From: a virus
Reading direction: 5' to 3' (one strand)
Length of the DNA: 35,010 nucleotides
IMG/VR virus record: IMGVR_UViG_3300030389_000429
Coordinates: 1 to 35,010 of that record
Shown: positions 1-35,010 of the stretch, piece after piece
How positions within the stretch are numbered: position 1 is the stretch's first letter
Layout of the letters: each line of letters opens with the position of its first letter
The notes under the pieces: model-generated
Seen by the model: only the letters and a program-made list of their open reading frames with translations
The model's database searches: none
What the model was told of the DNA's origin: nothing
Translations under genes and position numbers: made by a program

Positions 1-1
1 T

Positions 2-484
2 ACACCTGACCTGATTATGGATGGTAAGGTAGATGATGTTAAAACTGCTAGTCCTTGGTCTTACGAAAATAAGTTCAAGGACTACAACACTTTGTATGAG
101 AATGACAGCTTTGGTTATGTAGCACAACTAGCAGGATATGCAAAGGCATGTGGAGTAAAGCCTGGTGGTTGGTGGGTTATCAACAAAGCCAATGGAGATT
201 TTAAATACATACCTGCATGGGGGTTGAATGTTGATCACAATATAGAGAAAGCTAACACACTTGCACAGGAGTTAGATAAAAACTATTTTCGGAGAGTCTA
301 TAGTGATGAGCCAGAAACCTATCGTAAAAAACTTACAGGTAATCGTAAGTTATGTCGGGAGTGTGGATGGTGTAGCTATAGGAATGAGTGTTGGCCTAAT
401 CTAAAAGAAAGACCATCAGTAGTATCGAGGGCAGAAATCCCTCCGATGGTAGCTTATACGGAGTTAAACAGTGTTCAATGGTAA
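2..484 (+). CDS. PD-(D/E)XK exonuclease, Cas4/RecB-like (5' partial)
   Basis: The reading frame is open from the window edge, so the N-terminus lies outside; the first ATG at 17 is internal. The visible part begins TPDLIMDGKVDDVKTAS, which fits the core of a PD-(D/E)XK nuclease: an Asp (PDL) and a D-x-K pair (DVKTAS) on the next strand. Near the C-terminus four cysteines (C-x2-C-x2-C-x5-C in LCRECGWCSYRNECW) look like the iron-sulfur or zinc cluster of Cas4/AddB-type nucleases. In T7-like phages the slot before endonuclease I belongs to the DNA-degrading exonuclease, so a role in host DNA breakdown or recombination is inferred. It overlaps the next gene by 14 nt. The general nuclease call is solid; the exact subfamily is not. 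Confidence 0.75.
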   Translation, partial: TPDLIMDGKVDDVKTASPWSYENKFKDYNTLYENDSFGYVAQLAGYAKACGVKPGGWWVINKANGDFKYIPAWGLNVDHNIEKANTLAQELDKNYFRRVYSDEPETYRKKLTGNRKLCRECGWCSYRNECWPNLKERPSVVSRAEIPPMVAYTELNSVQW

Positions 485-929
485 GGCATATGCAGCTGCT
501 AGGAGAAGGGGGGTTCGTAGTGGACTAGAAAGAAAGATACAAGAGCAGTTAAAAGAGCAGGGTGTAAAAGCTAAGTATGAACCGTTAAAAATTGAGTGGG
601 AAGATTTAGCATACAGAAAATATACACCTGACTTTATATTGCCTAATGGGATTCTTATTGAATCCAAAGGGCTGTTTACTCCAGTTGATAGGAGAAAACA
701 TTTGTTAATTAAGAAACAGCATCCGAACTTAGATATACGATTTGTATTTGAGAATAGTAGAAGAAAGATTAATAAGATTTCTAAAACTACATATGCAGAT
801 TGGTGTGACAGATATGAGTTTCAGTATGCTACAAAAGAAATACCAAACGATTGGATTAATGAAATAACTAAAGTTAATAAATTAATTAAAGAAAAATTTA
901 TTGAGTTTCCAAATGAAAAGAAAGGGTAA
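471..929 (+). CDS. Endonuclease I, Holliday junction resolvase (T7 gp3-like)
   Basis: The 152-aa product matches T7 endonuclease I over nearly its whole length (T7 gp3 is about 149 aa). It resolves branched DNA and helps degrade host DNA in the cytoplasm. Visible landmarks are RSGLERKI with the first catalytic Glu, YTPDFILPNGI with the catalytic Asp, IESKGLF with the Glu-x-Lys pair, and DRRKHLLIKKQHPNLDIRFVF, a strongly conserved stretch. Start: GTG at 471 is the only in-frame start after the stop at 465, and GGAG at 460-463 sits 7 nt upstream. The nearby ATG at 478 is out of frame. The start lies inside the end of the exonuclease gene, suggesting translational coupling. Confidence 0.93.
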   Translation: MFNGKAYAAARRRGVRSGLERKIQEQLKEQGVKAKYEPLKIEWEDLAYRKYTPDFILPNGILIESKGLFTPVDRRKHLLIKKQHPNLDIRFVFENSRRKINKISKTTYADWCDRYEFQYATKEIPNDWINEITKVNKLIKEKFIEFPNEKKG

Positions 930-933
930 GCAA

Positions 934-1077
934 ATGATAAAAGTTCCAAATCCAGTAGTACGAGATATGATTAGGAATCCTAATAGGTCTAATAAAGTTC
1001 ATGGAGATAAGTATAGGGGTGTTATGGATAGGATTCTTAAGAAAGAAGTACAACAAGAACTTAACTTTAAGGATTGA
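934..1077 (+). CDS. Small hypothetical protein (47 aa)
   Basis: A short basic ORF between endonuclease I and the next gene. It starts at ATG 934, 4 nt after the endonuclease stop, with AAAGGG a few bases upstream. An in-frame ATG at 913 would overlap the endonuclease gene and adds seven Lys-rich residues. The product reads MIKVPNPVVRDMIRN and ends in ELNFKD. Its pattern of a conserved RN-PNRSNKVHGDKYRG segment looks like a genuine compact protein rather than random translation. No family is recognised. Its position in a tightly packed operon supports it being real. Confidence 0.6.
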   Translation: MIKVPNPVVRDMIRNPNRSNKVHGDKYRGVMDRILKKEVQQELNFKD

Positions 1078-1079
1078 TT

Positions 1080-1436
1080 ATGGCTGTGGAAACTGAGACA
1101 TTTGATTTAGAAGATGATGGTATACCTTTACAAAAAGATGATACGGCTGTGGTGCTTAGACCTAGTTTTAATGAAGACGGCACATGGGATACTACTGTAC
1201 ATGTTAATGCTGTTAAGATGCCAACTGAAAAACTTGATGATGCAGATGCGGATTATCTTTTAGAAGTAACACATGCATTAGTAGCTTGCTTTCACTTAAT
1301 AAATACAGATCCTGCATTTGCTTATAAAGTGAGTAAAGAATTATCTAATATGGATATAGATGATGCAAAGTTTGAGAAATCAAAAAACAATATAATACAG
1401 TTAAGTAGGTGGACTAAAACTGAGGGTAATGCATAA
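1080..1436 (+). CDS. Hypothetical acidic phage protein (118 aa)
   Basis: Start chosen at ATG 1080, with AAGGA 6-8 nt upstream; a TTG two codons earlier overlaps the preceding stop and is less likely. The N-terminal third is acidic (TETFDLEDDGIPLQKDD); a middle segment (DYLLEVTHALVACFHLINTD) looks like an amphipathic or buried helix; the C-terminus is Lys/Asn-rich. No catalytic motif or membrane segment is evident. It joins the next gene by a 1-nt TAATG overlap, so it is cotranslated with the DUF3310 protein and nrdA. It may be a small early regulator or nucleotide-metabolism accessory, but that is a guess from position only. Confidence 0.7.
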   Translation: MAVETETFDLEDDGIPLQKDDTAVVLRPSFNEDGTWDTTVHVNAVKMPTEKLDDADADYLLEVTHALVACFHLINTDPAFAYKVSKELSNMDIDDAKFEKSKNNIIQLSRWTKTEGNA

Positions 1437-1792
1437 TGAGTTTGTACGGAGAGTATTTAGGAAATGTTCGTAAACAAATGGAAGAAGAAACTAAAGTTTG
1501 TGATGACTGTGGAGAAGTGCATGGTGAAGAAGCACCTCCTTTTAAAGAAACACCTTCTTTGGATATGGTTAATCACCCAGAACATTATAATAAAGGTAAG
1601 TATGAAACCTATGATGTAATTGTGGATACATTAGGAAAGTATGAAGCTATATCTTATTGTCAAGGTAATATACTTAAATACATTATGAGGATGTGGAATA
1701 AAGATAAGCCTCTACAAGATGCAGAAAAAGCAGAGTGGTATTTAAAAGCTATGATAAAGTTATTAAAAGAAACTAAGGGAGTCAACTGGTAA
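1436..1792 (+). CDS. DUF3310 protein, T7 gp1.7-like nucleotide kinase family
   Basis: The 118-aa product contains the DUF3310 signature: MVNHPEHYNKGKYETYDVI followed by YCQGNILKYIMRMWNKDKP and DAEKAEWYLKAMIKLL. The family (SPBc2 and SaV-like proteins, T7 gp1.7) is linked in T7 to dTMP/dGMP kinase activity. The N-terminal 40 residues add a Cys pair and His (VCDDCGEVHGEE) of zinc-finger-like spacing, though only C-x2-C plus His is seen. It lies directly before ribonucleotide reductase with a 1-nt TAATG overlap, consistent with a job in deoxynucleotide supply. The family call is firm; the kinase activity here is inferred from T7. Confidence 0.85.
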   Translation: MSLYGEYLGNVRKQMEEETKVCDDCGEVHGEEAPPFKETPSLDMVNHPEHYNKGKYETYDVIVDTLGKYEAISYCQGNILKYIMRMWNKDKPLQDAEKAEWYLKAMIKLLKETKGVNW

Positions 1793-3537
1793 TGAAGTAT
1801 GACAAAATAGAAATTGATGTAACTCGAGATACATTATTAACTGAACAGGCAACACAACTCTTGAGAGATTATTACATGTTAAGTTCAGAAGTATCTCCAC
1901 AAGAGTCTTTTGCTAGGGCATCGTTAGCATACTGTGATGGTGACTATGATTTTGCTCAAAGGATATATGAATATGCTAGTAAGCAGTGGTTTATGTTCTC
2001 TAGTCCTGTTCTTAGTAATGCACCGATGCCTGGGGAACCTTTTAAAGCACTGCCTATTAGTTGTTTTCTAACCTATGTAGGAGATACGTTAGAAGACTTA
2101 ATCTCTCACAATACAGAAGTTGCATGGTTGTCTGTCAAGGGTGGTGGGGTTGGTGGTCACTGGTCTGATGTAAGGGCAGTCAGTGATAAAGCTCCAGGGC
2201 CAATCCCATTCCTCAAAGTTGTAGATAGTCAAATGACTGCATATAAACAAGGTAAAACTAGAAAGGGAAGCTATGCTGCGTACATGGACATTGATCATCC
2301 TGACATCGTTGAGTTTATTAATTTTAAGTTGCCTACTGGCGGTGATGCTAATAGAAAGTGTTTCAACTTATTCAATGCTGTTAATGTTACCGACAAGTTT
2401 ATGAAACGATTAGAAGCTAATGAGATGATCGAACTAACAGATCCTCATACAGGTCTATATCGAGATAGGATTTCAGCTAGAAAGTTATGGGAGAGAATTT
2501 TAGAAGCTAGATTTAGAACGGGTTCTCCATATTTAAATTTCATTGATACGGCTAACAGAGATTTGCCAAAGCCTCTCAAGGCATTGGGTTTAAAAATACA
2601 CGGTAGTAATTTGTGTAATGAGATTCATTTGCCTACAAATAAAGATAGAACTGCTGTATGTTGTTTGTCTTCAGTCAACTTAGAGAAGTATGATGAGTGG
2701 AGATCCACTCCTATGGTAAGGGACTTGATTCGTTTTCTGGATAATGTGCTACAGACATTCATTGATAATGCTCCAAGAGAAATAATTAAAGCTAAGATAA
2801 GTGCATTAAGAGAAAGGTCATTAGGGTTGGGGGCTATGGGATTTCATGGTTACTTACAAAAGTACAATACACCATTTGAAAGTCCTGTAGCTAAGTCATT
2901 AAACAACAGAATATTTAAGCATATAAAAAATGAAGCCTTATTGGAAACAAAGTTACTTGCAACAGAACGTGGTTCTCCAGGTGATCTTCATGGTACTGGT
3001 CTTCGTAACGCACATCTTCTTGCTATTGCTCCTAATGCCAATAGCAGTATTATTTGTGGTTGCACAGCTAGTATCGAACCTGTTAAGTCGAATGCGTATG
3101 TTCACAGGACAAGAGCAGGATCACACTTAATTAAAAATAAATATTTATCTACAGTGCTAGATAAGTATGATATGAATGATGAAACTACATGGAAAAGTAT
3201 CATTAACCATGAGGGTTCTGTTCAACATCTTGAGAATCTTACAGATTTTGAAAAAGATATTTACAAAACTGCATTTGAACTTAATCAGGAATGGGTTATC
3301 GAACATGCAGCTGATAGACAAAAGTACATATGTCAAGGACAATCTGTTAATCTATTCTTTCCTGCAGGAAGTGATAAGAGTTATGTCAACTCTGTTCACA
3401 TTCGGGCATGGAAGAGTGGCTTGAAAGGGTTGTATTATCTCCGTACTTCTTCTGGCAACCAGGCTGAGAAAGTGGGTACACAAGTTCAACGTCAAGCATT
3501 GAAAGATGCAGAGGAGTGTATAAGCTGTCATGGATAG
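1792..3537 (+). CDS. nrdA: Class I ribonucleoside-diphosphate reductase, alpha subunit
   Basis: The 581-aa catalytic subunit reduces ribonucleotides to deoxyribonucleotides together with the beta subunit encoded downstream. Visible catalytic residues, by comparison with E. coli NrdA: Cys91 (ISCF), the active-site triad Asn273-Cys275-Glu277 (NLCNEIHL), Cys290 (AVCCLSS), the radical-transfer tyrosine pair Y548-Y549 (GLYYLR), and the C-terminal redox pair Cys576/Cys579 (ECISCHG). The nucleotide-binding stretch APNANSSIICGCTASIEP lies at about 413-430. The N-terminal ATP-cone regulatory domain of full-length NrdA is absent, as in many phage enzymes, so dATP feedback inhibition is probably lost (inference). 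nrdB is about 1.7 kb away rather than adjacent. Confidence 0.96.
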   Translation: MKYDKIEIDVTRDTLLTEQATQLLRDYYMLSSEVSPQESFARASLAYCDGDYDFAQRIYEYASKQWFMFSSPVLSNAPMPGEPFKALPISCFLTYVGDTLEDLISHNTEVAWLSVKGGGVGGHWSDVRAVSDKAPGPIPFLKVVDSQMTAYKQGKTRKGSYAAYMDIDHPDIVEFINFKLPTGGDANRKCFNLFNAVNVTDKFMKRLEANEMIELTDPHTGLYRDRISARKLWERILEARFRTGSPYLNFIDTANRDLPKPLKALGLKIHGSNLCNEIHLPTNKDRTAVCCLSSVNLEKYDEWRSTPMVRDLIRFLDNVLQTFIDNAPREIIKAKISALRERSLGLGAMGFHGYLQKYNTPFESPVAKSLNNRIFKHIKNEALLETKLLATERGSPGDLHGTGLRNAHLLAIAPNANSSIICGCTASIEPVKSNAYVHRTRAGSHLIKNKYLSTVLDKYDMNDETTWKSIINHEGSVQHLENLTDFEKDIYKTAFELNQEWVIEHAADRQKYICQGQSVNLFFPAGSDKSYVNSVHIRAWKSGLKGLYYLRTSSGNQAEKVGTQVQRQALKDAEECISCHG

Positions 3538-3985
3538 AAGAAAAAAATTTGATTACGAATTGTTCAAGCAGAACGATAAACTTGCTAGAGAGGTAGGTAA
3601 AGCTTACTGGAAATCTAAAGGTAAAACTGCTATAGATAATCCAGATAGATATGGCCCCGATCTAGTTGTTGATGGAGAATTTTATTGTGAAATGGAAATC
3701 AAACGTGCATGGAAAGGTAAAGAGTTTAAGTACAGAACATGCCAGATACCACATAGAAAAGCTAAGTATCTGGACAAAGATAAGTACGATAAGCCGACAC
3801 ATTTTCTCATTCTTAATAATGAACAAGATTATGCCTTTTACATTATGGATGAAGATGTGGCTTCATCGCCAGTAGTTGAAGTACCTAACAAGTATGTACC
3901 ATCTGGTGAGATGTTCTTTCAAGTACCATTAGATAAATTAAACTTAGTGGAGTTATCAAAAGATGTTCGTCAAGACAACGACTAA
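3530..3985 (+). CDS. PD-(D/E)XK superfamily endonuclease-like protein
   Basis: The 151-aa product has a compact PD-(D/E)XK-like core: an early helix with Glu (REVGKAYW), then RYGPDLVV with Asp, then CEMEIKRAW with Glu-x-Lys. This spacing (Asp, about 13 residues, E-I-K) is characteristic of small restriction-endonuclease-fold proteins. It starts inside the last codons of nrdA (8-nt overlap); GGAG sits 13 nt upstream, rather far, so coupling to nrdA translation probably matters. A role as a nicking or branched-DNA nuclease is possible, but target and partner are unknown. It is distinct from the T7-type resolvase upstream, giving this operon at least three nuclease-fold genes. Confidence 0.7.
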   Translation: MDRRKKFDYELFKQNDKLAREVGKAYWKSKGKTAIDNPDRYGPDLVVDGEFYCEMEIKRAWKGKEFKYRTCQIPHRKAKYLDKDKYDKPTHFLILNNEQDYAFYIMDEDVASSPVVEVPNKYVPSGEMFFQVPLDKLNLVELSKDVRQDND

Positions 3986-4301
3986 TAAAACAGCTAAAAC
4001 TAAAAAACCAATAGACTCTACAAAGGTAGAGATAATAGAGTGGGAAGATGCCCAGGCAGAAGCAGGGTGGTATGGAGATGACATACAACCAGAACTTGCA
4101 AAGGTTACTACTGTAGGGTTTGTAATAGCAGAAAATAAAAAGGCAGTGTGTATTGCATCTACAATATCATTGCCTGACAGTAATGCACATTTGCATATTC
4201 CTAAAGCATGGATTAAGAAGAGAAGAAAGATGAGTATTGTAGATCCTAAGAAGACATCTCCAACTACTGGAATTTACAACACAGGAGATGGAGTACTGTA
4301 A
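3963..4301 (+). CDS. Hypothetical phage protein (112 aa)
   Basis: The start is ATG 3963, overlapping the nuclease gene by 23 nt, with a GTGGAG ribosome-binding sequence about 9 nt upstream. The N-terminus is Thr/Lys-rich; the middle reads KVTTVGFVIAENKKAVCIAS, a beta-strand-like segment, followed by NAHLHIPKAWIKKRRKM, then TSPTTGIYNTGDGVL. The alternating strand pattern suggests a small beta-rich protein. No catalytic motif is visible. I have an impression that similar proteins occur in marine phage replication regions, but I cannot name a family. Confidence 0.65.
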   Translation: MFVKTTTNKTAKTKKPIDSTKVEIIEWEDAQAEAGWYGDDIQPELAKVTTVGFVIAENKKAVCIASTISLPDSNAHLHIPKAWIKKRRKMSIVDPKKTSPTTGIYNTGDGVL

Positions 4302-4302
4302 A

Positions 4303-4566
4303 ATGTTAATTGAGATAGATGAAGTTCTATCGACTAAAATTACAAAGCAATCTTTAAAACAAACATACGAGGATATAGAAAAAGAGATACAAGAATACAA
4401 AGTAGGTTCAAGAGTCCCTCTGACAGAGATACAGCAAGAAGACCTTGCACAACTTTTGAAGATGCAAAAAGCCCTACGACCTGTACTAGATTGGTACACA
4501 GTCGGGGGTAACTTTTTAGTCGAATATGAGGAAGATAATAAAATTAAAAAAAGAAAAAAAACATAG
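4303..4566 (+). CDS. Hypothetical phage protein (87 aa, helical)
   Basis: Start chosen at ATG 4303 with GGAG at 4290-4293, 9 nt upstream; the in-frame ATG at 4288 abuts an AGGAG with no spacing. The product (MLIEIDEVLSTKITKQSLKQ, then a Glu/Lys/Leu-rich helix) has a coiled-coil-like segment around EDIEKEIQEYKVGSRVPLTE and ends in a very basic KIKKRKKT tail. No enzyme motif is seen. It is the last gene of the first + strand run; the inverted-repeat cassette begins 4 nt after its stop. Confidence 0.65.
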   Translation: MLIEIDEVLSTKITKQSLKQTYEDIEKEIQEYKVGSRVPLTEIQQEDLAQLLKMQKALRPVLDWYTVGGNFLVEYEEDNKIKKRKKT

Positions 4567-4569
4567 TGC

Positions 4570-4595
4570 TTGTTCTTAATTAATAAAGCCGACTC
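4570..4595. repeat. Left arm of inverted repeat flanking the reverse gene
   Basis: AATAAAGCCGACTC at 4582-4595 is the exact reverse complement of 4987-5000. Outside it, TTGTTCTT at 4570-4577 is the exact reverse complement of 5010-5017. The two matched blocks are separated by 4 nt on this side and 9 nt on the other, so the whole arm is an imperfect repeat of about 26-31 nt. The repeat lies between the stop of the 87-aa gene and the 3' end of the reverse gene. Confidence 0.85.
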
Positions 4596-4616
4596 AAGTT
4601 AATATTTATAAACCTA

Positions 4617-4961
4617 TTAGATAATATCGTTAATAATTTTTGTAAGTTCTGTTTTTAATGTTTTTGAACTTATATTAACTTTGTTTATCCATTTTCTAAT
4701 AAACTTTTGTAACTGAATATAATCCACTTGGTATTCTTGATAATCTTTACACCAACTACCATCTGGATCACGATTAGCATTACTAATTTCTACACGATTT
4801 AATGCTTCTTCAAGTATCCCTTCATCAGTATAATAGTTTCTTATACCTTTTGGTGTACCATCGTGTAAACCATCTTCTGTATCAATTTCAGTAAACTGAT
4901 AATCTAATGCTTGACACTTTAAACAATCATTGACGATTCTCATGTTTTTATTATTTTCCAT
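4617..4961 (-). CDS. Reverse-oriented hypothetical protein in inverted-repeat cassette (114 aa)
   Basis: This is the only - strand gene within the + strand replication module. The product starts MENNKNMRIVNDCLKCQALD, with a C-x2-C pair, continues through an acidic, Asn/Asp-rich middle (GLHDGTPKGIRNYYTDEG; NANRDPDGSWCKDYQEYQVD), and ends in a basic helix (FIRKWINKVNISSKTLKTEL). It resembles no family I know. Size and charge would suit a small DNA- or RNA-binding regulator or an anti-host protein, but nothing proves this. Start ATG at 4961 has only a weak Shine-Dalgarno (AGAGAG, 7 nt upstream), itself inside a small hairpin. A strong sigma70-type promoter lies about 75 nt upstream and the gene is bracketed by inverted repeats, so it is probably an independently expressed cassette, possibly early. 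Confidence 0.75.
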   Translation of the reverse strand: MENNKNMRIVNDCLKCQALDYQFTEIDTEDGLHDGTPKGIRNYYTDEGILEEALNRVEISNANRDPDGSWCKDYQEYQVDYIQLQKFIRKWINKVNISSKTLKTELTKIINDII

Positions 4962-4968
4962 AATAATT

Positions 4969-4989
4969 CTCTCTTTCTTTATTAGAGAG
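4969..4989 (-). promoter_or_regulatory. Leader hairpin over the ribosome-binding site of the reverse gene
   Basis: CTCTCT (4969-4974) and AGAGAG (4984-4989) form a 6-bp stem with a 9-nt loop in the 5' leader of the - strand gene. On the transcript the 3' arm of the stem supplies the only Shine-Dalgarno-like sequence (AGAGAG, 7 nt before the ATG), so folding would limit translation. Part of the stem overlaps the inverted-repeat arm at 4987-4989. Confidence 0.45.
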
Positions 4990-5017
4990 TCGGCTTTATT
5001 AAATTTTTAAAGAACAA
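4987..5017. repeat. Right arm of inverted repeat flanking the reverse gene
   Basis: GAGTCGGCTTTATT (4987-5000) and AAGAACAA (5010-5017) are the reverse complements of the two blocks at 4582-4595 and 4570-4577. Read on the - strand this arm is part of the transcribed leader of the 114-aa gene. Its outer block, TTGTTCTTTAAAAATTT on the - strand, resembles the boxA element of ribosomal RNA leaders. No clear target-site duplication borders the 448-bp unit. Confidence 0.85.
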
Positions 5018-5036
5018 TTTACTACACTTACAATTC

Positions 5037-5065
5037 ATAATACCACAACCAAACCTGTTTGTCAA
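5037..5065 (-). promoter_or_regulatory. Near-consensus sigma70 promoter for the reverse gene
   Basis: On the - strand TTGACA (complement of 5060-5065) is followed after exactly 17 nt by TATTAT (complement of 5037-5042). TGG precedes the -10 box, giving an extended -10 (TGn). Five of six -10 bases and all six -35 bases match consensus, making this the best host-type promoter in the window. Transcription would start near 5030 and run through the inverted-repeat arm into the 114-aa gene. Confidence 0.8.
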
Positions 5066-5119
5066 CTAATATTTTTTTAGTAAATAAAATAATAACCTTA
5101 AAAAAAAGACTTGAAATAG

Positions 5120-5148
5120 TTGCATTTATGAATACAACATAATATACT
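5120..5148 (+). promoter_or_regulatory. Putative sigma70 promoter upstream of nrdB
   Basis: TTGCAT (5120-5125), a 17-nt spacer and TATACT (5143-5148) resemble a sigma70 promoter with a weak -35 and good -10. Predicted start is near 5155, at the first of two tandem CATGTTTTT copies (5157-5165, 5166-5175). It diverges from the reverse-gene promoter. Its transcript meets an intrinsic terminator about 30 nt further on. Confidence 0.5.
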
Positions 5149-5186
5149 TTAATCAACATGTTTTTCATGTTTTTTCCTAAGTTCTT

Positions 5187-5213
5187 GGGGTACGTCCAGT
5201 ACCCCTTTTTTTT
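5187..5213 (+). terminator. Intrinsic terminator/attenuator before nrdB
   Basis: GGGGTAC (5187-5193), a 5-nt loop, GTACCCC (5199-5205), then eight T residues (5206-5213): a textbook rho-independent terminator reading rightwards. It ends 23 nt before the nrdB start codon, so any promoter for nrdB must lie upstream of it. Either nrdB depends on read-through/antitermination or the stem has another role such as mRNA processing. Confidence 0.85.
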
Positions 5214-5236
5214 CCCTTACAATGAGAGGAGCAAGT

Positions 5237-6214
5237 ATGAGTCTTACAGAACATTCAAAAGTATATAAACCATTTAAGTATCCCTGGGCAGTTGAGTTTG
5301 CTGTTAAATCAGAGAAAGCTCATTGGGGAGAATGGGAATGTAAACTACAGGATGATGTAGCTCAATGGCAATCTGGTAAATTGACTGACAAAGAAAAAAA
5401 TCATATCACTCAAATACTTAGATTGTTTACACAGAGTGATGTGGCTGTAGGTACAAATTATCTGGAGCATTACATACAGAAATTTAAGAACAATGAAATC
5501 AGAGCTATGCTAACTAGCTTTACAAATAGAGAGTTTGTGCATCAACGTAGCTATGCCCTACTCAATGATACTTTAGGATTACCTGAAGAAGAATACTCTG
5601 CTTTCTTAGAGTATGAGCAGATGAGAGATAAGATTGAATTTATGACAGACATGGATACTAACTCAGTTTCAGGATTAGGTAAGGCTATTGCCCGATCTGT
5701 AATGAATGAAGGTATGTCCCTTTTCTCAGCCTTTGTCATGCTCTTAAACTACCAGAGGTACGGCAAGATGAAGGGCATGTGTGAGATTGTAGAGTGGTCT
5801 GTACGAGATGAGACAATGCACTGTGAAGGCATGGTCAAGTTATTCAGGGAATACTGTAAAGAACACCCTAGAATAGTCAATGATCAGTTTAAAAAAGATA
5901 TATATCAGATGTTCAGGGATGGTGTGGCCCTGGAGGATGCTGTTGTAGACACGGCATTTGAGATGGGAGCAGTCGAGGGATTGTCAGCAGCTGATGTAAA
6001 ACAATATATCCGATACATAGCCGACAGAAGATTAATACAACTAGGTTTGAAAGGTAACTTTAAAGTTAAGGAGAACCCCCTAGAGTGGCTCGATTGGATT
6101 GTGGGTGGGGATACCCTAAAGAACTTCTTTGAGGGCGTTGTGACGGACTACAATGCCTCTGGGATGGTAGGTGATTGGGGATGGTCTACAACTAAAGAAA
6201 AAATAGCTGCATAA
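5237..6214 (+). CDS. nrdB: Class I ribonucleoside-diphosphate reductase, beta subunit
   Basis: The 325-aa radical-generating subunit partners the alpha subunit at 1792-3537. Diiron ligands and the radical tyrosine can be read directly: Asp68 (TQSDVAVG), Glu99 and His102 (REFVHQRSY), Tyr106 as the radical site, Glu158 (MNEGMSLF), and Glu192/His195 (DETMHCEG). The presence of the tyrosine suggests a class Ia/Ib-type enzyme rather than a tyrosine-less class Ic variant. Start: ATG 5237 has GAGGAG 6 nt upstream; the in-frame ATG at 5222 would put this Shine-Dalgarno inside the gene. An intrinsic terminator and putative promoter precede the gene, so its expression may be uncoupled from nrdA. Confidence 0.96.
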   Translation: MSLTEHSKVYKPFKYPWAVEFAVKSEKAHWGEWECKLQDDVAQWQSGKLTDKEKNHITQILRLFTQSDVAVGTNYLEHYIQKFKNNEIRAMLTSFTNREFVHQRSYALLNDTLGLPEEEYSAFLEYEQMRDKIEFMTDMDTNSVSGLGKAIARSVMNEGMSLFSAFVMLLNYQRYGKMKGMCEIVEWSVRDETMHCEGMVKLFREYCKEHPRIVNDQFKKDIYQMFRDGVALEDAVVDTAFEMGAVEGLSAADVKQYIRYIADRRLIQLGLKGNFKVKENPLEWLDWIVGGDTLKNFFEGVVTDYNASGMVGDWGWSTTKEKIAA

Positions 6215-6297
6215 ATTTTTGAGAATCGTCATTCTTATCTCGTCTTTATAAGGGAGAGGGAAGTAAATCTCTTTCATTTAACTTTGAGGAGTTTATT

Positions 6298-6636
6298 ATG
6301 ACGAGCAAGAAGACAGCACCCCAGGATGAGGTCAGAATCATCCTACACGTTCCTGGTAAAGTTATAGACTTAACTAAGGAGTTCCCTAAACTAGGTGAAG
6401 TAGTTTCACGAGTGGTAAATGATAAGCTTTTAAATGAATATTTAAGAGTTACATATCATTCACATAAGATTACTAAAAAACCTAGGAAGATAGGACAAGG
6501 TGTGTATAGTGAGTCTACACACTCAGGAGTTTTGGAAATGCCTGTAGTAAAGACTATAGAGTTTCATTCTGATTATGTGACTTACGATCCTAAACATACA
6601 GACGAAATGTATAAGTCAAAAGATTTTAAGGGCTGA
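6298..6636 (+). CDS. Hypothetical phage protein (112 aa)
   Basis: ATG at 6298 is preceded by GAGGAG 7-8 nt upstream, a strong ribosome-binding site. The product begins MTSKKTAPQDEVRIILHVPG, with beta-strand-like segments (VRIILHVPG, VVKTIEFHSDYVTY) and a Lys-rich middle (SHKITKKPRKIGQGVY). No known domain or catalytic motif is visible. It follows nrdB by 83 nt and is closed by an intrinsic terminator at 6644-6664, so it ends the + strand replication transcript. Confidence 0.7.
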   Translation: MTSKKTAPQDEVRIILHVPGKVIDLTKEFPKLGEVVSRVVNDKLLNEYLRVTYHSHKITKKPRKIGQGVYSESTHSGVLEMPVVKTIEFHSDYVTYDPKHTDEMYKSKDFKG

Positions 6637-6643
6637 CTAAACT

Positions 6644-6664
6644 AGGGGCTTCGGCCCCTTTTTT
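6644..6664 (+). terminator. Intrinsic terminator between the 112-aa gene and cytochrome c
   Basis: AGGGGC, a TTCG tetraloop, GCCCCT and a T run form a compact rho-independent terminator with an unusually stable UUCG-type loop. It ends 15 nt before the cytochrome c start codon, leaving only the Shine-Dalgarno in between. The cytochrome gene is therefore expressed by read-through or from a promoter inside the preceding gene. Confidence 0.9.
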
Positions 6665-6679
6665 ATTAAGGAGCATTAA

Positions 6680-6985
6680 ATGATAAAGTTAATATTACTT
6701 CTACTAGTCATACTATTTAACCCAACATTTGCAGGTAATGCAAAGTTAGGTGAAGCAAAGTTCATGCAGAACTGCAAACAATGTCATGGCCCTGCAGGTA
6801 TGGGGATGGCTAGTTACCCAAAGGTATCTGGTAACAGTATTGAGTATACGATAGATAGGTTACAAACTTATAGGGATGGTATTGAGGTTGGGCCTAACTC
6901 TGCATTAATGATAATGATGGCTAGGCCTTTGTCGGATACAGATATTGAGAACTTAGCTGAGTATTTAAAAGAAGCAAAAAGGTAG
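6680..6985 (+). CDS. Secreted c-type cytochrome (class I, c553/c4-like)
   Basis: A 101-aa protein with a clear signal peptide (residues 1-18, MIKLILLLLVILFNPTFA) and one heme-attachment motif, Cys32-Lys-Gln-Cys35-His36, followed by GPAGMGMASYPKVSGN. The C-terminal helix has the class I pattern with a probable axial Met80 in MMARPLSDTDIENLAEYL. The mature protein of about 83 residues would be exported, receive heme through the host maturation system, and carry electrons in the periplasm, probably to or from the host respiratory chain. The start has AAGGAG about 7 nt upstream. The gene sits alone after a terminator and its stop abuts the stop of the convergent late module, a typical slot for a recently acquired auxiliary (moron-like) gene. 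Family is clear; electron partners and benefit to the phage are unknown. Confidence 0.9.
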   Translation: MIKLILLLLVILFNPTFAGNAKLGEAKFMQNCKQCHGPAGMGMASYPKVSGNSIEYTIDRLQTYRDGIEVGPNSALMIMMARPLSDTDIENLAEYLKEAKR

Positions 6986-9900
6986 TTATTTTAAAGGCTT
7001 TGTAGGTAGTATATATTCATAATTTCTGTGCTTTTCATACTCACCTGTCTCTTCTATACTTTTTCCTTTGCCCTCTCTCTTACGATACTCTTCATTTATT
7101 AACACTCTATCTTGAGGGGATAAGGATCGGTATTTAATATACTCTCTAGCTTTTAATCCTTTTACAGGGTCAATATCCATATAGGTTCTCTCTATTAGCA
7201 ACTTCTGTGTCCTTACAATTTTGTTTACTATATCTTTTACTGTGGCTCTTTTTTGATCTGGAGTTGCATCTTTAAATGCAGGTCTTGCTAGTGAACCCTC
7301 AGTTCTATCCATATATGTATTTAACTCTTTAATTATTTTAGGCAGTGAAGTTACAGTAATTATATTGTCGTATTGTTTAATTCCCGTTCTTGGAAATAAT
7401 CTAAAAGGTTCTAACCTTAAATTATTAAATAGTTTTTCTACTCTGGTTCTGTCTGGTGTTACTTTACCTGCTGTAAATACCTCCATAAATTTATATCTTT
7501 TTGGAGGGCCAGGTTTTAAGTATTGTTTTGCTAGAGGTAAAGTCTCTCTTAAATAAGGTATTTTATTTTGGATTTGACTTACAAAATTATCTACACTTAT
7601 TCCTACTGCATTTTTAAATTGATTAGTTAAAGTTTGTTCGTCTTCTGGTGCTACAAACTTTTCTTCTGCAAGAGGGTCAATAGCAGCATTAGGATCTCTA
7701 GCTTTTCTAGATTCGGGTAAGAATATTTCTACATAATCAAATGGAGTTTTTAAAACCTGTAAAGGTCTACCTGTTATATCAGCCATTAATTTACCAAAAG
7801 CAGTAGTTACATCTTCTACAGTTTTTACAGGTTCTTTAGAAAAAATATCTTGAAGTTTTTGTAGTGCAAAAACAAATCCATTAGAACCTCCTGGTATTCT
7901 CATACCTAATATGGCTTCTCCTAATTCTTTAACATTACTGTCTTTTACTTTGGGTAACGATCTTAAATTTTCAACTTGTTGTTCTGTTAAAAATCCTTTT
8001 CCGGTTTCTTTTATATAAGCATCATTTGCTGCTAGTATCTGAGGTCTTAGTCCGTCTACAATAGCTCTACTTAATTGAACTCCTACATTTAAAGGAAATA
8101 TACCTTGAGTGTTAAAGGTACTACCATCTTCCATTTTTATTTCGCCAGGTTCTGTATCTACATTTTTCATTTCATTCATTATTAAATACATAAGAGCACC
8201 TGTGCCTACTATAGCTTTAGTATTATTTTGAGTTCCCCTTCTTAATAATTGCTCTCCATTTAATTCCATGCTTTTTGCTTCTGCTTTTAGCTTCTTTGCT
8301 TTCTTAGCATCAGTTTCTTTACTAGCTTTTTTAAATAACTTTTCTGCATCGTTCATTAGTTTACTTCCAACTCTCATGTCTTTCATTCCAGAAAGAGCAC
8401 CGAAAGGACTTAATCTATATTGAAGTCTTAATGCATTTCCCATGAAGTTTGGAAAAGGAGTAAACATTACACTACCCAGAGGTATTGTTTCTACAAATTC
8501 AACAATGTTTGCTGTAAGGTGTTCGGCTTGAGTTTCAAAATCTTGTTGTAAAACATTTTTAGTTCTTTTAAATCTGTAAGACATAGTTGTTTTTGTTGCT
8601 TCGTCTACAGCATTTTTTAAAACTTCATTTGGTATAGCTACCTTATTAGCCATTACATCGTATATGTCTTTGTATGGCCCCTTCTTAAACACTCCTGCTT
8701 TTCTTAAATTATTTTCTACTGCAGCCATGAAAATAGCTTTTCTGAAAAAAGCATCTTGAGCCATGTTTATAGAATTAAAAAATCTAGTAACTGCCCACAA
8801 CTCTTTGTTGCCAGTTTCTTGCACTGCTTGATCTAAGGTTTCTAAATATCTAGGATTAAATTCTAAAAGTTTTTCTACTTCTACTCTCGTTCTTTTAGAT
8901 TGAAGTAACTTAGTTAATACAAGAGTGGAGTCTTTTATTACATCAGCTAAACCTGCCTGGTAATACTTGTAAGCTGCAAAGCCACCTTTAAAAGCACCTT
9001 GTTTATTTTTAACTTGCTTGTATACTTTTCTAGTATTAGCAATGTGAAACAAATTATTCTCTACTAAATCTGAAGCCATGTTTACAGTTAAGTTTGTTCC
9101 AGTACCTATTACGTTTCTAACTGTAGTACCCCATGCAGAAGTCAACATTACTTTAAAGTTTCTTTCAACATTCCTAATTATGTCAAAGAAAGGATTATGA
9201 ATCATTGGATTATTTACTTCGCCAAATAAACTTTTTAAAGCATTTCTAGTTTCAGGATCAAACTGAGTTAATCTGGTTGTAAATTTTCTTGATAAAGAGG
9301 ACAGAGCTGCTAGTCTTCTAGCACTCTCAGAGTCAGATATTCTTTGTGATTTTGCAAATTCAGTAAAGCTAAATCCTGCATCGTCTAAATCTTTTTGTAG
9401 CTTATCAGCTAGTTCTTTTGCACTAGTTCCCGATCTTGTAATAGCTCTTTCTAACACATCATCACTTACAGTATCTAAACTAGCTATTGTATTATTTAAA
9501 AAGTCAGTTACTTTTCCACCTGCTTTTAAATTTTGTTGGAAAAGTTCTTGATAATAATTAGGTTCTTCTTTTATTAATGCTTTTACAATCTCGACTGTTT
9601 GTTTACCAAACTCAGATTTTATTATAGGTGTTGTTAGAATTGTTTCAGGAGATACCTCTGTCATTTTACTTTTATCTCCAACAACAGGATGAAATAAATC
9701 TTCTATTTCTTTTTTATTCTTTTCAATAAGTTCAATTAAGTTCTCAGTCTTTTCATCCTTATCACCTCTTACTTTAGATCCTATAATTTTTTCTAATCTT
9801 AATTCTTCTGAGATATCTGGTTTGATAAGTGCTCTACTAGAAGCACCTCCCAGTATTGCATTAAATGTTGTAGCTATTGCATAGTCTAAAGGAGAAGATT

Positions 9901-10723
9901 CTATTTGTTCCCCTCTAGCTTGTCGTAACTCTCTGTCCATGTATACTTGAGCAGGAGCAATAGCACCCTCTGTAGTAGCACCTGCCATAAAGGATGTGCT
10001 TGTAGCTTTTGATCTTAACTGTTCTGCTTTTTTAAATGCTTCTTCTGCAGCTTTCACAGCACCAGGTTCTTTCTTAGCAAGTTCTACTAAACCTCTAGCT
10101 ACTTGAGGAGATACTGGCCCTTCTAATTTTTCTAGGGCTGCTGTAGCTTTTTTTGTTTGATTTGCAAACATTTGTTTTTTAGCCCTATCCATTAGAGCTT
10201 TCTCAGCAGCTCTTACAGAACCTTTAGATATTAAACTAGCTGCTCCGAATCCTAAATAATTTAAAGGGTCTAAAGCTAAACCTTTACCATAATCATATAT
10301 ACCTTTTACAAAACCTTTTGCTCCTCTTGATGTAGTTAAAGGTTTATAAAAAGGTTCTGTTCTTTCTAGTAAAGCATATACATCTTTAGCATTTTCTCTT
10401 CCTTGTTTTTTCTGGTTATATGTCCAGTCTAATTCTAAATATTGTCCGACAGTATTTACATTTACAAATCTTACATGGCTTTCTAATCTTTTTACATGCT
10501 GTAATCTAGACTCACCTTCTTGTCTTTTACCCGTGTCCCCGAATCTATTCATCATATATGAATTTATTTTTTCATACTTATCAGGATCTATAGCAATCTC
10601 AGCTAATGATACATAATCTGGAGTAGGTTCCTTTAATGCAGTTTCTATCTGAACTGTAAAAGGATCCGGTACATTTAAACTCTCAATGATTTTAGATTTT
10701 AAAGATTTTGTTTCAGATGCCAT
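6986..10723 (-). CDS. Giant internal virion / ejection protein candidate (1245 aa)
   Basis: The largest gene in the window and the last of the late module. The product is helical and charged, with Ala/Lys-rich stretches (RAAEKALMDRAKKQMFANQT) and Gly/hydrophobic stretches that may insert in or cross membranes, for example around residues 150-180 (DPLNYLGFGAASLISKG) and a middle region (SAWGTTVRNVIGTGTNLTVN). No lytic transglycosylase or protease motif is seen. Size, lack of catalytic motifs and position beside other long helical proteins resemble the internal core proteins (T7 gp15/gp16 class) ejected with podovirus DNA; this is inference. The start overlaps the upstream stop by 1 nt (TAATG). 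Confidence 0.7.
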   Translation of the reverse strand: MASETKSLKSKIIESLNVPDPFTVQIETALKEPTPDYVSLAEIAIDPDKYEKINSYMMNRFGDTGKRQEGESRLQHVKRLESHVRFVNVNTVGQYLELDWTYNQKKQGRENAKDVYALLERTEPFYKPLTTSRGAKGFVKGIYDYGKGLALDPLNYLGFGAASLISKGSVRAAEKALMDRAKKQMFANQTKKATAALEKLEGPVSPQVARGLVELAKKEPGAVKAAEEAFKKAEQLRSKATSTSFMAGATTEGAIAPAQVYMDRELRQARGEQIESSPLDYAIATTFNAILGGASSRALIKPDISEELRLEKIIGSKVRGDKDEKTENLIELIEKNKKEIEDLFHPVVGDKSKMTEVSPETILTTPIIKSEFGKQTVEIVKALIKEEPNYYQELFQQNLKAGGKVTDFLNNTIASLDTVSDDVLERAITRSGTSAKELADKLQKDLDDAGFSFTEFAKSQRISDSESARRLAALSSLSRKFTTRLTQFDPETRNALKSLFGEVNNPMIHNPFFDIIRNVERNFKVMLTSAWGTTVRNVIGTGTNLTVNMASDLVENNLFHIANTRKVYKQVKNKQGAFKGGFAAYKYYQAGLADVIKDSTLVLTKLLQSKRTRVEVEKLLEFNPRYLETLDQAVQETGNKELWAVTRFFNSINMAQDAFFRKAIFMAAVENNLRKAGVFKKGPYKDIYDVMANKVAIPNEVLKNAVDEATKTTMSYRFKRTKNVLQQDFETQAEHLTANIVEFVETIPLGSVMFTPFPNFMGNALRLQYRLSPFGALSGMKDMRVGSKLMNDAEKLFKKASKETDAKKAKKLKAEAKSMELNGEQLLRRGTQNNTKAIVGTGALMYLIMNEMKNVDTEPGEIKMEDGSTFNTQGIFPLNVGVQLSRAIVDGLRPQILAANDAYIKETGKGFLTEQQVENLRSLPKVKDSNVKELGEAILGMRIPGGSNGFVFALQKLQDIFSKEPVKTVEDVTTAFGKLMADITGRPLQVLKTPFDYVEIFLPESRKARDPNAAIDPLAEEKFVAPEDEQTLTNQFKNAVGISVDNFVSQIQNKIPYLRETLPLAKQYLKPGPPKRYKFMEVFTAGKVTPDRTRVEKLFNNLRLEPFRLFPRTGIKQYDNIITVTSLPKIIKELNTYMDRTEGSLARPAFKDATPDQKRATVKDIVNKIVRTQKLLIERTYMDIDPVKGLKAREYIKYRSLSPQDRVLINEEYRKREGKGKSIEETGEYEKHRNYEYILPTKPLK

Positions 10724-12171
10724 TATTTAAATAAGGATTCGTATTTTGTTTTAAAGGCTTGTAAGTTTGCAGGATTAGTTTGGAATATAGGATCTTCTGC
10801 TATTTTTTCAAACAATTCATCTACCTGAGATTTATTTAATCCATAGTGTGCAAAAGGATCTTTTATTATTTCTTTTGCTTGATTAGAAACTCCTGCGACA
10901 TCTACTTCAAAATCCTCAGCAGATGTACCTTGAGCTATGTTTTTGTCTTGTGGTTCAATTTTTGTTTCAGTTACATTAGGTTGGTTAACAGGAATTAAAT
11001 CACCAGTTTCTACTTGTCCTCCTAAATAATCTTTAAATCTTTTTCTTATTTCTAAATCATTTATACCTGTAACTAATGTTAAATTTTCTAATGTGCTACG
11101 AGGTATAATTTCATCTTTTCTATAAGTTTCAAAAACTCTTTTTAATAATTCATTACTTGCATTTTTTTCAATCATATTAACAATATCTGCATTGGCAGGT
11201 ACTAAATTATTAGTAACAGGATCTCTAAAAAAATTACTACTTCCTAATTTAGTAAAAGCTTTACTTGTAAATTCTTTTTGTAATCGTACAAATAAAGTAT
11301 TTAAATTAGCTTGTGTTCTTTCAACAGTAGGTGTAGTTAATCCTCTTAATTCATTTTGTAACTCTCCCACTTGATTAGTTATAAATGAATATATTTTATT
11401 TTCTATTTCAGTTTCATCTTTTCCAAAATCTATATTTGGATTATTCTTAATAATATCTTGTTTATATTGTTGAAATAAATCATCTTTGTTTGAAATCTCT
11501 CTTAATTTATTTAATTGTAAATTAATTTCATTTTTCCTAAACTCTATTTTTTCTTTAGGTGATCTTAAATCTAATCCTTTAGGCACTCGTAAAGAAGCTA
11601 GTTTTACACCTTCATAATCTTTCGGTAATGCATACATACTACGATACACTTCAGCTTTTGATTCAGCCAGTGCTCCTTTTCTTTCTGCAAATCCTTTTGT
11701 AGCAAACCCTACTAAACCTTCTCCATACAACTTTGATATGTTTGATAAAGCTACATTTCTAGTAGGATATATTTCTGATATCTTTTCTTTAGCAAATATG
11801 TCAACATATTGTTGTGGAGTTTTTAAGTTTGGATTTAAGCCTGGAGATGTAGTATAGATACCAAACTGTTTTATATTATCTATATTACCACTTCTTACAT
11901 TTTCCATAACTTGTTTATGCATTTCGGGCTTCATAGAAACAGCAGCAATCTCTAAATTATTTAGATTTAATTTATCCTGATATTCTAGCAATTCAGTCAT
12001 TCTAGCTTGAGCATCAGATTTAGTTTCTAAAAACTTTTTATATCTATCTTGAGAGTCTGCTAGTTGCACTGTCAAGTTATTTTGTATTGTTTCAAGAATA
12101 TCTTTTTTAGCTTCTTTAATTTGACTTGCTTTTTCTAAAGCAAAACCTGCTATGAATTGTTTAATGCTCAT
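10723..12171 (-). CDS. Putative internal virion protein (482 aa, helical)
   Basis: The product begins MSIKQFIAGFALEKASQIKE and is predicted to be largely alpha-helical, with a probable coiled coil over about residues 15-75 (Gln/Asp/Lys-rich) and another in the middle (EKIEFRKNEINLQLNKLREI). It has no enzyme motif. It lies between a 164-aa late protein (ATGA overlap) and the 1245-aa protein (TAATG overlap), so all three are translationally coupled. Position and composition suggest a core or ejection protein, as in the T7 gp14-gp16 cluster. An alternative role as a tail or scaffold-like component cannot be excluded. Confidence 0.65.
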   Translation of the reverse strand: MSIKQFIAGFALEKASQIKEAKKDILETIQNNLTVQLADSQDRYKKFLETKSDAQARMTELLEYQDKLNLNNLEIAAVSMKPEMHKQVMENVRSGNIDNIKQFGIYTTSPGLNPNLKTPQQYVDIFAKEKISEIYPTRNVALSNISKLYGEGLVGFATKGFAERKGALAESKAEVYRSMYALPKDYEGVKLASLRVPKGLDLRSPKEKIEFRKNEINLQLNKLREISNKDDLFQQYKQDIIKNNPNIDFGKDETEIENKIYSFITNQVGELQNELRGLTTPTVERTQANLNTLFVRLQKEFTSKAFTKLGSSNFFRDPVTNNLVPANADIVNMIEKNASNELLKRVFETYRKDEIIPRSTLENLTLVTGINDLEIRKRFKDYLGGQVETGDLIPVNQPNVTETKIEPQDKNIAQGTSAEDFEVDVAGVSNQAKEIIKDPFAHYGLNKSQVDELFEKIAEDPIFQTNPANLQAFKTKYESLFK

Positions 12172-12662
12172 TCTTCTATCCTTTGTGGTCTAGCCATCAA
12201 ACCTTTATCTTTTGTTTCATATGTAATTTCTGTATCAATTACTCTAGGTTTTTGCTGTTCAAAAACTTCTTGTATTAAAGGTTTCAAATATTTATAAGGT
12301 AATCTTTTTTCTCTTTCGATATCTTTATATGAAGTTACATATTTAAAATCAGCTGCATCACCAAGATACATTATTAATTCTCGTACATAAGGATTAACTA
12401 AAAATGCTACATCTAAACTGTGTATACCATTCATGGTTCCTGATGTAGTAATAAAGTCTGCTATTACTTCTACAGATAACATACTATCAAGAGATACAAG
12501 AACCATATCTTCTATATCTGGATCTAATAATTTTTCAGTATAAAAATCTATAGTTTCACCAACAGTAGTTAGCATTGCAGGATTTTCCCACGGCCTATTA
12601 CCTGGCTCTGTAACTAAAGACATGCCTGGTATTGGCCCTTGTAAAAGATTTGGATCAAGCAT
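12168..12662 (-). CDS. Putative virion-associated protein (164 aa)
   Basis: The product opens MLDPNLLQGPIPGMSLVTEP, has Pro/Gly-rich N-terminal residues, then a mixed helical region (ETIDFYTEKLLDPDIEDMVL) and a charged C-terminus. I have seen comparable proteins next to internal-virion genes in marine podoviruses, where they are annotated as structural or hypothetical. No catalytic motif is seen. It overlaps the 75-aa gene upstream by 8 nt and the 482-aa gene downstream by 4 nt (ATGA), so it belongs to the ejection-protein operon. Confidence 0.6.
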   Translation of the reverse strand: MLDPNLLQGPIPGMSLVTEPGNRPWENPAMLTTVGETIDFYTEKLLDPDIEDMVLVSLDSMLSVEVIADFITTSGTMNGIHSLDVAFLVNPYVRELIMYLGDAADFKYVTSYKDIEREKRLPYKYLKPLIQEVFEQQKPRVIDTEITYETKDKGLMARPQRIEE

Positions 12663-12882
12663 TTTTATTATCTCCAGTTTCTTTTAAATTATTTCTCATC
12701 TTTCTTACAACAACAATAGCATCAACAATTAAATCCATATCATCAGCAGGTAATTCTTTTTCTTTCTTACCAACTTCTTTAGGAATCATAAAACCTTTTT
12801 TGTCAGAAACCTTTTCTTTCTTAACAGGTTTAGACATTCTTTCTTTTACTTGTTGCTCTATTTTTTTAATATAATTTTTCAT
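12655..12882 (-). CDS. Small Lys-rich late protein (75 aa)
   Basis: A very basic N-terminal half (MKNYIKKIEQQVKERMSKPV and KKEKVSDKKG) is followed by an acidic-to-hydrophobic helix (ADDMDLIVDAIVVVRKMRNN). No family is recognised. It lies in a tight run of late genes, overlapping the next gene by 8 nt and following the 777-aa gene by 18 nt. A DNA- or coat-binding internal protein is possible. Confidence 0.6.
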   Translation of the reverse strand: MKNYIKKIEQQVKERMSKPVKKEKVSDKKGFMIPKEVGKKEKELPADDMDLIVDAIVVVRKMRNNLKETGDNKNA

Positions 12883-12900
12883 TCTATATCCTACTTAAAA

Positions 12901-15234
12901 TTAACCAGGAGGTGCTTGATCTAATCCTGTTGGTGTCTCTGGGCCAATTGTGTCTGTCCCTGGTGTTCCTGTTGGAACTGTTACTGGCCCTGTTGGAGTA
13001 CTTGGACTTGGCCCTGTGTATCCAGGAGTGCCAGGTGATCCTGGCCCGATTGTTTGTGAGCCTGTTCCTGTCTGTGAGCCTGTTCCTGTTGGAGTGCTTG
13101 GACTTGGCCCTCCAGGAGTAGCTTGTTTACCACCCTTTAACCAATCAAAGAAAGTTGTCACTATATTACCACCACTACCTTCAAACATACCTGCACCTAA
13201 AGTTCCTAGTGCTGCCCACAATGCTCCATCTTCTTGCATGGCTGCAGCTTCTACAGCTGCTTCTTTACTTAATTGTGCAATAGCAAGATTGTTCTGTCTT
13301 TCTAATGCAGTTTCTCCAGATTTCCATGCAAACTCCATGTTGTCTCTGTATTCTTGCCAGGTATTTTCATACTCTTTCATAGTAATAGCTAAAGCATTTT
13401 GTGCATTAAACTGATTAGTTTGATTCTGAGCAGCAGTATCTATCGTAGCTATCTGTTGTCTCCACTGTGCATTAGCTTGACTAACAACTAAACCATTTGA
13501 TGCATTAAACTGAAGTCTATTGTTTTCTACATTTGCATTAAACTCAGCTACAGCATTTTCCTGTGATACTCTGAACTGCTCCATGCCATTTTTTTGTTGA
13601 GCATTAAACTGTTTTACTTGAGCATCTAAAGAATCAAAGAATTGATTTACTTGATTTTCTGTAGATGCATTGAACTGTAGTCTAGCATTTTCAGCAGCAG
13701 CATCCGTAAATAAAGACTGTACAATTTGTTGTGTTTTAAATAATGCAGTTTGTTGTTCATTATTTAAGTTTGTTAAATCCATTTTTAAGAATGCTTCTGC
13801 ATTTTGTATCTCTGCTTGTTGTCTATTATTTAAATTGGCAGATTCTAGATTAGCAATCTGTGCTGCCTTTGCCATTACAAGTGCTTGTCTATTATTTAAG
13901 TTAGCTAACTCTACTGTCTGTGTAAGCCTTGCATTTTCTAATGCTATCTGTACATCTGCATTAAAGTTCATGTCAGCAATATCAGCTACCCTGGCTGCAT
14001 TTAATACTCTGGTTTGAAACTCCTGATCAAACTCTTGACCTAAGAACTGTGCTCTTTGTTGAGCAGTTAATACTGCAACCTGTTGTCTAGCACTAAGGTT
14101 TTGCACTCCTGCTTCAAAGACAGTTTTAGCATCCTGTGCAGCAATAGGTATTGCAGACTCCAGAGTGGCCTGTATGATCGCCTGTCCTGCTATACTTGAT
14201 GCACCTAGCCCTCTTTGATTTAAGACTGCTGTGGCTGCTCTCATGCTCCCAGAGGCCCATGCAGGAGGGTTACCTGCATCAAAGTCAGTTAATAATTTAT
14301 TTAACTGTCCCTGGATAGTCATATCCTCTGTAATATCTAACTGTGCAGCTTTGGCTTTATCTAAAGCTAATTCTACCTCTGCCATCTTTACAGCAGGGCC
14401 AGACACCATCTCATCAGCCTGTTGTGTTCTAGGGGGAACATTTGCTACTTGTGTAGCTTGATCTATCTTAGCTGCATTTACATTTTTAACAGCAGTGTCC
14501 GATGCAGTAACTGTTTGTGCTGTAGCCTGGGCATTTTCACTAACTACTCCAGTTTGTGCTGTTAATTTGTCAGCTTCTGCTCTTACATCTGTTTCTGTCA
14601 GTTCAGCATCCCCCATAGTTATTGCAGATGTCTTAGTAGGTTCAGTAACTGTAGATGTAGCTACAGGACTTGCACCTGCTATAGTAGATACAGCCCCTGC
14701 TGTAATATCCGTAAACTTTACTTTTTGTTCTTCAGTAGGTGTTCCTATTTTAGAAACTGTTTCATCTGTATAAAGGGGTTTAGTAGGTTTAGTAGGAGAC
14801 ACCGGAGCAGGTGTTTCTTCAACTGGAGTTTCTTCTGGTTGAGAAGCTCTGTATGCTTCTGCTTCTGGTGAAGCAGATACCATTGCTCTTACTTGTTTAG
14901 CTGTAAGATTTTTATCAGGGTCTAAATAATATTCTAATCCACGACCTGCTCCTGTAGCTGCAGCTCTACCTAACTCATCTACAAATATTCTTTGTACCTC
15001 ATCTTCTGTTACAGGTACATCTCCACCTTGATCCATTCTTAGTTTTCTAGGCATACCACCTTTTCTAGCCATCATCTTTTGATCTATCTGAGCAATAACA
15101 TTATTGTATAAAGTTTTTTTAGATTGATCAGATTCTAAAAAGTTATTGAATTGAGCCATCGGCCCGTCATAACCAATAATGTTTCTGGCTATTCTTTCTC
15201 TTTGATTGTTACTTAATCTCGTTGCTATCGTCAT
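12901..15234 (-). CDS. Long Gln/Asn-repeat virion protein (777 aa)
   Basis: The protein has three parts. The N-terminus (about 1-110) carries KGGMPRKLRMDQGGDVPVTE and a conserved-looking EDEVQRIFVDELGRAA region. A middle part (about 330-640) consists of degenerate Gln/Asn/Ala helical repeats with recurring motifs such as LNNRQ (ANLNNRQALVMAKAAQIANL) and QFNA (QVKQFNAQQKNGMEQFRVSQ), predicting a long coiled rod. The C-terminus (about 705-777) is low-complexity Pro/Gly/Ser/Thr (GPSPSTPTGTGSQTGTGSQT), resembling a flexible or collagen-like tail. Similar repeat proteins are seen in marine podoviruses as structural or internal proteins. A role as a length-setting or ejected rod is inferred. Confidence 0.65.
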   Translation of the reverse strand: MTIATRLSNNQRERIARNIIGYDGPMAQFNNFLESDQSKKTLYNNVIAQIDQKMMARKGGMPRKLRMDQGGDVPVTEDEVQRIFVDELGRAAATGAGRGLEYYLDPDKNLTAKQVRAMVSASPEAEAYRASQPEETPVEETPAPVSPTKPTKPLYTDETVSKIGTPTEEQKVKFTDITAGAVSTIAGASPVATSTVTEPTKTSAITMGDAELTETDVRAEADKLTAQTGVVSENAQATAQTVTASDTAVKNVNAAKIDQATQVANVPPRTQQADEMVSGPAVKMAEVELALDKAKAAQLDITEDMTIQGQLNKLLTDFDAGNPPAWASGSMRAATAVLNQRGLGASSIAGQAIIQATLESAIPIAAQDAKTVFEAGVQNLSARQQVAVLTAQQRAQFLGQEFDQEFQTRVLNAARVADIADMNFNADVQIALENARLTQTVELANLNNRQALVMAKAAQIANLESANLNNRQQAEIQNAEAFLKMDLTNLNNEQQTALFKTQQIVQSLFTDAAAENARLQFNASTENQVNQFFDSLDAQVKQFNAQQKNGMEQFRVSQENAVAEFNANVENNRLQFNASNGLVVSQANAQWRQQIATIDTAAQNQTNQFNAQNALAITMKEYENTWQEYRDNMEFAWKSGETALERQNNLAIAQLSKEAAVEAAAMQEDGALWAALGTLGAGMFEGSGGNIVTTFFDWLKGGKQATPGGPSPSTPTGTGSQTGTGSQTIGPGSPGTPGYTGPSPSTPTGPVTVPTGTPGTDTIGPETPTGLDQAPPG

Positions 15235-15239
15235 AGTCT

Positions 15240-15434
15240 TTACTCGTCTTCAACAATTATTTGTTTCTTATCTTTACCTAACCACTTTTGTACAGTCTTA
15301 GTTTCATAAATACGAATACCTGTCCATACAATGGTGAATCCTGCTGCGACTGCAGGAAGAACATCTACAAGTGCTCCTACTACAGTAGCCATAGATATAC
15401 CGTCTACTACTTGTTTTGCATGTTCTACATTCAT
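15240..15434 (-). CDS. Holin-like membrane protein (64 aa)
   Basis: Start ATG 15434 overlaps the endolysin stop by 1 nt (TGATG) and has GGAG 6 nt upstream; a TTG one codon earlier is in frame but less likely. The short product has a hydrophobic central region (ISMATVVGALVDVLPAVAAG and FTIVWTGIRIYET) that could form one or two membrane helices, and a charged tail (KWLGKDKKQIIVEDE). The TIVWTGIRIYETKTVQ pattern is familiar from small membrane proteins beside marine-phage endolysins. Holes in the inner membrane would release the M15 peptidase encoded immediately upstream. Pinholin versus canonical holin cannot be decided. Confidence 0.75.
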   Translation of the reverse strand: MNVEHAKQVVDGISMATVVGALVDVLPAVAAGFTIVWTGIRIYETKTVQKWLGKDKKQIIVEDE

Positions 15435-15817
15435 CAATAGCTCCAGATAGTAGGTCTAGGTCTTTGAGGTGTACCATTTAATATGTCTAAATGAATAAAC
15501 CTACCACTTCCCTTTTGATTTACACCTATACCAGTAAATCCTAGTTGTAATGCAATACCTATAATTTGTAAAGCATCAGCTCCTCGAACTCCAATATCAC
15601 AGGCATATCCTGATGCATGTGCTCCCGGCTCTTTCTTCCTAGCTTCAATAGGATGTGTAGCATCTCTGTATCCTGAAGTAATTTTAATAGGTTTACCATA
15701 CTGATCTCTTAGTTGATTTATACGATCAATAAAGTCTTGATCCATATCACACTTACCAGTATGACTACATTTAAATTCTTCTTCGGTAAAATACTTGCCC
15801 CAATTAAACTGCATCAT
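15434..15817 (-). CDS. M15 family peptidase endolysin (D-Ala-D-Ala carboxypeptidase-like)
   Basis: The 127-aa product is a Zn-dependent peptidase of the M15 (M15A/VanY-like) type that cleaves cell-wall peptide cross-links. Ligands are visible: His67 and Asp74 in GAHASGYACDIGV and His109 in RFIHLDI, with the SGYRDATHP loop at about 48-56 carrying the substrate-binding Arg. The N-terminus (MMQFNWGKYFTEEEFKCSHT) matches the usual FxxxEF-x-C opening of these phage lysins. No signal peptide is seen, so release needs a holin. It overlaps the 40-aa gene upstream (ATGA-type junction) and the holin-like gene downstream. Confidence 0.92.
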   Translation of the reverse strand: MMQFNWGKYFTEEEFKCSHTGKCDMDQDFIDRINQLRDQYGKPIKITSGYRDATHPIEARKKEPGAHASGYACDIGVRGADALQIIGIALQLGFTGIGVNQKGSGRFIHLDILNGTPQRPRPTIWSY

Positions 15818-15936
15818 TTAACAGCCTTTTTTCTTAAACTTTTTTCAATTAAATCTGCCTGTCTTTTATGTAAATTAGATGCTTTTCTTAACTCTTTAAT
15901 TAATTTACGTTGTTGTGCTACTGTTAAGTTACTCAT
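15814..15936 (-). CDS. Very small basic protein in the lysis cluster (40 aa)
   Basis: ATG at 15936 has a strong ribosome-binding site, GGAG, about 6 nt upstream. The product reads MSNLTVAQQRKLIKELRKAS, then NLHKRQADLIEKSLRKKAVK: a highly basic amphipathic helix. Its stop overlaps the endolysin start (ATGATG), so translation is probably coupled. Its shape resembles small lysis or packaging accessories, but no function can be assigned. Confidence 0.65.
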   Translation of the reverse strand: MSNLTVAQQRKLIKELRKASNLHKRQADLIEKSLRKKAVK

Positions 15937-15937
15937 T

Positions 15938-16141
15938 TTAATCTCCAAAATATTTCTTAAAAGTTTCTAGTTGATCTTCATACTCTGCAAGTAGTTTAAG
16001 CTCCCCTAATATTGCCTCTGTTATATCTGTATGCTCTGGTATTGTTTGTTGATTTTCTAATAATAGTTTTATATTTAATTTATGTTGTATTGCTTTTGCT
16101 TGTAATAAATTTATAGTATTAGTAACTAACATACCTTTCAT
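15938..16141 (-). CDS. Small hypothetical protein in the lysis cluster (67 aa)
   Basis: The product is helical: MKGMLVTNTINLLQAKAIQH followed by a Glu/Leu-rich C-terminal half (EAILGELKLLAEYEDQLETF). It overlaps the 3TM-holin-like gene by 4 nt (ATGA) and precedes the 40-aa gene by 1 nt. No membrane segment or known motif is seen. Confidence 0.6.
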   Translation of the reverse strand: MKGMLVTNTINLLQAKAIQHKLNIKLLLENQQTIPEHTDITEAILGELKLLAEYEDQLETFKKYFGD

Positions 16142-16596
16142 GCTTTTGGTTCTTTCCTTTCTAATATATCGTTTATTTCATTTGATTTTTGTTTACTGCC
16201 TACACTACTACCAAAGTAATATGCTAATACCATTGTGGTAGCACTATTTAAAGCACCCAAAACATAAACTAAAATATCTTTAGCCCCTGAGTTTACATCT
16301 ACATCTGCAAATATAATTACTAGAAAAAGACCAAAAGACATTGTTACTGTGCCTAGAGCAAGTAATGGTGTAACACACTTATTTAACCAACTAGCATTTT
16401 CACTAGTAGCAATAGCTGTTTCTCTTCTTCTAGCAGAATCTCTATCTGCATACTCAGCTTCTAGTTTAGCAAGTTCTCCTTTTTGCTCCATAGCTCTAAG
16501 TTCTTTCATAGCTTTAGCACGGGCAGTAGGATCGGGTATTAGTCTTTCGACTAGCTTTTCCCCAATAGGTAATAGTCCTGTTAATAAATTAAGCAA
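16138..16596 (-). CDS. 3TM-holin-family-like membrane protein (152 aa)
   Basis: The architecture matches the GTA/3TM holin type: an amphipathic N-terminus (LLTGLLPIGEKLVERLIPDP), a charged helical linker (LEAEYADRDSARRRETA), then two strong membrane helices at about 76-97 (TPLLALGTVTMSFGLFLVII) and 107-130 (ILVYVLGALNSATTMVLAYY), and a charged C-terminus. It lies within 800 nt of the M15 endolysin and a second holin-like gene. It could be the holin or an antiholin. Overlaps with both neighbours (8 and 4 nt) place it in the lysis operon. Confidence 0.7.
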   Translation of the reverse strand: MLNLLTGLLPIGEKLVERLIPDPTARAKAMKELRAMEQKGELAKLEAEYADRDSARRRETAIATSENASWLNKCVTPLLALGTVTMSFGLFLVIIFADVDVNSGAKDILVYVLGALNSATTMVLAYYFGSSVGSKQKSNEINDILERKEPKA

Positions 16597-16795
16597 CTTT
16601 ATCTCCTTTACTTGCTTTATAAAACTTTTTTTCTAATTTACAACCCTTATCTGTTTTTGGTTCAAACCAATTGAACCCTCTTTTAGTATTAGCACACCAA
16701 TATGTGCATAAGTCTCTTTCTATCCACTGTAGTTTGCAATAGTATTGATCTACATGTGGCACTAAGGTAGCCATCCAAAAAGCTATACTGATCAT
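16589..16795 (-). CDS. Small Cys-rich hypothetical protein (68 aa)
   Basis: The product (MISIAFWMATLVPHVDQYYC KL) has four cysteines and many aromatic residues (WIERDLCTYWCANTKRGFNW), with a basic C-terminus. The first 12-15 residues are hydrophobic and might act as a short membrane anchor or signal. The Cys pattern would suit a disulfide-bonded periplasmic protein such as a spanin-like lysis factor, but no lipobox is seen. It overlaps the TM protein upstream (ATGA) and the holin-like gene downstream (8 nt). Confidence 0.55.
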   Translation of the reverse strand: MISIAFWMATLVPHVDQYYCKLQWIERDLCTYWCANTKRGFNWFEPKTDKGCKLEKKFYKASKGDKVA

Positions 16796-17298
16796 TTACT
16801 TGCTTCCACAACTGCTGTCCATAAAAAGTGACATAGATAAATTAAAACTAAAACTAAACTTCCAATAAAGATTCCCATCTTGGTGTTATATAAAAAATTC
16901 TTCCTTCTTCGCATCTGATTATAAACTTCTCGTTCTCTCTTTTTTTTAATATCCCTTCGCATCTTGATAAATTTTCTATATCCCTGTATACCTCCCCAAT
17001 CTGCTGTCCAGTTTGCTGTAAAGAACTCTCGAATGTATTTTTCTTGTTCACGAATTTTTTCCTCTGCTATAATGCTATCAAATACTTCTTGAGTTGCTGA
17101 TCTCTTATATGTTAATTTTTTAAATATCCCTGGTTTACTTTTCTCTTGAGAGATTACTTCTTTTACATCTTCAATATGTCCTGCCCATTTAGACAGAGTT
17201 CTATATATCTCTTCAACGTCTTTGCCTACTGCTACTGCTTTTTTGAGAGTAGTGTAGCAAACAGAGGCTGCTGACAATGCTGTGATAGGATCTATCAC
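16792..17298 (-). CDS. Membrane-anchored marine-phage protein (168 aa), GTG start
   Basis: The product starts MIDPITALSAASVCYTTLKK, has a long basic helical middle (QGYRKFIKMRRDIKKKRERE), and ends with one clear membrane helix (MGIFIGSLVLVLIYLCHFLW, about 141-160) and a short tail. Proteins of this layout, with an MIDPI-A opening and a C-terminal anchor, recur near lysis genes in marine phages; the role is unknown and a spanin or lysis-accessory job is a guess. GTG at 17298 is the start, six nt after the previous stop. No good Shine-Dalgarno is seen, and the GTG lies inside a perfect 8-bp hairpin (17281-17299). Confidence 0.7.
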   Translation of the reverse strand: MIDPITALSAASVCYTTLKKAVAVGKDVEEIYRTLSKWAGHIEDVKEVISQEKSKPGIFKKLTYKRSATQEVFDSIIAEEKIREQEKYIREFFTANWTADWGGIQGYRKFIKMRRDIKKKREREVYNQMRRRKNFLYNTKMGIFIGSLVLVLIYLCHFLWTAVVEASK

Positions 17299-17299
17299 A
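17281..17299 (-). promoter_or_regulatory. Perfect hairpin covering the GTG start codon of the TM protein
   Basis: TGTGATAG (17281-17288), loop GAT, CTATCACA (17292-17299): an 8-bp perfect stem with a 3-nt loop. On the mRNA (- strand) the start codon GTG at 17298-17296 is inside the 5' arm. Folding would hide the start and could make translation depend on ribosomes arriving from the gene 6 nt upstream. Confidence 0.55.
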
Positions 17300-17304
17300 A
17301 CTTA

Positions 17305-17709
17305 TTATTCTGAAGTAGTTAATATCCATCCCTGTGTATTATCTGCCTGATATGCATCTTCATCCCAACTATAATATTTACCTGCACTAATCTCTTCTTC
17401 AGTTAGTGTTGGCATAGTAATGGGAGCAGTCCATGTAGCATCAGCAGTTACCATATTCCAAGATGTATATGGTTTAGGAGGCATAAATAAATCTTGATCT
17501 ACAAAGTAGGTATATCCTATACCTGCATAGTTCCCACGCATATTACCATTGTATGATGTTTGCTTCCATGTGCCACCTAGTATTTTTTCTAAATGTGCCT
17601 GTCCAATATGTTCTTTTTCAACATTACTAGCATTTGCAGTATCTTTATTTTCTACTACAAGAACTCTTAATACTTCATTTGCACTATTTAACTCTGCAAA
17701 GTGTGCCAT
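17305..17709 (-). CDS. Widespread marine-phage protein of unknown role (134 aa)
   Basis: The opening MAHFAELNSANEVLRVLVVE, a central GGTWKQTSYNGNMRGNYAGI and the aromatic, Pro-rich C-terminal part (FMPPKPYTSWN, YYSWDEDAYQ, GWIL) match a family I recall from many cyanophages and other marine phages, where it lies near tail-fibre or lysis genes. It is often annotated as hypothetical. A tail-fibre accessory or host-surface protein is plausible. ATG at 17709 has AGGAG about 7 nt upstream. No Cys, signal peptide or membrane segment is seen. Confidence 0.75.
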   Translation of the reverse strand: MAHFAELNSANEVLRVLVVENKDTANASNVEKEHIGQAHLEKILGGTWKQTSYNGNMRGNYAGIGYTYFVDQDLFMPPKPYTSWNMVTADATWTAPITMPTLTEEEISAGKYYSWDEDAYQADNTQGWILTTSE

Positions 17710-17723
17710 TTTATGCTCCTATA

Positions 17724-18296
17724 TTAGTAAACCCATGATACATAACTGTATCTTGTACCTTCAATAATTGGTGTAACTTTATGTGGGTACATAAAATTAG
17801 AAGGAAACATTAGCACTGCCCCTTCCGGTATTTTTATTTTTTCTGTTTCCCACATAATAAAGTCTCCCCCTTTATAATCTTCATTAAGACAACCTACTAT
17901 TGATAATGTAGGTATACCTTTTAAACTACCATCAAATATGCTTTGTATATGATCACAATGTATTTTCATTTTTGTTTCTAGGTCATACTTATTAAACCTA
18001 ACTTCTGTATATCCTGTCCATCCACCCCACCAAGAATTACACATTTTAAAATCTTTAGTTATATATTTTTCTATTACATACCATAATTTATTTTGTAAAG
18101 TTGTTTTAATAACTGAGTCTAAATAACCCATATCAAATTCATTTTCATAACTACGATTTCTATTACCTTTATATTGATAAAAATAATGCTTTTTCCATTC
18201 TATTTTTTTTAATTCTTTTATTGTAGAAGTACAAAAATCTTTATCAAAAACATTTTCATATACTTTTACATAGTCCCTGATATTGCTTGGTATCAC
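17724..18296 (-). CDS. 2OG-Fe(II) oxygenase, prolyl-4-hydroxylase-like (190 aa)
   Basis: The catalytic residues of the P4H-type fold can be read: His113 and Asp115 (KIHCDHIQS), distal His172 (MYPHKV) and Arg182 (EGTRYSYVSW), which would bind 2-oxoglutarate. The GGDFIMWE segment matches the typical G-G-(E/D)-F/L strand. It would hydroxylate a protein or other substrate using oxygen and 2-oxoglutarate. The start is a GTG that overlaps the previous stop (GTGA). It is one of two adjacent, different oxygenases directly after the adhesin and chaperone genes, so virion or tail-fibre modification is a reasonable but unproven idea. Confidence 0.88.
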   Translation of the reverse strand: MIPSNIRDYVKVYENVFDKDFCTSTIKELKKIEWKKHYFYQYKGNRNRSYENEFDMGYLDSVIKTTLQNKLWYVIEKYITKDFKMCNSWWGGWTGYTEVRFNKYDLETKMKIHCDHIQSIFDGSLKGIPTLSIVGCLNEDYKGGDFIMWETEKIKIPEGAVLMFPSNFMYPHKVTPIIEGTRYSYVSWVY

Positions 18297-18886
18297 AAAT
18301 GCAATCCAGTAAGTTCTGTATTTTCTCCTATAGACCCTTTAATAAATGTATTAAAAGATAAACTAATTCTTTCTTTACCAACAACTTTTTCAACCATGTG
18401 AATTAAGTCAGAAGGAAAGATAACTAAATCATTTGTTCCTGTTTCAAACCACCAACTTTCACTATTAAAAAGGTTATACTCTTTTGCAGGTATTCTTATT
18501 TGTTTATAGTCTTCTTTAAAAAAATAAATTTTATCTTTTGCTTTATCAGCTTGAACATAAAACACACCAGATATAAAACTATTTGGATGAGCATGTTTAT
18601 GATGAAACTGACCCTCCTTAGTATAGTTGCACCATGATTGAGTTATATAAGGTTCAACACTATTTTTAGGGGCATGTATATTTTTAAAATAGTCTTTTAA
18701 ACATTTCTCAATAAATTGTTTTATTTCTTTCATTTCTCTGTTTTTTAAAATATTATTATCTATAGATGTTGTATTTCCTGTGTTGCTTCTTGTCTCTTGT
18801 TCAACTAAAAACTTTATTTCTTTTTCTGTAATTCCTTTATATTTAAAAAATGTAACCGCAGTCGGAAACAACGAATGTGTCCTCAA
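18293..18886 (-). CDS. 2OG-Fe(II) oxygenase, TIGR02466-like (197 aa), TTG start
   Basis: The protein follows the TIGR02466/2OG-FeII_Oxy_5 pattern: a Leu-Phe-Pro opening (MRTHSLFPTAVTFF), QSWCNYTKEGQFHHKHAHPN with metal ligands around His98/His100, SGVFYVQ, LVIFPSDLIH with the distal His163, and KERISLSFN with Arg173 for 2-oxoglutarate. This family is common in marine phages. Start: no in-frame ATG exists near the N-terminus; TTG 18886 overlaps the upstream stop (TTGA), with a GGGGCG-type sequence just upstream. It is coupled to the P4H-like gene by a 4-nt overlap. Confidence 0.85.
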   Translation of the reverse strand: MRTHSLFPTAVTFFKYKGITEKEIKFLVEQETRSNTGNTTSIDNNILKNREMKEIKQFIEKCLKDYFKNIHAPKNSVEPYITQSWCNYTKEGQFHHKHAHPNSFISGVFYVQADKAKDKIYFFKEDYKQIRIPAKEYNLFNSESWWFETGTNDLVIFPSDLIHMVEKVVGKERISLSFNTFIKGSIGENTELTGLHL

Positions 18887-19149
18887 TCTAACGCCCCATT
18901 TACATGTTCTTGCATTTTAAGTATTTCTTTTTTTTGTTCTGGTTTCCAAATTGTATTTATAGAATCTTCAAACTCTTGTGCTTTTTTTTGTACTTCTTTT
19001 ATTTCTTCTATTGAAGGGCATGGTCTATCATCTTCCCATCGAGTAAAAGTAGAGTTATAAATTTCCCACTTTGCACCTGGTCTTAGCATTTCCATTGCAC
19101 TATCAATTCCAGTAAGTCTATAAATTTTATCTTTTGGTTTTATTTCCAT
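18883..19149 (-). CDS. Tail-assembly-chaperone-like protein (88 aa)
   Basis: The product contains MLRPGAKWEIYNSTFTRWED followed by RPCPSIEEIKEVQKKAQEFE, the pattern of small phage tail-fibre assembly chaperones (Phage_tail_APC-like: R-P-G-A-x-W, W-x-D, P-x-x-E-E). Position right after the adhesin gene fits a chaperone for the tail fibre or adhesin. The start has AGGA 6 nt upstream. The family match is by eye only. Confidence 0.65.
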   Translation of the reverse strand: MEIKPKDKIYRLTGIDSAMEMLRPGAKWEIYNSTFTRWEDDRPCPSIEEIKEVQKKAQEFEDSINTIWKPEQKKEILKMQEHVNGALD

Positions 19150-19157
19150 TAAAATTC

Positions 19158-20795
19158 CTATGTATTCATTTTTATTATAACAACTCCTGAACCGCCATTA
19201 CCACCTGGGCCTCCATTACTAGCACCGGGGTTAGAGCCACCTCCTCCACCGCCACCACCTTTAGCATCAACGCCTTGATCTCCGGGGTCTGTTGAATTTT
19301 GTGCTCCACCATCTCCCCCTCCACCATTACCTCCTACACCATGTGGGCCTGGAAGTGTGCCACCACCCCCACCTCCACCTGCATAGAAAACACTAGAGCC
19401 AGTTATACTTGAAGCAAGACCATCTCCACCATCTCCACCACCGCCACTTAGAGCACCCCCATTGCCACCTACGGCACCGGCTCCACCACCACCGCCACCT
19501 GCACTATAAGGGCCTCCGGGAGTTGTTCCACCTGCATTGCCTTGACCTGGAACTCCTGCAGGTGCTCCGGCTGAAGTAGCATCTAAACCAACTCCTCCAC
19601 CTGAACCTCCAGTATTTCCTGCTTGTATATATTGTCCTCCACCTCCACCACCAGTAGAGGTAACTGAGCTAAGTGTAGAATCACTTCCATTAGTACCATT
19701 AAATCTTACTCCTGTAACACCTAGTTTTCCTATTCCACCTGCTCCTACTGTAATTGTATATTCTGTTCCTGATGTTATTGATAAAGAAGTTCCAGTAAGC
19801 ATACCTCCTGCACCTCCACCACCACAACTACCACCACCTCCTCCTGCAACTACTAAGTAATCTACAGAAGATACCCCATCAGGAGCTTTCCATTTTGTTG
19901 TACCCCTAAAAGTTAATGGTGTTGCAAGGCTAGGAAGCACATACTTTATAACCACAATACCAGAACCACCATTACCTCCATAATCAAAACCACCACTAGG
20001 AACATTACCACCTCCGCCACCACCACCTCCAGTGTTAGCTGTAGCATTAGTACTAGATTGTCTAGCAGATGCAGGATGACTATTTCCAGTTGTTGTTCCA
20101 GGGCCACCGCCACCAGAACCTCCAGTTCCTGCAGTACCTCCTTCTGTTCCACCGCCACCTCCTCCTGCATAGGTTACAGAAGAACCTGTTATATCACTAG
20201 CTGTGCCAGTACCTCCATTACCTCCTGTGGCAGGAGCAACTCCTGCAGCTCCAACTCCGCCTGCACCACCTCCACCACCAGAATGTCTACTAGTGGCTCC
20301 AACCCCACCATCATTACCTTGTGAGGGGGTTGTGCTTGGAGTATTACCTGCACCTGCAATTGAAGTGCCACCACCGCCATTACCACCTCCAGAACCTCCA
20401 TCTGCACCTGCTCTAGAATCAGGGCCAGATACGTTAAAACAACCACCTCCACCACCACCATTGGAAGTTATTGTACTAAATATTGAATTATTGCCGGCAC
20501 TTCCTATAACAGCAGCAGCTTCTGAACCAGTGCCTCCTGCCCCTACTGTTATTGAATAGTCAGTTCCTGCAGTTACAGAGAAGCCTGTACCTACTCTAAA
20601 ACCACCTGCTCCTCCACCACCTCCTATTTGAGATCCCCCTCCTGCACCACCTGCAACTACAAGATAATCAACTTGTGTAACACCAGTGGGTGCAGTCCAT
20701 GTAGTACTAGCTAAAAAACTTTCAATAATTGTAGATCCGCCTGCAGCTGTTGCAGTACTAAAATTAGAAAATAGTAATTGATGGATACCAGTCAT
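19158..20795 (-). CDS. Poly-glycine tail-fibre adhesin, duplicated
   Basis: A 545-aa, extremely Gly-rich protein. It consists of two homologous halves. Half 1 (about 25-288) opens TTWTAPTGVTQVDYLVVAGG and closes YGGNGGSGIVVIKY; half 2 (about 293-545) opens TKWKAPDGVSSVDYLVVAGG and closes GGNGGSGVVIIK. Between are many GGGGGG runs separated by short variable loops (for example ITGSSVTYAGGGGGG and ITGSSVFYAGGGGGG). This resembles polyglycine-II sandwiches of gp38-type receptor-binding adhesins, where the loops contact the host. It would sit at the tip of the fibre encoded just upstream (1-nt TAATG overlap). The Gly runs make the DNA locally richer in C/G than the rest of the window. Confidence 0.82.
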   Translation of the reverse strand: MTGIHQLLFSNFSTATAAGGSTIIESFLASTTWTAPTGVTQVDYLVVAGGAGGGSQIGGGGGAGGFRVGTGFSVTAGTDYSITVGAGGTGSEAAAVIGSAGNNSIFSTITSNGGGGGGCFNVSGPDSRAGADGGSGGGNGGGGTSIAGAGNTPSTTPSQGNDGGVGATSRHSGGGGGAGGVGAAGVAPATGGNGGTGTASDITGSSVTYAGGGGGGTEGGTAGTGGSGGGGPGTTTGNSHPASARQSSTNATANTGGGGGGGGNVPSGGFDYGGNGGSGIVVIKYVLPSLATPLTFRGTTKWKAPDGVSSVDYLVVAGGGGGSCGGGGAGGMLTGTSLSITSGTEYTITVGAGGIGKLGVTGVRFNGTNGSDSTLSSVTSTGGGGGGQYIQAGNTGGSGGGVGLDATSAGAPAGVPGQGNAGGTTPGGPYSAGGGGGGAGAVGGNGGALSGGGGDGGDGLASSITGSSVFYAGGGGGGGTLPGPHGVGGNGGGGDGGAQNSTDPGDQGVDAKGGGGGGGGSNPGASNGGPGGNGGSGVVIIKMNT

Positions 20796-22435
20796 TATTC
20801 TACTCCTGAAACATTACCAGTAAGAATAGCTAAATCTGCTGTATATGTAAACATAATACTTGCAACTCCATTTGCATCTAATGTATGTGAAGCAGTAGCT
20901 GCTAAATCTCCTGCTTTAACTGCATTAACAGCAGTACAAGCTAGTGTAGCAGTGCATCCATTTACAGATATGATAGATATTATATCACCTACAGAGAATA
21001 CTCCTGTAGGAACAGTTACTGTAACATTAGCTGAATTAATTGTAACTTGATTTCCGGCATCTCCTATTGCTAATGTATAAGCTCCTGATACTTTAGTGCT
21101 TAAAGGAATATCTCTTAAATTACCGTCTTGATCTGATACTGTTGAACTTCCGGTTATAGTATTAGTTACAGCTAATGTTCCACCTACTGAGGCATTGCCA
21201 CTAACATCTAGTGTACCATTTGCTGATACATTTGTAATGTCAGTATCACCTGTAACTGCTAGAGTTCCTCCCACAGAAGCATTGCCACCAACATCAAAAG
21301 TACCACTAGCTGAAAGATTAGCAACATCTGTGTCTCCTGTAACTGCTAATGTACCACCTACTGAAGCATTGCTTCCTACATCTAAAGTCCCTTGTATATC
21401 TGCGTTAGTACCTGCATTTAGTGTTCCTGCTGAAGAAACACTAACAGCCGAATCAATGGTAGCTCCATTTATTGCAGGGCTAGTTAAAGTTTTATTAGTT
21501 AACGTTTGTGTACCTGTATCAGAAACTAAAGTAGCATCTGAATTACCTATAGTGCTACCTCCAGGTAGTGTTAATGTATTAGTAGCTCCTAAAGAATGAT
21601 CTGCTGCAGTTATTTTTTGTCCATGTGAATTAACAGCACAATTAAGCTGTACCTGTCCTTCAGTAGAACCAGACCCTTTAATTTCAAATATTTGTGTAGC
21701 AGGGTCTACTGTTAAGTTGCCTGATGTATTTTTAAGATCCCCGTCAACTGTATGTGTACCACCTACAGAAGCATTACCAGAAACATCTAATGTACCATTA
21801 GCAGAAAGGTTCGTAACATCAGTGTCTCCAGTTACTGCAAGAGTGCCACCTACAGATGCATTACTACTTACAGCTAAAGTACCATCAGCCGAAATAGCTC
21901 CTGTAGTTGTTGCACCATTTACATTTAAAGTACCACCTACTGAACCATTACCTGCAACGTCTAATGTGCCACTAGCAGATAGATTTGATACGTCTGTATC
22001 TCCAGTTACAGCTAATGTACCACCTACTGAAGCATTACTTTGTACAGACATAGTAGACTCAGTATCAACAGCACCACCTATATTAAGTGTGCCACCAACT
22101 GAAACATTACCAGTTACAGTAGCAGCATCTGCTGACATATTATCGGTGTTAATTACACCATCAATATATAAATCTTTCCATTCTTTTGTGCTTTTACCTA
22201 AATCAGTAGCACCATCTGACGCAGGAAAAATTGCACCTGAATCAACCTCTACTTCTTGTGATGGGCCTAGCTTTTGTATTGGGCCACCTTCAGCAGCAGT
22301 GCCATCATGTGTATGCCCATCGGTTGCAAATGCACTTACTATCGCATCAAATTCTCCATCAAAATCTGCTGCGTTAATAACATTACCGTCAGCAATATTA
22401 TTACCTGTATCGTTTCTAGTATAACCTGTTCCCAT
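20795..22435 (-). CDS. Tail fibre protein with SVGGTL repeats (546 aa)
   Basis: The N-terminus (TRNDTGNNIADGNVINAADF, then DGEFDAIVSAFATDGHTHDG) is a common virion-anchoring start of marine-phage fibres. The shaft holds eight copies of an SVGGT motif within a repeat of the form SVGGTLAVTGDTDV-x-NLSA-x-GTLDV-x-GNA, predicting a trimeric beta-helix or beta-spiral. A break at about 210-320 contains the fibre motif DTGTQTLTNKTLTSPAINGA. The C-terminal 95 residues are non-repetitive. Coupling to the poly-Gly adhesin gene suggests this is the shaft and the next protein the tip. The repeats are similar at DNA level, so the copy number may change by recombination. Confidence 0.88.
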   Translation of the reverse strand: MGTGYTRNDTGNNIADGNVINAADFDGEFDAIVSAFATDGHTHDGTAAEGGPIQKLGPSQEVEVDSGAIFPASDGATDLGKSTKEWKDLYIDGVINTDNMSADAATVTGNVSVGGTLNIGGAVDTESTMSVQSNASVGGTLAVTGDTDVSNLSASGTLDVAGNGSVGGTLNVNGATTTGAISADGTLAVSSNASVGGTLAVTGDTDVTNLSANGTLDVSGNASVGGTHTVDGDLKNTSGNLTVDPATQIFEIKGSGSTEGQVQLNCAVNSHGQKITAADHSLGATNTLTLPGGSTIGNSDATLVSDTGTQTLTNKTLTSPAINGATIDSAVSVSSAGTLNAGTNADIQGTLDVGSNASVGGTLAVTGDTDVANLSASGTFDVGGNASVGGTLAVTGDTDITNVSANGTLDVSGNASVGGTLAVTNTITGSSTVSDQDGNLRDIPLSTKVSGAYTLAIGDAGNQVTINSANVTVTVPTGVFSVGDIISIISVNGCTATLACTAVNAVKAGDLAATASHTLDANGVASIMFTYTADLAILTGNVSGVE

Positions 22436-22446
22436 AATAAAAATCC

Positions 22447-24420
22447 TTATCGTCTATCAAAAGTTCCAAATTCTAAAACTGCAGCATCTAATGAATATGG
22501 AGGAAATGTATCACTTGATGTAAACTGTAGTGCTACATTAAATCCAGACCCTATTGTTTGTGTAGTAAATATTTTTTTTAATTTACCACCAAATGTAGAG
22601 GTTCCAAAAACTGATGTGCTTCTTCCATAAATTGAAACCTCTTGTGTTGTATTTGACAAAGTAATTGGTGCAGGTTGTATTGCATCATCTTCATCAAAAT
22701 CAAATTTTAAATTTACTATAGTATTAATACTACCTACAGGATCTGTATACAAATGTAACTTATAAATAGTTTTTCTAAGTTGTGGATCATTTAATGTAAC
22801 AAATGGTGTAAAAAATGTAGCTTCGATATTATTACCATCTAAACTATTACCACTTTCCATTTTATAAACATATCCACCTGCGTTAGAAAACAAAATAGTT
22901 TCTGTTGAATTAAACATATCACTATCTGCAACAAATGCTTTAAATCCTCTTAACTCAGCCCAACCAAAAAAACTACCCTCTGTTCCTGCTAATTGTGTCC
23001 CTAATATTCCTGTAGCATTACTTTCTGAAACATTAGTATTAAAACCTAACAATCGGTATTGTGATTTACCTTTGATTGTTATACTATCAAAACTTGTATT
23101 AGCTGTAATTAAATCTGTAATTTCTTTTTGTATATTTTTAGATATTACTGCTAAATCAAAGTCTCCAATTTTGTCTGTAGAACTTAATGATCTAAGTCCA
23201 TCTGGCCCTAAGAATACTACATCACCTGCAACTTCTTTAATAGTATCTGAATCTACACAACCAATATTAGTTGTTATAGGTTGTAATACAAAATCTGCGA
23301 GTGTATTACCAACTAATCTTTCTATTTTATTTTCACTAAATATAATTAGTTGTTCTCTAAAAGCTATTAGTCCAGTTATATCTGTACCTACACTTATATT
23401 TCCTGCACCATTAGCAGGATTAAAATCATTATCTGTATAAGGTGATGTAAAACTTAATACATCTCCCTTTGCAAAAAATAAATGATTTTTAAAAAATGCT
23501 ATATGTGATGCACCCTCTATATCATCAGGAGCACTTACTAATGGTACATAGTTTGTATTATCATATGTAAATGGATAATTAGAACCATCTACTCCTGCTA
23601 TTTTTTCTGTTAATCCTATTCTATATTTAACAAATCTTTGTTTATTTATACTAGTTTTATCACTAGTTAAAAAAGTAATTGCTGCTCCATCTGCAGGGCT
23701 ACTAGCTAAATTTGGAGTTATACTCATAGTAGTTCCACCACTTGTAACTGTAGGTGTTCCTGCCACTGTGTACACTAAAGTTACACCTGCAATTGTAAAA
23801 GTATCTCCTGCTTGTGGAATAGATGTTAATCCATCTATGGCTAAGTTACCACCTGTTTGACTTGCTCCATTTACTACAGGTGTACCATATTGAGTAACAT
23901 TTATTCTAGTCCAATTACTACCAGTAGATTTATATAAATGATTATTTCTACTAGCAATAGAAGAACCTCTCCATGCAGCTAACCCTGTAACACTACCTCT
24001 ATTAGTTGTAAAAGTTACATCTGCTTGATCTGCAGGTGAACTTGCTAAACTAGTTGATAATGTAAGTGTTGCTCTTTTAGTTGCAGTAGCCCAACTTACA
24101 CCACTAACTGTATATGTCCCTGTAACTCCTGCTATAGTAAATGTATCTCCGTTTTCAGGGGTTATATATAACCCTGCTACAACTAATGTTGTACCTGTTT
24201 GACTTGCTCCATGAACTTTAGGAGCACCAAATGCAGGAACTGTATTAGTATCAAATTTACTATAACCTAATACTTTTCTATAACCACCCTCTACTGAGGG
24301 TTCAAAGTTTCTTAATAATCTAGCACTACCAGGTTTTTGTGAACCTTGTTGTAATGGTGATAAATTACTTACTAAACCTTCTTTAAACTCGAAAGCATAT
24401 GTTTCTAATCTATCTGCCAT
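22447..24420 (-). CDS. Tail tube/hub protein (gp12 or P22 gp10-like), 657 aa
   Basis: The opening (FEFKEGLVSNLSPLQQGSQK and SARLLRNFEPSVEGGYRKVL) and the later beta-rich propeller-like part (LIAFREQLIIFSENKIERLV, DVVFLGPDGLRSLSS) match the nozzle/tubular protein B class of podovirus tails. Inserted near the N-terminus are two related Ig-like modules: residues about 69-140 (GASQTGTTLVVAGL, GDTFTIAGVTGTYTVSG) and about 183-253 (GASQTGGNLAIDGL, GDTFTIAGVTLVYTVAG). The gene lies between the adaptor and the fibre, as expected for the tail nozzle. The start abuts the previous stop. Confidence 0.8.
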   Translation of the reverse strand: MADRLETYAFEFKEGLVSNLSPLQQGSQKPGSARLLRNFEPSVEGGYRKVLGYSKFDTNTVPAFGAPKVHGASQTGTTLVVAGLYITPENGDTFTIAGVTGTYTVSGVSWATATKRATLTLSTSLASSPADQADVTFTTNRGSVTGLAAWRGSSIASRNNHLYKSTGSNWTRINVTQYGTPVVNGASQTGGNLAIDGLTSIPQAGDTFTIAGVTLVYTVAGTPTVTSGGTTMSITPNLASSPADGAAITFLTSDKTSINKQRFVKYRIGLTEKIAGVDGSNYPFTYDNTNYVPLVSAPDDIEGASHIAFFKNHLFFAKGDVLSFTSPYTDNDFNPANGAGNISVGTDITGLIAFREQLIIFSENKIERLVGNTLADFVLQPITTNIGCVDSDTIKEVAGDVVFLGPDGLRSLSSTDKIGDFDLAVISKNIQKEITDLITANTSFDSITIKGKSQYRLLGFNTNVSESNATGILGTQLAGTEGSFFGWAELRGFKAFVADSDMFNSTETILFSNAGGYVYKMESGNSLDGNNIEATFFTPFVTLNDPQLRKTIYKLHLYTDPVGSINTIVNLKFDFDEDDAIQPAPITLSNTTQEVSIYGRSTSVFGTSTFGGKLKKIFTTQTIGSGFNVALQFTSSDTFPPYSLDAAVLEFGTFDRR

Positions 24421-25146
24421 TTATGAAGCCAATCTGTAAACATATGTACTTCTCTGTGATCTTGTTAACATAGTAGATCTAACATATGTGTTTTCATTTA
24501 TAAGAACAATTCGCATGTTCTTTAATCCTGCTTGAAACTTTTCTTTTGCAACTAATGCATCTTGTGTATTACCTCTAAACATATAAGCATAATACATAGA
24601 ACCATCTACTATTACATTTCTATATATTTCTGGTATCTTTGGTACATCTGTGCTATCTGTCATTTCAACACTTGTTAAATAATATTCATACACAACTGTA
24701 TATGCTTTATCTGGTGCAGGTGATAATACATATTCTAAGCCTGGAGCTTTAGATACAAATACAGGAACATTATATAAACTGGTATCTGATGTATATTCTT
24801 GTTCTACAAATCTTTCTAAATACTCTTCGTATCTTAATACTTTTAATTTTTGAGTTCTATTATTTAGTGTATCACTTTCTTTAATTCTAAAAGTCTCAAA
24901 GTCTACTACAGTAGAGTTTGCAGGAAAACTATATCTACTTACTCCTGTAGATAAAGTATCTTCTTGCTCTACAAAATTATAAGGCCAATGTGGGTACTCT
25001 TGATCTATTTCTTGTATTGCTGCATTCACACTATCTTTAACTTGTGAATGAAAACCAGAAGCTGTAGAAAAATTACTAGTAGTAAGCTCTACCTCATTAA
25101 GTCTTCGATTAACTTCATTTACAAGTCCTAAATAATTATATGACAT
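24421..25146 (-). CDS. Head-tail adaptor / tail tubular A-like protein (241 aa)
   Basis: The product begins MSYNYLGLVNEVNRRLNEVE and contains QVKDSVNAAIQEIDQEYPHW, a helical pair typical of podovirus adaptor proteins (P22 gp4 / T7 gp11 class), then a beta region (TYSFPAN-like RYSFPANSTVVDFETFRIKE) and a C-terminal helix (VAKEKFQAGLKNMRIVLINE). Position between the fiber-tail adaptor and the tail hub supports a head-tail joining role. Sequence match to T7 gp11 is weak by eye; the call rests on pattern and context. Confidence 0.7.
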   Translation of the reverse strand: MSYNYLGLVNEVNRRLNEVELTTSNFSTASGFHSQVKDSVNAAIQEIDQEYPHWPYNFVEQEDTLSTGVSRYSFPANSTVVDFETFRIKESDTLNNRTQKLKVLRYEEYLERFVEQEYTSDTSLYNVPVFVSKAPGLEYVLSPAPDKAYTVVYEYYLTSVEMTDSTDVPKIPEIYRNVIVDGSMYYAYMFRGNTQDALVAKEKFQAGLKNMRIVLINENTYVRSTMLTRSQRSTYVYRLAS

Positions 25147-25466
25147 TAAAATTCCTTAATAGGTAAAGTAACAGATCGTTCTGCTATTGTCCCACTTGTA
25201 TCAACTATCTGACAATGTAATTTATATTTTGTATTATTTGTACCTAATCCTAAATTAACAGTAGCAACTGTATCAGTCTTAGATACTCCTACTAATTGTA
25301 AATTATTTATAATACTACCTGTATTAAGTTGAGTCTTTACACCAGATTCATTATCAACAAACCATGTAACCTGATCTATAGTTGCTTGACTATTTAAATA
25401 TCTAGACCAATCCATACTAAAATCTACTGTTTCATCTGGATCTTTACTGGGCCATTTAAGAGACAT
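25146..25466 (-). CDS. Fiber-tail adaptor-like protein (106 aa)
   Basis: The pattern LKWPSKDPDETVDFSMDWSR, then QVTWFVDNESG and C-terminal HCQIVDTSGTIAERSVTLPI corresponds to a small beta-sandwich family found in many podoviruses and often labelled as fiber-tail adaptor (W-x-x-KDPDE-x-x-D-x-x-x-DW, and a terminal T-x-x-G-x-x-x-x-R signature). It precedes the head-tail adaptor with a 1-nt overlap. Role as connector between fibre and tail is by family association. Confidence 0.65.
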   Translation of the reverse strand: MSLKWPSKDPDETVDFSMDWSRYLNSQATIDQVTWFVDNESGVKTQLNTGSIINNLQLVGVSKTDTVATVNLGLGTNNTKYKLHCQIVDTSGTIAERSVTLPIKEF

Positions 25467-25467
25467 A

Positions 25468-25782
25468 TTATGCTACCTTTACTGTTCTATCTGCATTATT
25501 ACTTCGTCTATGTACATAAACTGTTCTACGTCTTTCATAATTATCTTTAACAGTATTAAAGTCAAATGCTACAGGTGAAATTATTGGTACTCCAACTTTT
25601 GCTATTGTTCTTACACCATTAACATTTACTGTTATACTTGTACCTGTATCTATTGCCTCTGTAAGTACGTTACCAACTGCACCAGTAGCAGACACTCCTG
25701 TTGTATCAACTGCTACATTTTGTTGTCCATATCTGTCTGTACCATATACAGCAGTTCCATATCTGGCTAATGTAACAGACAT
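25468..25782 (-). CDS. Small structural protein candidate (104 aa)
   Basis: The product starts MSVTLARYGTAVYGTDRYGQ and is beta-rich with Thr/Val/Gly (GVSATGAVGNVLTEAIDTGT), ending in a basic NYERRRTVYVHRRSNNADRT segment. The Y-G repeats and the short tail are seen in small marine-phage virion proteins. Position between a head gene and the fiber-tail adaptor suggests a tail or neck component. No defined family. Confidence 0.6.
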   Translation of the reverse strand: MSVTLARYGTAVYGTDRYGQQNVAVDTTGVSATGAVGNVLTEAIDTGTSITVNVNGVRTIAKVGVPIISPVAFDFNTVKDNYERRRTVYVHRRSNNADRTVKVA

Positions 25783-25786
25783 TTAT

Positions 25787-26227
25787 TTACTCAACTCTTA
25801 ATATAGCTGATGTACCATCTGCTGTAGGAAAACTAACAGAAAAGTTACCTGCAACAGCAGTTTGGTCTGCACTAAAATCTAACACAGCTACTGCATTTGT
25901 AGTTCCTGCAGTGCCGTCAGTAGTTGCATTATATATTAATCCACCTCTAGCTGTAATAGATACAGCAGTAAATATTGCAGTTGCAAAGTTTGTAATGCCT
26001 ATTGTACCATCTGCCGTAGGATCTACTTTAGTAAGTTCTATACCACCAGAACTATATCCTGCACCTACTACCTCTCCAGAAGTTGTAAAGTTTGTAGTAC
26101 CTGCACTTAATGTAGCTGCAGCCGAATACAAAGCAAGTTTAAAAGTGTGACCTGCAGAATTAAAGTCATGTTTACCTTCAAGAAGTTCTTTCTTGAAAGA
26201 GGTACACATAGCTTGTGAAATTGCCAT
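25787..26227 (-). CDS. Putative head/tail structural protein (146 aa)
   Basis: Start ATG 26227 has AAGGA 7 nt upstream; a longer in-frame start at 26275 would run through the terminator stem and is rejected. The product, MAISQAMCTSFKKELLEGKH followed by HTFKLALYSAAATLSAGTTN, is a beta-rich protein with Ala/Thr/Gly repeats (GYSSGGIELTKVDPTADGTI) and a C-terminal SFPTADGTSAILRVE. Similar short proteins follow the capsid genes in many marine phages. It begins a new transcription segment after the terminator at 26242-26279. Exact role unknown. Confidence 0.65.
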   Translation of the reverse strand: MAISQAMCTSFKKELLEGKHDFNSAGHTFKLALYSAAATLSAGTTNFTTSGEVVGAGYSSGGIELTKVDPTADGTIGITNFATAIFTAVSITARGGLIYNATTDGTAGTTNAVAVLDFSADQTAVAGNFSVSFPTADGTSAILRVE

Positions 26228-26241
26228 CTTTAATCCTTTAT

Positions 26242-26279
26242 AAAAAAAATGGGTAGCCCTATCCCTTAGAGCCACCCAT
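26242..26279 (-). terminator. Intrinsic terminator after capsid/decoration genes
   Basis: On the - strand ATGGGTGGC (complement of 26271-26279) pairs with GCTACCCAT (complement of 26249-26257), 9 bp with one G-U, followed by a run of T residues (26242-26248). It lies 21 nt after the stop of the 163-aa gene and 14 nt before the next start codon, separating the highly expressed capsid segment from the tail genes. Confidence 0.85.
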
Positions 26280-26299
26280 ACAGTTTACTTAATTAGTAA

Positions 26300-26791
26300 T
26301 TAAGCTAATTGGTCACGATCTACTTCATCTGGCCCTAGATCGTTTGATACATCTTGCATGACAGCATAGGCTCTCCAAACTCCAGAAGTAGGATAAGCAC
26401 TACCTCCTGATGTTAAAAGAACGTCAATAGTGTCATCTGAAGCAACAACCTGTGGTTGATATGCAGCAGGTAGATTTGTCATGTCACCTGTTGAATTACT
26501 GTCACAATCAAATCCATCTACGAATGCATCAACGTCTGTGCCTGTAATTCCAATATCAATATTGAAATCACCGTCACTTGGAGTTACTATCTCAAGTCCT
26601 GCAGCCCAAACCATTGTTTTAGCAGGTACGTCGATTACCTCAAGTACGTCAGAAGCTGCTAATGCTGAACCTTTAGTGGTTGTTGCAGTAGCAAGATTAA
26701 CGTCAACTTCTACTTTGTATGGCTCCTTGCGGATAGCACGACTTGGGTGCGTACCTGCATTGATACCATTTGATACGTCAACTGTAGCCAT
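26300..26791 (-). CDS. Putative capsid decoration / head protein (163 aa)
   Basis: A beta-rich acidic protein: MATVDVSNGINAGTHPSRAI, then repeated beta strands (ASDVLEVIDVPAKTMVWAAG; DGDFNIDIGITGTDVDAFVD) and a C-terminal GVWRAYAVMQDVSNDLGPDE. It directly follows the major capsid gene (14-nt gap) and precedes a strong terminator, so it is expressed at capsid levels. That position, its size and composition fit a decoration or head-stabilising protein. No sequence family was recognised, so this is inference. Confidence 0.65.
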   Translation of the reverse strand: MATVDVSNGINAGTHPSRAIRKEPYKVEVDVNLATATTTKGSALAASDVLEVIDVPAKTMVWAAGLEIVTPSDGDFNIDIGITGTDVDAFVDGFDCDSNSTGDMTNLPAAYQPQVVASDDTIDVLLTSGGSAYPTSGVWRAYAVMQDVSNDLGPDEVDRDQLA

Positions 26792-26805
26792 TTTCTATCC
26801 TCCTA

Positions 26806-27876
26806 TTAAGCCACGTTATATTTAGCTGTGACAAGTGCCTCAGGTCTTAAAATCTTACGACCATAGAGGTGCATACCACGCACGATGTCAGCAAAGCTGT
26901 CTGGATCACGATAGCTTTCTGTTTTGCTTACTTGTTGAGCAGTAGCTACTGCAGATCCATGTCCTCCAACAATTACACCAAAGTCAGTGTTTTGGTTAGC
27001 CTTACCACCTGTAGCAGGGCCACCTCCTACTGTTGGCAAGTTGTTAGAGCTATAAACTTTGAATCCATGCAGATTATTTATAACTAAGCCGTTTTGTAAG
27101 CCAGAGCCACCATAATCTGAATTTACTAGTCTACTGTCTTCATCTCTAAGTAGCTCTAGGAATACAGAATCAACAACTAACCAACGATCTGCTTTATCTA
27201 CAAACTGTTGATCTAATAGTCTACCCATACGAGAAATAACTTGTAATGGAGATACAACATCATTAGGTAACGATGTAGCTCCAGGTAAACGTGTTGCTAA
27301 TGGAATAGAGTGATCTCCTGCTGAACCTGTAGTAATTTGAGAAAAACTACCTTTATTTAAAACCATAGAACTTAGAAGTTCGTTAGAACCTGCAGATGAT
27401 ACTGCATTAGTTCCAGGTGATGTAGTTCTCAAACTATCAGCATTACCATGCTTTACTGATTGCTCAAAGCCACAAAGATACCCAAGAACGTCCTGATCAT
27501 ACTGATCTCTCAAACGATAAGCAGCACGATCTGAAGCCAAAGACATGAAGTTTACATGACTGTGTGCAGCCTCGATATCATCAATCTTAAATGCATAATA
27601 GTTAGATTGATCAACAACAAGTGTAAAGTCCTCATCGTCTAAGTCTTGAGCAGTGATTTGAGTTCCTCTAGCATAAGATTGAACAGAAACCTCTGGTTCT
27701 TTAATTATTTTTACTGAATCACCCATGTTTGCAATCTCACCAAAGTAATCACTATTGGTGATATCTTCAACAACAGATGACTTACGGAAAGCAAGTTGCA
27801 CCTGCTTTGAGTAAATAATAGGGCTAAAATTACCGTTAGGTAGATTTTGATACCCCGTTGCCTTAGGGAAAGCCAT
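26806..27876 (-). CDS. Major capsid protein (356 aa)
   Basis: The protein opens MAFPKATGYQNLPNGNFSPI and IYSKQVQLAFRKSSVVEDIT, continues YFGEIANMGDSVKIIKEPEV, and ends HLYGRKILRPEALVTAKYNV, the pattern of podovirus coat proteins with a HK97-like fold (N-arm, E-loop, C-terminal LRPEAL strand). It is found between the scaffold and decoration genes, has a strong Shine-Dalgarno (AAGGAG, 7 nt upstream), and its own upstream promoter candidate. Size (about 39 kDa) is normal for this class. The family name within the HK97 lineage was not determined. Confidence 0.9.
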   Translation of the reverse strand: MAFPKATGYQNLPNGNFSPIIYSKQVQLAFRKSSVVEDITNSDYFGEIANMGDSVKIIKEPEVSVQSYARGTQITAQDLDDEDFTLVVDQSNYYAFKIDDIEAAHSHVNFMSLASDRAAYRLRDQYDQDVLGYLCGFEQSVKHGNADSLRTTSPGTNAVSSAGSNELLSSMVLNKGSFSQITTGSAGDHSIPLATRLPGATSLPNDVVSPLQVISRMGRLLDQQFVDKADRWLVVDSVFLELLRDEDSRLVNSDYGGSGLQNGLVINNLHGFKVYSSNNLPTVGGGPATGGKANQNTDFGVIVGGHGSAVATAQQVSKTESYRDPDSFADIVRGMHLYGRKILRPEALVTAKYNVA

Positions 27877-27956
27877 CTTAAATCTCCTTAAAAAAGTGTA
27901 TAAGCAATTGAACGCATAACTTACACAATTCTTTTTGGGGCTGTCTTTTATTGGTG

Positions 27957-27980
27957 CATACTACTTAGCTAGGTAGTATG
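27957..27980 (-). promoter_or_regulatory. Perfect hairpin in capsid mRNA leader
   Basis: CATACTAC (27957-27964), an 8-nt loop, GTAGTATG (27973-27980). Neither strand has a T run after it, so it does not look like an intrinsic terminator. It would lie about 80 nt upstream of the capsid start, where it might stabilise the leader or act as an RNase processing site. Confidence 0.5.
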
Positions 27981-28094
27981 GGCAATTAAGTCTCAGGTAA
28001 TCCTTAAATTGTTCGTTGCGTTGTCTTTATTTTAGCTACGTCCTTGGTAACACACAAAGTGGGCAAGGTATAGCTAGACCTATATTGACTTACA

Positions 28095-28122
28095 GTTCTA
28101 TCGATAAATTCTTGATTGTCAA
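28095..28122 (-). promoter_or_regulatory. Putative promoter for the capsid gene
   Basis: On the - strand TTGACA (complement of 28117-28122) is followed after 16 nt by TAGAAC (complement of 28095-28100). The -35 is perfect consensus, the -10 matches 4 of 6. It starts 4 nt after the scaffold stop codon, well placed to boost capsid transcription. Confidence 0.45.
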
Positions 28123-28125
28123 GTA

Positions 28126-28992
28126 TTATCTAGCAGAACCAGTCAAATCATAGATAAATTTCCCTGATCTCATAGCTGCTATGATTTCATCCTGTTTAGC
28201 TTCATATTCAGCAGGTTGCATTCTTTCTACTTCAGATTCTCTAAATGTACCTGTGTCTGCCCTAGCTTCAGGAGATTCCTTAGAAGAAACCTTCACAGAT
28301 TTAGCAGCCTCTTTTTCTACTTCTCTACTGGATTTCTTACCAGTAATACCCATATCTGCTTTGTATAAGTCAATAGCCCTAGCAGCAGACATAGCATCAT
28401 GTTCATTTTCATACAAAGCTTTCTGCACCCATTGTGGCTGTGCTTCTACCCAGTTATGAAACTCATCTTGATCTCGAATTTCAGCAAAATCAGGATGTCT
28501 TTTTAGCAATTCGACTTCTGCTTTTTCTCGCAGTGCATCATCTTGCATATCATTAATCTTTTTAATCCTGTCTTCTAACTCTTTTGCCTGTTCCTGTGAT
28601 TTCTTAATAGCTATTGTTTCAACTATTTTAGCTACATCAGGATACTCTGTTGCCCATGCTTCTAGTTCTTCTTCACTCTTAGGCAACTTAATCTGTTTCT
28701 TTGTAGCTGTATCTAGTTGAGATTTAAGCTCATCAATCTGCTTTTGAAGATCTCCTTCTTTCTTTTGTGAGTGTCTTCTTAAATCACCGTATCTTTTTTT
28801 AAAAGTTCTTTCTTCAGCACTTTCAGGTTCAGGCTCTTCTTGTTTTTCCACTACTTCCTCTTCAACTTGTTGTGCTTTTTTTAATTCTTCTAATTCTTTT
28901 TCCTCTTTTTTTATTTTATCTTCTTTTGTATTTCTCTTTGCAAATCCTACCACTTTTTGTTTTTCTACTTCCATAGCTTGTGCTTCAGCCAT
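28126..28992 (-). CDS. Capsid scaffold protein (288 aa)
   Basis: A highly charged helical protein: MAEAQAMEVEKQKVVGFAKR, then KIKKEEKELEELKKAQQVEE and EEEVVEKQEEPEPESAEE, a predicted coiled coil over about residues 20-175 (RHSQKKEGDLQKQIDELKSQ), and a C-terminal helical region (AEYEAKQDEIIAAMRSGKFI). Length, charge and position immediately before the major capsid gene are classic for podovirus scaffolds, whose C-terminal helix binds coat. Start ATG 28992 has GGA 6-9 nt upstream; the GTG at 29007 would put the ribosome-binding site inside the gene. Confidence 0.85.
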   Translation of the reverse strand: MAEAQAMEVEKQKVVGFAKRNTKEDKIKKEEKELEELKKAQQVEEEVVEKQEEPEPESAEERTFKKRYGDLRRHSQKKEGDLQKQIDELKSQLDTATKKQIKLPKSEEELEAWATEYPDVAKIVETIAIKKSQEQAKELEDRIKKINDMQDDALREKAEVELLKRHPDFAEIRDQDEFHNWVEAQPQWVQKALYENEHDAMSAARAIDLYKADMGITGKKSSREVEKEAAKSVKVSSKESPEARADTGTFRESEVERMQPAEYEAKQDEIIAAMRSGKFIYDLTGSAR

Positions 28993-29051
28993 TTTACTTC
29001 CTTTCACGTTGGGGCTAACCGTAGCCTGTAAGGGGGAGTTAGGTAGCCAAG

Positions 29052-30710
29052 TTAAACTTCTTCTTCCTCTTTCTTCTTCTTAAATAAATTTTCAGCTTGC
29101 TCTTTTAGTGGATCAATAGCTTGTTCCTGTATTGTTTGTTTTATAGGGTCTGCTACTTTTTTTCTGAATATCTGTTGTATTGGTTGCTCAACAATAATAT
29201 TTTTAAGTTCTTCGGCAGTTAATGGTCTACCTCTTAATGTAGCACCAGTATATGCACTAGATAATTTTAATACAGTATTTTTAAATAAATCATAACTTTC
29301 AGGTCTATCTGCAAATCTAGCTTTAAATTTAGAATCTATAGAGTTTCCTACTACCGTAGGAACACCATGAATTAATAAAGTTTCTTTAAATGTATCAAAA
29401 AAATCTCCACCCTGTGTAACAGAAAATATTCCATTTCTAACACTTAATGAAGTCAATCCCATAACATCATCATAAGATAAATTTGTATTGTCTGTTATTA
29501 AAGATATATCTTCTGGGTCTATTAAGTTTTCAAAAGCACTAACTGTTAAACCTTCTGCACCTCCTGCAACAGCATTCTTAATTATTGCATCTTTAACATC
29601 TCCACCAAATATTAAGGCATCTATACCTCCCATTGCACCTCTACTTATAGCTTTACCTGCTATTCTAGAAAAAGTACCATCGGGAGAAAAGCCAAAAGAT
29701 TCAGCTATAGACTTTCCTAAATTTGCATCTAGATATTCTCCAACATAAGGTTTTATTGCACCGGATAAACCACCTTTAAAAAAGTCACCCCCTGCTAGTT
29801 CCGACATTGTGCCTTCTACTAAAAAGTTACCTGCAGCTACAGCTGCCTTACCACTTAGCCCTAAACTAGCTCCTATATTAGCAGGTACACCCATACTCAT
29901 CATAGCTATACTAGCTATCATCATCGGGCCTGTTAAATCGGTTGCTGTATCTGCATACTTAGGAAATAATATGGCTTGATCGTTTTCATCAAAAGCAATC
30001 ATGTAATCTGCCATACCTTCTACACTAGTAGTGTTGCCCCATCGTAAACCTTTTCTAGGGTCATCTGTATCTGTTCCATATCCTAGAACACCACCATACT
30101 TACCTTGTACAACTTGCTCTCCAGTTTCTTTATTAATTAAAACTCTATTAGAGCCTGTCTTTACTTTACCCGTAATAACTTTTTCTGTAGAAGTTTGACC
30201 AAATGCTTGTTGTTTAAAAACTTCTGTTTCTTGTATATCAGTAGCTTCAACTTCTACTAATTTCGTACCATAGCCACCCATCCCCACTGGTTTACTTAAA
30301 TCTTTAACGGTTCTATAATACTTATCTCCTTTTTTAATTAATTTTTCCTCTGTTATAACATCTGCTTCTTTGTATCCTAGTTGTCTTAAATCTTTTATAC
30401 CTGCACTTCTTAAATCTTTAACCATGTGCTTTTGTATAAAACCTACATCTCCTTGCTTTGGATATTTATATCCTCTTTTACCTAGCAAATCAAATTGATG
30501 TGCAACTTGTTTTGTTAAGTTGTCGGTAGCCTGTTGATCGTCAAACATAGAGTAATCATCCGGCCCAATCATAAAACTCTCTGCTTGCATCATTTGTTGT
30601 GTTTGCGATGATGTAGTAACTCCTGGAGTAGAAGTTTTCATTCTAGCTAGAATATCTTCTGTTGTCTGACCTTTAAGTATTGATTTAGGGTCTAGAGGGT
30701 TTGTTGTCAT
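29052..30710 (-). CDS. Putative virion-associated protein with hydrophobic core (552 aa)
   Basis: The N-terminal half is hydrophilic (MTTNPLDPKSILKGQTTEDI; VGFIQKHMVKDLRSAGIKDL). From about 255 to 420 there is a long Gly/Ala/Met-rich amphipathic or hydrophobic tract (LTGPMMIASIAMMSMGVPAN; FSRIAGKAISRGAMGGIDAL) of the kind seen in phage proteins that enter or cross membranes during DNA injection. The C-terminus is a charged coiled coil (EQAIDPLKEQAENLFKKKKE). It overlaps the 551-aa gene by 4 nt (ATGA) and lies upstream of the scaffold. No known family is recognised; an internal or portal-proximal virion role is inferred. Confidence 0.6.
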   Translation of the reverse strand: MTTNPLDPKSILKGQTTEDILARMKTSTPGVTTSSQTQQMMQAESFMIGPDDYSMFDDQQATDNLTKQVAHQFDLLGKRGYKYPKQGDVGFIQKHMVKDLRSAGIKDLRQLGYKEADVITEEKLIKKGDKYYRTVKDLSKPVGMGGYGTKLVEVEATDIQETEVFKQQAFGQTSTEKVITGKVKTGSNRVLINKETGEQVVQGKYGGVLGYGTDTDDPRKGLRWGNTTSVEGMADYMIAFDENDQAILFPKYADTATDLTGPMMIASIAMMSMGVPANIGASLGLSGKAAVAAGNFLVEGTMSELAGGDFFKGGLSGAIKPYVGEYLDANLGKSIAESFGFSPDGTFSRIAGKAISRGAMGGIDALIFGGDVKDAIIKNAVAGGAEGLTVSAFENLIDPEDISLITDNTNLSYDDVMGLTSLSVRNGIFSVTQGGDFFDTFKETLLIHGVPTVVGNSIDSKFKARFADRPESYDLFKNTVLKLSSAYTGATLRGRPLTAEELKNIIVEQPIQQIFRKKVADPIKQTIQEQAIDPLKEQAENLFKKKKEEEEV

Positions 30711-32362
30711 TGAACTGTTTTTTCTTCTTCAGGTTGGGCCATTCTAGCTTCTCTTTCAATTTCTCCAATAATATCGTCAATGTCCGTATCAAACTCTCCT
30801 GTGTCATCTTCTACTGCTTCCTCCGAATTACCCATCTGTCCCATCCTATCCATCTTAGCAAGTCCTGCTTTAGCTTCTTGCCTTAACTTCATAAGATTAT
30901 CTAACCCTATAAATCTTACCACATCCGCAGGAAATACAAACTCACCTTCACTTAACTGTGCAGGTATATCATCTCGTACTTCTTCCTGTGTAGAACCTAC
31001 TGGTACATCATTACCACTTACAGGGTCTACTGTACCACCTTCTTGATTTAACCCACCTTCCTGCAATAATTTTTTAGTTTGGTCTTTCACAAAACCTCCT
31101 TCTTCATATACTCTTAAATCATTAGGATTTTTTTGATTTAATCTAAATACATATTTTTTTATTTGTTTTTTAGTTGCTTCATCAATTTGTCTTACATCAA
31201 CAAACTCATCATTTTTTAATTGCACTATATATGGCATGTCTTCAAATTCTACTTTTCTAGATCCTTTTGCTAAAACTAAATCTCCTATTTGAATAACATC
31301 AGATGCTTCTAAAATAGGTTTGCCATCTACTTTGTCATAAAAAAAACTACCTCTGTCAGGATTCATTCCTATTTGTAACCAATTATTTGGCTCTTTAGTT
31401 ACTGCATCATCTGCTAGTTTTTTAGCATCAGTTGGAACATGCGGTATATATTCACCGTACATTCTAGCAATTGTAGTTTTACCTACATCTACAGTTTCTC
31501 CTGTAGGTTTAACTCTAGATCTTTTTGCTATATTAAGAGCCTGTTGAGCAGTGCCTAATAAAACAAACTTGACATCTTTTAATAAAACAGTTGAAGCATA
31601 TGCTAAAGGATCTCCACTTACCCCTTTATGTAATGATGCTACATGAACACCATATTGATTATAAGATGGAATATCTAATCTTGCAGAAATCATTATCGGC
31701 TCATTAGATTTAAATTGTTTTATGTAATTATCAAACACAGGAGTTTTAGTAAAACCCACTACTCCTTTTTTTTCTAGTTGATCTTTTTTTAAAGCTACTG
31801 TTATATCTCTATAAGTTTCTGGTTCTTGTATTAAAGAATTATTATTTTCGTCAACTAACCTTTTAGGCTTTATTGGCATTAGAGAAAAACTTTGATTTCT
31901 AAATTCTTCAGCAGTTATTTTACCTTCGTCTAATTTTTTAGCTAACTCTACATTTGATTTTTTTACAGATTCTGTATCTAGTTCTTCAGTTTTATATTTA
32001 CCATATCTAACTTTATCTTCACCGAAAATTTTTCCTGCCTCTTCATTTTTCTTTTTTATATCAGCTTCTATTTTTTTTAAATCAGTTGGCATTCCTGTGT
32101 TTAGCTTAGTTTCTTCAACTACTTCTACTAATGCTTTTTTAGGATCTTTTAATGTTTCAACATTTATTAATTCATTAATATCTTTTTTTACAGTATCTAC
32201 TGACACATCAAGTTCAGGCTTTATTATCTCAGGTGTTGCAGGAGCTTGTACAGGCACATCTGGTTCTAACACCATATCATCTGTTTTTGCACCTAAACTT
32301 TTTCTTGTTGGCTTAACTGCTTGCTTAACACCTGTGGTTATTATTTTTGATAATACACCCAT
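30707..32362 (-). CDS. Virion protein with polyvalent-protein-like domain (551 aa)
   Basis: Three regions: a Lys/Glu-rich helical N-terminus (1-190); a central domain (about 200-368) with VHVASLHKGVSGDPLAYAST, WLQIGMNPDRGSFFYDKVDG and EASDVIQIGDLVLAKG, which resembles large-polyvalent-protein-associated domains found in phage-encoded multi-domain proteins; and a C-terminal motif (about 440-508, GNDVPVGSTQEEVRDDIPAQ, LSEGEFVFPADVVRFIGL) that is very characteristic of marine podovirus virion proteins. No catalytic residues can be assigned. It follows the 78-aa gene (TAATG). A capsid-internal or neck protein injected with the DNA is the best guess. Confidence 0.65.
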   Translation of the reverse strand: MGVLSKIITTGVKQAVKPTRKSLGAKTDDMVLEPDVPVQAPATPEIIKPELDVSVDTVKKDINELINVETLKDPKKALVEVVEETKLNTGMPTDLKKIEADIKKKNEEAGKIFGEDKVRYGKYKTEELDTESVKKSNVELAKKLDEGKITAEEFRNQSFSLMPIKPKRLVDENNNSLIQEPETYRDITVALKKDQLEKKGVVGFTKTPVFDNYIKQFKSNEPIMISARLDIPSYNQYGVHVASLHKGVSGDPLAYASTVLLKDVKFVLLGTAQQALNIAKRSRVKPTGETVDVGKTTIARMYGEYIPHVPTDAKKLADDAVTKEPNNWLQIGMNPDRGSFFYDKVDGKPILEASDVIQIGDLVLAKGSRKVEFEDMPYIVQLKNDEFVDVRQIDEATKKQIKKYVFRLNQKNPNDLRVYEEGGFVKDQTKKLLQEGGLNQEGGTVDPVSGNDVPVGSTQEEVRDDIPAQLSEGEFVFPADVVRFIGLDNLMKLRQEAKAGLAKMDRMGQMGNSEEAVEDDTGEFDTDIDDIIGEIEREARMAQPEEEKTVQ

Positions 32363-32598
32363 TACTTTTTAGTCTCCAATGCAGAGTTTACTTGATCTCG
32401 TAATCCTCTTAAATATTTAAGCATTTGTATTGCACCCTGTGCTTTATATATGTCTACAGGATCAGTAGCCTGTTCCATAGTTCTATGTTGCGACTCTATG
32501 AGCATATCTAAATGCTCGTTAAATGCACCCCAACTATTAGGTTGGTTGACCAGTCCCTTCAGCTTGGGGAGGTACTTGCTCTGTTGGTTGTTGCTCAT
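32362..32598 (-). CDS. Small post-portal protein (78 aa)
   Basis: The product MSNNQQSKYLPKLKGLVNQP followed by SWGAFNEHLDMLIESQHRTM and a C-terminal helix (MLKYLRGLRDQVNSALETKK) is fully helical and charged. It begins inside the portal gene (62-nt overlap), with GGG a few bases before ATG 32598. Small proteins of this kind commonly follow portal genes in podoviruses. Function unknown. Confidence 0.7.
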   Translation of the reverse strand: MSNNQQSKYLPKLKGLVNQPNSWGAFNEHLDMLIESQHRTMEQATDPVDIYKAQGAIQMLKYLRGLRDQVNSALETKK

Positions 32599-34678
32599 TT
32601 CCCGTAAATCCTTGTTCTCCTGGTACAGGTACTTGTCCTATACCAATGTTGCCTCCCCCTGTTCCTGCGGTATCAGCTACATTAGGAACACCTTGTCCCT
32701 GTGGTTGCTGTCCTTGGGGTGGTGGGGCAGGGGGCTGTTGTTGTTTCATCAGTTCAGCTTGCCTTGCAGCTTCTTCTAAACTGTTCGTTACCTTGTCAGG
32801 ATCTAACTCCATTGACTTGGCTATCTCTCTTATGATGTAAGGGAATTTTGCAAACGGCATCAATGCAGGATTACTTGCTACTTGCAAGAACTGCATTAGT
32901 CTCTGGCTTCGTACTTCATTCGCCATCAAACTTTCCGTACCTCTGGCTTTTACTTCTAAGTCACCTTTGATATCTGGGTCATAGTCAAACTGCATATTAA
33001 AACTAAAGAATGCTTCACCAATAGGTCTTAGCAAATAGTCATCGGTATTTTTAATTACAGTTTTAATAGAACCGGATGCAGCATTCATTAACATACTAAT
33101 ACCACTTGCAGTTCTACCCACACCCATTACACCTGTTTGTCCATGTGCAAACGATGGGAATCCTGTAGATTCATCTGCAAGCACTCTTGCTTTATCAAAC
33201 AACTGCATGTTTTCATTTGATACATTTGGAAACTTAGTTCCAAAGATACCTTGTCCCGGAGCACCTCCTTGTCTTCTAAATACTTTTCCTGGATATACAG
33301 ATAAGTCCTGTCCAGGTACAAGGTTTGTCTCATCTACTTCAAAGATAAGATTACCAGATAAGACCGCATTATCGACCGCCATACGCATGAAACCATTCAT
33401 CAAAGTTTGTGTATCGTCCATGTTTTCTGCGATACCGATCCCGAATAAAGAGTAGGGGTTTAATTCGTAGGGTACAGCATAATACGGAATCTTTGCAGGT
33501 TTAAATGGATTTAATACTAATCTTAGTATCTTGCCATTACAAACCCATATGTTAGCTTGCAGCTGATCTATGTCTTGTAAATCTTCTGGTATCTCTACTT
33601 CGTTTTGTTCTAGTAATTCTTTATCTACTGCTCCCCAAAACTCAAGCACTTCAAATCTATCTACACCTTTATCAACTTGATAGTCACTAAGGTCATCTTC
33701 CCAATACTTCTTGTAATAAGATTCTCCTAAATCAATTACCTCATCAATCACATTCGTTCTAAAGAATGGTCTTTTCTTTAGTGCTCTCATTTGAGAACGA
33801 CTTAACTTATGTCTCTCAACAATATACTCTGCTTCATCCATGTTATTAGCATCCGGGTCTGGATAAAAATTCCAAACACTTACATGCGATGTAGATGGTA
33901 CAGTTTTTATTGTAGGATTATATTCCCCATCTTCATCCCAGTTAGGATATTCTTTGTCCGTTGCAAATGGGCCTTTCATTACACCTGTACCAAACAGTGC
34001 CATTTCAAATGCTGTAGATCGCAACTGCTTCGATGCATTACTTTCATCAAGCTGATCCATGATTTTCTTTTCCATTCTTTTCGCAGCAACTTGTGCAGGA
34101 AAAAATGTTATAGCACTTGGTGTAACCCCTGGGCCTTCTTTCAAGTCGGGCATTTTTGATAGTGACTCTTTCAATGGGCCTAGCCTATCCATTAGAGAAT
34201 ATATAGTAGCCCCAGGCGGTAATCTATCTCCACCTCCGTATCCATATAAAGATTCCATAGATTTTATAATCGGAGGCATTTTTGTAGCTTGTTCTTCTTT
34301 AGGTGCTTTCGGGTCAAAGTGTACCGAATCTACTATACCTTCTGGAAGAACACTAGGTTCAATACTGATTGGAAATGTATTGTTAGAAAACAGTACATCT
34401 GTAATTTGATTATAAGCTGCTAAAACTTTTGTCTTAGTTACTTTGATAAACACACGACTTTTTTCTGTTTCAGTAAACTGGACATCTGGCCCATAAATAC
34501 CTCGATAGTTTCTATATGCTCTTAGCCATCTTTCTTCATCTATTCTTCTAGAATCTTCTGCTTTAGTATATCTTTCCATGACATAAGTAATCATGGCATC
34601 AACTACTTTATCCTCTTGAAATGCATCTTCATCTTTATCGTCTAAAGCAAATTGTTTATCTTCTGTATAATCTTCCAT
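32537..34678 (-). CDS. Portal protein (713 aa)
   Basis: The protein matches large podovirus portals: N-terminal acidic leader (MEDYTEDKQFALDDKDEDAF), helical RRIDEERWLRAYRNYRGIYG, IKVTKTKVLAAYNQITDVLF, central YAVPYELNPYSLFGIGIAEN, then NGFMRMAVDNAVLSGNLIFE and the RTASGISMLMNAASGSIKTV segment with the long crown or barrel helix, and a Gln/Pro/Gly-rich C-terminus (QQQPPAPPPQGQQPQGQG). It forms the dodecameric DNA gate at one capsid vertex and docks terminase. It follows the terminase gene by 8 nt. Size is within the range of P22-like portals (about 725 aa). Confidence 0.93.
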   Translation of the reverse strand: MEDYTEDKQFALDDKDEDAFQEDKVVDAMITYVMERYTKAEDSRRIDEERWLRAYRNYRGIYGPDVQFTETEKSRVFIKVTKTKVLAAYNQITDVLFSNNTFPISIEPSVLPEGIVDSVHFDPKAPKEEQATKMPPIIKSMESLYGYGGGDRLPPGATIYSLMDRLGPLKESLSKMPDLKEGPGVTPSAITFFPAQVAAKRMEKKIMDQLDESNASKQLRSTAFEMALFGTGVMKGPFATDKEYPNWDEDGEYNPTIKTVPSTSHVSVWNFYPDPDANNMDEAEYIVERHKLSRSQMRALKKRPFFRTNVIDEVIDLGESYYKKYWEDDLSDYQVDKGVDRFEVLEFWGAVDKELLEQNEVEIPEDLQDIDQLQANIWVCNGKILRLVLNPFKPAKIPYYAVPYELNPYSLFGIGIAENMDDTQTLMNGFMRMAVDNAVLSGNLIFEVDETNLVPGQDLSVYPGKVFRRQGGAPGQGIFGTKFPNVSNENMQLFDKARVLADESTGFPSFAHGQTGVMGVGRTASGISMLMNAASGSIKTVIKNTDDYLLRPIGEAFFSFNMQFDYDPDIKGDLEVKARGTESLMANEVRSQRLMQFLQVASNPALMPFAKFPYIIREIAKSMELDPDKVTNSLEEAARQAELMKQQQPPAPPPQGQQPQGQGVPNVADTAGTGGGNIGIGQVPVPGEQGFTGNEQQPTEQVPPQAEGTGQPT

Positions 34679-34686
34679 TTTTATCC

Positions 34687-35010
34687 TTAATATCCCATTA
34701 CAGGATCTGATGGTGTAAAGCTAGATTCTTTTGCTGTTGCAGGGTCATAGTCCCACAAGTTTGATCTAGGTCTACTCATTACTCCATATCGTAAAGCATC
34801 GTACAAGTGATCCTCTGATTTTGTATCTATATCCTCTGGGTTCCTTTTATCCAAAGGTATAATAGGTAACTGTGCAATTAAATTTGTACAATTACTAGTT
34901 ATAACTAATCTTGGCTCTTCTGTAAACTCATCTACTTGCAATCTACTGTGTATCTCGTTTTTACCTGCTACACGACTACCACCACTTCTATCTGATGGCC
35001 TCCATCTACA
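34687..35010 (-). CDS. terL: Terminase large subunit, C-terminal part (5' truncated by window)
   Basis: The frame is open to the window edge, so only the last 107 residues are present. They are from the nuclease domain: GGSRVAGKNEIHSRLQVDEF, then CTNLIAQLPIIPLDKRNPED and DTKSEDHLYDALRYGVMSRP, with a conserved catalytic Asp in DHLYDALRYG. This is the pattern of TerL nuclease domains that cut the packaged concatemer. Immediately before the portal gene, as usual. The TTG at 34941 is not the true start. Confidence 0.92.
   Translation of the reverse strand, partial: CRWRPSDRSGGSRVAGKNEIHSRLQVDEFTEEPRLVITSNCTNLIAQLPIIPLDKRNPEDIDTKSEDHLYDALRYGVMSRPRSNLWDYDPATAKESSFTPSDPVMGY

Follow-up and report, generated by a model that had tools for sequence, protein, structure and literature searches.

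In cyanophages, electron-transport genes reach high expression alongside nrdA and nrdB, with nucleotide synthesis as the proposed sink (PMC5082946). The gene described here, cytC, is comparable to psbA, psbD and other cyanophage genes in that an electron-transport gene is carried with ribonucleotide reductase (RNR) genes, as we read it to fund nucleotides; the cyanophage AMGs are photosynthetic, whereas cytC would encode a respiratory periplasmic carrier in phages of heterotrophs. Virus-linked respiratory genes are already known, with cbb3 oxidase genes found in ocean viromes (PMC3474794) and ccoP and cydAB appearing in lists (PMC12713726). These viral cbb3 and cydAB genes encode oxidase subunits and come mostly from reads or annotations, whereas cytC encodes a stand-alone soluble carrier in a conserved gene context. 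The genes iscU/erpA have been reported from HMO-2011-type genomes (PMC9038755) and from other marine viral genomes (PMC5332604), and neither the HMO-2011-type survey (PMC9038755) nor the pelagimyophage survey (PMC7029224) mentions a cytochrome. The searchable literature, outside of which most subscription journals lie, yielded no report of this stand-alone cytochrome or of an association between it and RNR.

The gene lies in a 35,010-base IMG/VR virus record (the window, that is, the whole stretch of DNA analysed), an incomplete contig that ends short of the DNA polymerase gene, whose product in the HMO-2011-type group has a partial DnaJ domain. It is flanked by phage genes, among them those for the RNR large and small subunits, the portal and the major head protein, and its place is the end of the early/replication module (plus strand), facing the late module (minus strand), just as the original prediction had it. 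The terminator upstream of cytC and the abutting convergent stops were also correctly called, with cytC ending at 6985 and the opposing ORF at 6986 (gap of 0 nt). The relevant features are as follows:

1792-3537, plus strand: nrdA, RNR large subunit (PF02867, E = 3.8e-114)
5222-6214, plus strand: nrdB, class I RNR small subunit (PF00268, E = 2.5e-72), upstream neighbour of cytC
6298-6636, plus strand: g6298, a 112-aa ORF with no family match, separating nrdB from cytC in just two contigs, the window and L006
6644-6665, plus strand: intrinsic terminator between g6298 and cytC (hairpin 6644-6659 with UUCG loop, then T run)
6668-6673, plus strand: Shine-Dalgarno AAGGAG of cytC, as read from the sequence
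6680-6985, plus strand: cytC, predicted exported monoheme class I cytochrome c (101-aa precursor, ATG start; PF00034, 8yts, AlphaFold2)
6680-6733, plus strand: putative Sec-type signal peptide (residues 1-18; TFA would precede the cleavage site)
6773-6787, plus strand: haem-binding CKQCH (residues 32-36; C32, C35, H36), invariant in 32 of 32 aligned relatives
6908-6910, plus strand: Met77, probable sixth haem ligand, within GPNSALMIMMA; the sole invariant Met of the alignment
6986-10723, minus strand: late-module ORF of 1245 aa, converging on cytC, with abutting stop codons

No RNA elements or tRNAs were found in the window. Its late module includes two adjacent 2OG-Fe(II) oxygenase genes at 17724-18886 (PF13640, PF13759).

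The cytC product is a cytochrome c by profile (Cytochrom_C PF00034, E = 5.7e-11, 44 bits against a cut-off of 21.3; Cytochrome_CBB3, E = 1.9e-8), and the solved structures nearest to it by sequence are 8yts (5.8e-18), cytochrome c546/556 of Thioalkalivibrio paradoxus, with 38 to 43% identity to the mature protein, followed by cytochrome c4 domains. The signal peptide boundary is predicted to fall between MIKLILLLLVILFNPTFA and GN, and a hydrophobic N-terminus and a mature start of G-(N/D) are common to the cytC homologues in the alignment; the mature protein would comprise about 83 residues (9.1 kDa, near neutral). An AlphaFold2 model of the apo form, without haem, built from the alignment of 32 relatives, has a mean pLDDT of 84, and VIA-align superposes its residues 18 to 101 on 1cno (Z of 10.4, 2.6 Å), 2zzs (9.9) and 8yts (9.8). 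With 8yts and the monoheme cytochromes c552/c554 (1cno, 2zzs) cytC shares a single haem site, CxxCH, a C-terminal Met and, in the model, the class I fold, so that motifs, profile score and predicted fold all assign it to the class I c-type cytochromes. It differs from 8yts, 1cno and 2zzs in being phage-encoded and in the stretch GPNSALMIMMA, which is confined to phages and to cellular relatives linked to a GSDH-family sugar dehydrogenase. Together with the portal gene in the window, the PF00034 and 8yts matches and the haem motifs bear out the original prediction of a complete secreted class I c-type cytochrome in a phage.

The 32 relatives were also informative about haem binding, as homologues lacking it had been named as something that could overturn the prediction, and none appeared: C32, C35, H36 and Met77 are invariant throughout, and Met77 pairs with the Met of 8yts. 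Because it is invariant together with C32, C35 and H36, Met77 is the probable sixth (axial) haem ligand. The axial residue had originally been given as Met80; the C-terminal motif, GPNSALMIMMARPLSD, was rightly recognized, and the ligand itself is more likely Met77, with Met79 and Met80 following, if precursor numbering was meant. Several better-known identities were considered and rejected. With a single CxxCH, cytC is no diheme cytochrome c4, although it works as a lone c4-like domain, and it scores far below the equivalog cut-offs both for CcoP (cbb3 oxidase subunit III, TIGR00782; 29.8 bits versus at least 179.95) and for cyanobacterial cytochrome c6 PetJ (NF045930; 27.4 bits versus at least 135). 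PHROGs holds no family for cytC.

The window derives from a real phage related to the HMO-2011-type podoviruses, its portal being 71 to 72% identical to those of Roseobacter phage CRP-1 and SAR116 phage HMO-2011. Both of these phages resemble the window in having a plus-strand early module with RNR at its end and a converging minus-strand late module, and both differ from it in carrying a class II RNR in place of the window's class I nrdA and nrdB. Since the source is a metagenomic contig only, an assembly chimera or host contamination had to be weighed, and the original prediction had itself pointed to a possible chimera at 6640-6990. We rule this out because nrdB-cytC junctions recur in contigs from independent metagenomes (L002-L007, L047, L050-L053 and L063), several of which run on into the same converging late gene, homologues of the 1245-aa late ORF also coming after cytC in L003, L005, L007, L047 and L050. 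A chimera at this locus has, in our view, practically no chance of being real.

The same contigs bear on the age of the gene. The nrdB stop and the cytC start overlap as ATGA in L002, with L003 and L047 arranged likewise, and the two genes overlap or almost do so in L002, L003, L005 and L007. The terminator hairpin is found again in L006 and is absent at the abutting junctions of L002, L003 and L047, and g6298 and the strong UUCG terminator look to be a single small insert, gene and terminator together, restricted to the window and L006. As nrdB and cytC abut in relatives and the insert intervenes only in this pair, cytC is the older resident and the terminator the newcomer. We further observe that dN/dS between cytC copies is mostly 0.05 to 0.25 (the L045-L046 pair is very close, with too few changes to judge), that synonymous divergence reaches saturation, and that cytC is therefore under purifying selection. 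The late acquisition originally proposed for cytC thus has to be given up, since the gene is common to several podovirus sub-lineages and these form a well supported clade inside a larger viral one; distribution, tree and synonymous divergence rule out a recent single acquisition, and the recent part of the locus is g6298 with the terminator.

A single scan with the cytC protein recovered 14 viral (50 to 96% identity) and 24 cellular loci, and a profile scan extended the viral set to 73 cytochrome loci in two families, with family 1 (50 to 96% identity) including the window. Searching 50,697 annotated phage records turned up no match to either cytochrome family. The original statement that such cytochromes are rarely described therefore holds for annotated phages and falls short for uncultivated ones, in which all 73 loci are found. 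PHROGs matches, including a late sigma factor, an SbcC-like nuclease, primase, DNA polymerase and head closure proteins, support the phage nature of the loci. In one of them (L013:210-842, identical to L059), the cytochrome breaks off at PLSDID and runs on in frame into the nuclease-like gene that comes next. A deletion across a short stretch of shared sequence apparently joined the two, although the fusion could be an assembly error.

In a tree of 42 sequences, 15 of them cellular (six cellular sequences from the genome search were left out), 19 viral family 1 sequences form a virus-only clade (support 100/99) nested among cellular sequences. With phage genes on both sides and this nested position, cytC has the structure of an AMG. 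The 12 podoviral sequences, including the window, form a clade (100/97) inside a myophage grade, the deeper order being moderately supported, which suggests transfer from myophages to podophages. The sequences L014/L015 and L060, the latter on a long branch, look like separate acquisitions by their tree positions. In addition, the window carries two small genes close to its lysis region (16792-17298 and 16589-16795) with relatives that neighbour the cytochrome in myophages and lineage C podoviruses (L010, L011, L012, L014 and L045), and their presence in all three points to gene exchange between these groups.

Many of the viral cytochromes have nrd genes as neighbours. In podoviruses of lineages A and B, cytC follows the class I gene nrdB; in lineage C a class II RNR (nrdJ) lies 135 bases upstream of cytC (L044, L045 and L048). 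Among the 73 viral contigs, counted after removal of same-contig repeats, an nrd gene lies within 3 kb on the same strand in 43, the contigs being related and not independent trials; where at least 3 kb is available on both sides of the cytochrome, the count is 22 of 34. For comparison, roughly 12% of HMO-2011 genes fall within 3 kb of its RNR. Glutaredoxin is present in 27 of the 73 contigs and an Fe-S or ferritin gene in 9, and at least one of nrd, glutaredoxin, Fe-S/ferritin or a small secreted protein in 59. Large myophages (L009, on a 144-kb contig) have a cassette in which cytC is accompanied by this small secreted protein, IscU and an A-type Fe-S carrier. The small protein (VPPPRGIDPVEAK..., at least two Cys, no family) stands directly before the cytochrome or the Isc cassette in myophages (L009:6851-7162, L010:7652-7963, L011, L014 and L058), and it may be a partner of the cytochrome.

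The linkage to nrd genes extends to both RNR classes and both cytochrome families, and it involves at least three phage lineages. In HMO-2011 and CRP-1, mazG and small hypothetical genes occupy the slot behind RNR, with no cytochrome, whereas cytC occupies it in the window, so that the RNR linkage of the podoviral genes may partly reflect an accessory slot. It could follow that cytC is a selfish or neutral gene with no definite metabolic role, sitting in a variable position where the early module ends, and the second insertion beside it (g6298 and its terminator) would fit such a history. We consider this improbable, given the strong purifying selection, the invariant haem ligands and the retention of cytC across myophages and podoviruses of different RNR classes.

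Family 2 cytochromes (L078:5770-6210, L096:5773-6210, L065:5770-6219, L093:5770-6213 and L109:5770-6213) are about 147 aa long, with an N-terminal membrane segment, a conserved CxxCY stretch (C(T/Y)GxCYxxY) and then a cytochrome c domain with the haem motifs LWAGCAACHGQ and MSSTMWAQA; the CxxCY is perhaps a degenerate haem site or a disulfide. No full-length match was found in 274 gammaproteobacterial genomes, and the family is apparently virus-enriched. Its gene orders are nrdA-nrdB-cytC-glutaredoxin, nrdA-cytC-nrdB or cytC-ferritin-IscS-IscU, the last exemplified by L065:5770-8383, where cytochrome c, a ferritin-like protein, an IscS-like cysteine desulfurase and IscU form one same-strand run. 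Neighbours of this kind in other phages (IscU, IscA, IscS, ferritin-like protein, glutaredoxin and redoxin) raise the question of whether cytC is a protective redox protein, active in peroxide or NO scavenging or in haem/iron handling, and belongs with ferritin, glutaredoxin, peroxiredoxin and Isc proteins to a cassette for iron and redox functions. We give this little credence: the conserved Met ligation predicts a low-spin electron carrier, not a peroxidase, and these neighbours are cytoplasmic, whereas the cytC product appears to be exported.

The cellular relatives of cytC have a different neighbourhood. The protein scan found 15 close ones, and in 13 of the 13 with a long enough contig the gene directly downstream encodes a secreted protein of about 435 aa that is a GSDH (PF07995, E = 5.1e-50 for L022). 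The same adjacency is seen in six further genomes (L115-L120), and a fragmentary match in L039 is also followed by GSDH. A periplasmic sugar dehydrogenase thus probably passed its electrons to the cellular parent. In marine Alpha- and Gammaproteobacteria, the GSDH-linked cytochromes (L022 from a Pelagibacteraceae MAG, L017 and L028) have 53 to 68% identity to cytC, share GPNSALMIMMA and form its parent clade. The phage gene therefore has the signature and tree position of the GSDH-linked clade and lacks the adjacent GSDH: cellular copies stand directly before GSDH, whereas phage copies stand beside nrd or isc genes. No GSDH (PF07995) was found in 19 phage records (the window and 18 others), with the control matching in six genomes, and the protein scan revealed no dehydrogenase partner in the viral contigs.

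These results bear on whether the phage cytochrome is the specific acceptor of a host periplasmic GSDH-family (PQQ-type) sugar dehydrogenase, boosting sugar oxidation with bc1 respiration uninvolved. All evaluable cellular relatives of at least 47% identity lie directly upstream of GSDH, and GPNSALMIMMA is common to GSDH-linked cells and phages. Still, we regard this as unlikely, in view of the missing GSDH in the phage records and viral contigs, the linkage of the phage genes to nrd rather than to sugar metabolism, and the patchiness of the cellular gene, such that many hosts may lack the partner. At E = 1e-22 it was found in 9 of 385 alphaproteobacterial and 2 of 369 gammaproteobacterial genomes. 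Coverage of SAR11 comprised six genomes of that order.

Haem c is attached in the periplasm (Ccm system), and RNR, glutaredoxin and 2OG enzymes are cytoplasmic. The adjacency of cytC to nrd and grx might nonetheless suggest that its product stays in the cytoplasm and passes electrons to one of these enzymes, and an effect on redox balance for 2OG/RNR-dependent metabolism was among the roles first suggested. Direct redox service to RNR or 2OG enzymes is implausible, and we judge a cytoplasmic cytC product extremely improbable, since a signal peptide or membrane anchor is found in all copies. If cytC is exported to the periplasm, it cannot directly serve cytoplasmic RNR, glutaredoxin or 2OG enzymes, and the nrd linkage is then best read as metabolic.

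On balance we favour, with moderate confidence, the explanation that cytC is a host-derived AMG encoding a respiratory periplasmic electron carrier that fuels dNTP synthesis, in the manner of the cyanophage photosynthetic genes; a host respiratory role, one of those originally offered, remains in our inference the best reading. Once expressed, the precursor would be exported by the host Sec system and receive its haem from the host's cytochrome c maturation system. Via cytC, electrons would then reach the host cytochrome c oxidase from the host bc1 complex and/or a periplasmic GSDH-family sugar dehydrogenase, the cell would keep up its proton-motive force and ATP synthesis after host gene expression falls, and the resulting energy and reducing power would pay for the large dNTP demand served by the adjoining RNR genes. 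As to the donor, bc1 or host GSDH, ancestry would favour GSDH, while the viral neighbours say nothing on sugars. Several points speak against this respiratory explanation: the terminator between g6298 and cytC in the window means that read-through or another promoter is needed, the podoviral RNR linkage may partly reflect an accessory slot, and the cellular relatives are tied to a sugar dehydrogenase and are not known as the main bc1-oxidase carrier.

More tentatively, and with somewhat less than even confidence, we propose a general "respiration for dNTPs" module in marine phages of heterotrophs, in which two unrelated-looking c-type cytochrome subfamilies were captured independently in at least three lineages and set beside RNR (class I or II), glutaredoxin or Fe-S genes, as the respiratory counterpart of the cyanophage photosynthesis genes. 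In several phage groups, the locus and its relatives repeatedly tie ribonucleotide reductase genetically to an apparently exported respiratory protein. If the respiratory explanation is true, phages of the most abundant ocean heterotrophs would sustain host respiration through a carrier of their own, as cyanophages do photosynthesis, and cytC would offer a concrete, testable way into the question of how infected heterotrophic cells maintain their energy supply.
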